From Cocleimonas flava (GTDB taxonomy: Bacteria; Pseudomonadota; Gammaproteobacteria; Thiotrichales; Thiotrichaceae), in assembly GCF_004339015.1 (NCBI RefSeq), contig NZ_SMFQ01000004.1, forward strand, positions 434,001 to 498,000: a stretch of DNA of 64,000 nt, given 5' to 3'. Under the pieces are notes generated by a model. The model was not told the DNA's origin and did not search any database. It saw nothing but the letters and a program-made list of their open reading frames with translations. The position numbers and the translations under genes are program-made. Numbering within the stretch: the stretch's first letter is position 1; each line of letters opens with the position of its first letter. This document shows positions 1 through 64,000 of this stretch, piece after piece.

Positions 1-649
1 TTAGTAGCCAATAGTCGTAGCCTTTGGGCACATCGGTTTGACCGGAGATGACATTGCCCTTGTCGTTCATCGCAATAACGGCTTTTGGCCTGGCGCCACC
101 CGCTGATGTACCGACGCGAAGAATATCGAGAATCGCGTCTTCGTTCTCTTTATCACTGGCCTTGCTAAATTGCACATCCAGCGCTTTGCGTTCCTGCATG
201 ACATCTCGTGCCAGCTTAACCAGTTCAGCTATCTCTACCGCGACTGAATCATCGTATTTTTCAATCACCGTCGGCGAAAACTCTAACGCACCCATACCGC
301 GTTTACCGCTATAGCAAAGCCTTTCCACGGGGCTAAAACTGGCACTGTCGCGACCATTACGGGCCAACCATGCATCGATAATACTGTTACCAAATTTATC
401 GGGTAACACATCAGCCAGCATGCCGGGCAGCCCCAGGTAGGTTTCTTTATTGAGCGCGGAGAATGCAAACTTGCCATCGCCTCTTCTGGCATCATTCAAA
501 CTCATCGTGATCGGTGCAATATCCAGCCCTTTTTTGAGGAAGTCTTTATCGTATTCGAAAACTGCATACTCACGATCATCCAGCCATGCGACTGCGCCTA
601 CAACGTCACCCCAGAGTGTCACAAAGGCTGTATCAATTTTTTTTACCAT
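1..649 (-). CDS. hipA: HipA-family serine/threonine kinase toxin, partial (C-terminus beyond window)
   Basis: The minus-strand frame is open from an ATG at 649 to the window edge, giving 216 N-terminal residues with no stop. The segment RVGTSAGGARPKAVIA near residue 185 matches the conserved glycine-rich loop of HipA-type kinases, and RGMGALEFSP is typical of the HipA N-terminal subdomain. HipA proteins phosphorylate targets such as glutamyl-tRNA synthetase and cause growth arrest unless neutralised by HipB. The start overlaps the stop of the upstream hipB by 7 bases, indicating translational coupling. The catalytic core lies outside the window, so activity cannot be judged. Confidence 0.88.
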   Translation of the reverse strand, partial: MVKKIDTAFVTLWGDVVGAVAWLDDREYAVFEYDKDFLKKGLDIAPITMSLNDARRGDGKFAFSALNKETYLGLPGMLADVLPDKFGNSIIDAWLARNGRDSASFSPVERLCYSGKRGMGALEFSPTVIEKYDDSVAVEIAELVKLARDVMQERKALDVQFSKASDKENEDAILDILRVGTSAGGARPKAVIAMNDKGNVISGQTDVPKGYDYWLL

Positions 650-1005
650 TCTGGCTCACTCTCTTTGTCTTGCTTGGACTTTTTATCTTGCTTAGGCTTT
701 TTATTAAGACGTTCACCCGATGCCCGTTGTCGAACAATGCCTTTATTTTTGGCTAACTGCATGGGGCTGATGGTTATTTCAGGAATGAAATTATCGAGCT
801 GATCGAGCGCGTCAAGCTCTCTTAATACTGCGATCAATGTTGAAAGCTTACTGCGACCAGACTCAAGCGCCTTAATGGAATTCAGCGATAATGTTGTCGC
901 ATCGGCGAGTTCTTGCTGGGTCTTGTTTTTGCGCAGACGCAATGCTTTGAGACGATCACCCAGCTCTTTTTCTATCGCTTTATCTGAAAGAGAATAAAAA
1001 TCCAT
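643..1005 (-). CDS. hipB: HipB-like XRE-family antitoxin/repressor
   Basis: A 120-residue protein with a helix-turn-helix of the XRE/Cro type at about residues 12-68 (RLRKNKTQQELADATTLS). It is followed by the segment ISPMQLAKNKGIVRQRASG, which is common in HipB-like antitoxins paired with HipA kinases. The lysine-rich C-terminal tail (KKPKQDKKSKQDKE) is probably disordered. In this family the antitoxin binds HipA and represses its own operon through upstream inverted repeats; matching repeats lie at 1026-1170. First gene of a two-gene operon with hipA. Confidence 0.9.
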   Translation of the reverse strand: MDFYSLSDKAIEKELGDRLKALRLRKNKTQQELADATTLSLNSIKALESGRSKLSTLIAVLRELDALDQLDNFIPEITISPMQLAKNKGIVRQRASGERLNKKPKQDKKSKQDKESEPEW

Positions 1006-1025
1006 AACAACCTTATATTAAACTA

Positions 1026-1170
1026 TTAATAGCTTTAAATAATTTTAGAGCCTTTTATTGGGCTATTATAATATCTAAAGTGATTAACTTCAAAGGCTAA
1101 CAGTTTAATGGTCTTATTTAAGCCTCTTGTAAACAATAAATAAGTTAATAGTCTTTTAAAAGGCTATTAA
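1026..1170 (-). promoter_or_regulatory. hipBA operator array
   Basis: The AT-rich region upstream of hipB holds repeated half-sites resembling TTAATAGCC: TTAATAGCTTT at 1026-1036, GGGCTATTA (inverse) at 1060-1068, TTAATGGTC at 1105-1113, and a 26-bp palindrome at 1145-1170 with arms TTAATAGTCTTTT and AAAAGGCTATTAA (one mismatch). Such arrays are what HipB-type repressors bind. The assignment to HipB is inferred from position. Confidence 0.6.
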
Positions 1171-1213
1171 ATAATCTTAAATAATAAAGTATGACTTATT
1201 TATAAAACAAAGA

Positions 1214-1230
1214 CACCACCAACCCTACTT
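1214..1230 (+). repeat. C6-TACTT dispersed repeat, degenerate copy
   Basis: CACCACCAACCCTACTT is a diverged version of the core. The following bases GAATGATATTT and, 30 bases on, ACTTTCCCTACGGGT match those downstream of the copy at 7401, supporting relatedness. The rest of the 1171-1500 gap shows no gene. Confidence 0.45.
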
Positions 1231-1500
1231 ATGAATGATATTTATGTGGCCGCACTTTCCCTACGGGTAAGCATTAAACAACAATGCTTTTGTCTCACTG
1301 TCGCTCGGCTTGTTATTTGAAAACGTAAATAGAACTTATGCAGGGCTGGGTGTTTTTCATTGTAGTGATGTTTTAGACTGCTCAGCTCAGCTCAAACAAC
1401 CGTATTTATTCTAAAACTAGACTAAGCTCTGATAGGAATACTCTCAAAAGAATATTCCATAAACCCTTTAACCTACTGTGATACACCACGGAGAATACTT

Positions 1501-2043
1501 ATGTCTAAATTGATTGCCATCTTATTGGTAGGACTACTGTCACCGGTTCTGGTTCATGCCGGACCGGATACCCCATCAAAATTTGATCCAACGCCTTACG
1601 CACCACAAAAAGCGTTATATGACTTCAATTTTGCCGAACCGAAACCGCGTCAGAGTTTTGGTTATGTGTTAAATCATATCAAGGCGCTTAAGGAATTCAG
1701 CGATTTCGACAAATCGCAGATCGTGATCGTTGCCCATGGCAATGAACTACACACCATGGCACGCAAGAACCGCGCTATCTATCCGGAGATGTACGATGCC
1801 CTGAAGGAGCTAAACAGCTTGGGCGTGAAGATCAGAATCTGTCGCAACGCGGCACGTTCACGCGGTTACGGGCCAGAAGATTTCTACGAATTCGCCACGG
1901 TAGTTCCTGCGGCTGTGATCGAGATCGCCAAATGGCAGAACGAAGGGTTCAGTTATATGTATCCTGCGGCAGCCAGTACCAATCCTCGCATCACCCGCGA
2001 GCAGTTAGTGGAGAAATACCCAGAGCTAGAAATGGCAGATTAA
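1501..2043 (+). CDS. Exported DsrE/DsrF-like protein
   Basis: A 180-residue protein with a signal peptide (residues 1-20, cleavage after VHA). The mature part resembles the DsrE/DsrF/TusD-like fold: IVIVAHGNELHTM (about 74-86), then LKELNSLGVKIRICRNAARSRGY with a single cysteine at 114 in the position where many family members carry the reactive cysteine, and a C-terminal VPAAVIEIAKWQNEGFSYMYP. Family members handle sulfur in persulfide relay or are of unknown role; exported forms are poorly characterised. A ribosome site GGAGA lies just upstream. No dsr or tus genes are nearby, so the function remains open. Confidence 0.75.
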   Translation: MSKLIAILLVGLLSPVLVHAGPDTPSKFDPTPYAPQKALYDFNFAEPKPRQSFGYVLNHIKALKEFSDFDKSQIVIVAHGNELHTMARKNRAIYPEMYDALKELNSLGVKIRICRNAARSRGYGPEDFYEFATVVPAAVIEIAKWQNEGFSYMYPAAASTNPRITREQLVEKYPELEMAD

Positions 2044-2137
2044 ATACCCTCACTGGTATCCATTTCGGATACCAGCTTTCAGGGTGACAGATAAACGAAA
2101 ATAAACGTGTTTTTTACTTTCACAATAATGAGGAAAT

Positions 2138-2800
2138 ATGAATATTCAAATGGATCACCTTGTTATAGGAGCCGCTAATCTAAAACAGGGCGTTGATTAC
2201 GTAAGAGATTTATTGGGTGTTGATATCCCCTATGGTGGTGCTCATGAAAAAATGGGAACACATAACCACTTGATGCAACTCGGCAACAATACGTTTCTTG
2301 AAGTCATTGCCATAAACGAAGATGACGAAGCACCTAATAACCCTAGGTGGTATGGGTTGGATGATCCTTTTGTACGCCGCCAAAATGAAATTGAGCCAGC
2401 GTTATTAACCTGGGTGGTCAATACAAAGAACATCGAAGAACTAACAAAACAGGCAACCTTTACAGTTGGGAACGCTGAGTTAATTAGCCGAGGGAGTTTA
2501 AGCTGGTATTTTGGTCTCCCGGAAGATGGCAGGCTGTTAGCTGGTGGAATGCTACCTTATGCCATCGAATGGCAAACAGATGTACACCCATCGACAAATA
2601 TGGCTGATTTAGGCTGTAAACTTCACAAGCTGGAAATTTACCATCCGTATCCGTCATGGTTGAAAGATGCCCTAACGTCTATTAGTGCTCTGGATCTTGT
2701 GGAGATTAAGGCGTTGCCAAAAAATAGTACGCCATATCTAGTTGCCCACATTAACACGCCGTCAGGTATTAAAAAGGTGACTAGTCATGGAACATTATGA
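2138..2800 (+). CDS. VOC-family (glyoxalase-like) protein
   Basis: A 220-residue protein beginning MDHLVIGAANLKQGVDYVRDLLGVDIPYGGAH, the usual opening of the glyoxalase-3-like branch of the vicinal oxygen chelate superfamily. The sequence THNHLMQLGNNTFLEVIAIN carries a metal-binding-type H and E pair; the second half (KLEIYHPYPSWLK) forms the second module. Substrate unknown; relatives include lyases and dioxygenases. A good ribosome site GAGGAAAT precedes the ATG. The DUF1772 gene follows 44 bases downstream, so the two may be co-transcribed. Confidence 0.8.
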   Translation: MNIQMDHLVIGAANLKQGVDYVRDLLGVDIPYGGAHEKMGTHNHLMQLGNNTFLEVIAINEDDEAPNNPRWYGLDDPFVRRQNEIEPALLTWVVNTKNIEELTKQATFTVGNAELISRGSLSWYFGLPEDGRLLAGGMLPYAIEWQTDVHPSTNMADLGCKLHKLEIYHPYPSWLKDALTSISALDLVEIKALPKNSTPYLVAHINTPSGIKKVTSHGTL

Positions 2801-2844
2801 TGACGAGGAAAGAAAACGAAACGAAAGGAAAGGAAATATAAACA

Positions 2845-3312
2845 ATGAAATCTAATCTCCAATTCCCACTGTTATTTTTAGCGACCCTATTGGCTGGGCT
2901 GCTTGCGGGGTTTTTCTATACCTGGTCTTTCACCATCATGCAAAGCCTTGATCTTATTGGTGATAGCAATGCAGCTACGGCGATGATTTCTATCAATGCC
3001 AATATTCGCAATGGCTGGTTTGGTGTCATATTTTTTGGTACTCCCCTATCAATTCTGTTTTCGTTAATTTTGATATTTGGGGCAAGAAATAAGAGGCTTT
3101 TGCTTTGGGTATCATTTGCGCTTGTGTTTGCCATTTCTACTTTGGTTATTACTTTTACCAAACATCTGCCTCTTAATGATGAGTTGGCAAATAGTTCTAA
3201 TTGGGCTTCCTACGTTGGTCCGTGGGTTCTGTGGAATCACGCAAGAATGGTGACTAGCTTCTTGGCATTTGCCTCTATGTTGTGCACGCTGGTATCTCTT
3301 CTCAAAAAATGA
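2845..3312 (+). CDS. DUF1772 integral membrane protein
   Basis: A 155-residue membrane protein with about four hydrophobic segments (roughly 8-27, 58-78, 85-106 and 133-151). The pattern FYTWSFTIMQSL near the start, NANIRNGWFGVIFFGTP, and LPLNDELA in the third section is characteristic of DUF1772, a family that includes anthrone-oxygenase-like proteins. Function here is unknown. A purine-rich ribosome site (AAAGGAAAGGAAA) precedes the ATG. It probably shares a transcript with the VOC gene upstream. Confidence 0.78.
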   Translation: MKSNLQFPLLFLATLLAGLLAGFFYTWSFTIMQSLDLIGDSNAATAMISINANIRNGWFGVIFFGTPLSILFSLILIFGARNKRLLLWVSFALVFAISTLVITFTKHLPLNDELANSSNWASYVGPWVLWNHARMVTSFLAFASMLCTLVSLLKK

Positions 3313-3439
3313 TTTGCGGATTCTTAGTCAACCACTCAATCAACCACTTAATCAAAAACTCAAAACAATAGTGATTGGCTAAATGACTGCTTTTAATTCG
3401 TTGTCGTTTGCTAGTTCATTCAGGGCATTGAAGTAAAGT

Positions 3440-3453
3440 CACCCCCCCACTTT
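3440..3453 (+). repeat. C6-TACTT dispersed repeat
   Basis: CACCCCCCCACTTT preceded by GT and followed by AAGGTCATTTTT. It lies in the gap between the DUF1772 gene and the next exported protein, both on the plus strand. Confidence 0.85.
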
Positions 3454-3560
3454 AAGGTCATTTTTATAAGAATCAGCGTTGATGCTATTCTGATTTTCAA
3501 GATATACCTTATTACTATCAGCTCGTTACAGTGATTCACTCTTAACTACGGACAGTTACC

Positions 3561-4085
3561 ATGATCAAAAAAGTGTTATTTATTATTCTTCACGTGCTGT
3601 TATTTGGCGGACAGCTTGCCTATGCAGACTTAGAAGTGACCTTTGTAGAAAGTGCACCTAAAGATAGATTTGAAATTAAGAATACTAGCGAGTGCGTTTT
3701 AAAGGATTTTGTACTGAATGTAGATTTATCCAACAGCGCTGGACGATTGATTTTTGATACGAGTGCAACGGGTGCCGGGGTTGAAGTTTTCCAGCCTTTT
3801 GAAGTCGTCAAAGGTAAACTAACACTGATTTCTTCCACTACAGTGAAGGATGGCGACAAGACGCTGTCGCTAAGTATCGAGAGCATTGGGCCTAACAAGT
3901 CGGCCAGCTTCAGTATCGATGTTGATGATACTTTAGCGCAAAGTGAGCTAGGAAATATTCGTGTATCTGGATCAGAAATATCAAACGGCTTAGTTGCCGT
4001 TAATTTAAAAAATAAAAAACCATATAAAGCATCGTTTAACAAAAATGGCAAAGCACTGATCAAGCTTCCGCCTTGCTCTGCTTGA
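3561..4085 (+). CDS. Exported aggregation-factor-core-like protein
   Basis: A 174-residue protein with a signal peptide (about 1-22, cleavage after AYA). The mature part begins DLEVTFVESAPKDRFEIKNTSECVLKDF and contains GAGVEVFQPFEVVKG and SASFSIDVDDT, a pattern I recognise from short bacterial proteins annotated as aggregation factor core protein. It is predicted to be an all-beta, periplasmic or secreted protein with two cysteines (43 and 172) that may form a disulfide. No enzymatic motif is visible. It stands alone, 475 bases away from any other plus-strand gene on the 3' side of the repeat at 3440. Confidence 0.6.
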   Translation: MIKKVLFIILHVLLFGGQLAYADLEVTFVESAPKDRFEIKNTSECVLKDFVLNVDLSNSAGRLIFDTSATGAGVEVFQPFEVVKGKLTLISSTTVKDGDKTLSLSIESIGPNKSASFSIDVDDTLAQSELGNIRVSGSEISNGLVAVNLKNKKPYKASFNKNGKALIKLPPCSA

Positions 4086-4209
4086 GTTTTCTCTTATCGG
4101 TCTTTATCTTACGCTAGCTTTTTCTAAGGCAAACCTGACGGACATTGTTGGCTTTTGCTGAGCCTATCCCCAACTTTCACCCTTAATCTTTTTTTAACGA
4201 CGATTCGAC

Positions 4210-4254
4210 TATAATTTGAGCGATCACTCAATTATTTCTTGAATGATCATTCAA
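4210..4254 (+). promoter_or_regulatory. Promoter with two TetR-type operators
   Basis: A TATAAT hexamer at 4210-4215 is directly followed by two related 16-bp dyads: TTGAGCGATCACTCAA (4216-4231, two mismatches) and TTGAATGATCATTCAA (4239-4254, perfect), with centres 23 bp apart. This is the form of TetR-family operators blocking transcription start. No intact gene follows for about 660 bases, and no tetR gene is near. Confidence 0.6.
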
Positions 4255-4259
4255 TTATA

Positions 4260-4560
4260 GTTATAGTGATTTTTCCTTAGCTTAATTCCCAATTAAGGTT
4301 TTTTGTAAATAACAAAATCTGGAGATAAAACGGCAACTTTAAGCATTCAGTATTTAGGAAAGCACCCCGCTGCAAGCAAATATTTTCTAGAAAAAACATT
4401 TTTAGCAGATGGGAAATTTTTTAACTTCACGTCTTAAAGTCCAACTCTCCCGAATTACCAGAGGAGCATCAAAAGCTACATGAGTTATTTGAAAGACCAT
4501 TAACATTGAATATGTGTGTAACTACTATGTACCCGCTCATACTAGTGTTTCACATACGTT
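4260..4560 (+). pseudogene. Possible decayed coding remnant behind the orphan promoter
   Basis: Downstream of the double operator there are short open stretches in shifting frames (for example about 4339-4437 and about 4437-4560) that read like coding sequence but have no credible start and end in stops. I cannot assign a family. The rest of the 4086-4915 gap holds no convincing gene. Confidence 0.2.
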
Positions 4561-4915
4561 AAAGTAGTTCCTGATTAACAGATTCAAAAAAAGTTACAGA
4601 CCCGCTTAACTCAACTCTGGCGATGGCTCCTAGTCCTGAAATTTGATAGTACGGCATACTTATAAACATACACGGAGGTAAGGTTTTTATGAATTCGGAC
4701 TTTCCAGGCAAGTAACAGAAAGTCTGCAATATCTGGCACCTAGTTGTTTGGGTCAATAGCCACTAGAGAGCCTAATTGAGTTCGAAGTGATAATAACAAC
4801 AACAATCTAAGAACGTATTAAGACGTCGATGGATCTTTGTCTATCGAAAGAATATGAAGTGCAGACTACAAGCTGCCGCTTGCTGTCTTATCGACATTAA
4901 TTTGAGGAGAATTCA

Positions 4916-6307
4916 ATGTTACGTTTAAAAAAAATATTACTTATAGCCACAATAATTGCATTTGCACCATTTAAAAGCTGGGCTGCGGATGTATTAGAAA
5001 TCAACGTTCAATCAAGATACTCACCCTTGCAATTCATAGATTCAGCTTTTGGAGGGGCGCACCCAATTGGTGGGCCTGGTCACGCCTTCGTTTTAAAAGC
5101 TAATGATACATTGAGCCCTCTTGGAATCAATTTTGTTATGCATAACTCTGGCAAAGTGAATAAATATGATGAAAAGAATATTCTTCCTAAACTAGTTGAT
5201 AGAAAAAAACATGGAAATCTCTATAAAGCAGTTGCTCTAGGGGACAAGCAAGGTGGTATCAACGCAGCACTTTCAATTCCTGCTGAGTCAGGCCTCGCCT
5301 TTGGTGAGATGCTATCTGGAGGAGTTCCCTTTGGTATGTCTACAGATGAATATGCTGCTTATATATATTATGGTGGTGGTCTTGATTTGCAGCAAAAAAT
5401 TTACGACGATGCTTTCGATAGTAAACTTGTAACCATTCCTGTTGCACTAACAAGCGCACAAGGATCTGGCTTTTTTCCTAAGCAATTACCAGACCCTGAT
5501 AACAATCCAAGTTTAAGTAATGAAGATGCTATGGCAGAATTTTGTAACATGCCATTAATTGTTCGCTGGCCTGACTCTGCTGCTCAAGTCATAAAAGAAG
5601 CCTGCTCTAGAGTTGGGGTTACAACTGCTTATATTGGTAAAGAGACCCGCTGCGTAGACCCTAAAGCAACCTGTGATCCTATTAAAAACCCTTCTAACCC
5701 AGTGAAAAACATACCTACTGTTTTGACGTTTGGTGGCTTTGCTCCAGGTGTGATTCCTCATCAAATGTTTGGCAGTGGCAATATTGATGCATTTGAATTG
5801 AACATGCCAACAGAAGACATTCAGTTTTTGAAACTTGCGAGTAAGCAGCTGGATAAGAAGAATGCTGACGCAGATTTAAGTAGCATCGTTGCACCGTACA
5901 AATACGCAGGATCATGGCACCAGCCCATCCTATTAGTAGAACTAGTATTTAATAGAGACTTCTGGGACGGCTTCACCAAAATACAACAAGATCTCATTAA
6001 AACGGTTGCTCAAGCAAGTATAGTTGATACTCAAGCGAGACTTCTTAGCATGCAAGGTGAAGCTATTGAACAATTAGAGGCAGCAGGTGTTGTTCATCTT
6101 AAATGGCCACAAGGCATATTGGAGAAATTACGTGATGCAATGCCTGATGGCTTAAATAAGGTTGCAAATAAGGCCGTTCAAAAAGGTGATAATTCTTCAA
6201 GACTTTGGTTAGATGCAACATGGGCGTTTCAAAAGAAGAATCAAAAGTTTTTTGATTATGGTGATATAAATCAGGGTCAATCTAATTTTCAAACGTCAAA
6301 AAAATAA
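4916..6307 (+). CDS. TRAP transporter solute-binding protein (DctP family)
   Basis: A 463-residue exported protein (signal peptide about 1-24, cleavage after SWA). The region SGLAFGEMLSGGVPFGMSTDEYAAYIYYGGGLDLQQKIYDD and the later YKYAGSWHQPILLVELVFNRDFWDGFTKIQQDLI are typical of DctP-like periplasmic binding proteins of TRAP transporters, which deliver carboxylates or similar ligands to a DctQ/DctM permease. It is longer than the usual 330-380 residues, with an insert carrying paired cysteines (CVDPKATC). No dctQ or dctM lies in the window, so it is an orphan. A strong GAGGAG ribosome site precedes the ATG. The MarR gene converges on it. Confidence 0.8.
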   Translation: MLRLKKILLIATIIAFAPFKSWAADVLEINVQSRYSPLQFIDSAFGGAHPIGGPGHAFVLKANDTLSPLGINFVMHNSGKVNKYDEKNILPKLVDRKKHGNLYKAVALGDKQGGINAALSIPAESGLAFGEMLSGGVPFGMSTDEYAAYIYYGGGLDLQQKIYDDAFDSKLVTIPVALTSAQGSGFFPKQLPDPDNNPSLSNEDAMAEFCNMPLIVRWPDSAAQVIKEACSRVGVTTAYIGKETRCVDPKATCDPIKNPSNPVKNIPTVLTFGGFAPGVIPHQMFGSGNIDAFELNMPTEDIQFLKLASKQLDKKNADADLSSIVAPYKYAGSWHQPILLVELVFNRDFWDGFTKIQQDLIKTVAQASIVDTQARLLSMQGEAIEQLEAAGVVHLKWPQGILEKLRDAMPDGLNKVANKAVQKGDNSSRLWLDATWAFQKKNQKFFDYGDINQGQSNFQTSKK

Positions 6308-6344
6308 AAGTGTTATTGCCATGCCGAGTGGTGAATCAATGCTT

Positions 6345-6387
6345 GTCCATCGTAGTTACCTTGCGGCATCTACGATGGACTTTTTTT
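6345..6387 (+). terminator. Rho-independent terminator of the TRAP binding-protein gene
   Basis: Arms GTCCATCGTAG (6345-6355) and CTACGATGGAC (6370-6380) pair perfectly and are followed by seven T. The loop contains CCTTGCGG, and the hairpin resembles the one at 57684-57715. Confidence 0.85.
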
Positions 6388-6410
6388 ACACTGCTTTTTC
6401 TACAATACTT

Positions 6411-6824
6411 TTACAACAACTTGCCACTTAGCTTTAACATTTCATCCAGCTGCCCTGCACTCACGTTACTCATCAAGCTTTCTGCTGAGTGCTCAAAACT
6501 TACCAACGCTTCTGTGTATATACGTTCGCCTGCTTCGGTTAGTTTTACCAGGCTCACTCTGGCATCTCTTGGATTAGCTTGCTTTTCGACCAGTTTAATC
6601 TTTTCCATTGGCGCCAGTACTCGGGTGACACCGGATGCTGTAATAGAAATCTGGTCGGCTAGTTCAATTCTGCGCAATGTATGATTGGGTGCCTGCATCA
6701 ATTGATGCATGATCATAAACTCGGTAAAGCTAATGCCATGTAAACTTAACTGCCCTTCTACACCCTTTTGTAACTTTGTGTTTAGGAGTGTATTTAATAA
6801 AATAAAATCTGTTGCGTTTGTCAT
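6411..6824 (-). CDS. MarR-family transcriptional regulator
   Basis: A 137-residue winged-helix regulator. LSLHGISFTEFMIMHQLMQAPNHTLRRIELADQISITASGVTRVLAPMEKIKLVEKQANPRDARVSLVKLTEAG covers the recognition helix and wing (DARVSLVKLTEAG) in the usual MarR order. Such proteins bind dyads near their own promoter and usually respond to small ligands. It converges with the TRAP binding-protein gene. The upstream dyad at 6865-6887 is a likely autoregulatory site. Its ligand and other targets are unknown. Confidence 0.88.
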   Translation of the reverse strand: MTNATDFILLNTLLNTKLQKGVEGQLSLHGISFTEFMIMHQLMQAPNHTLRRIELADQISITASGVTRVLAPMEKIKLVEKQANPRDARVSLVKLTEAGERIYTEALVSFEHSAESLMSNVSAGQLDEMLKLSGKLL

Positions 6825-6864
6825 TTTGTAATCTCCTTCAAGACGATCAATACTTGAATTATAA

Positions 6865-6887
6865 TTGACTACTCAAGCATTAGTCAA
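6865..6887 (-). promoter_or_regulatory. Likely MarR operator
   Basis: Arms TTGACTA (6865-6871) and TAGTCAA (6881-6887) are a perfect inverted repeat with a 9-base spacer, about 40 bases upstream of the marR start. A second, overlapping pair CTTGA/TCAAG spans 6853-6877. Confidence 0.5.
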
Positions 6888-6947
6888 ATACTAGGATTGC
6901 TATTGCTATTACGATTTGCATATTGACAAGCTATGAAAAAAGATAGG

Positions 6948-7313
6948 TTAAGTTGGTCTTCCGATAAATATCGCTGTCCATATCACTAAAGCCCAGATTA
7001 CCAAAACGATCGTGTATGTCGTTATTAGCAATGATTTAGAGCCTGTTAATTTGAAACGCGCTTTGATGAATAGATAGAGTTTTCCTGCAATGAGAAAACC
7101 GAACGCCCAAACCATACCTGCCACGATGATTGCTGGCCATATCCAGTCTCCGTGTAATGAGTCTATATCCGGAAATGACAGATTCAAAACGGGTGACACC
7201 ATGTAATACAACAGCAAGCCTAAAAAACCCATGCTGAATAATGCCAAAAATAGCGTTGCGACAAAGGCTAATAAGGAGAGACGCATTACCTGGGTAGTGG
7301 GGAGTAATTTCAT
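6948..7313 (-). CDS. Small integral membrane protein, function unknown
   Basis: A 121-residue protein with three strongly hydrophobic segments (about 12-38, 55-78 and 95-116) and short polar loops, ending in GRPT. I recognise no family motif. No clear ribosome site precedes the ATG. It stands alone between the marR promoter region and the divergent patatin gene. The composition and lack of internal stops support a real gene. Confidence 0.6.
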   Translation of the reverse strand: MKLLPTTQVMRLSLLAFVATLFLALFSMGFLGLLLYYMVSPVLNLSFPDIDSLHGDWIWPAIIVAGMVWAFGFLIAGKLYLFIKARFKLTGSKSLLITTYTIVLVIWALVIWTAIFIGRPT

Positions 7314-7400
7314 AAGGGATGGAGTTCAGTGTTTATTGAGTGTATTGCTATAAAGCACTGAGTGTAATTGATTCGGGGAATATATTTATAGTTTTTAAGG

Positions 7401-7414
7401 CACCCCCCTACTTT
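7401..7414 (+). repeat. C6-TACTT dispersed repeat
   Basis: CACCCCCCTACTTT in the divergent gap upstream of the patatin gene. It is followed by GAATGATATTTTT and then CTTTCCTTCGGGT, an extension also seen near 1230 and in part near 12200. Confidence 0.9.
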
Positions 7415-7558
7415 GAATGATATTTTTGTAGTTATAACTTTCCTTCGGGTCAATACAAAAAGGGTTTACGTAGAGTAGGCACTTTTTTTTCTATCAGCTA
7501 TATTTATAGTAGTGATCTAATTATTTACACCATCAACTATATTTCAAAAGAGGCTATC

Positions 7559-9409
7559 ATCAACGACACCTTTCAACAGTGGCGATTATTTCAGGACTTT
7601 ACTGAGGCTCAGATTCAGAGCGTTATCGATAAAGCCGAAGAACGAATATTCGAAACCGGTGAATATATCTGCAAGCAGGATGAGATTGGCGAAAGCCTGT
7701 TTATTATTCGTTCTGGACGCATCAATATGCGTGTTACGAAAGCGAATGGCGTTGAAAAAAACCTGAATATACTCAAAGAAGGCGACCATTTCGGTGAGTT
7801 AGCGCTGTTATCTGGTGGTGTTAGAACCGCATCTGCGATTGCGCTGAGTGATGCCGTTATTCTGGAAGTCGCCAAAGATGATTTTTTAGCCCTGCTCAAT
7901 GAGATCCCTGCTTTTTCGATTAACCTGAGTCGTACCATTGGTAGTTGGCTGCAGGGTGAACTTAAGGGAGATAGTGTTCGCAACAAATTGCACATTATTG
8001 GTCTGGTGTATAGCTGTGGCATCACTGCTAATTTTGCGGTACAGGTCATTGAGTTCTTCGCGGACAAAGATAAAAAGATCGCAGTGTTTAGTGATCGGCA
8101 GAATTATTGGGAAGGCATTGGTGTACCAGCGGCATCAATCGAAAAAGGGGCTATTGAGAGAACTCAACAATATGTGATTAAAGCCTCAGAGGCTGTCGAT
8201 CATGTGTTTATTGATATTGGCCATCAAGCAACAGATTTCATTCCATTGTTATCACAATGTGATCGTATCTGGTGTTTCATCGAACAATCAAGAGGTTCTG
8301 AAAATACCCTGGCAAGTGCGATGCAACTACTGGATTATCGGAGCAGTATTCTACTTAAAACCCAATGGGTGTGGGTGCAGGAGAAATCGACAACGCTCGC
8401 CCCTGTCATCAGTACTTCGAAAAATACCTCGGAAAATACGCCGTATGATGCATTGCGCCTTCATTACGTTAACTCGGATATTGATAATGGCAGTGGCGAT
8501 GAAGATGACGATAACCAGAAACAAACATTAGTTAAACGCGATTTAAGCCGCTTATTCCATTTAGCCAATGATATTCAACTGGGTATTGCACTCGGCGGTG
8601 GTGGGGCGAGAGCGTTGGCACACATTGGTGTATTAGCCGCCTTAGAAGAACATGAAATCTATTTCGACAGAATTTCAGGCACCAGTGGTGGTGCGATTGT
8701 CGCAGCTTTCTATGCCGCTGGTTTTGATAGTGAGTACATGTTGCAACTTTTCGATATCGGCATTAAACCACCGAAATGGGTGAAATATATTCCGCAGGGA
8801 AACAAATGGTATTTACTGGCGATGTTTCGATCTGGATTAATCGAAAAACGTTTTCATAAAGTCTTCGGCAAGAACACCCAGTTTGAACAATTGATATTAC
8901 CCACGCATATCATCACCACTGACTTGATTAGCGGCAATGAGGTTGTGAGAAGTAGTGGCAATGTGGCAGATAGCGTTAGCGAAAGCATCAACCACCCGCT
9001 ACTGGGACGCCCCATTTTACGTGATGGTGAAGCCTTGATTGATGGAGGCATTTTGAACAATGTCCCCAGCTCGGTGTTACGCAATAACAACGTTGATTAC
9101 ATCGTTTCTGTAAGTATTGGCGCAAAACTGCAAAAGTCTTTCGGTAAAAACGATAGCACCACCAGTAAAGCTAAAATGAAAAAAGTGGGCTTAATCGGAA
9201 CCCTGTTTCGCGCACTGGAAGTCGGACAGAATGGCTTAGAGAATCATTATGAAAATGACAGCGACTTTTTAATCCTGCCCGATACTTCTGAATACCAGTT
9301 TGAAGATTTCACCAGAGATGTGGAGCTGGTAAAGCTGGGTTATCAATCAACTATTGAGGTGATGCCTGAACTCAAAGCGAGTTATTTAGAATTTATTAAG
9401 ACGGGTTAA
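7559..9409 (+). CDS. Cyclic-nucleotide-binding domain / patatin-like phospholipase (NTE family)
   Basis: The protein has an N-terminal cNMP-binding domain (DTFQQWRLFQDFTEAQIQ to SRTIGSWLQGEL, with FGELALLSGGVRTASA as the phosphate cassette). A middle region follows, then a patatin domain with the oxyanion loop GGGGARALAH (about nt 8594), the nucleophile motif GTSGG (about 8679) and the dyad aspartate in DGGILNN (about 9041). Such proteins hydrolyse lysophospholipids. The domain clearly begins before the first ATG at 7727. In this frame no ATG, GTG or TTG lies upstream, but AAAGAGG at 7547-7553 stands 5 bases before ATC at 7559, so a rare ATC (or ATT at 7541) start is likely; with ATC it has 616 residues. 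Confidence 0.8.
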   Translation: MNDTFQQWRLFQDFTEAQIQSVIDKAEERIFETGEYICKQDEIGESLFIIRSGRINMRVTKANGVEKNLNILKEGDHFGELALLSGGVRTASAIALSDAVILEVAKDDFLALLNEIPAFSINLSRTIGSWLQGELKGDSVRNKLHIIGLVYSCGITANFAVQVIEFFADKDKKIAVFSDRQNYWEGIGVPAASIEKGAIERTQQYVIKASEAVDHVFIDIGHQATDFIPLLSQCDRIWCFIEQSRGSENTLASAMQLLDYRSSILLKTQWVWVQEKSTTLAPVISTSKNTSENTPYDALRLHYVNSDIDNGSGDEDDDNQKQTLVKRDLSRLFHLANDIQLGIALGGGGARALAHIGVLAALEEHEIYFDRISGTSGGAIVAAFYAAGFDSEYMLQLFDIGIKPPKWVKYIPQGNKWYLLAMFRSGLIEKRFHKVFGKNTQFEQLILPTHIITTDLISGNEVVRSSGNVADSVSESINHPLLGRPILRDGEALIDGGILNNVPSSVLRNNNVDYIVSVSIGAKLQKSFGKNDSTTSKAKMKKVGLIGTLFRALEVGQNGLENHYENDSDFLILPDTSEYQFEDFTRDVELVKLGYQSTIEVMPELKASYLEFIKTG

Positions 9410-9535
9410 CATTCTTCTAAATTTTTGTTCTACTCGCTATTTACCCCTATCTTCTCCCAATCCGTTTTATGACGCTTAAAATCCTTAGTCACACGACTAA
9501 ATCACGTTATCATTAGCGATTACTTATAGCCTGGT

Positions 9536-10477
9536 ATGACCTTTACAGTGGAAGATTTACAAACAATTCTTGATGAAATCACGTTAGCCGTGACGGCTTT
9601 ACCTGCCGAGGGCGAAGTCGCTTGTTACATACCGCAACTTGCCGAGGTAGATCCCGATCAGTTTGGCATTGCGGTTGCTCTGGCAGACGGACAGATTTTT
9701 CATGCAGGTGATGCGCAAACGCTATTCTCTATCCAGAGTATTTCAAAAGTGTTCACCACCACCATTGCACTGAGAAAATTTGGCGACGACATCTGGAAAC
9801 GCGTAGGCCGCGAACCATCAGGCGACCCGTTTAACTCTATTGTTCAATTAGAGATGGAATGCGGCAAACCGCGTAATCCCTTTATCAATGCTGGCGCCAT
9901 CACAATCGCCGATACCATTATGGAAGGTCGTACCCCCGATGAGTTAATGGAAGAAATTCTGCAATTTATTCGCGAGATTGCGCATGACGACAGTATCCAG
10001 ATTGATAAAAAAGTCGCAGAATCGGAATTAAAAACGGGAGATAGAAATGCGTCTTTAGCGCATTTCATGGCTTCTTTTGGTCTTTTTGAGAACGCGGTAG
10101 ATGATGTGTTGTGGGCCTATTTCAACCATTGCTCGATCACCATGACTTGTGAGCAACTGGCAAAAGCGGCACTTTTTCTGGTATCGGATGGTTTAGATAA
10201 AAGTTGCGGCGTGAATGTGGTCTCTGAAAAACGCGCACGACGAATTAATTCACTGATGATGATGTGTGGTCATTATGATGGATCAGGCGAGTTTGCATTC
10301 CGCGTCGGACTACCCGGAAAAAGTGGCGTTGGCGGTGGAATCATGGCGGTTGTGCCAGGCAAAGCGTCTATTGCGGTTTGGTCACCTCGATTAGATAAAG
10401 TCGGCAATAGCTATTTGGGAACCCTCGCTCTGGAAATGTTAACGCAACGCACTGGTTGGTCTGTTTTTGGACATTGA
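9536..10477 (+). CDS. glsA: Glutaminase A
   Basis: A 313-residue protein matching the serine-dependent beta-lactamase-like glutaminase family over its full length. Motifs: [31 protein letters not shown] with the catalytic S-x-x-[10 protein letters not shown], and [12 protein letters not shown] near the end. It hydrolyses L-glutamine to glutamate and ammonia in the cytoplasm. Length is normal for the family (about 305-310). It lies 126 bases downstream of the patatin gene and converges with the TRIC-type channel gene. No strong ribosome site is visible before the ATG. Confidence 0.95.
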
Positions 10478-10505
10478 CACCAAAAGAGAGTTTTAGTGTT
10501 TTCAG

Positions 10506-11132
10506 TTACTTAATCTTTCTACCTTGACGTGGTTTATAACGTGGGGTTGTCCAGCCAAATAGCAATGCTGCAGCCCTCAAACCAAATGCTAATAGCACGC
10601 CAACAAAAACAGCAACTATTTGTGGCACACCCATTGAGAATAAAAACACAAAACTGGTCGCGCCCAATAAGGCTGCACTGATATAAATTTCATCACTGAG
10701 TAGTACTGACTTTTCACCCGATATGACATCTCGGAAAATACCACCGAATGTGGCCGTAGAAATTCCCGTTACAATCGCTGCGTAAGGCGATATGCCATAT
10801 TCAAGCCCAATCATTGCACCCATCACACAATACGCTGCCATTCCAATAGCATCTAACCACAGGAGAAGACGATAACGAGATTCAACCAAGTGCGCGGTAA
10901 AGAAAACAAGTACAGCGATGATGACACAAATGCCAATAAACAGCGGTTGCTTAATCCAGAAAACGGGGAGTTTACCGAGCAGTAGATCACGCAAGGTGCC
11001 ACCACCCACGCCTGTGATTGCGGCAAAAAAGATAAAGCCAACAATGTCCAGGCGCAAACGTGATGCCGCCAATGCTCCCGTTGCTGCGAATACAGCAACA
11101 CCGGCATAATCTAAAAGATGTAAATAATTCAT
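10506..11132 (-). CDS. TRIC-type channel family membrane protein (UPF0126)
   Basis: A 208-residue protein with about seven transmembrane segments arranged as two repeats. The glycine-rich motifs TGVGGGTLRDLLLG and TATFGGIFRDVISGE mark the two halves and are the signature of the UPF0126/TRIC family, whose prokaryotic members form trimeric monovalent cation channels. E. coli homologues are YicG and YadS. The basic C-terminal tail (RYKPRQGRKIK) is cytoplasmic by the positive-inside rule. It follows sppA on the same strand, 29 bases away, with a C6-TACTT repeat in the gap. Confidence 0.88.
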   Translation of the reverse strand: MNYLHLLDYAGVAVFAATGALAASRLRLDIVGFIFFAAITGVGGGTLRDLLLGKLPVFWIKQPLFIGICVIIAVLVFFTAHLVESRYRLLLWLDAIGMAAYCVMGAMIGLEYGISPYAAIVTGISTATFGGIFRDVISGEKSVLLSDEIYISAALLGATSFVFLFSMGVPQIVAVFVGVLLAFGLRAAALLFGWTTPRYKPRQGRKIK

Positions 11133-11137
11133 AAGTA

Positions 11138-11150
11138 CACCCCCCTACTT
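11138..11150 (+). repeat. C6-TACTT dispersed repeat
   Basis: CACCCCCCTACTT followed by ACAGCGGGTTTTAT, close to the downstream sequence of the copy at 42711. It fills the 28-base gap between sppA and the TRIC-type gene, in the opposite orientation to both genes. Confidence 0.9.
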
Positions 11151-11160
11151 ACAGCGGGTT

Positions 11161-12117
11161 TTATTTATATAAAACAGGTGCAGGAGAATTATTCGATTCC
11201 AGCAACAGTTTCGTTACCGATGCACCGATACGTTTACTCAGGCGTTCGAAAATATCTTTTTCAGGACTGAAATTAACCATGGTTTCTGCACCAATCACAT
11301 CTCGTGCAACCGAAGCAGGACTTCCAAAATCATCGATCAACCCCAGTGCTTTAGCGTCTTCACCGGTCCAGAATAAACCGCTGAATATATCAGGGTCATT
11401 TTTCAATCTATCACCACGACCTGCTTTAACCGCATCGATAAAGTGCTTATGGGTTGTTGCTAATAAGTCTTTAACGAAGGCTTCATCTTCCGGTTTGCGT
11501 GGCGAGAATGGATCAAGAATGGCTTTATTCTCACCAGCCGTTAGTTCACGATTTTCAACACCGATCTTTTTCATCGCTTCTACTACACCGAAGCTTTGCA
11601 TACGCACGCCAATAGAACCAACTAAACTAGAAGGGTTCGCGTAAATTTCATCCGCTGCCGAGATGATAAAATACCCGCCAGAAGCACATAAATCAGCCGC
11701 TACCGCGATGACCTTTTTATCTTTATAAATACCACGTAAGCGTTTGATTTCGTTATAAACATAACTTGATTGAACAGGACTTCCGCCAGGACTATTACAA
11801 CGCAGAATAATGCCTTTCACTTTTTTGTCTGCAAACGCATCCTGCAACGCAGGGATAATATTATCCGCACTCGCTTCAGCACCTTGCAAAATCACACCCT
11901 GAACATCAACCACTGCGGTGTAAGACGGAGCGGCGCTCATACGTGTGCTTTTAGACATGGCAGAACCTACAACCGCCATTATCAACAAGAACAATAAAAT
12001 CAAAGTCGCAAATTTGAAGAAGATAGACCAGCGACGGGAACTGCGCTGCTCTTTAATGCCAGCCATCGCGACATCTTTCAAAGCATCAATAGCTTTTTGG
12101 TTTTCGTTATTTAACAT
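11161..12117 (-). CDS. sppA: Signal peptide peptidase SppA, short (36K) type
   Basis: A 318-residue S49-family peptidase with one N-terminal membrane anchor (about 33-53) and a single protease domain, the short form that works as a multimer. The catalytic serine is S146 in CASGGYF and the general base lysine is K198 in AGENKAILDPF; LVGSIGV lies between them. SppA degrades cleaved signal peptides in the inner membrane with the active site facing the periplasm. The TRIC-type gene follows downstream on the same strand. Confidence 0.93.
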   Translation of the reverse strand: MLNNENQKAIDALKDVAMAGIKEQRSSRRWSIFFKFATLILLFLLIMAVVGSAMSKSTRMSAAPSYTAVVDVQGVILQGAEASADNIIPALQDAFADKKVKGIILRCNSPGGSPVQSSYVYNEIKRLRGIYKDKKVIAVAADLCASGGYFIISAADEIYANPSSLVGSIGVRMQSFGVVEAMKKIGVENRELTAGENKAILDPFSPRKPEDEAFVKDLLATTHKHFIDAVKAGRGDRLKNDPDIFSGLFWTGEDAKALGLIDDFGSPASVARDVIGAETMVNFSPEKDIFERLSKRIGASVTKLLLESNNSPAPVLYK

Positions 12118-12157
12118 GATTTTTCAATTATTTAGATCAGGAATGGATATTTAAACA

Positions 12158-12170
12158 CACCCCCCTACTT
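12158..12170 (+). repeat. C6-TACTT dispersed repeat
   Basis: CACCCCCCTACTT followed by TTATGTGTTTTTTTT, 40 bases upstream of the sppA start. Further on, CCCTTCGGGC at about 12210 recalls the extended copies at 1214 and 7401. Confidence 0.9.
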
Positions 12171-12334
12171 TTATGTGTTTTTTTTATTCATTTTAAATGA
12201 AAAACACACCCTTCGGGCCATCGTCGCTTCACTCCGACATTGTCTCAATGCGTTTGGCTAGTCACTTTGTTTTGCGTATCTTATGAGGGTAAATTTGTTA
12301 TTTAGATATTACGTTAATCACATACGATCAAAGC

Positions 12335-12373
12335 AAAAATGCTCAGCTTAATTGAATAAGATGAGCATTTTTT
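12335..12373. terminator. Bidirectional terminator between ychF and sppA
   Basis: Arms AAAAATGCTCA (12335-12345) and TGAGCATTTTT (12362-12372) form a perfect stem with T-tracts on both strands. It can end ychF transcripts on the minus strand. Confidence 0.75.
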
Positions 12374-12411
12374 AAAATCCCTAAAAGGATGGATTTATTC
12401 TTCAAATTAGT

Positions 12412-12478
12412 TTCTAGCTTGCACAGGAGCAAGGCGGAAATTATGAGCTTACAAGTGTAAGTGATTAACTTTATGCTA
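12412..12478. repeat. Partial copy of the GAGGCAAGGC hairpin element
   Basis: The segment GAGCAAGGCGGAAA, then GCTTACAAGTGTAAGTGA, matches the interior of the complete element at 12488-12612 but lacks well-paired outer arms. It looks like a decayed tandem copy. Confidence 0.45.
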
Positions 12479-12487
12479 TTACTAATT

Positions 12488-12612
12488 ATTATTTACCCCG
12501 ATTGTGCTTTGATTTTTCCAGAGGCAAGGCGAAAGCAGCGCAGCTTATAAGTATAAGTGAGCACTTTCAACGCTGCGTCTGGGAAAAGCAGAGTGCAATC
12601 GGGCTAAATAAT
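12488..12612. repeat. Long imperfect hairpin element downstream of ychF
   Basis: Left arm 12488-12540 (begins ATTATTTACCCCGATTG, includes CCAGAGGCAAGGCG) pairs with right arm 12571-12612 (begins CGCTGCGTCTGGG, ends CGGGCTAAATAAT). The centre is GCTTATAAGTATAAGTGAGC. The right arm ends on the ychF stop codon. Similar GAGGCAAGGC hairpins occur between genes of other gammaproteobacteria, as far as I recall. Confidence 0.7.
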
Positions 12613-13703
12613 CAGACGTTGAATCGAAAATGTACTACGTCCCCTTCTTGCATAATGTAGTCTTTACCCTCTAAACGCCATTTACCTGCATCTTTCGCGC
12701 CGGCTTCACCTTTACATTCGATGTAGTCATCGTAGCCAACTACTTCTGCACGGATGAAACCACGTTCGAAATCTGTATGAATTCGACCTGCTCCGTTTGG
12801 TGCTGTTGCTCCTTGTTTTACTGTCCAGGCGCGTACTTCTTTTACGCCTGCTGTAAAGAAGGTTTGTAGATGTAGTAATTGGTAACCGGCATTGATCACA
12901 CGATTGAGTCCTGGCTCTTTCAAACCGAGATCATCGAGAAACATGGCTAATTCTTCATCATCCAATGAAGACATTTCTGCTTCCATTTCGGCACTTACAG
13001 CAACTACTTCAGCATTTTCTTTAGCTGCGATTTCTTTAACTGAATCAAGGTAAGGGTTATTTTCAAAACCATCTTCTGCTACGTTCGCCACAAACAGAAT
13101 CGGTTTGATGGTGATCAACTGGTATTCTTTGACGAGTAATTTTTCTTCTGCACTTAGGTCTGCAGATCGTGCTGAATGGCCTTCTGCCAGACGCTCGTGA
13201 ATTCGCTCGAATACAGCTAGCTGTGCTTTTGCATCTTTATTGCCAGATTTCGCATTCTTGGTAGCACGATGAATGGCTTTTTCGATCACATCCAAATCTG
13301 CTAATGCCAATTCGGTATTTATGGTTTCGATATCTGAGACCGGATCTATTTTGCCATCTACATGCACGACATCATCGTTGTCGAAACAACGAACAACCTG
13401 CGCGATTGCATCGGTTTCGCGGATATGAGATAAAAACTTATTACCTAAACCTTCACCCGATGCTGCACCTTCTACCAAGCCTGCGATATCCACAAACTCC
13501 ATGGTGGTAGGTAATACTCTTTCAGGTTGTACTATTTCAGCGAGTGCATCCAGACGTGGATCGGGTACTGGTACGATTCCTACGTTTGGCTCGATGGTAC
13601 AGAAAGGATAGTTTTCAGCAGCGATTCCTGCTTTCGTTAATGCATTAAATAGCGTTGATTTACCAACATTGGGAAGTCCAACGATGCCACATTTAAAACC
13701 CAT
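12612..13703 (-). CDS. ychF: Redox-regulated ATPase YchF (OLA1 family)
   Basis: A 363-residue protein with the P-loop GLPNVGKST (about 9-17), the switch DIAGLVEGA, and NVAEDG replacing the NKxD guanine-recognition motif, which is why YchF prefers ATP. The C-terminal TGS-like domain ([40 protein letters not shown]) is intact. YchF binds ribosomes and influences stress responses and translation initiation. Length equals the usual 363. It lies downstream of pth on the minus strand, as in Pseudomonas. Confidence 0.97.
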
Positions 13704-13740
13704 GTTAAATCCTCAAAAGATCCACTTAAAAAGTGTGCAT

Positions 13741-13757
13741 AAGTGGGGGGGGGGGTG
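13741..13757 (-). repeat. C6-TACTT dispersed repeat with an 11-base G run
   Basis: Read on the minus strand: a run of 11 C followed by ACTTATGCACACTTTTT, otherwise like the copy at 53176. It lies between pth and ychF, 38 bases upstream of the ychF start. Confidence 0.8.
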
Positions 13758-13791
13758 TATTTTAGTGTTTAATGATTTTAGTTTGTATGAC

Positions 13792-14370
13792 TTAATCTGT
13801 ATGCAGTACATTCATGGCTTTTTGATCATCACCTTGAATGATCAGATCGATTACTTTTAAAGCACGGTCGATAGCATTTTGTATTGCAATTTCATCATTT
13901 TGACTGGGTCTGGAAAGCACATAATCTGCTACTTTCTTACTATCACCGGGATGACCAATCCCAAAACGCAAACGTGCATAGTCTTTGCCAATTTGCGCGT
14001 GTAAATCTCTTAAGCCATTATGACCACCGTGACCGCCTGAATATTTAAGACGCACAGTGCCTACTGGTAAATCCAGCTCATCGTAGGCGACTAACACTTG
14101 TTTTACATTGATCTTATAGAAAGAAGATATTTGATGCGCGGATAAACCACTACGATTCATAAATGTAGACGGTTTTAACAACCAAACCTGATTGCCATGA
14201 ATGGTGGCTTTAGCTACTTCTCCAGAAAACTTTGTTTCTGTTTTGAAGCTTGCGCCATACTCATTTGCTAATCCATCAATAAACCAAAACCCGGCATTAT
14301 GCCGGGTTTTAGAATACTTCTCGCCTGGATTTCCCAGACCTATAATCAATGTGATTGCTTGATCAGGCAT
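13792..14370 (-). CDS. pth: Peptidyl-tRNA hydrolase
   Basis: A 192-residue protein with the family signature IIGLGNPGEKYSKTRHNAGFWFID. Residues matching the E. coli catalytic set are N14, H24 and D97 (in VAYDELDLPVG), and KYSGGHGGHNGLRDL is present. It cleaves peptidyl-tRNAs dropped from ribosomes to recycle tRNA. Length is typical. It lies 21 bases downstream of rplY and upstream of ychF on the same strand, the conserved order. Confidence 0.97.
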   Translation of the reverse strand: MPDQAITLIIGLGNPGEKYSKTRHNAGFWFIDGLANEYGASFKTETKFSGEVAKATIHGNQVWLLKPSTFMNRSGLSAHQISSFYKINVKQVLVAYDELDLPVGTVRLKYSGGHGGHNGLRDLHAQIGKDYARLRFGIGHPGDSKKVADYVLSRPSQNDEIAIQNAIDRALKVIDLIIQGDDQKAMNVLHTD

Positions 14371-14391
14371 ATTGAAATTAGCTTAAATTAA

Positions 14392-15054
14392 TTAAGCGTC
14401 ATCTCCACCTTCTGCTTCACCATCAACTTCAGTCTCAGGAGCTTCTGGAGCTTCATCCGACACTTCTTCAACAGCTCTTGGTGCATGGATACTAACCACA
14501 AGATGGTCATGATCTTCGCCGTGAGATAGTTCTGTAGAAGATACGCCTTCAGGGAACTTGATATCTGATAAGTGTAAAGACTCACCTAATTTAAGCTCAG
14601 CAAGATCAACTTCGATGTACTCAGGTAAATCACCTGGTAAACATACAACTTCGATATCAGAAAGGTTACGTGTAAGTACACCACCTTCCATTTTAACGCC
14701 ATGAGCGTCTTCTTCGTTAACGAAATGTAATGGAAGAACAACAGTCATCTCAACGTCGTCTCTTACACGCTGTAAATCAACATGTAATACAAATGGTTTT
14801 GCTGGGTGACGTTGTAAATCACGTAAGAACACTTTTTGCTTTTTTCCTTCTAGCGTTAATTCGATAATCGCTGCGTAGAAACTTTCTTCTTGAAGGTTAC
14901 GCATTAATTGGTTTTCGTTTAACGTTAAAGACCATGCAGGACGCCCTGCACCGTATAGTACCGCTGGAATTTTGTTTACACGACGTAGGCGGCGGCTCGC
15001 ACCTTTACCTAAGTCTTCACGCATTTCCGCGGCCAACTCATATTTAGTTGCCAT
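14392..15054 (-). CDS. rplY: 50S ribosomal protein L25, general stress (Ctc/TL5) form
   Basis: A 220-residue protein: an N-terminal L25 domain binding 5S rRNA (about 1-95, with GKGASRRLRRVNKIPAVLYGAG) and a C-terminal TL5 beta domain (about 96-185, LPLHFVNEEDAHGVKMEGG). It ends in an acidic tail of about 25 residues (EAPEAPETEVDGEAEGGDDA) likely to be disordered. E. coli L25 has only the first domain, whereas pseudomonads have the long form. It is followed by pth. Confidence 0.96.
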   Translation of the reverse strand: MATKYELAAEMREDLGKGASRRLRRVNKIPAVLYGAGRPAWSLTLNENQLMRNLQEESFYAAIIELTLEGKKQKVFLRDLQRHPAKPFVLHVDLQRVRDDVEMTVVLPLHFVNEEDAHGVKMEGGVLTRNLSDIEVVCLPGDLPEYIEVDLAELKLGESLHLSDIKFPEGVSSTELSHGEDHDHLVVSIHAPRAVEEVSDEAPEAPETEVDGEAEGGDDA

Positions 15055-15130
15055 TTTTTTCTACTCCAAATTGTGGATTGTTACTTTTATTCTTAAACAA
15101 GAAATAAAAATGAGTAAGCAATCCATAAAC

Positions 15131-15160
15131 AAAAAAGCAAAACTCGCGACCAAGTTTTGC
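15131..15160 (-). terminator. Terminator downstream of prs
   Basis: On the minus strand GCAAAACT and AGTTTTGC form an 8-bp stem around TGGTCGCG, followed by six T (15136-15131). It lies between prs and rplY, so it probably separates or attenuates the two. Confidence 0.7.
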
Positions 15161-15168
15161 AACATTTT

Positions 15169-15206
15169 GTCAAACCAGCGTTACTTTACAATAACGCTAG
15201 TTTGAC
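15169..15206. repeat. Strong hairpin in the prs-rplY gap
   Basis: Arms 15169-15183 (GTCAAACCAGCGTTA) and 15192-15206 (TAACGCTAGTTTGAC) pair over 15 bases with one mismatch and an 8-base loop. It starts 13 bases after the prs stop and may protect or end its mRNA together with the adjacent terminator. Confidence 0.65.
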
Positions 15207-15218
15207 GAATTTTTATGA

Positions 15219-16190
15219 CTAATCGTCAACTACATGCGCGAACAAATCACTCACTGATTCATCGTAATGAATGCGTGAGATAGTATCTGCAATGATGTCC
15301 GCTACAGAAAGCTGGCGGATTTTAGCACAGTTTTGACCTTTTTCACTCAATGGAATTGAATTTGTTATCACAATTTCATCCAATTGAGAGTTATTGAAGT
15401 TATCAATAGCAGGGCCAGAGAAAACAGGATGGGTTGCATAAGCGATAACTGCTTTTGCACCATGCTCTTTTAAGGCTTCTGCGGCATGACACAAGGTACC
15501 ACCGGTATCGACCAAATCGTCAATCAATACACAGGTTTTATCTTTCACATCACCAATGATATGCATCACAGCAGACACATTAGGCTCTGGACGACGTTTG
15601 TCGATAATAGCCAATCCGACATCGCCACCGAGGCTTTTTGTCATTGCTCTTGCTCTAACTACACCACCCACATCAGGTGATACAACAACAAGATCATCAT
15701 AGTTTTTCTCTACGATATCTCGAAGTAACACAGCAGAAGCATAGATATTATCAACGGGAAGATCGAAGAAGCCCTGAATTTGATCTGAGTGCAAATCAAC
15801 GGTTAAGACACGATCTACACGACTGGTAGACAGCATATCTGCCACTAATTTAGCTGAGATAGGAACACGTCTTGAACGCACACGACGATCTTGTCGGGCA
15901 TAACCGAAGTATGGTATCACTGCCGTTATACGACCTGCCGAAGCACGATACAATGCATCTACCATGATCAGTAGTTCCATTAGGTTATCGTTGGTAGGTG
16001 CACATGTTGGCTGAAGTACGAATACGTCTCGACCACGAACATTTTCTAGAATTTCAACATGGGCTTCACCGTCGCTAAACTGACCGACTGTTGAGTTACC
16101 TAGTTTGATATCTAATAGTTCTGAGACTTCTCGAGCAAGATCAAGATTCGCATTACCGGAAAAAATCATTATCCTGTCTGATTCTGACAT
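15219..16190 (-). CDS. prs: Ribose-phosphate pyrophosphokinase
   Basis: A 323-residue class I PRPP synthetase. Seen: the N-terminal [10 protein letters not shown], the ATP-binding region [14 protein letters not shown], the metal/flexible region [12 protein letters not shown], and the PRPP-binding loop DDLVDTGGT at residues 224-232. It makes PRPP from ribose 5-phosphate and ATP for nucleotide, histidine and NAD synthesis. Length is slightly above E. coli (315). It lies between tRNA-Gln and rplY on the minus strand, the standard arrangement. Confidence 0.97.
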
Positions 16191-16226
16191 GAACGATCTC
16201 TTTTGAAGTTATGAAGGAATTAACAC

Positions 16227-16262
16227 ATTGTCATATTTCTGAAGGAAATGAAATATGACAAT
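16227..16262 (-). promoter_or_regulatory. Hairpin in the leader of prs, downstream of tRNA-Gln
   Basis: ATTGTCATATTTC (16227-16239) and GAAATATGACAAT (16250-16262) are perfectly complementary with a 10-base loop containing GAAGGAAA. No T-tract follows on the minus strand, so it is not a simple terminator. It may be a processing or stability element between the tRNA and prs. Confidence 0.5.
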
Positions 16263-16276
16263 GTATCAATAAAATA

Positions 16277-16351
16277 TGGCTGGGGCGGTAGGACTCGAAC
16301 CTACGCATGCTGAGATCAAAACCCAGAGCCTTACCACTTGGCGACGCCCCA
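16277..16351 (-). tRNA. tRNA-Gln (anticodon TTG)
   Basis: The minus strand reads TGGGGCGTCGCCAAGTGG, anticodon loop GGTTTTGATC with anticodon TTG, T-arm GTTCGAGTC, and ends CCAGCCA with an encoded CCA. It has 75 bases including CCA, and acceptor, D, anticodon and T stems all pair. It sits between ispE and prs, where tRNA-Gln is found in many gammaproteobacteria. Confidence 0.97.
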
Positions 16352-16377
16352 ATATTTACTTACATTTACTGCTTTCG

Positions 16378-17271
16378 TTACGTTTTCTGTAACGCCGCTA
16401 TTGCATTATGCAATGGCGATTGATTAACCCCTTTAGCTACAAAGCCCTGCCAATTATTCGGCGACTTTGCTAAAGCATCAAGTACCTGATTTACTTCATC
16501 TTCGCTTTTAAACTTTGCAAAGATACAACTACCAGTTCCAGTTAATCGTGCTTCTGAAAAAGAAGTTAGCCATTCTAGCGCATTTGCTATTTTTGGGTAC
16601 TTCTTTTTAACAACTATTTCAAAAACATTTGACTGTTTGGTGAAAACGTCGTCATTCAGAAAGCGCGCTATTGTGAGGGCATCACAATCTCGTGTCAATC
16701 CCTGATCTGCAAAAATTTCTGCCGTTGATACAGAGATATCCGGTTGAATCACTAAAAACCATGATTCTGGCAAATTTATTGGCGTTAATTGTTCACCAAT
16801 TCCTTCTCCCCAGGCAGAATGACCGTGGATAAAAACAGGGACATCCGCACCTAATTTCAGCCCTAATTCTGCAAGCTCCTGAATGGTCAACTGACAACCC
16901 CAAAGCTCATTCAAACCAAGTAATACGGTGGCTGCATCAGAACTTCCTCCTCCGATACCACCTCCAATTGGCAATTTTTTATCAAGTGTAATCTCAACCC
17001 CAAATTTTGAATTGGTATGTGATTGAAGTAATTTTGCTGCTCTTACACATAAATCTGACTCTAAAGGAATCTGATCTAAAGCATTAAAATTTTTGTTTGA
17101 TTCGTTGCGAATTATTTTTCCATCCTGACGAATTTCCAATGTAATTTCATCAGAATAATCCAGTAGTTGAAATACTGTCTGCAACAAATGATAACCATCT
17201 TCACGTTGTGCCGTGATATGGAGAAATAAATTAAGCTTTGCCGGAGCGGGTAACGTTAACTTTGCAACCAT
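16378..17271 (-). CDS. ispE: 4-diphosphocytidyl-2-C-methyl-D-erythritol kinase
   Basis: A 297-residue GHMP kinase of the MEP isoprenoid pathway. It starts with APAKLNLFLHITAQREDGYHLLQTVFQ, has the GHMP ATP loop LPIGGGIGGGSSDAATVLLGLN, and the third motif RLTGTGSCIFAKF. It phosphorylates CDP-methylerythritol at the 2-hydroxyl. The length is slightly longer than the usual 280-290. The lolB stop is only 9 bases upstream, so the two are in one operon with the tRNA and prs following. Confidence 0.96.
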   Translation of the reverse strand: MVAKLTLPAPAKLNLFLHITAQREDGYHLLQTVFQLLDYSDEITLEIRQDGKIIRNESNKNFNALDQIPLESDLCVRAAKLLQSHTNSKFGVEITLDKKLPIGGGIGGGSSDAATVLLGLNELWGCQLTIQELAELGLKLGADVPVFIHGHSAWGEGIGEQLTPINLPESWFLVIQPDISVSTAEIFADQGLTRDCDALTIARFLNDDVFTKQSNVFEIVVKKKYPKIANALEWLTSFSEARLTGTGSCIFAKFKSEDEVNQVLDALAKSPNNWQGFVAKGVNQSPLHNAIAALQKT

Positions 17272-17280
17272 TGAAACGCT

Positions 17281-17937
17281 TTAAACACCCTGCCATGTTT
17301 TTGCAATAAGCTTTATATACAGCTTATCTTTACTGCGCGTAAGAACCACTCTTCGTGGCATCGCCTGTGTACTGTTATTTGTATAATTCGAATAACTTAC
17401 CTTCCAACCGGCCTGATAAAGCGTTTCTGGGCGACCTAGGTTATCCAGAATCAATTGATCTACCTTGTATTCGGGAGATGTCATTCCTCTTACCCAATAC
17501 TGCATACCCTTGACTGGAATTCTTACACCCGATTGATTCTGTAATAGGCGCTCTTCATCTGTATCGCGATACGTTCTGCCATTATCGGCGAGTAATGTCA
17601 CCCCCCCACTTTGGCGGCTTAATTTTGCGACCAGTGCTCCTGTTAACGGGTGTGTGATTTGCATGGTATATTGGCTGGCGTTTTGTTGCGCCCAACTTAG
17701 ACCGAAAATATAATTTTCGTCACCATAGCGTAATGAGATTTTGCTACCCAGACTCCAGTTTTGTCTGCGAGCCAGATAAGCTTGGCGTTGTTCCCATGAA
17801 GATTGTTTAACCGTAGGATTTACTACTGATTTAACCTGGGGTGGCTGTGTTCCATATTGCGTACAACCACCAAGTAAAATAACACTGCTGATTAACAGTG
17901 CGCGTGGCTTTAACCAAGACACTAACCTTATTGACAT
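17281..17937 (-). CDS. lolB: Outer-membrane lipoprotein LolB
   Basis: A 218-residue lipoprotein with a lipobox LLGGC, the modified cysteine being C25. The mature part shows WEQRQAYLARRQNWSLGSKISLRYGDENYIFGLSWAQQNASQYTMQITHPLTGALVAKLSRQ, typical of LolB, and a C-terminal VVLTRSKDKLYIKLIAKTW. LolB receives lipoproteins from LolA and inserts them into the outer membrane. The codons for S-G-G-V-T (about nt 17597-17612) are made by an embedded C6-TACTT repeat at a conserved strand position. It lies between the TPR gene and ispE. Confidence 0.92.
   Translation of the reverse strand: MSIRLVSWLKPRALLISSVILLGGCTQYGTQPPQVKSVVNPTVKQSSWEQRQAYLARRQNWSLGSKISLRYGDENYIFGLSWAQQNASQYTMQITHPLTGALVAKLSRQSGGVTLLADNGRTYRDTDEERLLQNQSGVRIPVKGMQYWVRGMTSPEYKVDQLILDNLGRPETLYQAGWKVSYSNYTNNSTQAMPRRVVLTRSKDKLYIKLIAKTWQGV
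17599..17612 (+). repeat. C6-TACTT dispersed repeat inside lolB
   Basis: CACCCCCCCACTTT within the lolB coding region, encoding Q-S-G-G-V-T on the minus strand using two GGG codons in a row. The frame is not disturbed. Downstream GGCGGCTTAATTTT resembles the flank of intergenic copies. Confidence 0.8.
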
Positions 17938-18022
17938 TATATTATCCTTTGAAAGATCAAGCCGTTACAAAAACGATGTAACATACTTGAATAGTATCAA
18001 TTTAGGCCTGCATTGGTATATA

Positions 18023-19966
18023 TCAATTTTGTAAATATTGTTTTGCTTCGTGTAAAACTTTGTTATGAGGGAATTTTTTAGTCATTTCTTCATAAATACT
18101 CAAAGCTTCTTCCTGCTTATCATTTTCTGCCAGAACACTGATTAAATGACTCGCAACTTCGGGGTCCTTAATCAGTTTAAATGCTTTCCTCAGGTACTTT
18201 TCAGCTTTCGCAAAATCCCCATTTTTAAAATGCACAAAACCCAAACTATCCATGATAACGGGATCATGCGGTTTAATTTGATGTGCTTTTTTAATATAGT
18301 TTTTTGCCTCATCAAGGCGCTGGGTATTAACCGATAACATATATCCCAGCGCATTTAACGCATCTGCATCGTTCTTGCTAATCGACAATACCTGATTGAA
18401 GTCATTCTCCGCAGAACGCAATTGCCTCATGCGTTCATGCAACAGACCACGCCTATAATAATATTGTGCATTCAAGGGCGATAAATTGATTGCCTGATTA
18501 TAAAGCACAAGTGCCCGAGGGTATTTTTTTAGACTAAAGAGATGATCTGCATAAAGTTTTGCCCAATATGCCTTGTCGACCGGATCAGTTGAAGATATTT
18601 GTTTTTTCTCAAAGTAACTCTCAATACCCTTATCACCTTTCAATGCACTCGAAAGTGATATCGATTTCTGATGCGCATTTCTTAAGAACGCTCCACCATT
18701 TACTTTTTCATAAAACGTTAATGCTTTTTTTAAGTTCCCTTTTGCCTGAAAAACCTCACCAGCGAAATAGTCTGCATCGAACTCATAACTTTTTGTAGCA
18801 CGTAATTTATCTATGTTGGCTTCTGCTTTTTTAAGTTGAGATTGATCAATTTGCAAGGCTATCAACGATTTCAATAAATCATTGTTCTTTGAATGTCTGA
18901 TAATGAGTTTTTCAAGAATGGGTAATGCTTGTTTTTTTTGTTTTTGCAAAACAAACAAGCGAACCAACTCAAGCCGACTGCTATCACTTACCATAGGATT
19001 ATCTTTAATCGCCATTAGCACATTGATAGCATCTGAATTTCTATTGAGCTTATGTAAGGCTTTCGCCTTCATTGCCATGGCATCAACCAGATTTTGAGAA
19101 TCAAGTCTTTCAAGGTTTTCTAATTCAAATATTACGGCCTTATAATTTTTAGCCTTTAGGGCTAGATTGGCGGCAATTAGTTTTTGCTGCCGATAATAAT
19201 TCCTACTTTCATGTTGTTTGATGTAATCAACAAAGACACGATAGGCCTTATCTCTATGGGTCTCTGCTGCTAAAACAGATCCAATAAAGGTCAACCCCTG
19301 ACTGACTTTCATCTCGCTGATAGTTTGGGTATTCGTTGGCAAGTCTGTTTTATCGATTTCTTTTGATATGCTTTCTTTTGGTATGCTTTTTTCTTGTCGA
19401 GTTGATACCTCTTCATCTTTTAAAGATGTTTGTTCTACCAATTCGTGAATGGTATGAAACTGGGCAGACGATAATTTTATTTTATTATTTCTAAGGTAGA
19501 GTAACGCAAGGTATTGTCGTGCTTCAAGATCATCAGGAGTCAATGCAACCCATCGTTCTGCTACTTTTAATCCTTTGGGTAGCTGCCCTGTTGCCGCGGC
19601 GAGAATAGTAACTCTTCTGGCAATTGCAGGATCTTTACTCTCTAAGGCCAGGTGCTGATATTGCTCAACTGCAAGGACTTCATCACCCATTTCTCTGTAA
19701 ATTTCAGCAGCAAGCGCCTGATAAAGAAATTCAGCTTTGAAGTTGCCTGATTCGGTATTTTCTTGATTTAAAACACGCGCATGAGCAGGTAAAACCAATG
19801 AAGAACATATAACAGTAACAACAGTAATGAGTTTTAAAGGATAAAGAAATATTTGCGACTTCGATGATTTACTATGAACAACCCAAGAGCCAAGACATAT
19901 GACATGCTTGCCTTGTTTGCCTTTCTCTAAATAGATTAAGGCCTGTTTTAAAATAGCAAATATCAT
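18023..19966 (-). CDS. TPR-repeat protein upstream of lolB (PA4667-like)
   Basis: A 647-residue protein with an N-terminal hydrophobic segment (about 45-64, LKLITVVTVICSSLVLPAHA) acting as signal or anchor and many tetratricopeptide repeats from about residue 75 to the end. The clearest repeats are in the C-terminal third (AYWAKLYADHLFSLKKYPRALVLYNQAINLSP onward). The region 185-230 is a charged insert. A gene of this kind precedes lolB in Pseudomonas (PA4667). Its molecular role is not known; periplasmic scaffold functions are plausible. GGAAGGA precedes the ATG at 19966, although the long pre-hydrophobic segment leaves a later start possible. Confidence 0.8.
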   Translation of the reverse strand: MIFAILKQALIYLEKGKQGKHVICLGSWVVHSKSSKSQIFLYPLKLITVVTVICSSLVLPAHARVLNQENTESGNFKAEFLYQALAAEIYREMGDEVLAVEQYQHLALESKDPAIARRVTILAAATGQLPKGLKVAERWVALTPDDLEARQYLALLYLRNNKIKLSSAQFHTIHELVEQTSLKDEEVSTRQEKSIPKESISKEIDKTDLPTNTQTISEMKVSQGLTFIGSVLAAETHRDKAYRVFVDYIKQHESRNYYRQQKLIAANLALKAKNYKAVIFELENLERLDSQNLVDAMAMKAKALHKLNRNSDAINVLMAIKDNPMVSDSSRLELVRLFVLQKQKKQALPILEKLIIRHSKNNDLLKSLIALQIDQSQLKKAEANIDKLRATKSYEFDADYFAGEVFQAKGNLKKALTFYEKVNGGAFLRNAHQKSISLSSALKGDKGIESYFEKKQISSTDPVDKAYWAKLYADHLFSLKKYPRALVLYNQAINLSPLNAQYYYRRGLLHERMRQLRSAENDFNQVLSISKNDADALNALGYMLSVNTQRLDEAKNYIKKAHQIKPHDPVIMDSLGFVHFKNGDFAKAEKYLRKAFKLIKDPEVASHLISVLAENDKQEEALSIYEEMTKKFPHNKVLHEAKQYLQN

Positions 19967-20357
19967 ATATAAAATCCTTCCCTGGATTATTGAGACTGCA
20001 TAGATCCTATATCAACAAAAAACACTATCGATATATTAACTATAGTGTACATAGGCCAACTGTGCTCAGTTGCATGGTAAAGAATAAAGTCCAGCTATCA
20101 TCAGCTAACTGGTAGATAAAACAAAACAGGCTGTATAAATCGTAGGTTATGACACCTACCAGCAGAAACGGGCATAAAAATTATCTCTGGATTTATTCGT
20201 TTACTCCCCAAACGACCGAAAGTGTTCACGCTACAACCATAAGAATTCGGCTGTACTTCACCTTTTATAAAATAAATAAGACTACTCATAAATCAAGCTA
20301 GATAAATTTATAAAACAAAGCAGTAAACTACTCTGTAATAAACCTCGGAATTCACGC
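19967..20357. other. Divergent gap between the TPR gene and hemA
   Basis: About 390 bases without a convincing gene. A 62-codon minus-strand frame at 20101-20289 has no ribosome site or recognisable family. The right end carries the hemA promoter. I see no riboswitch-like structure. Confidence 0.5.
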
Positions 20358-20363
20358 TATAAT
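20358..20363 (+). promoter_or_regulatory. hemA -10 box
   Basis: TATAAT at 20358-20363 ends only 9 bases before the hemA ATG, with no strong -35 and no ribosome site (CGCGCCCCT precedes ATG). If used, the transcript would start within about 3 bases of the start codon, a nearly leaderless mRNA. Confidence 0.5.
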
Positions 20364-20372
20364 CGCGCCCCT

Positions 20373-21680
20373 ATGTCTTTACGTGTAATTGGAATCAACC
20401 ATAAAACAGCGCCCGTCGCGATCCGCGAGAAAGTTGCGTTTTCACCAGATGGATTGACTGAAACACTTTCTCAGATCAAAAATGACATAGAGAGCAATCA
20501 CAAAGAAAACGAAGTAATTATCCTATCTACTTGTAATAGAACAGAAATTTATACTTATTCTAATTACACAGAAGAACAAATCCTGAATTGGTTATCTAAA
20601 CAGCAAGGTCTGGATAGTCAAAGCTTAAAAGAATATATCTACAACCATGCTAATGATGAAGCTATAAAGCACGTAATGCGTGTTGCTAGTGGATTGGATT
20701 CTATGGTGTTAGGTGAACCACAGATATTTGGCCAATTGAAAGGGGCACTTAAAACCGCTTCTGAAAAAAAGACCGCAGGCACTACGCTGAAACGATTAAT
20801 GCAACATGCATTTTCGACAGCTAAAAAAGTACGTACTCAAACGGGCATTGGTACCAATCCCGTATCTGTCGCATTTGCAGCAGTAAACCTTGCCAAACAA
20901 ATCTTCAGTAATCTGGATAATAAAACTGCCTTGTTAATTGGTGCAGGTGAAACCATCGAACTGGTTGGTAAGCACCTGAGTAACGCCAATATTGGTAAAG
21001 TCATTATTGCCAATCGAAGTGTAGAAAAAGCGACTCAGCTTGCGAATGATTTCAATGGGCTCGGCATTACTTTGCAAGATATCGGTGATTACTTACCCGA
21101 TGCTGATATTGTTATCTCATCAACCGCTGCACCTATGCCAATTATTGGTAAAGGAACGGTTGAGGCTGCATTGAAAAAGCGCAAACATAAACCGATTTTT
21201 ATGGTGGATATCGCAGTACCCAGAGATATAGAAGAAGAAGTCGGCGAACTAGATGATATCTATTTATATACGGTTGATGATCTACAGTCCGTGATTGAAG
21301 ATAATATGAAGTCTCGACAAGAGGCTGCCACGCAAGGCGAAGAAATGATTGCCGAGGAAGTTGAAAACTTCATGGGATGGATGCGTGCACAAGATCAAAT
21401 GAGCCTCATTAAAAGTTATCGTGATAAAATCAATACAATTCAGGATGAGACGCTTGAAAAAGCACTTAAATTACTGCGAAATGGTTCAACTGCAGATGAA
21501 GCATTGTCATTTCTGGCGCATACATTGACCAATAAATTGGCTCATGATGCTACAGTGGCGATGAATAAAGCCGCTCATTCAGGGGACCATAAATTACTCG
21601 AAGCCTCTAATAAAATACTCAATCTTTCAACAGTTGAGAGTCAAAACCAAATGATTGATAAGGAAAACAATAAACAGTGA
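20373..21680 (+). CDS. hemA: Glutamyl-tRNA reductase
   Basis: A 435-residue protein. The catalytic cysteine is C54 in [10 protein letters not shown]; the NADPH-binding region has [17 protein letters not shown], and [11 protein letters not shown] is conserved. It reduces glutamyl-tRNA to glutamate-1-semialdehyde, the first committed step of haem synthesis in C5-pathway organisms. The C-terminal dimerisation helix ([31 protein letters not shown]) is present. prfA overlaps its stop by 4 bases, so hemA-prfA-prmC form an operon. Confidence 0.97.
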
Positions 21681-22762
21681 AAGCATCCATTTTAAATAAA
21701 CTCGATACACTGAGTGATCGACACGAAGAAATTGCTGGATTATTGGCAGAGCCAGAAGTGATGGCTGATCAAAATCATTTTCGTGCACTATCTATGGAAT
21801 ACAGCCAGTTAGAACCTTTGGTTGTAGAATATAAAAAATATCTGCAAATCATCGATGACAAAGAAACTGCAGAAGAGATGCTTAATGATCCTGAACTAAA
21901 AGATATGGCAAAGGAAGAGCTTTCTGACATTAAGGATTCTCTTGAAACGTTTGAATTAACCTTGCAGAAATTATTACTGCCGAAAGACCCGCATGACGAT
22001 AGCAATATCTTTTTGGAAGTTCGTGCTGGCACAGGTGGAGATGAAGCAGCAATCTTTGCAGGCGACCTATTCCGAATGTATTCACGCTACGCTGAACAAA
22101 AGCGCTGGCAAGTAGAAATCATGAGTCAAAACCTGGGCGAACATGGTGGCTATAAAGAAATTATCGCCCGTATTGTTGGTGCTGGTGCTTATTCGCGTTT
22201 AAAGTTTGAATCAGGTGCGCACCGTGTACAGCGTGTTCCAGAAACAGAATCTCAAGGTCGTGTACATACCTCTGCTGCGACTGTCGTGGTAATGCCCGAA
22301 CCGGATGAGGTTGAAGCACAAAACATTAACAAGAATGATATTCGCGTAGACACATTCAGAGCTTCTGGTTCTGGTGGTCAGCACGTTAATAAAACAGATT
22401 CCGCAATTCGTATTACACATTTACCAACAGGTATCGTCGTTGAATGTCAGGACCAACGCTCGCAACATAAAAACAAAGCGCAAGCCATGTCTGTATTGCA
22501 AGCCAGAATACTGGAAGGTGAACGATCGGTTCAAGATGCAGAACAAGCTGAGCAACGTAAATCTTTAGTAGGAAGTGGAGATCGTTCAGAAAGAATTCGT
22601 ACCTACAACTTCCCTCAGGGACGCGTATCTGATCACCGAATCAATCTTACTCTGTATAAACTAGATGAGTTTGTATCTGGCGATTTAGATCAGATTATTG
22701 ATCCATTGATCAATGAATATCAAGCTGAGCAATTATCTGCGTTAAGCGAAGAAAATAGTTAG
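21677..22762 (+). CDS. prfA: Peptide chain release factor 1
   Basis: A 361-residue release factor. The peptidyl hydrolysis motif GGQ (about 233-235) is in [23 protein letters not shown]. The codon-reading PxT tripeptide is PET in [11 protein letters not shown], where E. coli RF1 has PAT. It recognises UAA and UAG and releases the chain; PrmC methylates the GGQ glutamine. Start is GTG, overlapping the hemA TGA as GTGA, indicating translational coupling. Full family length. Confidence 0.97.
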
Positions 22763-22789
22763 AACGTAGTTCAAAATAAAGTTATGAGT

Positions 22790-22803
22790 CACCCCCCTAC
22801 TTT
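22790..22803 (+). repeat. C6-TACTT dispersed repeat
   Basis: CACCCCCCTACTTT preceded by GAGT and followed by CAGGCACTTTTTTT, in the 62-base gap between prfA and prmC. Its T-tract reaches to 7 bases before the prmC ATG. Confidence 0.92.
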
Positions 22804-22824
22804 CAGGCACTTTTTTTGTTGCTT

Positions 22825-23673
22825 ATGACAGCTATTACCATTCAACGTGTTTTATCTAAAGCTAGAAAAGAATTAGAAGGGGTATCAGACTCGGCTGCAT
22901 TAGATGCGGAGTTATTGCTTGCACACTGTCTCAATAAAAGTAGGACTTATTGCCATACATGGCCCGAGCACGAATTAACCGAGACAGAATTAACCTGCTT
23001 TGAAGACGCTATCACACGTCGCAAAGACGATTATCCAGTAGCTTATATATTAGGGAAAAAATCTTTTTGGACATTCGACGTAGAAGTTACGCCAGATGTC
23101 TTAATCCCACGCCCTGAAACCGAACTGCTTGTTGAAACAGCTTTAGAGAAATTAGTAGATATTAAAAACCCAAGAATATTAGATTTAGGCACAGGTTCCG
23201 GAATTATTGCATTAGCAATTGCTTCTGAGCGTCCCGACTCATCAATTATGGCATGCGACTTTTCAGTAAAAGCATTAGCAGTAGCCGAGAGAAATGCCAA
23301 GAACCTTAAACTAGATCATCAAATTGAATTTTTACATTCTAATTGGTTCTTAGAAATAGCGCCAGATTTGACATTTGATTTGGTCATATCCAACCCACCA
23401 TATATAGAACCAAACGACCCTCATCTTGAGCAAACAATAAGACATGAGCCATATTCGGCGTTAGTGGCGAAGGAAAATGGACTTAAAGATATTAAGAATA
23501 TTATTGAAAACTGTAAACAATATTTAACATCATCCGGGTGGCTGCTGTTGGAACATGGATATGATCAGCATGAAAAGACTCAAGAATATTTAGCAATATC
23601 TGAATTTATTGAGATTGAAAGTAGAAAAGATCTTGCTGGTAATACAAGAATAACTTTAGCAAAGTCTTATTAG
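22825..23673 (+). CDS. prmC: Release factor glutamine N5-methyltransferase
   Basis: A 282-residue protein from the ATG at 22825. An in-frame TTG at 22816 falls in the T-tract of the repeat and is less likely. It has the N-terminal helical domain (LDAELLLAHCLNKSRTYCHTWPEHELT), SAM-binding ILDLGTGSGIIALAIA, and the substrate motif NPPY in ISNPPYIEPND. It methylates the GGQ glutamine of RF1 and RF2, and lies directly after prfA as usual. No strong ribosome site is present because the repeat occupies that position. Confidence 0.95.
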   Translation: MTAITIQRVLSKARKELEGVSDSAALDAELLLAHCLNKSRTYCHTWPEHELTETELTCFEDAITRRKDDYPVAYILGKKSFWTFDVEVTPDVLIPRPETELLVETALEKLVDIKNPRILDLGTGSGIIALAIASERPDSSIMACDFSVKALAVAERNAKNLKLDHQIEFLHSNWFLEIAPDLTFDLVISNPPYIEPNDPHLEQTIRHEPYSALVAKENGLKDIKNIIENCKQYLTSSGWLLLEHGYDQHEKTQEYLAISEFIEIESRKDLAGNTRITLAKSY

Positions 23674-23690
23674 TTCTACTCTAAGCACAC

Positions 23691-23726
23691 AAAAAAAGCG
23701 CCTATATATAATATAAGCGCTTTTTT
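23691..23726. terminator. Bidirectional terminator between prmC and pilE
   Basis: AAAAAAAGCGCCTATATA and TATAAGCGCTTTTTT form a long stem with A/T tracts on both sides, placed between the convergent hemA-prfA-prmC operon and the pil operon. Confidence 0.85.
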
Positions 23727-23754
23727 CATTTCATCCAGATTGAAGTGTTAGATT

Positions 23755-24228
23755 TTATTTCCAACACTCTTTTGAACGATCAACACTCCCACCATCAGCC
23801 GAAACTCGTTTCAAACCCGTATTGGTAATAGTAAAATTATCACAATGAGAATCATTTTGTTTAGCTTGAGCATCTGCTGTTAACGTATATGAAGTACACG
23901 GTGATACAGCAGTACCTCCACATGCAGCTGGCAATGCGGTCAACTCAATTGCATAGTTATCCTGCTCTGACATTACAGGAGCAGTCATGCCTAAACCACC
24001 AGCGTTCCTTGCCGCTGTAAGACTCGATGCATAACTTAGATTCTGAGCATAGTAACTCTCTTGAATTTGTGCTATCCGCAACAACTCAACTTTTGCATCT
24101 GTCCTTTTACTCTTTTTAACATGTTCCATATAAGAAGGAATAGAGATAGCAGCAATAATTCCTAAAATTGCAACGACTATCATCAACTCCATTAAGGTAA
24201 AACCTTTATTAAATTTCCTATTATTCAT
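23755..24228 (-). CDS. pilE: Type IV pilin-like minor pilin PilE
   Basis: A 157-residue prepilin from the ATG at 24228, which has TAGGTG as ribosome site; an ATG at about 24252 overlapping the pilY1 stop is an alternative. The class III leader NNRKFNKG is cut before F, with Glu at mature position 5 ([41 protein letters not shown]). The globular part has four cysteines, two near the C-terminus (SHC, KECW), as a D-loop would need. As last gene of the pilVWXY1E operon, it matches the P. aeruginosa minor pilin PilE rather than the major pilin. Confidence 0.88.
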
Positions 24229-24244
24229 TTTGCACCTATTTTTA

Positions 24245-27200
24245 TTATTCATTATCAATCCAATAAACTCTCGGCAAAGAATTAGGCACTGGGGAAGCCG
24301 CACCTACAGGTGGCAATACGAATGGACCAGCCTTTCCAACTCGAATCACGACTTTACGCTCACAGTCGCCTTTATCACAGCTTCCTCCACTTTGAGATTG
24401 CAATCCTTCAAAAATAATTTGTGGAGTACCTAAAATTTCACCTGTTGCCGCTACTACATTTTCATCCACATCGCCTGATAACAAATCCATGATATAAAGG
24501 CGAGCTTCATTCGTATTACTTGTATGACACCCATCAGTAGTAGTCGTAATTGACGTGGTACCAAAGGTAGTGAACATCACCTTATTCTGGAAAGTTACAG
24601 CTGTTGAGAGCACTTTCTCACCTGTTGTACTCGTTAGATCTTTATGCCAACCATTATGTGTAGCACCCAAAGTAATTGCTGTTGAGGCATCTAGGTCGCT
24701 TAATAATAAAGGAGTCGCCGTAGGCTCTATGAGTACTTCTTTATCATAAATAACAAAGAATCTATCATCTACAGTATCGTCTAGTGGTCTTGTTCTATCA
24801 CCACTACCAATTGCAATAGATGCCACATACTTGCCACCCTGCCTAAATACCGCCACATCAGGCTCTTCGAAGAACTTACGATTTTCCGTATCTGAACCTG
24901 TCGCACCTAATCTTGCAATTCTATATAACTTTGCTTCAGAAATTTCACCATCATTTCCTGTACCACTATCGTAATAAGAAGCATTTAAGTCGACACGCCA
25001 AATATTACCACCAGTATCACCAAAGTAGAGTCTATCTATTGATCCATTTCTATCGACATCTAGAACTCGAATTCTTGAAGGCACCGCATCCACTGCTGCT
25101 ATTGAACCATGAGGAGCAAATTGGCTAGCTGTAGGAGTTTGCCATATGATATCTCCGCCATCCGTTGAATCTATAGCATCTACAATATAAACCGCATTTC
25201 CGCCAGCAGTTTGATTACCAGCACTATCTTCATTATAACCACCACCTATAACAAGAACCGGGGTTACCTCGGTTTTATCATGCTGCTTAAGCATCGCAAG
25301 AACAGGTTGTGACCAGGAATCACCAGTACCAAATTGTTCTTTCCATAATAACTCTGGACTAGATGGATTCGTAACTTTCAAGGCATGGTAATGCTTTCCT
25401 CCTCGACGTAGACCGAAGAATAGATACGCTTCTTCACCTGGGTCTAAAACACCATTTCCATATTCACTAGGTGAACTACCTCTCTCATCAATCCATAATG
25501 TAATAGGTCCATCGACACCATATATATGACCATTATCAATATTCTTCTCATATTGTCTTTTGATATTTGGCAATAACTCTTGAGGCATGTAGGCGAATAT
25601 TTCTGTTCCATCACTATCATCAATAGCATGTAAATAACCTTCATTTGTACCTACAAAAATATATTTGCTGCCATCCGCTTTCACAAGTTGAATTGGCTTG
25701 CTATGAAGTATATCTCCCATGTGAAAACGTTTTGTATCGTCTTCTGGGTTTATTCCCTTTATGAATTTTACCAGATCACTTTTTAGTGCATTATCCGCAG
25801 CACCAGTCCCTGAAATACCAAATTTTGAATTATCGATACTTGTATTTAAACTAATTAAAGAAGGAGAAGCTGTAGATCCATTATCAGTTAATATAGTTCT
25901 AGTATCAGCATCAATTTTATTAGCTGCTCCTCCACTTCTGATAATATCGGTTGGCGTGACACTAGACCACATATCTCTGGCTGTAGACAATAATGCTCCG
26001 CCAGAATCTATAGCAGGATTCCCCGCCGCATCGGACAAAACGCCATCAACAAGCTGGAATTTCTTTAAGTTACCAGGCCAAACCACACCATCTTTATCGA
26101 AAACAGGAACATATACTGTATTTCCATGTGACAATAAATTACTGGTGTCAATTGAGTAAGTTGGAGCTGCAAACGAACGCCCTTTAGCATCAGCAATTCC
26201 TAAAATTGCATCTTTAAATGCCTTAGTTAATCCCGCTTTATCGTTAGCAGTGACAAACGAACCACCACCTTGGGTAGCAACATCATCAAGATAAACTGCT
26301 TCATCCGATCCTGCTGATAAAGATAAACCAACTGTGTATGTTTTAACATTTTGTAGACCAGGGATATCTGCTACAGACGTACTTCCATCGGCATGATCCT
26401 CCGAAGCCAAATACTTTGCTAGTTCAGGACCGCAACGTCCATGAACCTCTGTATCCGATCCAGTAGTAACTGCCTCGCACCCTTGAGCATAGCTACCGAT
26501 TTTAGAGCTGATTAAATCAGCAGTATTATTTTCTGTTGGACCGCCATCAGAAAGTAAGATAATGCCATTATTTCTACATTCACCTACGATTGGAGATTTA
26601 TAAGTCCCAACAAAACTAGATGATGTCGTTGTTACGGCATCAGGACACTTTGTACAACTTTCACCAGTTGTGGGGCATGAATAATTATCAGCGGCATCAC
26701 AATTATAATAAGTAACTTGCTCTTGACACCTTACACGCGTAGTTGTGGTGCTAGAAGTTACACCTTCACTATTAGTTTCTGTACTTGTATGTGGGTATGG
26801 TTCACACGCATACCAGTCAGGATTATCAGCGGCACAACTGGCAGCAGTGGTATATGATGAATTACAGTATCTAGTGTAAGTATATGTATCATCAACACAA
26901 CCAGTACCTAAACCACAAGTAGTTGACCCAGACCCACAATAAGCCCTATTCCCAGTTTGTAGCGTACAGCCACCAGTATCTGTTGAGCTTGTTGTTGTAC
27001 CAGTTGTAGCAGTACAAACCTCTGAAGTACCACAAGACCCTTTGGTACAAGACTGTCTTGTTGATGCATCACAGCTAGGCGTAGACGTTGAACTCGTTTC
27101 CGAATAACCGACACCAGTAAAAGTCGAAGGATGCGCCGATCTAATATCACTTGCTGGATACTTTCCTGCAAATACGTCTTCACCTCTAAAATATAAAGCC

Positions 27201-27736
27201 GCTTCAAATAATGCATCCACAATAGGTGTACTACCATATGAATTCCAGATTGAAGTATCATCTGCAAACAAACTCAAGTATTGGCGAGTATCGTTAGAAC
27301 CTGCAGCAGGCATAAAACTATTGTTGGGAGATGTACCCGGAAAAGCATACCCAGCTTTACTTAGCTCATCTTGCGCTAACGTTCCTATAACAGGGCTTAC
27401 TGGATACCTAATTCCATGAGCAACTGAGGCTCCTTTAGCGCCCTGAGCTCCACCAGAAAATAACGATAAACCAAAATCAATATTATCAAAGTCTGTATCA
27501 GCAATTATATCTTGAAAAGCCCCTCTAAGAATATCTAGGCGCGTTGGACCTGTTGCGCAATATTCATCATCTGTATAAGGACCTGGACACCATTTCATAC
27601 TACCCGAAAGATCCATAACAAATAGAATATTTGCACTCAGCAGTGTCTCAGAATCTATCAAATCGATATCATCAGCTGAAGCTGTTGAAAAAATCGAGAA
27701 AATTATCGTGAGCAGTATTTTCTTAAATTTGCACAT
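24245..27736 (-). CDS. pilY1: Type IV pilus tip adhesin/assembly protein PilY1
   Basis: A 1163-residue exported protein. Signal peptide about 1-21. A vWA domain starts near residue 35 with the metal motif DLSGS (42-46) and continues at ILLSDGGPT (about 393-401). Between them lies a Thr/Ser-rich insert (about 222-365) with 16 cysteines. The C-terminal half is a PilY1 beta-propeller with a calcium-loop motif DVDRNGSID followed by [15 protein letters not shown]. PilY1 joins minor pilins to initiate pilus assembly and acts as adhesin and mechanosensor; the calcium site controls retraction in P. aeruginosa. pilX is 25 bases upstream and pilE follows. Confidence 0.94.
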
Positions 27737-27761
27737 TTTCTTGCCTATTATTTTAATTAGT

Positions 27762-28253
27762 TTATTGCTTGGGAATCTGAACAGCTCTTCCGTCCGTGTG
27801 TGTGTCTTTAGCCGAGCTCGATGTTAATCTGCTTTCAGCCACCACCCTAAATACTTGATATTGAAATTCAGAAGAATTAGCTACATTGTTTAATACGGGC
27901 GAATCCAAAACACCATCGAACGCAACAGTAGCCCTTGAGTTTAGAGTTGCACCAGCTGATACTGTCTCAGCAGGATTAAAATAATCATCGGGTACATTGA
28001 TGACTGCAGTTCTAGTAGATGCCGCTGTATCTACATTGCTCAAATCACTCTCTGACATCACTTTACCAAGAGCGGATTCTGCACCTTGGAAAACAAGTGC
28101 TGAGTAAATAGAATTACCTGCAACTTGTGTATCTAAAGTCGACATTTTTACTGCACTTACACCAAGAATAGTAATTACCAACAGCATTATTAAAGCCATA
28201 ATCAGCGCTATGCCTTTTTGATGTTTTTGCATTGTCATTTTATTTGCTGTCAT
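27762..28253 (-). CDS. pilX: Minor pilin PilX
   Basis: A 163-residue protein with the PilX N-terminal motif QKGIALIMALIMLLVITILGVSAVKMSTLDTQVAGNSIYSALVFQGAESAL. It is cut after the glycine and, unlike PilV and PilW, has no glutamate at position 5, which is normal for PilX. It ends in RAVQIPKQ. PilX works with PilY1 at the pilus tip. It lies between pilW and pilY1 with short gaps on both sides. Confidence 0.9.
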   Translation of the reverse strand: MTANKMTMQKHQKGIALIMALIMLLVITILGVSAVKMSTLDTQVAGNSIYSALVFQGAESALGKVMSESDLSNVDTAASTRTAVINVPDDYFNPAETVSAGATLNSRATVAFDGVLDSPVLNNVANSSEFQYQVFRVVAESRLTSSSAKDTHTDGRAVQIPKQ

Positions 28254-28264
28254 GAATATTCTCT

Positions 28265-29116
28265 TTAAAGTGTATTTCTAATGTTTACAGTAGTACTAAA
28301 TACAGCTCTTCTATATCTGTCATTTGGTGAAACTACTGCTGTATCCAATAAGGAATAAGTAATTGATTCAGGCTCATCTTTAGTTTCTTTCAATGCTCTT
28401 ACCAGAACACCAATTTGAACACTAATGACATCTGACCATGATCCATTTACATTTGTTGCATTTACATAACGGTCAACAGTTTTATCACCGTTAGCGTCAA
28501 TGCCATATAAAATCTGCATATTTTCAACGCCTTCAGCGATGACTTGAGCCTCGTTAATCCTCGAACCCGCACACATTAGAGTGTCATCATTATTAAGGTA
28601 AAATGCATTATAAATGCTGGCAGTCTCTGGATCAGTTGTTGGTGAAATCTGACAATTTGCGGGTAAAGGTAAGCCAGAACAATCCCTTGAAACTTGATCA
28701 TCACCAAGGTATACAACACCTATAGTGTCACCATTTACATCGTCATCTTCTGTTTCAATGCCTGCGAAAATACCTGTATTAACCACACTGGCTTCACCGC
28801 CACTACAAGTGCGAGACGTTATTCCACCGGTAATGAAATTATTCAACAATGGAGCACCAATATTTGATGCATATCCGGTATGTTCAAGAATATCTGACAT
28901 AACCTCTAATGCTATCCGGCCATTATCTTCAAGCAGTGAAAATTGATCTCTCTGAATGCTAGACTTTTTACTACTTAAAAAAGAAGATGTTATACCGGCT
29001 AATAAAAACAGACCTATGATCATCGCGATCAATAACTCTATGAGTGATAAGCCCAATTGTTTTTTAAGGGGCGCATTCTTTGACTCATTATTACGAGCTC
29101 TTAATGTAAAACTCAT
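28265..29116 (-). CDS. pilW: Minor pilin PilW
   Basis: A 283-residue prepilin with leader ending KKQLG and mature LSLIELLIAMIIGLFLLAGITSSFLSSKKSSIQRDQFSLLEDNGRIALEVMSDILEHTGY. Glu at position 5 is retained. The central part has several cysteines (RTCSGG, RDCSGL, NCQIS, LMCAGS), consistent with disulfide-bonded globular folds of long minor pilins. The ATG overlaps the pilV stop by 4 bases (ATGA), so translation is coupled. Confidence 0.9.
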   Translation of the reverse strand: MSFTLRARNNESKNAPLKKQLGLSLIELLIAMIIGLFLLAGITSSFLSSKKSSIQRDQFSLLEDNGRIALEVMSDILEHTGYASNIGAPLLNNFITGGITSRTCSGGEASVVNTGIFAGIETEDDDVNGDTIGVVYLGDDQVSRDCSGLPLPANCQISPTTDPETASIYNAFYLNNDDTLMCAGSRINEAQVIAEGVENMQILYGIDANGDKTVDRYVNATNVNGSWSDVISVQIGVLVRALKETKDEPESITYSLLDTAVVSPNDRYRRAVFSTTVNIRNTL

Positions 29117-29703
29117 GGCATGATTCTCGTATTTATAATAATGGATTCGGTCGTACCGTTTGTTTCAGCTTTATATTCCCTTTGATCCCAAAGTGCTTCA
29201 ATCCTAACTTCACCATTCGCACAAATGGGGTCAGTTGGACAGGTAACATTCAATTCACCACCGGAAAATGTAGCGATATCATTAGCTGATGTAATTTGAA
29301 CTCCACCTGTTCGATTACCAGCTCCGGATTGATATCCACAAACCAAATCTAGTTTATCTATTTGAGCGATTTGTGCATTTGTACAACTAGATGTACTAGC
29401 AGAACAAGATGGTGGTGTAGCAGAGCAATCAAAAGTTGTACTAGTAAATATATAGTCGCCAGCTACTACTCCGGCTTTATTAGAATTCATTCTTTCAGTG
29501 AGACTATGAACCAAACTCATCGCTTGCTGTTGCATGTATGAATGCTGAGTTCCTCTCATGCCCACTATCTGCAGACCAGCTACTCCAAGAATTCCAATTG
29601 ATAGAATGAGTGCCGCAATCATTACTTCAATCAAACTAAAGCCTGATTGTTTTGATGCATTACTATTAATAATTTGAAAATTTTTGGAAGTCAGTCTTTT
29701 CAC
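29113..29703 (-). CDS. pilV: Minor pilin PilV
   Basis: A 196-residue prepilin with leader ending KQSG and mature FSLIEVMIAALILSIGILGVAGLQIVGMRGTQHSYMQQQAMSLVHSLTERMNSN, the PilV signature. A cysteine-rich stretch (FDCSATPPSCSASTSSCTNAQ) follows. It is the first gene of the operon here; the fimU/fimT gene that commonly stands before pilV is not present in this window. The N-terminal leader before the cut is long (about 20 residues). Confidence 0.9.
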   Translation of the reverse strand: MKRLTSKNFQIINSNASKQSGFSLIEVMIAALILSIGILGVAGLQIVGMRGTQHSYMQQQAMSLVHSLTERMNSNKAGVVAGDYIFTSTTFDCSATPPSCSASTSSCTNAQIAQIDKLDLVCGYQSGAGNRTGGVQITSANDIATFSGGELNVTCPTDPICANGEVRIEALWDQREYKAETNGTTESIIINTRIMP

Positions 29704-29891
29704 TATTATTCTCTGTATTATTTTTATATTTATGTTGAAGTAACTAATGATTGGTAAGTAAAACTATTCATCGAAGTTATAAAAACTCAGTAATTACAAC
29801 GATGGAATATTTTCTTATATTACTGTTTTATCTAACAGCAATCACAAACAACAACTCTATTATTTTAACTATTATAACTGTATGTTTCTTA

Positions 29892-29910
29892 AGCTCAGTT
29901 GAACCGAGCT
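29892..29910. promoter_or_regulatory. Palindrome upstream of pilV
   Basis: AGCTCAGTTGAACCGAGCT is a 19-bp near-perfect dyad (one mismatched pair) about 190 bases upstream of pilV on the AT-rich gap 29704-30119. It could be a regulator site for the pil operon. I see no clear sigma-54 motif. Confidence 0.35.
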
Positions 29911-30015
29911 CATCTATTGATCAATAATTCTACATTTTCTTTATCATAATTAATATTATTTTGCCAATCCCAAGACTAGCGGTAGACACTCATTGATAAA
30001 TGGTAATTTATAAGT

Positions 30016-30028
30016 CACCCCCCTACTT
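30016..30028 (+). repeat. C6-TACTT dispersed repeat
   Basis: CACCCCCCTACTT preceded by AAGT and followed by ATAGGCTGATTTTT, about 90 bases beyond the stop of the minus-strand YgjP gene. Confidence 0.9.
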
Positions 30029-30119
30029 ATAGGCTGATTTTTAAACACTTTTTACGGTAACTGGGAACCTTATTAGAGTAACAGCCTAATAAGAAAATAG
30101 GATATAGCGTGCTTCGCAA

Positions 30120-30833
30120 CTACAAAACCACTTCTTTGCCTAATCGCTTTAACTCTCGCCTGTGTTTTTTATAATTTGGGTCACAATCTTCGACTAAATC
30201 CCAGAATCGGGAAGAATGATTCATTTCAAGGGTGTGACAAAGCTCGTGTATCATTACATATCGCACCACATCTACAGGCATAAACAGTAATTTACAGTTG
30301 AGATTGATATTTTTTTTACTCGAGCAGCTTCCCCAGCGTGTTTTCTGTGCCCTGATACTCAAACCGTTATAATGAAAACCATGTTCTTCTGCCAATTGTT
30401 GGAGCATCAAGGTAAAAATCTTTTTTGATTTTTTTTTACACCATTGATTAATAAGAAAATGCAGTTCACTGATATCAGAGATATCACCAGAAATTCTCAA
30501 ACAATAATCATCGTCCTCTTGCAAACTCATTTGAGTACTTGATGGATTAATGTAATCGATATTCCACTGTTCATTCAAAACACGTAAATTCAATGACGTT
30601 GGGATTGTCTCTTTTTCAGAAATTGAAAGTTTGCTTAGATTTTTTTCTACCCAGACAGATTTCGACTGAATAAAAGAATGCCCCAAGCTATCAGGGGTTC
30701 CTGCGGGCAGGACAAGACTCAACTCACCTGAATTAGATAACTTGATTCTAATATGTTTTGCCCGTTTAGAGCGGACGACTAGATAGGGGTGAGCACCATC
30801 AGATAAGGCTAAAGAATATGTATCACTCTTCAA
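30120..30833 (-). CDS. YgjP-like zinc metallopeptidase (DUF45)
   Basis: A protein of the YgjP/WLM-like metallopeptidase family. The zinc site is HELCHTLEMNHS in MIHELCHTLEMNHSSRFWDLVEDCDPNYKKHRRELKR, with the distal H completing HExxH-x6-H-type spacing; TRWGSCSSKKNINLNCKLLFMP is the family signature. Substrate unknown. The reading frame extends to 30932 inside perM; a TTG at 30833, placed 8 codons after which homology-like sequence begins (YSLALSDGAHPYLVVRSKRAKHI), is the likelier start and overlaps the perM stop by about 11 bases, so translation is probably coupled. Confidence 0.8.
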   Translation of the reverse strand: MKSDTYSLALSDGAHPYLVVRSKRAKHIRIKLSNSGELSLVLPAGTPDSLGHSFIQSKSVWVEKNLSKLSISEKETIPTSLNLRVLNEQWNIDYINPSSTQMSLQEDDDYCLRISGDISDISELHFLINQWCKKKSKKIFTLMLQQLAEEHGFHYNGLSIRAQKTRWGSCSSKKNINLNCKLLFMPVDVVRYVMIHELCHTLEMNHSSRFWDLVEDCDPNYKKHRRELKRLGKEVVL

Positions 30834-31887
30834 GTTCTTTTTGTGCCCTTGGCCAGGAATTAATAATTGCGTGAACCAACGTAGCCAATGGAATGGCAAA
30901 GAAGACGCCCCAAACACCCCACAAACCACCAAATAATAACACCGCAGTGATGATTGCAGCGGGATGCAAATTTACCATTTCTGAAAACAATAAAGGAACC
31001 AGTAAATTACCATCCAGAAACTGAATAACCCCATAAGCGATTATCACGTACACCGTTTCAGTAGAATAACCCCATTGAAAATAAGCCACAATCGCAACAG
31101 GCAAGGTAACAAGAGCTGCACCAACATAAGGAATTAATACGGAAACACCAACAGCAAATGACAATAGCATCGCATAGTTCAAGTTAAACACCATAAAGGT
31201 AATATACGTTATGACCCATACCACAACGATTTCCGCAAATTTACCTCTTACGTATCCTGCGATTTTACCGTTCATTTCATACCAAACCTGCGATACCAAT
31301 GTTCTATCAGTAGGTAAGAATGCTTTAAACCAATTGATAATGATTTCTTTATCTTTAAGAAAGAAGAATATCAATAAAGGCACAACCACCAGATAAACCA
31401 TAAAGGTGAGTAAATCTGACACAGAAGATAAAGAGAAACTAACGACGGCTTGAGAAAAATCAGTAATCTGGGTTCTTATCCCTATCAACAACTCGCTAAC
31501 TTGCTGTTCAGAAATAATATTCGGATATTTTTCAGGCAACTGCATTAATAATGCCTGCCCCTGGGCAAACATTTTAGGAATTTCCAAAACAAACTGCGTA
31601 GCTTGTCTAAACAATAACGGCGCTAATATAAACAGCACGATTAATAACAATATAATAAACACACTAAAGGTAGACAGTATTGCAACCAGCCTTGGCACCT
31701 TGCGTTTTTTTAACATGCTGACAGCGCCATCGAGCAAATAGGCGATGATGATTGAAGCAAGTAAAGGTGTTAATACATCACCAATAAAATATAAAACAGT
31801 TGCACCTAAAACAAGCAATAACGCTAATATGGCTACCTGAGGGTCTGTAAAATGCCGGCGATACCAGTCATTAACGAGTTTTAACAT
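30823..31887 (-). CDS. perM: AI-2E/PerM-family membrane protein
   Basis: A 354-residue integral membrane protein with about eight transmembrane segments. VLTPLLASIIIAYLLDGAVSML, FMVYLVVVPLLIFFFLKDKE, SFAVGVSVLIPYVGAALVTLPV and LHPAAIITAVLLFGGLWGVWGVFFAIPLATLVHAIINSWPR match the AI-2E transporter (PerM/UPF0118) family in order. Members have been linked to autoinducer-2 export or ion/H+ antiport; the substrate here is unknown. The YgjP gene overlaps its 3' end. Confidence 0.9.
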   Translation of the reverse strand: MLKLVNDWYRRHFTDPQVAILALLLVLGATVLYFIGDVLTPLLASIIIAYLLDGAVSMLKKRKVPRLVAILSTFSVFIILLLIVLFILAPLLFRQATQFVLEIPKMFAQGQALLMQLPEKYPNIISEQQVSELLIGIRTQITDFSQAVVSFSLSSVSDLLTFMVYLVVVPLLIFFFLKDKEIIINWFKAFLPTDRTLVSQVWYEMNGKIAGYVRGKFAEIVVVWVITYITFMVFNLNYAMLLSFAVGVSVLIPYVGAALVTLPVAIVAYFQWGYSTETVYVIIAYGVIQFLDGNLLVPLLFSEMVNLHPAAIITAVLLFGGLWGVWGVFFAIPLATLVHAIINSWPRAQKELEE

Positions 31888-31941
31888 AATTTAAGCTTAT
31901 CTCTTTTGTACTTTATAATTTATTTTTATTTATTGATGAGC

Positions 31942-32343
31942 TTAATTGTTTGGGCCTTGGTATTCTTTCAAAAATACCGCTTCAAGCTCATCGATAATCT
32001 GTTCTGCTTCCTTTCCCTGCAACATATGAGCCGTCATAAGATCGGATATCGGGTGTAAAATATTATCCTTATTTACCATAGGATAAGTCTCACTCAGTCT
32101 TTTAATAGCTTTTATGACACTCTCATTTTCAGGGCGTTCAATATCAAGAGGTTCAGTAAGGGATGTTTCCTTACCTTCCTGCTCTAACGATACTTTAGCT
32201 TCTTCAGATGCTTGAGTTAGTAAAAATTCTGCAAAAGAAACTAATGTCTGTTGCTTGGAAGCATCAAGCCCTTTAAAAAGCTTGAGCAGCTTTCGCTCAG
32301 TTTTACTGCCTTGAATAGGCATTGTTGGTAAGGTTGGCAACAT
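31942..32343 (-). CDS. Conserved hypothetical protein, cytoplasmic
   Basis: A 133-residue soluble protein, mainly helical by composition and rich in E and K. The segment KTERKLLKLFKGLDASKQQTLVSFAEFLLTQ is followed by an acidic linker and a C-terminal helical part (DLMTAHMLQGKEAEQIIDELEAVFLKEY). I do not recognise a named family; similar short proteins stand near perM-type genes in other gammaproteobacteria as far as I recall. No catalytic motif is visible. It lies 54 bases upstream of perM on the same strand and likely shares a transcript with it. Confidence 0.6.
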   Translation of the reverse strand: MLPTLPTMPIQGSKTERKLLKLFKGLDASKQQTLVSFAEFLLTQASEEAKVSLEQEGKETSLTEPLDIERPENESVIKAIKRLSETYPMVNKDNILHPISDLMTAHMLQGKEAEQIIDELEAVFLKEYQGPNN

Positions 32344-32424
32344 TTACTTCTACTCTACCGCTAAATAACTATTACTAAAGGTATTAAAACAAAATAATAG
32401 CACGATAAGCAAAAAAAATCGGAC

Positions 32425-32457
32425 AAAAAAATCGGAGAACAAAGTCTCCGATTTTTT
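32425..32457. terminator. Terminator downstream of the LysR gene
   Basis: AAAAAATCGGAGA and TCTCCGATTTTTT form a perfect stem with a six-base loop and A/T tracts on both strands, 18 bases after the LysR stop. Confidence 0.88.
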
Positions 32458-32474
32458 AGCTAACAACAAGGTTA

Positions 32475-33374
32475 CTATTTATTTTCTTTACAATAGCTTC
32501 TGGCAAAATCCAGTAGCTCTTCCATGGTTCTTACACGGAATTTTTGACGCTGCCTAACAAAAGAAAACTCTCTGCTTAGAGGCGGGTCTAGTGGAACTGT
32601 TACCAACGTACCAAGTTTTAATTCCTTTGCCAAGCTCACACTAGACAATACAGAAATACCCATTCCCGCTTGTATCGCACCTTTTATAGCTTCTGGACTA
32701 CCTAGCTCTAAACAGGCTTTCAAAGCATGCTTGCCAACACCTTGAGCTCTCAGGTGATCAACGATTACTTCTCTTGTGCCTGATCCTTCTTCACGACAGA
32801 TGAAAGGATATTCAAGCATCTTTTTAACAGAGATAGCTTTTTGTTTAGCCAATTCATGATCTGGAGGTACAACAACCACAAGGTCGTCTTTACGACAGAT
32901 TTCCACCAACAAATTTTTATTTGTAACAGGACCTTCAACCACACCTAAATCAATGACATTGTTTTCGACCATCGAAACAATACCCTCAGTATTAGATACT
33001 CTAAGCCTCAGCAACACTTCAGGATTCTTTGCATTAAAGTCTCCTAGTAATGCCGGTAGCATATATTCGGATATGGTTGTTGAAGCCCCAAGTGTCAACG
33101 AACCACTAATACTGCCCGTTATCTCACGAATAGCATTTTCCATTTCTGAATATTTTTCAAAAATGATTTCTGCATATTCAAACGCGACATGCCCTGCCTC
33201 TGTGAGGCTAACCCTGTTATGAGCACGATCGAATAATCTTGTATCAAATTGTTCTTCTAGCTGACGAATTTGAAACGTAACGGCAGGTTGTGTCATGTGT
33301 AGTACTTCTGCAGCTTTTGTAAAGCTCAGCAGTCTAGCTACAGCATGAAATACCTGTAATCTCCTATCTGACAT
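32475..33374 (-). CDS. LysR-family transcriptional regulator
   Basis: A 299-residue regulator from the ATG at 33374, where MSDRRLQVFHAVARLLSFTKAAEVLHMTQPAVTFQIRQLEEQFDTRLFDR gives the full LysR helix-turn-helix with the right spacing; upstream in-frame codons (to 33452) are AT-rich and unlikely to be translated. The C-terminal substrate-binding domain (GSLTLGASTTISEYMLPALL and onward) includes EEGSGTREVI, seen in CbbR/CysB-like effector domains. Regulated genes are not evident: neighbours are ccoS and perM-side genes. An AGGAG lies 11 bases before the start. Confidence 0.9.
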   Translation of the reverse strand: MSDRRLQVFHAVARLLSFTKAAEVLHMTQPAVTFQIRQLEEQFDTRLFDRAHNRVSLTEAGHVAFEYAEIIFEKYSEMENAIREITGSISGSLTLGASTTISEYMLPALLGDFNAKNPEVLLRLRVSNTEGIVSMVENNVIDLGVVEGPVTNKNLLVEICRKDDLVVVVPPDHELAKQKAISVKKMLEYPFICREEGSGTREVIVDHLRAQGVGKHALKACLELGSPEAIKGAIQAGMGISVLSSVSLAKELKLGTLVTVPLDPPLSREFSFVRQRQKFRVRTMEELLDFARSYCKENK

Positions 33375-33656
33375 AGGTTTTTGTACTCCTAAATTAACTC
33401 TTACTCGCAATAATTGAATGCTAAGAAATATTTTTATTATTATCCTTAGCAACTGTATTTATATAACAATCAACTTATATAGTAGGTGAACTCCTTTAAA
33501 AATCAAGAAACCCGACCTTTTTAGACCCTGTCTAGAAAATATTTTTATTACAAGATACTTTTTTTGACACTATAAAATTATTATATAACCCTTGTACTTT
33601 ACTCTGTTACTAAAAATACTAAAGTAACATTCAAAATGATACGGTATCAGAAAAAT

Positions 33657-33875
33657 CTAAATCTGATTTTGCTCTTTATCTATTTGAGAAACCTCGGTTT
33701 TTTTTTGCTCCGATGAATTACCAGGAATTCTAGGATCATCATCGTCCATCAGAATCCTATGTGCTGGTCCTTCCATATCATCGTACTGACCACTTTTCAC
33801 CGTCAGCACAAACGCAAAAACGACAATCAACATGACTAGAACTCCAATCAAAATTGTCATTGATAAAGCACCCAT
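33657..33875 (-). CDS. ccoS: CcoS-like cbb3 oxidase assembly protein
   Basis: A 72-residue protein with one N-terminal transmembrane segment (about 5-27) followed by KSGQYDDMEGPAHRILMDDDD, the diagnostic CcoS motif. CcoS is needed for cofactor insertion into cbb3-type cytochrome oxidase. The other cco genes are not in the window, so this copy is separated from its usual ccoNOPQ-ccoGHIS cluster. The C-terminal tail is charged and probably disordered. Confidence 0.85.
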   Translation of the reverse strand: MGALSMTILIGVLVMLIVVFAFVLTVKSGQYDDMEGPAHRILMDDDDPRIPGNSSEQKKTEVSQIDKEQNQI

Positions 33876-34130
33876 ATTTTTTACACCTTCAATTCACCTT
33901 AATTCATTTATTTAATATAAAAACATCTTGAATTTTAAATCATTGATCTTTTTATAGTAAACACTTCAAGATATCAATACTAATAGCAAATCACATGCCA
34001 ACTTTGTATCTTGTTGTTTTTATTAGTAAAATATTTTTTACTCTATTTATACATATATTTAATAGCGACAAATACTGACACTATTAAAGACAACTTTTGC
34101 TCAATCATGACAACAGCACTTGCCAAATAT

Positions 34131-34147
34131 AATGTAAGTATTACATT
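34131..34147 (+). promoter_or_regulatory. Dyad upstream of acs
   Basis: AATGTAAGTATTACATT is a perfect inverted repeat (7-bp arms, 3-base centre) 117 bases upstream of the acs start in an otherwise AT-rich gap (33876-34263). It fits a regulator binding site; the regulator is unknown. Confidence 0.45.
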
Positions 34148-34263
34148 ATGCTATTACAACTAATTAATGAGGATGCAAAATATAAGCATTCAATATTATC
34201 AAATTGTGAGAAGTCGTATTCGTACGCGAGCATAAACATAACGATAACTAATAGGAGAAGCAC

Positions 34264-36207
34264 ATGCCAGACATTGTACACCCCGTATCTGTCGAATTTG
34301 CAGCAAATGCAAATATTAATGCAGAGCAATACCAAGCTATGTACAAAGAGTCCATAGACAACCCCGACGGATTCTGGGCAGAACAAGCCAATAAATATGT
34401 ATCCTGGTTCAAACCTTGGGATACGGTATCAGACTGGAGCTTTGATCAGGAAGATCTTCATATCGAATGGTTTAAAAATGCCAAATTGAATGTCTCATAT
34501 AACTGCCTTGACCGTCATTTAGAAAAACGCGGCGATCAGGTTGCAATTATCTGGGAAGGCGATAGCCCAGAAGATGACCGCAAGATTACCTACAAAGAAC
34601 TTCACGAAGAAGTTTCACGCTTCGCAAACGTACTGAAAGATCGCGGCGTGCAAAAAGGTGATCGTGTATCACTTTACCTACCAATGATTCCAGAAGCTGC
34701 AGTGGCAATGCTTGCTTGTACGCGTATCGGCGCTATCCATTCAATCGTATTCGGTGGCTTTTCACCTGACGCATTAGCAAGTCGTATCAACGATTCTGAT
34801 TGTAAAGTTGTCATCACTTCTGACCAATCAATGCGTGGCGGACGTAAAATCCCACTGAAAGTGAATGCTGACACAGCTATTGATAATTGCCCTGGCGTGA
34901 CTACCTGTATCGTTGTTCGTCGTGGTGGTGATGACGTAGCATGGACAGAAGGCCGTGATATCTGGTACGACGAAGCTATTGCAGCTGCAAGCCCAGATTG
35001 TCCTCCAGAAGAAATGGACTCAGAAGACCCGCTATTTATCCTCTACACGTCTGGTTCTACAGGAACACCAAAAGGTGTACTTCACTCAACTGGTGGTTAT
35101 CTGGTTCAAGCCGCAATGACACACGAAGCTGTGTTTGATTATAAAGACGGTGATGTTTACTGGTGTACGGCTGACGTTGGCTGGGTAACAGGACACACTT
35201 ACATCGTATATGGCCCGCTAGCCAACGGTGCAACAACCTTAATGTTTGAAGGCATACCAACCTACCCTGATATTTCACGTTTCTGGCAAGTCGTTGATAA
35301 GCACAAAGTTAACATTTTCTATACTGCTCCAACTGCAATCCGTTCATTAATGGGTGCTGGTAATGGTCCTGTAGAATCAACCTCTCGCGAGACCTTACGC
35401 GTACTTGGAACCGTTGGCGAGCCAATCAACCCAGAAGCCTGGGAGTGGTACCACGGTGTTGTCGGTAATGGAAAATGCCCTATCGTTGATACCTGGTGGC
35501 AAACAGAAACAGGCTCACACATGATGACTCCATTACCAGGCGCGCATGCATTGAAGCCGGGTTCTGCGACAGCGCCATTCTTTGGTGTTCACCCTGTATT
35601 ACTGGATGACGAAGGCAACGAGATTGAAGGAAACCCTGCATCAGGTAATCTGGCAATCGATCGTCCATGGCCTGCCATGATTCGCACGGTATTTGGTGAC
35701 CACAAGCGTTTCTACGAAACATACTTCTCAATGTTTAAAGGTTATTACTTTACGGGTGATGGCGCGAAACGTGACGAAGATGGAAACTACTGGATCACAG
35801 GACGTGTTGATGACGTATTAAACGTATCTGGTCATCGTCTTGGAACGGCTGAAATCGAAGCGGCTCTTGGCTTACATGAAGTTGTTGCGGAAGCTGCTGT
35901 TGTTGGTTACCCACACGATCTTACTGGTCAGGGAATTTACGCTTACGTTACACTAATGGATGGCGAAGAAGGATCAGAAGAGCTTAAAGCAGAACTGGTT
36001 AAACTTGTTCGTGGCGAAATCGGACCGATTGCAAAAATCAACATTATTCAATTTGCTCCAGGCTTACCTAAGACACGTTCTGGTAAAATCATGCGTCGCA
36101 TCTTACGTAAGATAGCGGCAGATGAAGTTGATGGATTGGGCGATACATCTACACTTGCTGATCCATCTGTTGTGGATGACTTGATTGATAATCGCGAAAA
36201 TCGTTAA
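34264..36207 (+). CDS. acs: Acetyl-CoA synthetase
   Basis: A 647-residue AMP-forming acetate-CoA ligase. Seen: the ATP loop [73 protein letters not shown], and [17 protein letters not shown] with the catalytic and acetylation-regulated lysine K608. It activates acetate through acetyl-AMP. A strong AGGAG ribosome site precedes the ATG. It is a single-gene unit ended by the paired-repeat hairpin at 36263-36328. Confidence 0.97.
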
Positions 36208-36275
36208 TAGCCCATTAAATACCTAATAATCAGATAGATGATTATTAGGTATTTATAAGCAAAAAAACCGCCTGT

Positions 36276-36288
36276 AAGTGGGGAGGTG
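36276..36288 (-). repeat. C6-TACTT dispersed repeat (left arm of acs terminator)
   Basis: AAGTGGGGAGGTG, the reverse-oriented copy with one A inside the G run as at 57639. Confidence 0.85.
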
Positions 36289-36298
36289 CCTTTAAAGT

Positions 36299-36312
36299 CA
36301 CCCCCCTACTTT
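36299..36312 (+). repeat. C6-TACTT dispersed repeat (right arm of acs terminator)
   Basis: CACCCCCCTACTTT preceded by AAGT and followed by AAGGCGGTTTTTTTT. Confidence 0.92.
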
Positions 36313-36427
36313 AAGGCGGTTTTTTTTATTCATTAAATATTGTTATTTAACGGAATTACTGTGGTTTCAGGATGATACCTATCAAGACCCATTTACGACT
36401 ATTTCGAAACGTGATGACGTTTGAATC

Positions 36428-37672
36428 TTAAAAGAACTTTTCTAGCTCTACCTGAATATAATCATCTTTGCTAAAGGTGTAAAAAGGATCATTCTCATCC
36501 ACATCGGTAAAAACCTGTCCTTCTATATTCAGCTTCATACCATTACCAATTCTTCGACTTGCTTCTAATCTCAAACTTTTTGAAGAGTTATCTAAATCGA
36601 CAAAAGCACCTGCTAACAACTCACTACTGTCTTCATCATTTAACGCCAGACGCGCACCAAAAAACAGATCGTTCTGAAAGGGAGCGTTGGCTACTTCTCC
36701 ACGCGAATCTCTATGGTATTCAGCCAGCAAACCCAGTTCTGCACCAGATTCTGAGATAGCGGGTAAGGTATATTCAAAACCACCCACCGCTGCAGAGTAA
36801 TCATCCCCCTTTCGCTTTCGATGTATCGCTTCTAACTTCCAGATGATAGCTTCCCCTGTGTATTGAAGATCTAAACCAAGCTGGGTAATTAACGGATAAT
36901 GTGGCACCAGAACTGCTTCCCCATTTTTCTGACCTATACGTAAATCCGGATCGCGCGAAGTACCGTCGAAGAGATGCACCCCAAAATCAAATTCGTCTAA
37001 CGACTCTGACCAACGCACCGCATAATCTATGTGTTTATCTTCAGAAGCTGACTCATACGTTGCAGCATCTGTATCGACCACCAACGGCGATCGAAACCGT
37101 CCATTAACACCCGAAAACGTCCTCTCGCGAAAATAAGGCAATACAAAGAAATCCACTGAACCCGTATCTGTGAGACGACTCACACGAAACATGGGCTGAC
37201 CGAGTTTATCCTCGCCATCGATCCCCTCAACACCATCGGTCTGATTAATAATATCTACTAGATGCTGCGACTCTGTTACACCCCAGAATTTTTTGCTGAT
37301 ACCAAGCTGATATTCCCAGTCTCCTTTACTCACCAGGTAATCTAGCTGACGGATATCACCATGGGTTCTTTCGTCGTCATTTTCATCCCAACGATAGAAA
37401 GGTGTGAAGGTAAACTGCTGGTCTTCATTATCCCACTTGTGTTTAAACTCAGGCAGAAAACTCAATGACACCCCCCCACTTTCGGCCTGTTTTTCATAAG
37501 CAGGATCGGTAGTAAACAAACGTCCTTCAACCGCAACATTGCCTGAGAGCTCAGCAGCAGTCACAGTAGAAGTGAACGCCAAAGCTGCAATAGACACAGC
37601 CAGTCTCTTTACTGATAGCGACAAATTACCCCCGAAACATTTGTTGAATAGATGTTGATTTTTTAAAGCCAT
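36428..37672 (-). CDS. Predicted outer-membrane beta-barrel protein of the MMPL locus
   Basis: A 414-residue exported protein with a signal peptide ending near TVTAA (about 39). The mature part alternates polar and hydrophobic residues in many short strands, ends in aromatic F (VELEKFF) as outer-membrane barrels do, and has few hydrophobic helices. I do not recognise a named family. It starts inside the end of the methyltransferase gene (10-base overlap) and lies last in the minus-strand group with the LolA-like and MMPL genes, suggesting an outer-membrane channel or acceptor for the exported lipid. A C6-TACTT repeat is embedded at 37469-37482, coding S-G-G-V-S. Confidence 0.65.
   Translation of the reverse strand: MALKNQHLFNKCFGGNLSLSVKRLAVSIAALAFTSTVTAAELSGNVAVEGRLFTTDPAYEKQAESGGVSLSFLPEFKHKWDNEDQQFTFTPFYRWDENDDERTHGDIRQLDYLVSKGDWEYQLGISKKFWGVTESQHLVDIINQTDGVEGIDGEDKLGQPMFRVSRLTDTGSVDFFVLPYFRERTFSGVNGRFRSPLVVDTDAATYESASEDKHIDYAVRWSESLDEFDFGVHLFDGTSRDPDLRIGQKNGEAVLVPHYPLITQLGLDLQYTGEAIIWKLEAIHRKRKGDDYSAAVGGFEYTLPAISESGAELGLLAEYHRDSRGEVANAPFQNDLFFGARLALNDEDSSELLAGAFVDLDNSSKSLRLEASRRIGNGMKLNIEGQVFTDVDENDPFYTFSKDDYIQVELEKFF
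37469..37482 (+). repeat. C6-TACTT dispersed repeat inside the barrel gene
   Basis: CACCCCCCCACTTT followed by CGGCCTGTTTTT, encoding E-S-G-G-V-S on the minus strand. The frame is intact, and the downstream T-tract is kept inside coding sequence. Confidence 0.8.
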
Positions 37673-38118
37673 CGTCTAACCCTGTTTTTATAGTCTAAAT
37701 ATTCGTTCGTAAATTTCTGCTCTAGCATGCGTTCTTCCGGCTTTATCTGCATCTCTGTAATGACCCAATAAAACGCAGGTAACATAATAAAAGGAGACAA
37801 ACTACCTAGCCATATACCGAAACCAAACAAGATAATTAACATACCAAGATACATAGGATTACGGCTATATTGATACAATCCCTTGGTGACAATACCAGAA
37901 GTATTTTCGGGTTTCATCGGATTGGGCGTGGTCTTCTTTTTCAAAAACAGTAATAACGACCAGACATCAAAACTCACTGCAATAACAATAATCACCAAAC
38001 CAATTTTGTTCCAGGGTGTTTGAATAATCTCGGCAACTGGCATGTATTTACTCAGTAACCACATGAGAATGGCAATACTGATCGCATAAACGGGTGGTGG
38101 GATTTTAAGTTGTAACAT
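37663..38118 (-). CDS. PEMT/ICMT-like membrane methyltransferase
   Basis: A 151-residue integral membrane protein with about four hydrophobic segments. The signature KGLYQYSRNPMYLGMLIILFGFGIWLGS followed by KPEERMLEQKFTNEYLDYKNRVRRWL matches the phospholipid/isoprenylcysteine methyltransferase superfamily, which binds SAM at the membrane face. Substrate unknown. It overlaps the barrel gene by 10 bases and lies 50 bases after the TfoX-N gene. The setting beside lipid-transport genes would fit lipid methylation, but this is inference. Confidence 0.82.
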   Translation of the reverse strand: MLQLKIPPPVYAISIAILMWLLSKYMPVAEIIQTPWNKIGLVIIVIAVSFDVWSLLLFLKKKTTPNPMKPENTSGIVTKGLYQYSRNPMYLGMLIILFGFGIWLGSLSPFIMLPAFYWVITEMQIKPEERMLEQKFTNEYLDYKNRVRRWL

Positions 38119-38168
38119 GTAAAAGCTTCCGTGCTTTTGGTTAAATTTGTCTTTTCTATTTCAGTATT

Positions 38169-38543
38169 TTACTGCGAACGGCTCGCTGCTTGTAACGCTT
38201 CTTTAGCCCATTCGTGCATTACATCCTGATCTTCAAAACAGCTTTCTGGGGCGGTATAAAATTTACGCACTTTAACCGTACCCGTTTTCTTTTCGTATTC
38301 AAAAGGCGTCATGCCCAGCGTTTCATATTTTGGACGACTTTGATCATCAACCACAAAATACAGAACATCATCGATAATCATTGCAAACTGGATTTCTTCC
38401 AACTGCTCCTGATACTCACCCTCTGGGCTCACCCGATAACGAGATCTTAACGATTTACCACCGAAGAATGCTTTAACACTGACATCAGGCACATCGCAGA
38501 GTAAATCCTGAATATATGCGAGATACTCTGCTGATACTGACAT
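38169..38543 (-). CDS. TfoX N-terminal-domain protein
   Basis: A 124-residue protein with the TfoX/Sxy N-terminal fold: VSVKAFFGGKSLR, then FAMIIDDVLYFVVDDQSRPKYETLGMTPFEYEKKTGTVKVRKFYTAPESCFEDQDVMHEWAKEAL. It lacks the C-terminal helical domain of full competence regulators such as E. coli Sxy, so a competence role cannot be assumed. It lies between the LolA-like and methyltransferase genes. Confidence 0.85.
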   Translation of the reverse strand: MSVSAEYLAYIQDLLCDVPDVSVKAFFGGKSLRSRYRVSPEGEYQEQLEEIQFAMIIDDVLYFVVDDQSRPKYETLGMTPFEYEKKTGTVKVRKFYTAPESCFEDQDVMHEWAKEALQAASRSQ

Positions 38544-38575
38544 AGACTTTTCTCAACGCCTTATTTCGTATACGT

Positions 38576-39355
38576 TTAACGCGCTAGTGACTTTTTATTG
38601 AAATCACGTTTTGATAAACCGGTTTTAAATTTGTAGTTAGTCCACTCTAAAGTGGTACTTTTACCCGTTTGATGGTTCTGCATTGCCATCAACGCTGGTC
38701 TCCAATGCTTACCTGCGTATTGTTTAAATCCAGTAGCATTTAAGGTCTTTAACAAAGAATTTTTACGATCATAGTACATCACTTTTACTGGTCGATAAGC
38801 CTGGGTATCAATCCACGTCACCTGCTTTGTGTAGCCGGAATATTTATACGCAGGAATGCGTTCAATCACATGACACTTCATGCCATTTCCGCACGGCTCT
38901 TCTTTGAGGTAGTTGTATGTAAATTTCTCGACTTCCTGTGATCCCAAATCTTCAAAGGCAAACTCACTCCCCATAAAAGGACCAGATTTGTTTTTCGAAT
39001 TAATTCGCTTAACACGCTTAAGTGCAGGAAGGTAAAGCCATTGATCATCAGGTTTTAAACCATGAGAAAAGGTCAGCATCGCCGTGCCTTTGACATCAGC
39101 CGGCTCATCGAATAAGGATAAAGACTTATCGCCATCACCCTTACCTTCTAAGGTTTTGATACGAATAATTCGACGGCTGGTTTTACCCGCACGGTTTTTC
39201 AAGGTCATTACCATATTCGCAGTGAAATCAGAAAAGCCCTGGTCACTGAGGTCTGCCGCTTTAGCAATTCTTAGCCCTTTTTCTGCAGGTGTTTCAGCAA
39301 ATACACCCAATGATGAAACAGTTAACAATGTCGCTAGTAACAGTTTGATTTTCAT
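38576..39355 (-). CDS. LolA-like outer-membrane lipoprotein-sorting family protein
   Basis: A 259-residue periplasmic protein (signal peptide 1-20, cleavage after VFA). The sequence GFSDFTANMVMTLKNRAGKTSRRIIRIKTLEGKGDGDKSLSLFDEPADVKGTAMLTFSHG and MGSEFAFEDLGSQEVEKFTYNYL is characteristic of the long LolA-fold family often encoded beside MMPL exporters. These proteins form an open half-barrel that can carry a lipid or acyl chain. It is not the housekeeping LolA. It lies 187 bases downstream of the MMPL gene. Confidence 0.85.
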   Translation of the reverse strand: MKIKLLLATLLTVSSLGVFAETPAEKGLRIAKAADLSDQGFSDFTANMVMTLKNRAGKTSRRIIRIKTLEGKGDGDKSLSLFDEPADVKGTAMLTFSHGLKPDDQWLYLPALKRVKRINSKNKSGPFMGSEFAFEDLGSQEVEKFTYNYLKEEPCGNGMKCHVIERIPAYKYSGYTKQVTWIDTQAYRPVKVMYYDRKNSLLKTLNATGFKQYAGKHWRPALMAMQNHQTGKSTTLEWTNYKFKTGLSKRDFNKKSLAR

Positions 39356-39542
39356 TCTCTCTCCAATTATTCATACTTTTTGTTAAGTCTTATCTATCCA
39401 ATTAAGACTCGATAATTACTTTGCAGTTCAATCACTGCGATAGTCGGTTCTTCTACTATCGAACCTTTTCTTTATATTCGTGTTCGTTTTGCAACGAATA
39501 CCTACGACCTTTTCATTTTATGATCTTTTTATACATTTCACA

Positions 39543-41915
39543 TTAAATCTGATTTTCACTAATGACAGCCGCAACAGGTTCTGTCACTTTTTTATCTTTG
39601 TTCAACCAGGCGTCCAGCTTTATAAGAAGTGGCGGTAACAACAAGAAATCAACAATCAACGCGATTGCGATAACTATCGCGGTTAGCAGCCCCATGCCTG
39701 AATTCAATTTAAAGGAGGATGTTGCTAACACCAAAAAGCCTGCAACCAATGCCACAGAGGTCACCCAAAGAGCCACGCCTACCGTAGAAAAGGCATAACG
39801 CACCGCATCTTCAGCACCCAATCCTTTTTCTCGTCTGGCGCGTAAATATTTAGATAAAAAGTGAATGGTATCGTCTACCACAATCCCCAACGTCATTGCT
39901 GTAACCACCGACAATGCCAAGCCAATCTCACCACTAATAAGCGCCCAGATACCAAATGCCATGCCGGCAGGGACAAGATTAGGGATTAAACTCAATAAAC
40001 CATATCGCCACGACTTCAGGGCAAAAACCAGAATCAACGAAATCAGCACTAAAGCGATGGTTGTTCCACTAATCATACTGATAATATTTTTCATACCAAT
40101 ATGGGCAAACATGATTGTAGGGCTAGCGCCAACTGCTTTCAGATGTGGCATATTCTGTTCCATCCACTGATCAACCCGGGTTTCCATCTCTAGCACTTGT
40201 TTTGTCGATATGGTCTTCAACGTCACGGTGATACGCGTACTCTTCTTATCGATATCGATCTGATTATTCAAATCCAGACCGAAGGGCAAAGACATTTCGT
40301 ATAGCAACAGATATTGCGCAGCCATTTCTCGGGATTCAGGTAGCTTGTAATAGCTCTTATCATCGCCGTGCATATTTTTATTTAAACGGGTGAAAGTATC
40401 CGTAACAGTATTAACATGAACCACTTCTGGTTGAGTATTTAGCCAATCCGTAAATTTCTTGATATTCACCAACACATCGGGATCGGAGATATCACCGGTG
40501 TTTTCTGTATTAATAGAATATTCGATATTATAAATACCGGTTAAATTTTGACTGATAAAATCAGTATCCCGACGAAACTCAATGCGTTCATCAAAGTACT
40601 CAACAAACACATCGTTTAATTCATTGATTGGAATAAGCGAAATCAAGACAACTGCGATTAAGCTCATACCTACTAACAGAGATTTTTGCTTCGCAATCAC
40701 CCATTCCGCAAACGAAGACATGATTTTTAAGGTGTGCGTATCTTTTTTCTTTTCCCTAATCGGTAAAAGAGTCGCTATTGCTGGCAGAAAGAATATAGAG
40801 AAGATAAATGCTGCAATTACTCCCATTGCGGCAACATTCCCCAGGTCGCGAAAAGGTGGCGCATCACTTGTATTAAGAGATAAGAAACCTATAGCAGTGG
40901 TGACGGAAGTCAAAAATACCGGCATAAAGTTGACCCTAAGACTTTCAACCATTGCCGTTTTCTTGTCAGACCCCTGACGAATTTCAGATAACCAGGTGGA
41001 AAGGATATGCACGCAATCCGCAACCGCCAGCGTCATAATAATGACGGGTGCAGACATCACAGGAGAAGACAGTTCGATTCCCAGCCAACCGGCTAAACCA
41101 AACGCTGTAATGACAGAAAACAAAATCACCAGCAAGGTCGTTAAGGTTCCGGAAACACTTCTTAACAATAAAAAGACGGTAATTAATATCAGCAATAACG
41201 CCATCGGCAAAAGATGTGACATATCGTAAATAGTCGCCTCACCAAAAGCATTATTCATCATTACGATGCCTGATAAATGAACGCTTAGTTCGGGGTATGT
41301 TTTTTCGATATAGCTTTTTAGTTCGCGGACAGAAGTAACCACTTCTGAAACTTGCTTAGTAGGGTCCGCAGCGATTGTTCCACCTTTACCATCGGGAATT
41401 TGTTTGGGAAATTCCATGGTGATATTGATAGCACTCACATGTGCTTTTTCTGATATCAAACGATGCAGTAATAGTGGCTCATTCAGCGCAATCGCTTTAA
41501 TACGAGTGAGCTCATCTGCATCCAGCTCACTCGCTTCCTCAAACAAATTAGCCACCGACATATCATCTTCTACAGATTCACTGTGTTGATAGTTTGATAG
41601 TGAATCGACTCGAATTGAATAAGGTGTTTGCCACGCTTTTTCGGTGACATCTTCTATTGCAGTGAGTGTTTCTGTTTTAAACACAACACCGTCTTTAGGC
41701 GCCAATACAAGGATGACATTGTCATTTTTGGTATAGGTATTTTGTAATTCTTCGAAGGCTTGTAAACGAGGATCATCTGCCGAGAAGAATATCCGGTAAT
41801 CGTTATTAAAAAATAGATTCTTAGCGCCAACACCCGCTAATAACATAAATAAAACAGACAGTATTAACAAAGCCCAACGAAATTGAATAACACTCTCAGC
41901 ATACTTCTTTACCAT
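39543..41915 (-). CDS. MMPL/RND-family exporter
   Basis: A 790-residue protein with two RND modules. Each has one transmembrane helix, a periplasmic domain (about 40-225 and 425-610) and a cluster of five helices (starting LLPMALLLILITVFLLLR and MISGTTIALVLISLILVF). Motifs LAVADCVHILSTWL and LGIVVDDTIHFLSKYLRARR hold the acidic residues used for proton coupling in MMPL proteins. This hydrophobe/lipid exporter family usually works with LolA-like periplasmic proteins. It follows the tetR gene by 10 bases, so the two are co-transcribed. Confidence 0.9.
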   Translation of the reverse strand: MVKKYAESVIQFRWALLILSVLFMLLAGVGAKNLFFNNDYRIFFSADDPRLQAFEELQNTYTKNDNVILVLAPKDGVVFKTETLTAIEDVTEKAWQTPYSIRVDSLSNYQHSESVEDDMSVANLFEEASELDADELTRIKAIALNEPLLLHRLISEKAHVSAINITMEFPKQIPDGKGGTIAADPTKQVSEVVTSVRELKSYIEKTYPELSVHLSGIVMMNNAFGEATIYDMSHLLPMALLLILITVFLLLRSVSGTLTTLLVILFSVITAFGLAGWLGIELSSPVMSAPVIIMTLAVADCVHILSTWLSEIRQGSDKKTAMVESLRVNFMPVFLTSVTTAIGFLSLNTSDAPPFRDLGNVAAMGVIAAFIFSIFFLPAIATLLPIREKKKDTHTLKIMSSFAEWVIAKQKSLLVGMSLIAVVLISLIPINELNDVFVEYFDERIEFRRDTDFISQNLTGIYNIEYSINTENTGDISDPDVLVNIKKFTDWLNTQPEVVHVNTVTDTFTRLNKNMHGDDKSYYKLPESREMAAQYLLLYEMSLPFGLDLNNQIDIDKKSTRITVTLKTISTKQVLEMETRVDQWMEQNMPHLKAVGASPTIMFAHIGMKNIISMISGTTIALVLISLILVFALKSWRYGLLSLIPNLVPAGMAFGIWALISGEIGLALSVVTAMTLGIVVDDTIHFLSKYLRARREKGLGAEDAVRYAFSTVGVALWVTSVALVAGFLVLATSSFKLNSGMGLLTAIVIAIALIVDFLLLPPLLIKLDAWLNKDKKVTEPVAAVISENQI

Positions 41916-41925
41916 GCTCTTTTTC

Positions 41926-42648
41926 CTAAGTTTTTTTAGTTGGCCGTAACGATTCTAATTGATCTATAAGACCCTGACCGCAACTCAGCAAGGCATCTTT
42001 ACTTTGCAAACTTTTAGCGTATCCCAGACACCCTTCTAGGGATGCAACAAACAACAATGAGGCTTGTTTGGAATCGACACTATTCTTGAAATTACCTGCC
42101 AGCTTTCCTCTTTCGCAAGCCGCTTCGATGGCTTCTTGCCACTCCGAATATACTTTTGAAATACGCTCTCTAAACCCTTCATCTATCGGTGACATTTCTT
42201 GAGCCAGATTATTCATCGGACAACCTAAGCGGATATCCGCATCAGTCATAATCTTAGAGGTATTGATCAAAATATCCTGAATCGTTCTGATCGGATCATC
42301 GGTTTGATTCAATGGTTCGATCCAGTTTTCTTTAATCGACTGAAAAATAAATTCATCAACCACCGCATAGCCAAGATCCATCTTATTTTTGAAATGATGG
42401 TATAGAGCACCCTTGGTGGTGCCGGTATTTTTAAGAATATTATTTAGAGAAGCCGCCTGAAAACCACAGTGATAGATTTCATTAAAGGCTGCAAGCAGGA
42501 TTTTTTCACGAGTAGCTGAGCTTTTACTTAAAGGCTCAGAACCTTCAGCGTCAGCGGAACACGGGCATAAACTTGACCATAATTTCCACCAGCTTTGGGG
42601 AGTTTCAATAGTTTTTGAAAGTGATTTCATTAATTCAGTACCATACAT
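41926..42648 (-). CDS. TetR/AcrR-family regulator of the MMPL locus
   Basis: A 240-residue regulator. The helix-turn-helix is REKILLAAFNEIYHCGFQAASLNNILKNTGTTKGALYHHFKNKMDLGYAV, preceded by an unusual 45-residue N-terminal extension with two nearby cysteines (LCPCSAD). A second ATG at 42630 would shorten it by six residues. The dyad CATACCGGTTGGTATG directly before the start is a classical TetR-type operator, so autoregulation together with the MMPL gene is likely. The effector is unknown. Confidence 0.9.
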   Translation of the reverse strand: MYGTELMKSLSKTIETPQSWWKLWSSLCPCSADAEGSEPLSKSSATREKILLAAFNEIYHCGFQAASLNNILKNTGTTKGALYHHFKNKMDLGYAVVDEFIFQSIKENWIEPLNQTDDPIRTIQDILINTSKIMTDADIRLGCPMNNLAQEMSPIDEGFRERISKVYSEWQEAIEAACERGKLAGNFKNSVDSKQASLLFVASLEGCLGYAKSLQSKDALLSCGQGLIDQLESLRPTKKT

Positions 42649-42649
42649 A

Positions 42650-42665
42650 CATACCGGTTGGTATG
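42650..42665 (-). promoter_or_regulatory. TetR operator of the MMPL operon
   Basis: CATACCGGTTGGTATG has perfect 6-bp arms around GGTT and abuts the tetR start codon. Similar sites are bound by AcrR-like repressors. Confidence 0.7.
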
Positions 42666-42710
42666 CAAACTTATGGTTTAGTCATTAATAAAAGCAATAA
42701 AACCCTCTGT

Positions 42711-42723
42711 AAGTAGGGGGGTG
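42711..42723 (-). repeat. C6-TACTT dispersed repeat
   Basis: AAGTAGGGGGGTG, reverse orientation, preceded on the plus strand by AAACCCTCTGT, which makes its flank like that of the copy at 11138. It lies between the Rieske-like gene and the tetR gene. Confidence 0.9.
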
Positions 42724-42751
42724 CTTGAATAATTAAGAATTCCGGTAGCAA

Positions 42752-43282
42752 TTATTCCCAGGCCCCTATTTTTATCAAATTACCATCAAAATAATGTGGC
42801 GGAATGGTTAATTGATAACTCAACTGATTCGGAAAAACGGGCAGTCCATTTTCATCAAAAACATTCTTGGAACAGGTATCATTAAACTCACCTTTGGCAT
42901 AATACAAAGGACAGTTACCCGAATCGCCATGATTTATGAAAACAAAATATTCTGGTTTGATTGATCGAGTCTCGGTTGATAAGGACTTATGCAAGGTATC
43001 TTTTGATGAGTCACTGCCCTCTTCTGATTGAGCTTTTTTAGTAAATTGCCGATAAAGCACTGCGGCTTCTTTTACTCCCCAACGCACTTTTCTTATTTCA
43101 CCTTTTCGCATATCGCTGATATCGATAGCAACCGTAGCAATTTGCTTTTCTTTTTTAACTTTCTGATTATTGTCTTGTTGATTGGTAAATAAAGAATTAA
43201 CAAATACCGCGATTAAAACGAATAAACCAACGAAAAATAATGATTTCAAAATAACGCGAAACAATAAACGACGGTTTTCCAT
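42752..43282 (-). CDS. Membrane-anchored Rieske-like protein lacking the cluster ligands
   Basis: A 176-residue protein from the ATG at 43282 (a GTG at 43291 is also possible) with one N-terminal transmembrane helix (about 10-30). The segment VAIDISDMRKGEIRKVRWGVKEAAVLYRQF resembles the strand region of Rieske iron-sulfur subunits, and PVFPNQLSYQLTIPPHYFDGNLIKIG resembles their C-terminal strands. Where the ligand motifs C-T-H-L-G-C and C-P-C-H-G should stand, it has INHGDSGNCPL and NDTCSKNVFD, so at least two ligands are lost and no 2Fe-2S cluster is expected. Function unknown. It is divergent from metG. Confidence 0.6.
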   Translation of the reverse strand: MENRRLLFRVILKSLFFVGLFVLIAVFVNSLFTNQQDNNQKVKKEKQIATVAIDISDMRKGEIRKVRWGVKEAAVLYRQFTKKAQSEEGSDSSKDTLHKSLSTETRSIKPEYFVFINHGDSGNCPLYYAKGEFNDTCSKNVFDENGLPVFPNQLSYQLTIPPHYFDGNLIKIGAWE

Positions 43283-43464
43283 AGAATGCACAAATCAAAA
43301 ATAAAACATTATAGTGAAAATACGAGATCAAAGAACGATAAACTACTGAAAAAGAAATACCAAATGATCACTAATGATACGCAATCCTTACTAGCGATTA
43401 ATACGCCAGTCTGTTAATTTACACGGTCTTTACTTCTTACAATTAGTCCTGAAAAATTAGCCTT

Positions 43465-45600
43465 ATGAATCCCGTTGAAAAACCACGCAAAATACTGATT
43501 ACCTCTGCTCTTCCTTATGCCAATGGACCGATCCATTTAGGCCATATGGTGGAGTATATCCAGACGGATATCTGGGCACGTTTCCAACGACTTCGAGGCA
43601 ATAGCTGCATCTTTGCTTGGGCTGATGACGCACACGGCACACCGATCATGTTGCGCGCTCAACAAGAAGGTATCGAGCCGCAGGAACTCATCGACAAAAT
43701 GAAGCAGGAACATGAGCGTGATTTCAATGATTTCCTGATCTCATACGACAACTTCCACACTACGCATTCTGAAGAAAATAAGTACTTCTCAGAAACCATT
43801 TATTTAGCCGCAAAAGCTAAAGGTAATATCGCGACCAAAACCATCAAACAGGCATACGACCCTGAAGCGAATATGTTTTTACCGGATCGCTTCATCAAAG
43901 GCGAATGCCCGAATTGTGGCACACCCGATCAATACGGTGATAACTGCGAGAGTTGTGGCGCAACTTATTCAACCACAGAAGTGGTTAACCCCTATTCTGT
44001 CGTTACTGGCGCAACCCCTATCGAAAAAGACAGTGAACATTATTTCTTTAAAATCAGCGACTATGCTGATTTTCTTAAAGAATGGGTAAATAGCGGCAGC
44101 GTTCAAAAAGAAATCGCTAACAAAATGAATGAATGGCTGGAAGACGGCCTGAATGATTGGGACATTTCTCGCGATGCACCTTACTGGGGCTTTAAAATTC
44201 CGGGTACTGAAGATAAATACTTTTATGTGTGGCTAGATGCGCCTATTGGCTATATCGCATCATTCAAAAACTACTGTGATCGTGAAGATGTCGATATCGA
44301 TTTCGATGAGTACTGGAGTGCAGAAAGAAACCAGAACAATGAAACCGAGCTGTATCATTTCATTGGTAAAGATATCGCTTACTTTCATACTCTATTCTGG
44401 CCCGCAGTTTTAAAATCAGCAGATATGCGTTTACCTACAGCCGTTTTCTGTCACGGTTTCTTAAACGTGAATGGTCAGAAAATGTCTAAATCACGCGGCA
44501 CCTTTATACAGGCACGCGTATTTCTTGATCACTTACCTGCTGAACCTTTGCGTTACTACTATGCGGCAAAACTAAGCAATACCGTTGACGATATCGACCT
44601 GAATTTAAAAGACTTCCAGCTACGTATTAATAGTGATCTGGTAGGAAAAGTCGTGAATATCGCCTCTCGTTGCGCAGGATTCATCAGCAAAAAGTTTGAT
44701 GGAAAACTGTCTGCTACGCTTGCAGATGAAGCCTTGTATCAGCAATTTATTGATGCCAGCGACTCAATCGCACAAGCCTACGAAGACCGCCGTTACAGTA
44801 AGGCAATGCGTGAAATCATGGCTTTAGCTGATCTTGCTAATCAATACGTTGATGAAAAACAGCCATGGGTCTTAGCTAAAGATGAAACACGCCAGCAGGA
44901 AGTACAAGATATCTGTTCCTTAGGTATCAATATGTTCCGCGCGATCATTACCTACTTAAAACCTGTGTTACCTGAGTTGGCTGCGAAATCAGAAGATTTC
45001 CTGAATGCTGGCGAATTAAGCTGGAATGATATAGCCACCCCCCTACTTTCAAGCGAAATTAAGAAATTCAGACCGCTAATGACGCGAATCGAAGAAGATA
45101 AAGTAGATGCCATGCTGGAAGCGAATAAACTACTTTTGGCTGAAGCGGCAACGTTACAGGCGAAAACCAATACAAACAACACTGAGAAAGATACGGATAC
45201 AAAAATGAGTGATGCTAGCGAATCTGCTACTAAGGCTACTAAAGAACAAGACCCAATCAGCCCAACCATCGAATTTGATGATTTCGCAAAGATTGATCTA
45301 CGTGTGGTTAAGATTCTAAAAGCAGAACATGTGGAAGGTGCTGATAAATTACTTCAGCTGACACTCGATCTGGGCGAAGGTGAAAGCAAAGGTCAGCGCA
45401 ACGTATTCGCAGGTATTAAATCTGCTTACGAGCCTGCTGAACTTGAAGGAAAGTTGACAGTCATGGTGGCTAATTTAGCACCACGAAAAATGCGTTTTGG
45501 TATGTCAGAAGGCATGGTATTAGCAGCCGGCCCTGGTGGCAAAGATATCTTCGTGCTTAATCCGGATGAAGGTGCTTTACCTGGAATGCGCGTTAAATAA
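43465..45600 (+). CDS. metG: Methionyl-tRNA synthetase
   Basis: A 711-residue class I synthetase. The HIGH-type motif is HLGH (24-27) and the second motif KMSKS lies at about 339-343. The zinc knuckle is C148-x2-C151 and C161-x2-C164. The C-terminal part is a tRNA-binding dimerisation domain ([32 protein letters not shown]), joined by a linker rich in T, K and E (about 565-600). It charges tRNA-Met. A C6-TACTT repeat is embedded at 45036-45049, coding A-T-P-L-L-S, where other MetG proteins also have PLL. Confidence 0.97.
45036..45049 (+). repeat. C6-TACTT dispersed repeat inside metG
   Basis: CACCCCCCTACTTT in coding sequence, read A-T-P-L-L-S with the codons ACC CCC CTA CTT. No T-tract follows here. 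The frame is intact. Confidence 0.75.
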
Positions 45601-45625
45601 CGAGCCAACCTCGTCGAACTGAAAT

Positions 45626-45706
45626 TCTAAAGTATGTTTAATCAATACGCATGAATGTTATGTGCGCTAACCTTATGCATATTATCAAAAACATACTTTA
45701 GATTTT
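45626..45706 (+). terminator. Terminator downstream of metG
   Basis: TCTAAAGTATGTTT (45626-45639) and AAACATACTTTAGA (45689-45702) are perfectly complementary around a long interior loop, followed by five T. It separates metG from the convergent hemerythrin gene. Confidence 0.7.
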
Positions 45707-45727
45707 TATAGTCCAATAGGACTTGAG

Positions 45728-46279
45728 CTAAGCTGCCTGTCCACTGATAGATTGATAAAGCACCTTGAAAGACTCTTCAATCTTATCCGTAAACAATGGA
45801 TCAGATTCAGTCTCAATAAGCTCTTCGAGTAATTTCCAGTCTTTATCTTCCAAAGTCTTATTGATCAAGGGGAACACAACTGCTTCTTCCAGATTCATGT
45901 GCTCTCTTTCCAGATCAATGTATTCCTGAATTTTCTTCACCAACTCTTCACGACTGATAAAACCCAAGCCATTGATAGCTTCATTGAGCAATCGCTTAAA
46001 CTTAATCGTTACATCAGGCATTTCTTCGTGCTGCTGAATTAGCGTTTTAAACACCTCAGCCTCGTCGCCAGAACGGTATTTGAAAACCTCAAACACCTTG
46101 TTTTCTCTGGGGTGATGAATCATATCAGGGTAGTTTTGAATATAAGTACTCGCGTCAAACATCAAAGCAAGTGCAACATCATCGCCTTCTGCAATGCGCT
46201 CCAGCTGAAGTTGCATAATATCTAGCACTTTAGCCAGGTTTATATGATCTTTTTGCAGTCCTTTCAATATCGAGTGCAT
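45728..46279 (-). CDS. Hemerythrin-domain protein
   Basis: A 183-residue helical protein from the ATG at 46279, which has AGGAG at 7 bases. Likely di-iron ligands are in KDHINL (near the start), MIHHPRENKVF, IQQHEEMPD and REHMNLEEAVVFP. This set fits the HHE cation-binding family, which bind O2 or NO or act in iron-sulfur repair and stress. Longer than a bare hemerythrin by a C-terminal helix (KDWKLLEELIETESDPLF). It converges with metG. Confidence 0.88.
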   Translation of the reverse strand: MHSILKGLQKDHINLAKVLDIMQLQLERIAEGDDVALALMFDASTYIQNYPDMIHHPRENKVFEVFKYRSGDEAEVFKTLIQQHEEMPDVTIKFKRLLNEAINGLGFISREELVKKIQEYIDLEREHMNLEEAVVFPLINKTLEDKDWKLLEELIETESDPLFTDKIEESFKVLYQSISGQAA

Positions 46280-46404
46280 CACCAAACTCCTGTTAGATTG
46301 ATAGTAGTTAACACTTATACTAATACCAACGAGACTTTAAAAGTTTGACATAGGTTCGATATTGCTTAATTGATAATATTACTTAATTAAGATCATTATT
46401 AGGA

Positions 46405-47385
46405 TCATTTAGCGCCTTTTACGAACTTATACACCTCGCCTTTAGGATGAAACGCATACCAGGCAAACCAGAAAGTATTGGTACTGGTCACCACTTCACC
46501 GTTTGCATTTTTGAAAGTCCCGCCTCTGTTTTCAACATCAAACTCAAGCGTTAATTCTTGCCCATCAACGCGATCGATTAGTGAAGTTTGTTGAGTTTCT
46601 GCAAAATATTTAGATAACTCCGCAAACGGATACACTTTTTGCTTATCGTTAATCGTAATTCCCAAGACTCTCTCTTTCGGGTGATAGCGTTTGCTTTTGA
46701 AAGCTACCGGAAAATAGACACTGACATCATTATCATAAGTACCATAAGGAGAGCGATTGTAATCTCGATTAAAGCCCGTGTCGTTAGAGAGCACTTTGGT
46801 GTCTGGATATTGCTTTTTCCACGATGCCCAACTGGTATGAGCAGATTGAATCACCTTCAGCTTCTTATTCACCAGTTCGCCACTTACGCCTTTTGACAGT
46901 ATTTGTGACCAGAGTGTTTCTGTCTCTCGATCAAACAGCAACACGTCGCTATTATATAACAAGCCAGACACACCAAATTTATGTGCTTTACCTTCAAAAT
47001 CAGCGTCGTAAACAATGCCACTTCCACATAAGGGGCAATAGGTTACCGCAACAGCTTTACCTGAGATCTCATCATTCACAATCTCATGCCAGTTTAATAT
47101 TTTGATGGGATAAGCGCGTGCTTCTTCATCTCCTTTTTCTCCTACTACAATCCCCAAAACACGATCTGACTCTTTCAGGTAATCCACATCATCAGCGTTT
47201 AAAAAAGCAGGTTTATCAATGGAAGGAATCCCGTCACGTGGTGGCCCACCACGTAATATTTTATCCACTGGGATGATACTATTTTCAAGATCAAAACCAT
47301 TCTTAACCGGTTTCGCAAGTGCGCTAGTCGACAACAAAACAGGCATTAACAGAGCCACAATATACAAGGTATGTTTAGATCGCAT
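46405..47385 (-). CDS. DUF3179 exported protein
   Basis: A 326-residue protein with a signal peptide (1-24, cleavage after ALA). DDVDYLKESDRVLGIVVGEKGDEEARAYPIKILNWHEIVNDEISGKAVAVTYCPLCGSGIVYDADFEGKAHKFGVSGLLYNSDVLLFDRETETLWSQ is the DUF3179 signature with the conserved CPLCG pair. The family is common in marine and soil bacteria and has no settled function. It is divergent from the sarcosine oxidase operon. Confidence 0.9.
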   Translation of the reverse strand: MRSKHTLYIVALLMPVLLSTSALAKPVKNGFDLENSIIPVDKILRGGPPRDGIPSIDKPAFLNADDVDYLKESDRVLGIVVGEKGDEEARAYPIKILNWHEIVNDEISGKAVAVTYCPLCGSGIVYDADFEGKAHKFGVSGLLYNSDVLLFDRETETLWSQILSKGVSGELVNKKLKVIQSAHTSWASWKKQYPDTKVLSNDTGFNRDYNRSPYGTYDNDVSVYFPVAFKSKRYHPKERVLGITINDKQKVYPFAELSKYFAETQQTSLIDRVDGQELTLEFDVENRGGTFKNANGEVVTSTNTFWFAWYAFHPKGEVYKFVKGAK

Positions 47386-47518
47386 AAATCCTCTAATTAC
47401 TTTTAATTGGTGTATTTATTAACGCTTACTGTATTCTTTATTTAAGTAAAAACGCATTATTTAACTAGATACGCACAAAACAGTGTATTAGTTGTAAATC
47501 TATAAGTAATAACAAAGC

Positions 47519-47532
47519 CACCCCCCACCTTT
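47519..47532 (+). repeat. C6-TACTT dispersed repeat
   Basis: CACCCCCCACCTTT preceded by AAAGC and followed by CAGGCTTTTTTTTT; AAAGCC and GGCTTT can pair around the C-rich core. It lies in the divergent gap upstream of soxB. Confidence 0.85.
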
Positions 47533-47553
47533 CAGGCTTTTTTTTATTCTATG

Positions 47554-47565
47554 TCGTTATAACGA
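47554..47565. promoter_or_regulatory. Dyad upstream of soxB
   Basis: TCGTTATAACGA is a perfect 12-bp palindrome in the 318-base gap between the DUF3179 gene and soxB. A related half-site ATCGTTA follows at about 47587. It could be a regulator site for either gene. Confidence 0.35.
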
Positions 47566-47703
47566 TACTTTAAGGCTCAGAAAAGTAATCGTTAAAATGG
47601 CAAAAAGTCAAAATGACAGGCACATGAGTCTGAATAGACTTACACTGTATTAATGATGATTATTTACAACCACGATTAACCATAAAACGCAGAGATAAAG
47701 ATT

Positions 47704-48957
47704 ATGCAGCATTACTCGGGCTTTGGCCTGTTAAAGCATGCCATGAGTCACCACGAAAACTGGCAACGTGTTTGGCGTAACCCTACCCCAAAAAAATCCT
47801 ACGATGTGGTTATCGTCGGTGGTGGCGGACATGGTCTGGCAACCGCTTATTATTTAGCTAAAGAGTTCGGTATAACCAATGTCGCGGTTATCGAAAAAGG
47901 CTATTTAGGTGGTGGTAATACAGCAAGAAACACAACCATCGTGCGTTCCAATTATCTCTGGGATGAATCTGCGTTTTTGTACGAACACGCGATGAAGCTC
48001 TGGGAAGGCTTATCACAGGATTTAAACTACAACGTAATGTTTTCACAACGCGGCGTATTAAATCTAGGTCATACATTACAAGATATGCGAGACATTTCTC
48101 GACGCGTTAATGCCAATCGACTGAATGGTATAGACGGTGAAATGCTAGATGCACAACAGGTCAAAGAAATTGTACCTGATATGGATTGCAGCGCGAATCG
48201 CCGTTATCCAGTAATGGGCGCATCATGGCAACCTCGCGGAGGTGTCGCCAGACACGATGCAGTGGCATGGGGTTTCGCTCGCGGTGCTGATGCCCTGGGT
48301 GTTGATCTCATTCAGCAATGTGCAGTAGAAGGTTTCGAAATAGAAGATGGCACGGTTACGGGCGTCAAAACAACGCAATACGGCACTATCAAAGCAGGCA
48401 AAGTTGGTTGTGTGGTTGCGGGTAACTCCGGCGTACTTGCAGATATGGCGGGATTACGCCTGCCGCTTGAATCACATCCCTTGCAGGCATTAGTGTCTGA
48501 GCCGATAAAACCCATTTTAGATACCGTGGTAATGTCAAACCACGTGCATGGCTATGTCAGCCAATCCGATAAAGGTGATTTGGTGATTGGTGCGGGTATC
48601 GACGGCTATAACGGCTACGGCCAACGTGGTTCGTACCCAACAATAGAACACACTGTGTCTGCGATTTTAGAACTATTCCCTATTTTCAGTCGTGTTCGCA
48701 TGAATCGACAATGGGGTGGAATTGTTGATACTACGCCTGATGCGTGTCCATTAATCAGTAAAACTGAAATTGAAAATCTCTATTTCAACTGCGGCTGGGG
48801 TACTGGCGGCTTTAAAGCCACACCGGGTTCCGGGCATGTTTTTGCAGCATCTCTGGCGAAAGGCGAAATGCACGAACTGGCAAAACCATTCTCAATCGAT
48901 CGATTCAATACCGGCGCTTTAATCGATGAACACGGCGCAGCGGGGGTAGCACACTAA
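47704..48957 (+). CDS. soxB: Sarcosine oxidase beta subunit
   Basis: A 417-residue flavoprotein subunit. The dinucleotide-binding motif [51 protein letters not shown] is diagnostic of heterotetrameric sarcosine oxidase beta chains, which carry FAD and share covalent FMN at the alpha/beta interface. It oxidatively demethylates sarcosine to glycine, with the methyl group passed to tetrahydrofolate. soxD follows with a one-base overlap (TAATG). First gene of soxBDAG. Confidence 0.97.
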
Positions 48958-49295
48958 TGTTCCTTATTTACTGTCCATATTGCGAAGAAGAACGCGCAGA
49001 AGAAGAATTTCATGCCTCTGGTGAAGCGCATATCGTGCGCCCTACTGATCCCGAGTCATTGAGTGATGAAGCATGGGGAGATTACGTTTTCTTCCGTAAA
49101 AATCCACGCGGTAATCACCACGAGTTATGGCAACACACCACGGGTTGCAGAAAATTCTTTTACATGACCCGCGACACCGCGACCTACGAAATCAAAGAAA
49201 TTTACAAAGTCGGAGAACAACCAAAAGTTGCCACTGCACCTGCGGTTCCGAATAAATACGATCAATTCAGCAGTGAACAGGCGGTGAAAAAATGA
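48957..49295 (+). CDS. soxD: Sarcosine oxidase delta subunit
   Basis: A 112-residue protein with the zinc ligands C6, C9, H60 and C64 (YCPYCEEER; HTTGCRKFFYMTRDTATYEI). The delta subunit is the small zinc-binding chain of the four-subunit enzyme. It overlaps the soxB stop by one base and the soxA start by four, so translation is coupled on both sides. The C-terminal 25 residues are variable and polar. Confidence 0.96.
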   Translation: MFLIYCPYCEEERAEEEFHASGEAHIVRPTDPESLSDEAWGDYVFFRKNPRGNHHELWQHTTGCRKFFYMTRDTATYEIKEIYKVGEQPKVATAPAVPNKYDQFSSEQAVKK

Positions 49296-52200
49296 GCCAG
49301 CCAAATAGAATTCAGGGAAACAACGCATCAGCACAAAGCCGTGTTGATGTGAGCAAACCAATTACCTTTAGCTTTAATAATAAACCATATACGGGCTATG
49401 CTGGCGATACCATCGCTTCGGCGCTATTAGCTAATGATGTTGATGTGGTTGGGCGAAGTTTCAAGTACGGAAGACCTCGTGGAATCGTTGCTGCCGGTGC
49501 GGAAGAACCCAATGCGATCCTGCAATTAGGGAAAACAGAAGCGACCCAGGTTCCCAATATTCGCGCCACTCAACAACTGATTTACGAAGGACTTGAATGC
49601 CATAGTACCAATGGCTGGCCTAGCACTGAGCGCGATGTGATGGGTGTCGTCGGTAAACTCTTCGGACGTTTTATGCCACCGGGTTTTTACTACAAAACCT
49701 TTATGGCACCCAGCAAGCTGTGGATGACTTACGAAAAAATGATTCGTAAAGGTGCGGGCTTGGGGCGTTCTCCCAAAGCGGTTGATCCCGATACTTATGA
49801 AACCATTAATCAACATGCCGATGTATTAGTCGTTGGTGGTGGCCCTGCAGGCATAACCGCCGCATTGAATGCTGCACGCACAGGTGCACGCGTGATACTG
49901 GCGGATGAACAAAACGAATTTGGTGGCAATCTATTAAGTCAGACTGATCTACTCGATGGTGCCCCTGCCCAGGATTGGATCGATAATTCAATCGATGAAT
50001 TAGCAACGGCAGATAATGTAACACTACTAATAAATGCCACGGTTAATGGTTATCACGATCATAACTTCCTGACCATTCACGAACGCTGTACTGATCAAAG
50101 CTTTGATTTAGCGCCCGAAGGTGAAATTCGCCAAAGAATGCATCGAGTTCGTGCCAAACAAGTAATTCTCGCAACCGGCGCACATGAACGCCCCTTGGTA
50201 TTTGGTAATAATGATATTCCGGGCTGTATGCTGGCCTCTGCGGTATCAACCTACATCAACCGTTATAACGTTGTACCCGGCAAAAAACTATTGTTGATGA
50301 CGTCTAATGACAATGCGTACAACACCGCATTTGATTGGCATAACAGTGGTCGTCTCGTCAGAGCAATCATCGATACCCGTCCTGCGGCAGGAAAAACTGT
50401 GGTTAAAAAGGCCACAGATGCGGGTATCGAAATCATCTACTCCAGCGCTATCGTTCAGGCACAAGGTAACACTTGTATTAGTAATGCGATGGTTGCGCCT
50501 CTGGATGAAACCGGTGAAAAACTAAGCGGTAGTGTTAAGCAATATGATTGCGACACAATTGCAACCTCTAGCGGCTGGAACCCGGCGGTGCATTTATCCT
50601 GTCACACAGGCGGTCGCCCTACCTGGCGTGAAGATATTCAAGGCTTTGTTCCGGATAACTTCAATAAAAACATGATCGCAACCGGTGCGGGTAACGGTTT
50701 GTATCCGCTTACTGAGATTTTACAAGACGCGGCCTCTGCAGGCGCATTTGCCGCTAATGCCTGCGGCTTTAACGCGACTAAAACGAGCTATGCGAAAGCT
50801 GCAGTTGAAGACGTTGCACCATCCATGCCGATTTTTCATATTCCGCACTTTAAACCGACCAGTCGTGCACCGAAGCAGTTTGTTGATTTTCAGTTGGATG
50901 TAACCGCCGCAGGTATCGAACTTGCAGTTCAGGAAGGTTTTGAATCCATCGAACATGTAAAGCGTTATACCGCTTTAGGTTTCGGAACCGATCAAGGAAA
51001 GCTAAGCAATATCAATGGTATGGCGATTGCAGCTAAAAAATTAGGTAAGACGATACCAGAAACCGGCACCACTGTTTTCCGTCCTAATTACACACCTGTA
51101 ACTTTCGGTGCGATCTCTGGTCGTAATGTGAACGAGTTTTTCGACATCGAACGCTATTCTGCCCTGCACACATGGCATGTGGAAAATGGCGCTGAGTTTG
51201 AAGATGTTGGCCAATGGAAACGCCCCTGGTACTTCCCGAAAGGTGAAGAATCCATGCACGAAGCGGTTAATCGCGAGTGTTTGGCAACCAGAAACGGCGT
51301 GGGTATTATTGATGCATCAACACTGGGTAAAATAGATATTCAGGGTCCGGACGCACGTGAATTCCTCAACAGGGTTTATACCAATGCCTGGAGCAAATTA
51401 CCTGTCGGTCGTTGTCGCTATGGTTTGATGTGTGGCGAAGACGGCATGGTATTTGATGATGGCGTTACTTCATGCATTTCGGATAACCACTTTATCATGA
51501 CGACCACTTCAGGTGGCGCAGCTCATGTATTCAACTGGTTGGAAATCTGGCATCAAACCGAATGGCCAGAGCTGGAAGTTTACTTCAATAGCGTCACCGA
51601 TCAGTGGGCAACGCTTTCTATATCAGGCCCTAAAGCGCGACTATTACTGGGTGAGCTCACCGATATTGATCTTAATCCTGATACCTTCAAATTTATGGAT
51701 TTACGTGAAGGCGTTGTCGCGGGTGTTCCTGCGCGTGTTTTCCGCATCTCATTTACTGGCGAACAATCCTACGAGATAAACGTGCAAGCCAACTATGCGC
51801 TAGCGGTCTGGGAAAAGTTATTCGAGCATGGTGCAAAATACGACATCACGCCTTACGGCACTGAAACCATGCACGTATTACGTGCTGAGAAAGGCTTCAT
51901 CATCGTAGGTCAGGACACCGACGGATCGATGACACCTTATGATCTGGATATGGGCTGGGCGGTTTCACCCGCGAAAGAATTCAGCTTCCTGGGTAAACGC
52001 TCCTTAGCGCGTGAAGATACGGTCAAAGAAAACAGAAAGCAGTTAGTGGGATTAAAAACCACAGACGCCAAAACGGTTGCTCCAGAAGGATCGCAAATTG
52101 TCCTGGACCCGAATCAAAAAATTCCGATGACAATGGTCGGACACGTTACTTCCAGTTATTACAGCGCAGTGTTAGAGCGCAGTATTGCAATGGCGGTGAT

Positions 52201-52327
52201 TAAAGGCGGCTTAGATAAAATGGGCGACAAGGTGTATATGCCACAAGCGGATGGAACAACCATAGAAGCAGAAATTTGCAGCCCTGTTTTCTATGATCCA
52301 AAGGGAGAACGTCAAAATGTTAAATAA
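49292..52327 (+). CDS. soxA: Sarcosine oxidase alpha subunit
   Basis: A 1011-residue subunit of normal length. Order of domains: an N-terminal Fer2_4-like domain (FNNKPYTGYAGDTIASALLANDVDVVGRSFKYGRPRGIVAAG), an NAD-binding domain (VLVVGGGPAGITAALNAARTGARVILADE), and a C-terminal GcvT-like folate domain (about 610 onward, ATRNGVGIIDASTLGKIDIQGPDAREFLNRVYTN) where tetrahydrofolate accepts the one-carbon unit. It overlaps soxD (ATGA). Confidence 0.97.
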   Translation: MSQPNRIQGNNASAQSRVDVSKPITFSFNNKPYTGYAGDTIASALLANDVDVVGRSFKYGRPRGIVAAGAEEPNAILQLGKTEATQVPNIRATQQLIYEGLECHSTNGWPSTERDVMGVVGKLFGRFMPPGFYYKTFMAPSKLWMTYEKMIRKGAGLGRSPKAVDPDTYETINQHADVLVVGGGPAGITAALNAARTGARVILADEQNEFGGNLLSQTDLLDGAPAQDWIDNSIDELATADNVTLLINATVNGYHDHNFLTIHERCTDQSFDLAPEGEIRQRMHRVRAKQVILATGAHERPLVFGNNDIPGCMLASAVSTYINRYNVVPGKKLLLMTSNDNAYNTAFDWHNSGRLVRAIIDTRPAAGKTVVKKATDAGIEIIYSSAIVQAQGNTCISNAMVAPLDETGEKLSGSVKQYDCDTIATSSGWNPAVHLSCHTGGRPTWREDIQGFVPDNFNKNMIATGAGNGLYPLTEILQDAASAGAFAANACGFNATKTSYAKAAVEDVAPSMPIFHIPHFKPTSRAPKQFVDFQLDVTAAGIELAVQEGFESIEHVKRYTALGFGTDQGKLSNINGMAIAAKKLGKTIPETGTTVFRPNYTPVTFGAISGRNVNEFFDIERYSALHTWHVENGAEFEDVGQWKRPWYFPKGEESMHEAVNRECLATRNGVGIIDASTLGKIDIQGPDAREFLNRVYTNAWSKLPVGRCRYGLMCGEDGMVFDDGVTSCISDNHFIMTTTSGGAAHVFNWLEIWHQTEWPELEVYFNSVTDQWATLSISGPKARLLLGELTDIDLNPDTFKFMDLREGVVAGVPARVFRISFTGEQSYEINVQANYALAVWEKLFEHGAKYDITPYGTETMHVLRAEKGFIIVGQDTDGSMTPYDLDMGWAVSPAKEFSFLGKRSLAREDTVKENRKQLVGLKTTDAKTVAPEGSQIVLDPNQKIPMTMVGHVTSSYYSAVLERSIAMAVIKGGLDKMGDKVYMPQADGTTIEAEICSPVFYDPKGERQNVK

Positions 52328-52368
52328 AAACCGAGCAAGTAAAATGCTACTTTGCAAAAAAACGCCTC

Positions 52369-52382
52369 AAAGTACGGGGGTG
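52369..52382 (-). repeat. C6-TACTT dispersed repeat before soxG
   Basis: AAAGTACGGGGGTG with AAACGCCTC on the left and GCTTT on the right; GCC and GGC can pair around it. Read as mRNA its GGGGGTGG stands 4 to 7 bases before the soxG ATG codons, in ribosome-site position. Confidence 0.85.
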
Positions 52383-52387
52383 GCTTT

Positions 52388-52975
52388 ATGATGGAACTCA
52401 ATCCCAAGGATACAAGCATTCAACGTTGTCTATCCATGCATCATGTATCGCAGAAACACCCTGCTGAAAGCGTTCACTACAGCTTGCAGGAAATGGCGCT
52501 TGGTCATTTGATGGTTCGTATTCCAGAGACGAATACAGACGCCATCAAAGCGATTAAATCAGTGATTGGTTTGGATTTACCAACACAGCCATTGTCATCG
52601 GTTGAAAACAATCACTTTGTGATTAACTGGATCGCACCCGATGAATTTTTGATTCTTACCGCGGATAAAACAGAGCATGCCTTAGAAGCTAAACTGCGCG
52701 AAGAAATGTCAGGACATTTTGCCATTGTGGATGTCAGCGGAGGTCAAACGGTATTATCTTTATCTGGCGAACGCGCTGAAAAAATCCTAAAGAAATCCAG
52801 TACTTACGATGTACATATCAGTAACTTTCCCATTGGAAAAGTAGTCACGACCGTATTTGCCAAATCACAGCTTGTGATGAGACGAACCGGTGCGGATAGT
52901 TTTCAACTGGTGGTTAGAAGAAGTTTCAGTGATTACATCTGGCAATGGATTGTCGATGCTGGTTCACGCGCATAG
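52388..52975 (+). CDS. soxG: Sarcosine oxidase gamma subunit
   Basis: A 195-residue GcvT-like subunit. WIAPDEFLILTADKTEHALEAKLREEM, FAIVDVSGGQTVLSLSGERAEKILKKSSTYDVH and VVTTVFAKSQLVMRRTGADSFQLVVRRSFSDYIWQWIVDAG match SoxG over its length. I chose ATG 52388 (52391 equally possible) rather than an in-frame TTG at 52352, because the earlier codons lie in the dispersed repeat and are not SoxG-like. It lies 60 bases after soxA and completes the operon. Confidence 0.93.
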   Translation: MMELNPKDTSIQRCLSMHHVSQKHPAESVHYSLQEMALGHLMVRIPETNTDAIKAIKSVIGLDLPTQPLSSVENNHFVINWIAPDEFLILTADKTEHALEAKLREEMSGHFAIVDVSGGQTVLSLSGERAEKILKKSSTYDVHISNFPIGKVVTTVFAKSQLVMRRTGADSFQLVVRRSFSDYIWQWIVDAGSRA

Positions 52976-53071
52976 AATCAAACTTTAACAACGATTTTCA
53001 ACTACTAATATCAACCACGAACAATAGAATTTAAACAACAACGCTAACGTTGGAAAACAAGCGAAGTCATG

Positions 53072-53123
53072 ACTGTGGTTTGCTTTTGTATTTAATTTTT
53101 TTAAAACAAAGCAAAACCACAGT
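53072..53123 (+). terminator. Hairpin downstream of soxG
   Basis: ACTGTGGTTTGCTTTTGT and ACAAAGCAAAACCACAGT pair imperfectly around an AT-rich loop containing seven T. It may end the sox transcript or stabilise its 3' end. Confidence 0.45.
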
Positions 53124-53175
53124 GATGTTTACTTACTTAGTCATTACTACAACAGCTTATTCAAGCTACAAATGA

Positions 53176-53188
53176 CACCCCCCTACTT
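53176..53188 (+). repeat. C6-TACTT dispersed repeat
   Basis: CACCCCCCTACTT preceded by TGA and followed by ATGGGCACTTTTTT, between soxG and the creatinase gene. Confidence 0.92.
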
Positions 53189-53228
53189 ATGGGCACTTTT
53201 TTGTACATTACGTTGTGCTTTGTTTTGC

Positions 53229-53281
53229 GATGTTTTTGCAAGGTGTTTCACATAGCGCTTTTTGCATGGCGTTTTGCACAT
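53229..53281 (+). repeat. Imperfect direct repeat upstream of the creatinase gene
   Basis: GATGTTTTTGCAAGG..TTTCACAT (53229-53253) is repeated as GCGCTTTTTGCATGG..TTTTGCACAT (53255-53281). The units are 25-27 bases long and end 50 bases before the creatinase ATG, where an activator could bind. Confidence 0.45.
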
Positions 53282-53329
53282 GATGTATTCATAAAGAACG
53301 GGGATTACGTTTAAAGAGGTTCATTACCA

Positions 53330-54550
53330 ATGAATAAAAATGCGACACTAAATATGCCAAGCTACATCAACATTCCGAATGGCGAGGCGGTCAACCCAAC
53401 ATTTAGTAAACAGGAAATGCAGTCACGCGTCGACAAACTGCGCGTTCTGATGTCAACACTGAATATCGACAGTTGTCTGATGACATCGATTCACAATATC
53501 AACTATTACAGCGATTTCCTCTATTGCTCTTTTGGTCGCAAATATGGGCTTGTTATCAATCACGACACCCAAATTACAGTCACTGCAAACATAGATGGCG
53601 GGCAACCTTACCGTCGAACCTTTGGCGAAAACCTGGTTTATACCGATTGGCAGAACGATAATTTTTACAAAGCCAGCGCATCTTTAATCAAAGGAAAACA
53701 ACGCGTTGGAATCGAATTTGATCAAGTTCCACTAGAGATTCTGGAAAAACTAAAACTAGCGATGCCGGAATCTGAGTTTGTCGATATCAGCGCCGGTGCC
53801 ATGAAACTTCGTATGATCAAATCAGCTGAAGAAATTGCACACATCACCAAAATGACCGCGATTGCAGATATTGGTGGCGCAGCGTGTGTCGAAGCAATTG
53901 GTGTAGGTGTGCCAGAGCACGAAGTCGCATTGCATTCGACCCAGACAATGGTGCGTGAGATCGCCAAGGTATTCCCTGATGGCGAATTACTGGATACATG
54001 GACATGGTTCCAGTCGGGCATGAATACCGATGGTGCGCATAACCCAGTTACCTCTAAAAAAATCGAAAGTGGCGATATTTTAAGTTTGAACTGTTTCCCA
54101 ATGGTTGCGGGTTATTATGTCGCGCTGGAACGAACATTGTTTTCGGAATCAGCCTCTGACGAACATCTACGCATGTGGGAAGTTAACTGCAAAGTACACG
54201 ATGAAGGCAAAAAACTGATCGTACCTGGCGCACGCTGTTGCGATATCGCTTATGCATTGAATGAGATTTATGCAGAACACGATTTACTCCAATACCGTAC
54301 TTTTGGTTATGGTCACTCCTTTGGTGTGTTGTGTCATTACTATGGTCGTGAAGCAGGTCTTGAGCTGCGCGAAGAAGTTGAAACAGTGCTCGAAAAAGAC
54401 ATGGTGGTTTCAATGGAGCCAATGATTATGCTGCCAGAAGGCATGCCAGGTGCAGGTGGTTATCGCGAACATGATATCCTGGTTCTGACTGATGATGGCG
54501 CGAATAATATTACGGGTTTCCCGTATGGGCCTGAGCACAATATTATCTAG
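53330..54550 (+). CDS. Creatinase (creatine amidinohydrolase), M24 family
   Basis: A 406-residue pita-bread-fold enzyme very close to pseudomonad creatinase. YSDFLYCSFGR, ANIDGGQPYRRTFG, DTWTWFQSGMNTDGAHNPVTSKKI with the active-site histidine of DGAHNPV, TFGYGHSFG and MEPMIMLPEGMPGAGGYREHDILV are all conserved. It lacks the complete metal ligand set of aminopeptidases, as creatinase does. It hydrolyses creatine to sarcosine and urea, and its position right after soxBDAG makes the pathway creatine to glycine coherent. The N-terminal domain starts at about residue 28. Confidence 0.93.
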   Translation: MNKNATLNMPSYINIPNGEAVNPTFSKQEMQSRVDKLRVLMSTLNIDSCLMTSIHNINYYSDFLYCSFGRKYGLVINHDTQITVTANIDGGQPYRRTFGENLVYTDWQNDNFYKASASLIKGKQRVGIEFDQVPLEILEKLKLAMPESEFVDISAGAMKLRMIKSAEEIAHITKMTAIADIGGAACVEAIGVGVPEHEVALHSTQTMVREIAKVFPDGELLDTWTWFQSGMNTDGAHNPVTSKKIESGDILSLNCFPMVAGYYVALERTLFSESASDEHLRMWEVNCKVHDEGKKLIVPGARCCDIAYALNEIYAEHDLLQYRTFGYGHSFGVLCHYYGREAGLELREEVETVLEKDMVVSMEPMIMLPEGMPGAGGYREHDILVLTDDGANNITGFPYGPEHNII

Positions 54551-54581
54551 CTTGATTGTTCTTCGTTTTAAAAACTCCCCC

Positions 54582-54595
54582 AAAGTGGGGGGGTG
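54582..54595 (-). repeat. C6-TACTT dispersed repeat
   Basis: AAAGTGGGGGGGTG with AAAACTCCCCC before it and ATTTTC after it. CCCCCAAAGTGGGGG can form a short self-hairpin. It lies 32 bases after the creatinase stop. Confidence 0.85.
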
Positions 54596-54645
54596 ATTTT
54601 CAGCGAACTGTTTTATACTCATTCTATTGAATTGTGATATGAGTG

Positions 54646-55683
54646 ATGAAAATGAAGAGAGTATTAAACAGTGCACTAAATTTTCGGATTAGAAAAATAA
54701 TACCGCCCATTTTTTCCGTTGCGGCGATAGCGTTATTGACGGGCACTAGTCAGGCGCAAACTCCTGTTTTCCCACCAGAACAAGTATTCCCTCAAAACCC
54801 GATTCCTGCTTATCCGGTTTCACCAAACAACGCTTACAGCAATTCTTATGGTCAGATGAATCAGCCTAGTCTTCCGGGAAATTACTCAAGTAGTTTTCCA
54901 AATAATTTCACTAATAATTTCACGAATAACTTTCAAGGAAATCAGCAAGCTGCGACACAACCTTATCAAATCAATCAAAATCAACTGATTCAGACGCAGC
55001 CTCAAACCCTGACGCAATCACAGCTTCAGAAACCACCTCAAAAGCCTGAAAGAGAGTACTCAGGCTTTCTAGGTATTATTTTGGATATTTTACCCGAAGC
55101 CGTAATCGCGCAATTACCAGACGGCGTAACACAGGGTGTTCTGATTAAAGGTTTTTCAGACAATGCGCCAGCAGCAAGCAGTGAATTAAAGCCATACGAT
55201 GTCATGTTTGCCTACGATGATATTAAACTTAACCACCCTGCCCAGTTCATCAAAATCGTTCGAGAAGATAAACCAGAACGTGAGGTAAAAATCAAAGTCG
55301 TTCGTAAAGGAGAAATTCTGGAGATTCCGGTTGTGATTGGCTCACAAAAAACACCTGACCCCAGAGAATTTAACAGCCTTGAAATTAGACAAATCGGTAA
55401 TAATAAATTTCGCGCGATCGTGAGATTTGTTGGGTCAAACGGCAATAAACAAATACGTTCGTACGAAGGAAGCCGTTCACAAATTTTTGAGCAAGCTCAT
55501 TATGCTCAGGATTTACCACAGGCAGAAAGACAGCAATTACTCAATGCAACACGCCCTATTTACAATAATTCAAATAACGACTTCGGTAACTTCTTTCCCT
55601 TTGGTGGCAATAATAACGGCTACAACAATGGTTACAATAATGGCGGTAACTTTATGAATCCACGTCGATATTTTAATTGGTAG
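54646..55683 (+). CDS. Exported PDZ-domain protein with N/Q-rich segments
   Basis: About 345 residues. A signal peptide ends near SQA (about 38). A low-complexity region rich in N, Q, P and S follows (about 40-140, with NFTNNFTNNF). A PDZ-like domain covers about 143-230 (GFLGIILDILPEAVIAQLPDGVTQGVLIKGFSDNAPAASSELKPYDVMFAYDDIKLNHPAQFIKIVREDK). The C-terminus is again N/G-rich (NNNGYNNGYNNGGNF) and ends in RRYFNW. No protease domain is present, so a scaffold or regulator role in the periplasm is likely. GTG at 54643 and ATG at 54652 are alternative starts. Confidence 0.75.
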   Translation: MKMKRVLNSALNFRIRKIIPPIFSVAAIALLTGTSQAQTPVFPPEQVFPQNPIPAYPVSPNNAYSNSYGQMNQPSLPGNYSSSFPNNFTNNFTNNFQGNQQAATQPYQINQNQLIQTQPQTLTQSQLQKPPQKPEREYSGFLGIILDILPEAVIAQLPDGVTQGVLIKGFSDNAPAASSELKPYDVMFAYDDIKLNHPAQFIKIVREDKPEREVKIKVVRKGEILEIPVVIGSQKTPDPREFNSLEIRQIGNNKFRAIVRFVGSNGNKQIRSYEGSRSQIFEQAHYAQDLPQAERQQLLNATRPIYNNSNNDFGNFFPFGGNNNGYNNGYNNGGNFMNPRRYFNW

Positions 55684-55699
55684 AGACAGCAAATATAAA

Positions 55700-55734
55700 A
55701 AAACCACGTCCATATTTACTATGAACGTGGTTTT
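55700..55734. terminator. Terminator between the PDZ gene and msrB
   Basis: AAAACCACGTCCATA and TATGAACGTGGTTTT form a 15-bp stem with one mismatch and A/T tracts on both sides, between convergent genes. Confidence 0.85.
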
Positions 55735-55774
55735 AAATTATCAATCTATGTTTTTCAGCTAAGCACTGAGCATC

Positions 55775-56374
55775 TTACTTAAATTCAAGCGCCAGTTTCT
55801 CGTATCCTGCTTGCTTAAGCTGATCTTTGGGAATGAATCGCAACGACGCTGAATTAATGCAATAGCGTAGGCCATTTGCACCTGGACCATCATCAAAAAC
55901 GTGTCCTAAATGAGAGTCAGCAAATTTTGAACGAACCTCAACACGTGAATAAAACAGTGATTTATCGGCTTTTTCGACGATATTTGTAGCGACTAAAGGC
56001 TTGGTAAAACTCGGCCAGCCAGTTCCTGATTTATATTTATCTTTCGAACTGAACAAAGGTTCGCCAGAAACCACATCCACATAGATGCCTTCCTGCTTAT
56101 TGTTCCAATACTCATTGGAAAATGCTCGCTCTGTCGCATCTCTTCGTGCCACATCGAACTGAATTTTAGTCAGGGTTTTCTTAAGTTCTGCATCGCTGGG
56201 GCGAACCCAATCAGCCGTTATATTTTTAATTGGAGCCATTTGATGCTGAGCATTCATTGCCGCATCTGCGCTAACGCTGGTAGGTTTATTGGCATAAACC
56301 GAAAATCCTACCCCTGATAGAAAAAGAGCTAAGCTACCATAAAGAAAAAACGTCTTAAACTTGCCTACTTGCAT
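55775..56374 (-). CDS. msrB: Peptide-methionine (R)-S-oxide reductase, membrane-anchored
   Basis: A 199-residue protein from the ATG at 56374, which has an AGAGGA ribosome site; an upstream ATG at 56449 would add 25 polar residues. A hydrophobic signal/anchor lies at about 8-28, so the enzyme acts in the periplasm. The MsrB domain has [20 protein letters not shown] and the catalytic cysteine in [11 protein letters not shown]. The two CxxC pairs that bind zinc in many MsrBs are replaced (for example VSGEPLF), placing it in the zinc-free group. It repairs oxidised methionine in exported proteins. Confidence 0.9.
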
Positions 56375-56567
56375 GTACTTATCCTCTTTCGAATTATCAT
56401 AATTAGTTGAATTATTTAGATCAGCCATCTTGTATACGTTCAAATTCAAAACAACGGTTTTGCCTTTGATTATTATTTCACATATATATCAAAGATGGAC
56501 CTTTCAAACTAATACGGCATATTTAACTCGCCGGATGCATATTAACGTGTTTGAGAAGAAATAACGG

Positions 56568-57479
56568 CTATATTCCCAGTATCCAGAACAACACAAAAAA
56601 AGACAAGCTGGAAAATATCGTCTGAAACGTAATGATACGAGACATCAAACTATGATCTCCCCCCATATTTTTCGCTAAAATATACGAGGCTGGCGCAGTG
56701 GGTGATGCTGCAAAAATAAGAATAATTATCTGTGTCTGACGATCAAAACCAAACGCGAGAGTGATGCCAAAAGCGATAATGGGGTAAATCAATAATTTCA
56801 ACGCGCTGGCTGTTAAAAGCGGTCGTAATACCGACTTCAAATCTTTAACTATCAGCGCCGCACCAACTGCCATCAAGCCAATCGGCAAGGCAGTAGAACC
56901 CATCAAACTAATCGTAATCTGCACCGGAGAAGGTAGATGGATATTACTCAAATTAAGCCCAATGCCGATAACACAGCCAATAATCAAAGGGTTTTTAATA
57001 ATTTGCTTCAGCACCGCCATGAAGTTTGCAGGTCCGTGTCTTGTGCCATAACGATGCAATACGATCACCACCAGAAAATTTAATGCAGGAATCAGAATCG
57101 CGGTAATGATGACCGCAGTAATCAAGCCCGAATTACCAAAAAGGTTTTCCGCCAGCGACAAACAGATAAAGGTATTGAAACGAGTTGTCCCCTGAAACAC
57201 CGAACTAAAACTCGGATTTTCAACCTTCAACAAAGGCTTTATCAATAAGGTAATCAAGCCGATGATCGCCATGCCCAAGCACAAGGCAGATATTAGCGGA
57301 ATCGCATCCGTATCTGAGAGATCCGCATCCGACATTTTCGACACCAGCATCGCGGGGAATAACACGTAGTAAACCAGTTTCTCTGCGTCATTCCAGAATG
57401 CTTCGCTCATTAATTGATAATGACGCATCGTGTAACCCATCACGATTAATAAAAATATGGGGAGAATGGCGTTGATCAT
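56568..57479 (-). CDS. AEC-family transporter
   Basis: A 303-residue membrane protein with about ten transmembrane segments. The N-terminal ILPIFLLIVMGYTMRHYQLMSEAFWNDAEKLVYYVLFPAMLVSKM, central FQGTTRFNTFICLSLAENLFG, and C-terminal FAASPTAPASYILAKNMGGDHSLMSRIITFQTI belong to the auxin efflux carrier family in bacteria. Members export or import small carboxylates (for example malate or malonate). Substrate unknown. Confidence 0.9.
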   Translation of the reverse strand: MINAILPIFLLIVMGYTMRHYQLMSEAFWNDAEKLVYYVLFPAMLVSKMSDADLSDTDAIPLISALCLGMAIIGLITLLIKPLLKVENPSFSSVFQGTTRFNTFICLSLAENLFGNSGLITAVIITAILIPALNFLVVIVLHRYGTRHGPANFMAVLKQIIKNPLIIGCVIGIGLNLSNIHLPSPVQITISLMGSTALPIGLMAVGAALIVKDLKSVLRPLLTASALKLLIYPIIAFGITLAFGFDRQTQIIILIFAASPTAPASYILAKNMGGDHSLMSRIITFQTIFSSLSFFVLFWILGI

Positions 57480-57638
57480 GACAAATAAGTGACTGCTAAT
57501 TGGCTACAAGAGAGGAGAATGTACTTCTGATTATTGAATTTGAATTATCCTATATTCTAGGTCTAAGAAGAAAGCAGAGTTTTGTCTTTTAGCCATTTAA
57601 ATAGATGTAGAAAAAATCGCCTGAAAAAAAATGCCCAT

Positions 57639-57651
57639 AAGTGGGGAGGTG
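57639..57651 (-). repeat. C6-TACTT dispersed repeat
   Basis: AAGTGGGGAGGTG, preceded by AAAAAAAATGCCCAT and followed by GCTTT; GCC and GGC can pair around it. It is in the divergent gap upstream of the U32 gene. Confidence 0.88.
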
Positions 57652-57660
57652 GCTTTCTTA

Positions 57661-57838
57661 GGCTCACCAAGAGCCAAGAAAGCACATCGTAGATTCCGCA
57701 AGGAATCTTCGATGTACAATGATCGATGTACAATGGTCGATCAACAACTAATATCCTTAAGACTCAAAAGCTATAATCTAAACCTCACCAGGAGCCAAGA
57801 AAGCCCATTGTAGATTCCTCAAGTAATCGCCGATGTAC
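57661..57838. repeat. Imperfect direct repeat with GNRA-capped hairpin, upstream of the U32 gene
   Basis: A unit of about 55 bases beginning CTCACCAAGAGCCAAGAAAG (57663) recurs, diverged, from 57784 (CTCACCAGGAGCCAAGAAAG). In the first unit ACATCGTAGATTCC (57684-57697) and GGAATCTTCGATGT (57702-57715) pair with one mismatch around a GCAA loop. The second unit has lost part of the pairing. The remaining gap to 58058 shows nothing recognisable. Confidence 0.65.
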
Positions 57839-58058
57839 CTTGTCTACTCATCTTCAATCCCAATAATTTTTCATTGTTAAACTCGGCTACTTATTCACCC
57901 TGCTACGAATGTACTATTTGGCATTCATAAGAAACATAGCGATACTTCTCCATTACCGTTAAAATCGCGCGTTAAACCATCCACTGTCCGTATCCAACGA
58001 ATCATATCGGTCAGCCCAATTAGTAACATAAAAGTTAAAGAAGTTAGTGAGTAGCAAC

Positions 58059-60362
58059 ATGAGTAGAAAAATTGAATTATTAGCACCCGGTGGCGATGTT
58101 GAAGCCATTAAAGCCGCCGTCATAGCCGGTGCCAATGCGGTCTACTGTGGTCTGGATAAATTCAATGCGCGCAATCGCGCTTCTAACCTTTCTTTTGATG
58201 ACTTAACCGGTGTTATCCGATTAGCGCACAAATACGATTGTGAAGTGTTCCTGACGATGAACGTGGTGATTCTGGAACAAGAACTGCCTACCCTGATCAA
58301 ACTATTGAATAAATTAGTCAACTCGGGCATCGATGGCATCATCGTGCAGGACCTTGGCGTATTCAATTTAGTGAAGAAGTATTTTCCGACGCTTGATATT
58401 CACGCTTCTACACAGATGACCACACACAACGAAGGGCAGATCAAGTTCCTCGCCAAGATCGGCGCATCACGCCTTAACTTATCGCGCGAGATGAATATCG
58501 ACGAAGTGAAATCACTCACCGCCCTCGCCCACGAACACAATGTACTTACCGAAGTGTTTGTACATGGTGCCTTGTGCATCGCGTTTTCTGGTCAGTGTTA
58601 TTCCAGCTCGGTGAGTGTGGGTAACTCGGGTAATCGCGGTAGCTGTAGCCAGGCCTGTCGTGAAGAATATGAAATCACCGAAGCGGGTAATAAATTCCCG
58701 CTGAATCTCAAAGACAATTCGGCCTATTTTGATCTGCCTCAGTTGGTTGAAGCACAGGTTGATTCATTGAAAATTGAAGGCCGCATCAAAAACGCACACT
58801 ATGTTTATACCGTGACCGACACCTGGCGCAAGTCGATCGATTCCTTTGTTGAATCGGGTAAGTTACTTGCTGACGATTCGAATTTGCATCGTGTTTTTAA
58901 TCGCGATTTTACCAACTCGTTTTTACAGGGCAACCTGACGAAGGATATGTTCATCGACAACCCTCGTGATCACAGTATTAAACACGCAGTTGATAATAGT
59001 AGCGCCAAAACAGTGATTCAGATTCAGGAAATCAAAGACGACTTATTCGTTAAAAAAGATCAGATTGGCGAAGAACTGGCAGAGAAAACCCAATACCTGA
59101 GCATTGCAAAACTTCCCTTGCAGATGACTTTTTCTGGTCAACTCGATCAACCATTAACGTTAATCATGACAATTGGCGATTCTACTATCGATGATGTTGA
59201 TGGTACGAATGGAGTGACGGCTAACAAAGTCCATACTTTGCAGACCGAATCAAAACTGCGCACAACCAAAGATTTAGCCATCACTCAAGGCGTTATTGAA
59301 AAGCGTTTCAAGAACTTTGCTAGCGATGGTTATACCGTTGAAGGGTTTGATTGTAGCGATTTAGGCGAAGACTTAAGTATTCCGTTTAAAGAACTGACTT
59401 TAATGAAAAATCAGGCCGCTTATTTATTAAACGGTGAAGTTGAGATTGTTCCTCATGTGGAAGTGCCACGTTTAGAACATCATCCTAAAACGTCGACTAA
59501 ACACAGCATGTCGATTCTCATCGCTGACGAAAAAGATGTGCATTTGTGTGACCTCACCGATGCAGATGTCTATTTCAAACTCCCTGAAAGCTGGAAAAAA
59601 GATAACGACAAATACATCGAAATCTTTGAACGTAATCCGCAATTGATTCCGTGGTTCCCTGCCGTTTTAATCGGCAAAGATTATGATGAGTCTGTGCGTC
59701 TACTCGAACGTATCCGCCCTGCTCGCATTGTCAGCAATAATACCGGTATCGCTTTTGTCGCCTACGAAATGGGTATCGAATGGATTGCAGGACCTTTCTT
59801 GAACACCACCAATTCCTATGCGCTATTAACGCTGCAAGAAGAATTGAATTGTGCCGGTGCCTTTATTTCTAACGAGATAAATCGCATTCAAATCAAAAAT
59901 ATCGCACGCCCTGAAAACTTCAAAATGCTCTACAGCATCTATCACCCTATTCTGATGATGACCAGCCGCCAGTGTTTCTTCCAGCAAACCGTTGGCTGCA
60001 AAAAACCCAGCATTGAAGATGGCTGCATGCTGAAGTGCAAAAAAGAAACCACGATTACCAGCGTTAGAGGTGTGAAGTATGCTGTCGATAAACAACGTGG
60101 TGGTTACCCCAGCATATACAATCACGAGCAATTCCTGAACCCGGAAATTGTTAATGATCTGGGCGATTTATTTGACGAGTTCTTTATCGATCTCACCAAT
60201 ATTGGTGCAGGTTCTAAACAGGAACACGACAAAACAGAATTGATTATGCACTTCGAAAACCTGTTAAATGCAGACAATGATTACGACAAAGAACAGGCGC
60301 AACTAGAGTTAAGCCACATGGTCACGCTCTCGACAAACGCCCAATACAGTCAAGGTTTGTAA
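58059..60362 (+). CDS. U32-family peptidase-like protein (RlhA-like)
   Basis: A 767-residue protein from ATG 58059 (an in-frame GTG lies at 58047). The N-terminal half is a full U32 domain: ELLAPGGDVEAIKAAVIAGANAVYCGL, VQDLGVFNLVKKYFPTLDIHASTQMTTHN, EVFVHGALCIAFSGQCYSSSVSVGNSGNRGSCSQACREEYE with the cysteine cluster, and LKIEGRIKNAHYVYTVTDTWRK. U32 proteins such as RlhA and TrhP are needed for hydroxylation of 23S rRNA or tRNA. RlhA has about 650 residues, so this one has a longer C-terminus with further cysteines (CFFQQTVGC, CMLKCKK). Confidence 0.85.
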   Translation: MSRKIELLAPGGDVEAIKAAVIAGANAVYCGLDKFNARNRASNLSFDDLTGVIRLAHKYDCEVFLTMNVVILEQELPTLIKLLNKLVNSGIDGIIVQDLGVFNLVKKYFPTLDIHASTQMTTHNEGQIKFLAKIGASRLNLSREMNIDEVKSLTALAHEHNVLTEVFVHGALCIAFSGQCYSSSVSVGNSGNRGSCSQACREEYEITEAGNKFPLNLKDNSAYFDLPQLVEAQVDSLKIEGRIKNAHYVYTVTDTWRKSIDSFVESGKLLADDSNLHRVFNRDFTNSFLQGNLTKDMFIDNPRDHSIKHAVDNSSAKTVIQIQEIKDDLFVKKDQIGEELAEKTQYLSIAKLPLQMTFSGQLDQPLTLIMTIGDSTIDDVDGTNGVTANKVHTLQTESKLRTTKDLAITQGVIEKRFKNFASDGYTVEGFDCSDLGEDLSIPFKELTLMKNQAAYLLNGEVEIVPHVEVPRLEHHPKTSTKHSMSILIADEKDVHLCDLTDADVYFKLPESWKKDNDKYIEIFERNPQLIPWFPAVLIGKDYDESVRLLERIRPARIVSNNTGIAFVAYEMGIEWIAGPFLNTTNSYALLTLQEELNCAGAFISNEINRIQIKNIARPENFKMLYSIYHPILMMTSRQCFFQQTVGCKKPSIEDGCMLKCKKETTITSVRGVKYAVDKQRGGYPSIYNHEQFLNPEIVNDLGDLFDEFFIDLTNIGAGSKQEHDKTELIMHFENLLNADNDYDKEQAQLELSHMVTLSTNAQYSQGL

Positions 60363-60369
60363 CGCTTTT

Positions 60370-61080
60370 ATGTCGATTAACACGCCACTGCCATTAGCGA
60401 TTCTATATTCGTTACAAAACTGCCCTTACGCGATGCGCGCAAGGCTGGCACTGTTATTAGCTGAGCAACAGGTGCAATTACGCGCAATAACGATGAAAGA
60501 CAAGCCAGAGGATATGTTACACGCCTCACCCAAAGGCACGGTGCCTGTTCTGATCGTCAAAAAAGAACGACACAGCAAAGACGATGGATTTGATCCAGAG
60601 AATGATCAAGTTGTCGAAGAAAGCCTGGATGTAATGTTGTGGGCACTGAAACGCAACGACCCAGAAAATCTACTCTACTATAATGACCTAGAAGCACTCA
60701 CAGAAATGCTAAAGGTCATCGAAGAAAACGACAAAGAATTCAAACCCAGTCTGGAAAAATACAAACGAGCTAAACGCTTTCACGGCGACGATCTAGAAAC
60801 ATGCCGCCTGGAATGTGAACCCTTTGTGCAAAAGCTGGAACAACGTTTATCTGAGAATGAATTCTTCATGGGTGCAACCCCCAGCTTATTAGACTTCGCG
60901 CTGCTGCCTTTTATTCGACAGTTTTCACGCGTAAATAAAGCGGTATTTGCACAAGACGAATACGCCAATTTGCGCCTATGGTTAAGCAAGCATTTGCAAA
61001 GTCGCTTATTTTCCAGAGCCATGTTCAAATATCCTTTGTGGTTGGAAACGGGTGAAGTTTGTGTATTTGGATTGGATTAA
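60370..61080 (+). CDS. Glutathione S-transferase-like protein
   Basis: A 236-residue protein with a thioredoxin-like N-terminal domain (LAILYSLQNCPYAMRARLALLLAEQQVQLRAITMKDKPEDMLHASPKGTVPVLIV) and an all-helical C-terminal domain (about 105-225). The CPYAMRAR motif and the cis-proline in GTVPVL match the GST superfamily. It lies 7 bases after the U32 gene and is probably translated from the same transcript. Substrate unknown. Confidence 0.88.
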   Translation: MSINTPLPLAILYSLQNCPYAMRARLALLLAEQQVQLRAITMKDKPEDMLHASPKGTVPVLIVKKERHSKDDGFDPENDQVVEESLDVMLWALKRNDPENLLYYNDLEALTEMLKVIEENDKEFKPSLEKYKRAKRFHGDDLETCRLECEPFVQKLEQRLSENEFFMGATPSLLDFALLPFIRQFSRVNKAVFAQDEYANLRLWLSKHLQSRLFSRAMFKYPLWLETGEVCVFGLD

Positions 61081-61091
61081 TCTTTTTTAGT

Positions 61092-61105
61092 CACCCCCCT
61101 ACTTT
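61092..61105 (+). repeat. C6-TACTT dispersed repeat
   Basis: CACCCCCCTACTTT preceded by AGT and followed by AGGGCACTTTTT, 11 bases after the GST stop. Confidence 0.92.
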
Positions 61106-61298
61106 AGGGCACTTTTTATTCTATTTCTTGAAATGACAAAAAGAACTTATGCTTTGCGGAATGAGCTTGTGTTTTTGTCATTTAATAATATAAAGCGAAT
61201 GTATGTAGAGCAAGGAGCGTTTTAGAACACTGTAAGTTAAAAACTTTTTAGAAATCCAAGTTGTTAACGGTTTCATAAATAAAAGTACATAAAATCGG

Positions 61299-61341
61299 CC
61301 TTCACTCTACCTTCACTCTACCTTCACTCTACCTTCACTTA
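61299..61341. repeat. 11-bp tandem repeat
   Basis: CCTTCACTCTA is repeated three times exactly (61299-61331) and a fourth time in part, within the 386-base gap after the GST gene. Apart from this and the C6-TACTT copy, I see nothing in that gap. Confidence 0.9.
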
Positions 61342-61466
61342 GTATAGATAAATCACCTAAAAACACCTTATCTAAGTCATTATTTTTACAATAAAATTTC
61401 CACAACGCGCTACAAGAATACAACCTGTATACACAAAATTTCTTTCTCAATATCCCACCTTATTTA

Positions 61467-61829
61467 TTATGTGCGGACTCTGAAATACCACCATACCAAA
61501 GGCACTAAAATAACAATTTCAATGCCTATGTTTAGCCATTGCTTTGCCACTGAACCATCCAGCATTATCCCAATTAACCGAGCTACCAATAAACCAAAAA
61601 AAAGTGAAGAGAGGGTAGCTGCTATTGTTGTAATCCAGGGTTGTATTTGATGATGAAACAGAAGTAAAAATCCGAAACCGATCAATAAACCCCACCATAT
61701 TCTTCTTTCAACAGCTTCAAATGTATCACTGGGGATTGGCTTGTTGCTTACAAGCTCTGGGTTTGAGACTAAGACTAAGCCAACAATAATTAATGCAACA
61801 CCAATAAATCTAAAAATACTAATATCCAT
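61467..61829 (-). CDS. Small membrane protein, DUF4345-like
   Basis: A 120-residue protein from the ATG at 61829, which has AGGAG 7 bases upstream. About four transmembrane segments. The segment RRIWWGLLIGFGFLLLFH and TLSSLFFGLLVARLIGIMLDGS resemble DUF4345-type proteins. Function unknown. It starts the gene order after the SRPBCC gene on the minus strand with a 73-base gap. Confidence 0.65.
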   Translation of the reverse strand: MDISIFRFIGVALIIVGLVLVSNPELVSNKPIPSDTFEAVERRIWWGLLIGFGFLLLFHHQIQPWITTIAATLSSLFFGLLVARLIGIMLDGSVAKQWLNIGIEIVILVPLVWWYFRVRT

Positions 61830-61926
61830 AATATACTCCTGACATTGCACCACAGTTGATAATGCAACCCACTCAAATATTGTGTTATACAGTCTAATTC
61901 TGACAAGACTGAACTAACTGCTTGTT

Positions 61927-62388
61927 CTACTTTTCATAGTAAGCTTTATAGGCCTTTCCTAGTCCTATAAAGGCTGATTTCTGCGCTCTGCGAAAAACAT
62001 ATTTCATGAGCCAACCCGTTCCAAAGTATTTCGGATTAAAACCGCCTTTATATTTTGAAAGCAGTCCACCTTTGTATACTTCTAAGAATAGCTCGCCACC
62101 AAAGTCGTTAACAGGCATGCTGCCGTTACGGGTTGCATAACTGAAATATTCAGGCGGACGAAAACCAACAATATCCTCAGTGATATTCAATGAACCTGAT
62201 ATCACAGAGCGAACGGCCCCTACTCCGAGAGGATCATCTTTGCCGGGCTTAATGATAGATATCTCCCCTGGCAAGATATCCGATTTTGACCAAGCCTCAT
62301 AATCGAAGAACATATCCCAAAATTTTTGCTGGTCAACATCGGGATAGAAATACTCAATTTCGTAATAAACCTTCTTAGTATTGTCCAT
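61927..62388 (-). CDS. SRPBCC-superfamily protein
   Basis: A 153-residue protein with an order typical of the SRPBCC/polyketide-cyclase fold: EIEYFYPDVDQQKFWDMFFDYEAWSKSD, VGAVRSVISGSLNITEDIVGFRPPEYFSYATRNGSMPV, and the C-terminal helix GTGWLMKYVFRRAQKSAFIGLGKAYKAYYEK. Such proteins bind hydrophobic ligands. It lies 7 bases downstream of the SDR gene and is likely in one operon with the two SDR genes. Confidence 0.78.
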   Translation of the reverse strand: MDNTKKVYYEIEYFYPDVDQQKFWDMFFDYEAWSKSDILPGEISIIKPGKDDPLGVGAVRSVISGSLNITEDIVGFRPPEYFSYATRNGSMPVNDFGGELFLEVYKGGLLSKYKGGFNPKYFGTGWLMKYVFRRAQKSAFIGLGKAYKAYYEK

Positions 62389-62395
62389 CTTGTAG

Positions 62396-63211
62396 TTAGC
62401 TTTTGAACGCTTGCTTTGCTAACAACTTTGAATCATATTTTTCATCACCTTCAAAATGAGGAGCATAACGGTCAAAGGCCTTGGTGAGCTCTTCTGCTGT
62501 TTCCCCGAAATAATCTTTTGCCCAGGGATGAGATACAATATAGAATTCACGATTTTCAATCTGTGGCCAAATAATTTCTACAAACTCATCGGCAGGCATA
62601 CCAACTTGTGTTAGCGCTTTGCTGCCTCCCAGCTCTGTTTGAACTATCCCCGGATAAATACAACTCACTTGGATATATTCAGGCATCTCTAGTCTCAATG
62701 TTTCGCAGATTGCTCTGGCAGCATACTTTGATGCGGCGTAGCTTCCGACCATAGGGCTGGGAATATATAAGCCCACTTCAGAATTCACGTTCAAGATCAA
62801 TGCGGGGGAACCTTGCTCAATCAAACGCTTGCCAAATGCCCAAATGCCATTCAGCATTCCAAATATGTTGACGTCAAATACCTGCTGAAAAGCTTCTTTC
62901 GATGAATCGATAATTGGCTGCGGAACCCCAGAGACACCGGCATTATTGACAAGAACATCGACTTGTCCGAAATTGTTCCAGACATAATCTGCCAGTGCCT
63001 TAACATCATCTAAATCTGACACATCGCAAACCTTGTAATGGGCATCAAGCCCCTTATCTGTCATTTCTTTTACTGCTTGCTGAAGCCTGTCTTCGCGTCT
63101 GGCACAAATAATTACCTTTGCGCCTTCATGAGCAAATTTATTCGCTATTGAATTTCCGATACCTGTCGCTCCGCCAGTAACGACAACTACTTTGTTGTTG
63201 TAACTCTTCAT
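62396..63211 (-). CDS. SDR-family oxidoreductase
   Basis: A 271-residue classical short-chain dehydrogenase. The cofactor motif is VTGGATGIGNSIA, followed by NNAGVSG, the catalytic serine in NVNSEVG, and the Y-x3-K in YAASKYAAR. The arginine in ICARREDR suggests NADP(H) preference. Substrate unknown. It lies between a second SDR gene and the SRPBCC gene, suggesting a small lipid or steroid-like metabolism operon, which is inference. Confidence 0.92.
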   Translation of the reverse strand: MKSYNNKVVVVTGGATGIGNSIANKFAHEGAKVIICARREDRLQQAVKEMTDKGLDAHYKVCDVSDLDDVKALADYVWNNFGQVDVLVNNAGVSGVPQPIIDSSKEAFQQVFDVNIFGMLNGIWAFGKRLIEQGSPALILNVNSEVGLYIPSPMVGSYAASKYAARAICETLRLEMPEYIQVSCIYPGIVQTELGGSKALTQVGMPADEFVEIIWPQIENREFYIVSHPWAKDYFGETAEELTKAFDRYAPHFEGDEKYDSKLLAKQAFKS

Positions 63212-63284
63212 AACTCTTTCCTATCTATGAATGGTGAATGCACCTATTTATAAATTCTGTTTACTGTTTCTTAACTTTATCTTG

Positions 63285-64000
63285 TTAAACAGTCCACTCA
63301 AACCCGGTCTCCTTTTCCGACCGACTCCATAATTTTTCCATAACGGTTTTGTCATATGCGTAAGGCTCCAAGGTGCCTTTGCCTACTGGGCCAATCATTT
63401 CCATACGTCCAGTGGGACCATAAAGCGCCCTCTGCTCCAGACCCTTTTGAGTTGCACACATCACCTCTGGATAAGCCCCTTTCTCAGCTGTTTGAACCAT
63501 CGGTGACTTGGTCATAAGCCACCAGGCAATCCTCGTGATAATGCCGCCACTTGTACTGATCAAAGATGTTGCGGATGATCCGGGGTGACAAACATAGACT
63601 TGGACGTTTTTGTTTGTTGCTTTGACCTTGTCTTGAAGTTCGTAGGCAAACATCATTTGCGCCAACTTACTTTGACTATAAGCAGGATTGGCACTGTATT
63701 TTTTGTCCCAATTCATATCATCGAACTGGATTGTCCTCAGTCCTAGCTTGTAGCCAAGGCTAGCGACAACCACGATTCGCCCTTTAGACTCTTCAATACG
63801 ACCAAAGAGCATTCCACACAGAACAAAATGGCCATAATGATTAGTACCAAGTTGGCTTTCAAACCCATCTACGGTAAGCTTTTGTGTCGGAACTTGTGCA
63901 ATAGCAGCATTGCAGATCAGTGCATCGATTTGAGGAACCGTATTTAAGACTTCTGCTGCGGCTTCGCGCACACTCGCTAACACTGAAAGATCCATCCGAA
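63285..64000 (-). CDS. SDR-family oxidoreductase, partial (N-terminus beyond window)
   Basis: At least 236 residues. The frame is open at the window edge, and the first methionine visible (in MDLSVLASVREAA) corresponds to an internal DLSSLASVR-type segment, so the Rossmann glycine motif lies outside. Seen: DALICNAAIA, LGTNHYGHFVLCGML, RIVVVASLG with the catalytic serine, and YSQSKLAQMMFAYEL with Y-x3-K. It resembles retinol-dehydrogenase/protochlorophyllide-reductase-like SDRs. The second SDR gene follows 73 bases downstream. Confidence 0.85.
   Translation of the reverse strand, partial: RMDLSVLASVREAAAEVLNTVPQIDALICNAAIAQVPTQKLTVDGFESQLGTNHYGHFVLCGMLFGRIEESKGRIVVVASLGYKLGLRTIQFDDMNWDKKYSANPAYSQSKLAQMMFAYELQDKVKATNKNVQVYVCHPGSSATSLISTSGGIITRIAWWLMTKSPMVQTAEKGAYPEVMCATQKGLEQRALYGPTGRMEMIGPVGKGTLEPYAYDKTVMEKLWSRSEKETGFEWTV

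Follow-up and report, generated by a model that had tools for sequence, protein, structure and literature searches.

In some bacteria NirD, the small subunit of nitrite reductase, adopts the Rieske fold but carries no cluster; it is a soluble, cytoplasmic protein without a membrane anchor. The Zn-bound immature PetA of Thermochromatium tepidum (TtPetA; 7yr9), which retains its Cys and His ligands and also exists in a 2Fe-2S form, has Cys124, His126, Cys152 and His155 at the metal site and a disulphide bridge between Cys129 and Cys154, according to the parts of PMC10492824 that deal with this protein. Removal of the disulphide bridge from a bc1 Rieske protein lowers the stability of the cluster, as stated in the relevant passage of PMC3758308. 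Among the supernumerary subunits of bc1 complexes, subunit IV (FbcQ) of Rhodobacter sphaeroides is described, in the sections of PMC10041115 that cover it, as encoded outside the fbc operon and as having a helix that crosses those of the Rieske subunit and c1, the four-subunit complex being threefold more active; in the same sections, yeast QCR9 seems to act mainly through its helix.

Here we describe a gene in the window, the whole 64,000-nucleotide stretch of Cocleimonas flava DNA under analysis, whose product shares with PetA of bc1 (TIGR01416) the fold, the N-terminal anchor, the RSIKPE and PPxY segments and the places of the disulphide cysteines. It differs from PetA in being one of a set of paralogs without cluster ligands, mostly without a Tat motif and with a more hydrophobic anchor, and in lying away from cytochrome b. 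An anchor helix sets the window protein apart from NirD, to which the likeness is by description only. No account of a ligandless bacterial Rieske paralog was found in a literature search conducted largely without subscription papers, and no dedicated Pfam or NCBIfam model for a cluster-free Rieske paralog was found.

Results

The gene (42752..43282, minus strand, stop codon included) starts with an ATG at 43282, its stop ends at 42752, and it encodes 176 amino acids; an alternative in-frame GTG at 43291 would make the protein three residues longer. As stated in the original prediction, it is encoded divergently from metG (43465-45600, plus strand), with 182 bp separating the two starts. metG and a TetR-like gene flank it, and cytochrome b is not adjacent. 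The ordinary PetA of the same genome (4.49 Mb assembly in 10 contigs) scored 223.6 bits and lies beside cytochrome b on a contig other than that of the window gene. A scan for promoters and terminators gave four promoter-like sites, compared with 3.5 in shuffles, and no terminator. The genes on the far side (36428-42648), by appearance TetR-like, MMPL-like transporter, lipoprotein-sorting-like and methyltransferase-like, recur in four other loci (L033, L034, L035 and L046).

Assignment of the gene as a cluster-free Rieske paralog rests on the open reading frame, TIGR01416, BLASTP and a structure model. TIGR01416 (NCBIfam) matches residues 30-173 (E = 1.2e-7, 31.9 bits) without reaching its curated cut-off of 97.4 bits, and BLASTP against the PetA of the same genome gave 38/137 identical residues (E = 7e-7 for that single comparison). 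A Pfam scan of the window protein gave nothing above cut-offs (three weak matches, best E 0.089), and a single-sequence phmmer search of PDB was not significant, the best match (E 0.41) being a Rieske chain. Profile A4 retrieved 35 PDB sequences at E<=0.01, by name all Rieske or bc1 entries. The class-wide profile A5, in which some rows from class genomes start at a residue picked by eye and not at a start codon, retrieved 52 PDB sequences at E<=0.001, each bearing the name of a Rieske, bc1 or b6f iron-sulphur entry, and reached the PetA of P. aeruginosa at 5.5e-33. An NCBIfam scan found TIGR01416 in 21 of the 23 rows of A5. The window protein is thus a true relative of the bc1 Rieske proteins.

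Several other matches were set aside. Besides TIGR01416, the NCBIfam scan of the A5 rows gave two b6f iron-sulphur models (one row each) and NqrC (one row), and Na(+)-NQR subunit C also matched residues 8-82 of the window protein weakly (E 0.00096; 18.8 bits, where the cut-off is 352). FtsH_ext (Pfam) appeared in one A5 row at 0.0064, which is not convincing, and the 35 anchor rows of profile A6 gave PgaD in three (best 0.019), SecE in one (0.0014) and YidC in one (0.019). These matches are read as shared hydrophobic helices.

Structural modelling from 16 sequences (the window and related loci) gave a window protein model with a mean pLDDT of 80.8 and a pTM of 0.61, in which a helix at residues 4-32 is followed by strands from residue 51 on, with blocks of low confidence around residues 31-50 and 81-110 (pLDDT 51-67). 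The model therefore combines a single N-terminal anchor (residues 1-36; 43175..43282, minus strand) with the Rieske fold, including the C-terminal Rieske segment L158-TIPPHYFDGNLIKIG-A174 (42761..42811, minus strand), where strands are modelled at 163-166 and 169-172. The best Foldseek matches were bc1 Rieske subunits (8smr_C, E 3.5e-7); with 8smr_C the model aligned at Z 13.6 over 156 residues with an rmsd of 5.8. VIA-align placed immature TtPetA closest (Z 14.1, rmsd 2.8, 115 residues), with bovine Rieske (1rie) at Z 13.8 (rmsd 3.1, 113 residues). A predicted structure unrelated to the Rieske fold would have refuted the original prediction; the one obtained does not, and agrees with the profiles, TIGR01416 and the BLASTP comparison in bearing out the initial assignment of a Rieske-like protein with a membrane anchor.

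The two ligand boxes read GDSGNC (box 1, G119 to C124; 42911..42928, minus strand) and DTCSKN (box 2, D135 to N140; 42863..42880, minus strand), compared with CTHLGC and CPCHGS in the PetA of the same genome. On alignment with that PetA, the four Cys/His/Cys/His ligand places are occupied by G119, S121, D135 and S138; all four ligands are lost, as originally predicted, and the loss is common to the relatives. C124 and C137 align with the Rieske disulphide pair, to which the original prediction did not refer, and lie at the places of Cys129 and Cys154 of TtPetA as given in the available part of PMC10492824. Both cysteines are kept in 52/52 ligandless relatives spanning 16 family codes of the class; these rows, non-random since chosen by profile score, are the 53 classed by pattern less L142 (CTHLQC/CPCH, canonical), and one genome (G022) supplies two. 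Both Cys-ligand places are devoid of Cys in every row. His is found at the first His place in one row (L094, aligned across an insertion) and at the second in two (L091 and L109), and 48 of the 52 have Asp or Glu at the Cys-ligand place of box 2. Several distant members still have canonical residues around the places of the lost ligands, as in L048, with DRCRGSRYDFAGR compared to CPCHGSRFDLAGR in the PetA of the window's genome, and the loops around C124 and C137 are conserved among close relatives. C124 and C137 presumably form a disulphide bridge. Both sequence and model suggest that the window protein should not be a Rieske-type electron carrier, because no residues that bind a [2Fe-2S] cluster remain, and it departs from a functional Rieske iron-sulphur protein in its ligands, its TIGR01416 score and the lack of an adjacent cytochrome b. 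Retention of the fold without a cluster, the other part of the original proposal, is supported by the model and by ligand loss among the relatives.

Two distant ligandless relatives, L052 (G164:C1:316454-316975; 106.6 bits) and L048 (G379:C29:26369-26884; 105.8 bits), exceed the TIGR01416 cut-off and could therefore be annotated as iron-sulphur subunits. Other unusual Rieske-like sequences were met as well. L109:4095-4622 (G022, genus g7) is a second, very diverged paralog with both disulphide cysteines and only the box-2 His of the ligands, L168:1006-1629 (G093, a single-contig genome of f35) is another Rieske-like protein that lacks the ligands, its box 2 containing SPC, and L108 (G017:C25:115240-115509) is a broken additional PetA copy of the canonical type with internal stops.

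Ligandless copies were found in 15 family codes besides that of the window (f1), namely f20, f35, f49, f57, f86, f106, f124, f125, f126, f127, f131, f145, f151, f154 and f155. The 15 named loci with relatives belong to Cocleimonas, Leucothrix, Thiotrichaceae MAGs and a single MAG whose name goes no further than Proteobacteria. Cocleimonas being a gammaproteobacterium, the class is taken to be Gammaproteobacteria. A quick tree was built from 94 rows; it left out L018 (cut by a contig end), kept L109 and L168 apart and had 36 of its 91 branches open. Its 43 canonical rows made up one side of a branch with an SH-aLRT of 88, which is compatible with a single loss of the ligands, short of proving it. 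Presence in the window's family was counted with the anchor profile A6 and not with A1, which gives mostly ordinary PetA among the matches listed; A6 was found in 52 of the 63 family genomes and in 43 of the 46 good ones. Over the class it matched 27 of 369 genomes at E<=0.01, some of these matches being weak and probably due to chance, and it missed ligandless relatives with diverged anchors, giving none in G203, G281, G185, G411 and G212. In the phylum draw it matched one of 299 genomes, the window's own.

The export signal appears to differ between the two kinds of protein. By a crude pattern applied to stop-to-stop frames, with L018, L109 and L168 left out, RRx-phi-phi occurs near the anchor start in 9/49 ligandless rows versus 40/43 canonical rows, and the most hydrophobic 20 residues average 2.31 in ligandless and 1.71 in canonical rows. 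The Tat motif thus appears to be mostly gone in ligandless relatives. The window protein itself carries RRLLF, so that, taken alone, it has not lost the motif. Loss of the motif would fit loss of the cluster, because a protein free of cofactor need not be exported folded. The head of the window protein is presumably periplasmic.

No petABC operon containing the ligandless gene was present in any locus read, and no operon clue was found in the neighbourhoods. Of the 20 class loci, 16 have RsmJ within the stretch examined (3 to 16.5 kb), mostly adjacent and convergent in some, divergent in others. Both rsmJ and DUF423 are on the strand opposite to the ligandless gene; yajQ, which carries no functional reading here, is on its strand in 8/20 class loci, with rsmJ intervening in two. 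These eight are L078, L079, L082, L084, L089, L090, L093 and L094, and yajQ is very close to the gene in L079 and L093. Within f1, L037 and L041 show the order DUF423, gene, RsmJ, SlyX, ArgG; DUF423 adjoins the gene in 6/15 named loci, and metG does so in five of the six named loci of the window's genus, L036 being the exception.

A search of the family with A5 returned short frames in genera g2 and g5 that match only profile positions 2-34 and align with the anchor of the window protein. Fifteen of the 22 anchor matches in these genera were read, 14 of them translated and the last, from G024, ending at the same point. The 14 predicted anchor-only proteins are about 35 amino acids long (35 to 45; e.g. 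MNTHEKRQIYRIILKVMAWLGLLFLLLVLLRSCFA), and an earlier in-frame ATG is present at four of their loci. The anchor profile found such proteins in 15/16 genomes of g2 and 7/9 of g5, the two g5 genomes without a match being at most 81% complete. G040 of g2 has no anchor protein by profile or beside rsmJ, retains RsmJ, SlyX and ArgG, and carries two canonical PetA. Of 39 longer Rieske-like matches in g2 and g5, 25 were examined and all 25 were canonical. Around the 14 anchor-only loci, both DUF423 and RsmJ were found in nine, at least one of the two in 13 and neither in L103. In L096 the small gene (4165-4269) sits between the matches to DUF423 (3799-4137) and RsmJ (4267-4923), the chromosomal slot of the full-length gene in L037.

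A conserved cysteine precedes the end of the anchor-only proteins by no more than about ten residues. This cysteine near the C-terminal end (LRSC/LRGC) is present in 14/14 anchor-only proteins (L096-L107, L112 and L113) versus 0/21 head-bearing A6 rows, and might serve as a dimer or lipid-attachment cysteine. Elsewhere, L111 (G039:C120:1785-1889, genus g8) continues beyond the anchor part with unrelated residues; no in-frame ATG was found in it, and it is either a separate truncation or a pseudogene.

Comparison of the window gene with L033 gave a dN/dS of 0.12 over the full protein. By residues, the ratio was 0.03 (1-33; a rough value, as dS is about 2.2 and synonymous sites are near saturation), 0.67 (34-50), 0 (51-79), 0.36 (80-108) and 0.07 (109-176). 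For the anchor-only genes, where synonymous sites are likewise near saturation, pooled pS and pN were 0.71 and 0.18 in g2 (seven sequences, ratio 0.25) and 0.80 and 0.24 in g5 (seven sequences, ratio 0.29). Differences at their codon positions 1, 2 and 3 were 0.35, 0.15 and 0.58, and mean amino-acid identity was 0.67 in frame; the two remaining frames gave 0.34 and 0.30, and in them 13/14 and 2/14 sequences meet stops. These substitution patterns indicate that the anchor-only predicted proteins are under purifying selection; from the per-segment dN/dS and the pN/pS values it follows that constraint acts on the head where it is kept and on the anchor in both forms, and that the linkers are loose.

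A search for PetA in the 20 class genomes that carry a ligandless copy outside f1 found a canonical one (>200 bits) in 18. The co-occurrence is weak evidence, because profile A1 matches at least 288 of the 369 class genomes anyway, ordinary PetA prevailing among the matches listed. The two exceptions, G189 (95% complete) and G245 (86% complete), have a ligandless copy with no canonical PetA and no PF00032 cytochrome b, an absence that may be a gap since both assemblies are fragmented. G189 counts against a strict link to bc1.

Discussion

Of the two roles suggested in the original prediction, structural or assembly factor, the data lean towards the structural one, since the membrane anchor persists in lineages that have lost the head. 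By analogy with known subunits, we tentatively propose, at somewhat less than an even chance, that the protein is an accessory subunit with one helix and no cluster, cytochrome bc1 being the likeliest complex and the link to bc1 the presumed part. The paralog keeps its anchor, the Rieske fold and both tip cysteines and has no [2Fe-2S]-binding residues, and its transmembrane helix would pack against a respiratory complex in the membrane, most probably cytochrome bc1. Such packing may stabilise or tune the complex, as subunit IV of R. sphaeroides or QCR9/UQCR10 do, and the periplasmic head would be of secondary importance, having been dropped in some lineages. The protein would presumably be expressed, bind bc1 and have an effect on it. 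As a working model, the likeness to subunit IV and QCR9/UQCR10, as these are treated in the pertinent part of PMC10041115, lies in a gene outside the operon, one transmembrane helix as the main element and a small soluble part; it is one of architecture, and no sequence relation is claimed.

Some of the same observations could be accommodated otherwise. A transient assembly factor or placeholder, sitting on cytochrome b/c1 at the Rieske position until cluster-loaded PetA arrives, would agree with the fold and N-terminal anchor kept in the model and with the normal PetA found alongside in most genomes, and yet seems unlikely, as g2 and g5 keep the anchor but have lost the entire head, which is hard to fit to a head-shaped placeholder. 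Counted against the bc1 subunit proposed above are G040, which has two canonical PetA and no anchor protein, and the conserved neighbours rsmJ, DUF423 and yajQ, which have no known respiratory role; if yajQ, on the same strand, forms an operon with the gene, the partner would lie elsewhere than bc1. Together with the absence of an operon tie to bc1 and with G189, in which neither PetA nor cytochrome b was detected, these neighbours could speak for a helix accessory to a membrane complex other than bc1, the Rieske origin being only history. This is doubtful, however: in the window's genus it is metG that mostly adjoins the gene instead, and the products of DUF423, yajQ and rsmJ are not known as membrane-complex subunits.

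The invariant cysteines and the conserved loops around them in close relatives might suggest a periplasmic thiol/disulphide sensor with C124-C137 as its working site. We consider this very unlikely, since the anchor-only proteins are without both cysteines and have one other near the C-terminus, and retention of the pair may merely hold two loops together. Even less probable is a decaying, functionless duplicate. All ligands are lost, the head is gone in two genera and 11 of the 63 family genomes have no anchor match, as decay would have it, but the selection data largely contradict it: the dN/dS of the full protein is low, the two cysteines are invariant across all 16 family codes, and conservation of the anchor-only proteins is frame-specific.

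Returning to the accessory-subunit reading, a stepwise history is conceivable, although we hold it with appreciable doubt, in which a PetA duplicate in Gammaproteobacteria lost its ligands, then its Tat dependence and then, in two genera of one family, its head, leaving a helix of about 35 amino acids that serves a respiratory complex. Beyond the original prediction, what is new is the retained disulphide pair, the class-wide spread, an export signal that appears to have changed and the relatives reduced to an anchor. Ligandless relatives that score above the TIGR01416 cut-off are a warning for annotation. That the family keeps the disulphide cysteines and not the ligands means that fold stability can be told apart from cluster binding, and the anchor-only relatives show what remains once a catalytic subunit loses its chemistry, which bears on why bc1 complexes recruited supernumerary subunits, a question raised in the part of PMC10041115 considered here. 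If true, the proposed history would be a traced bacterial route from a catalytic to a supernumerary subunit.
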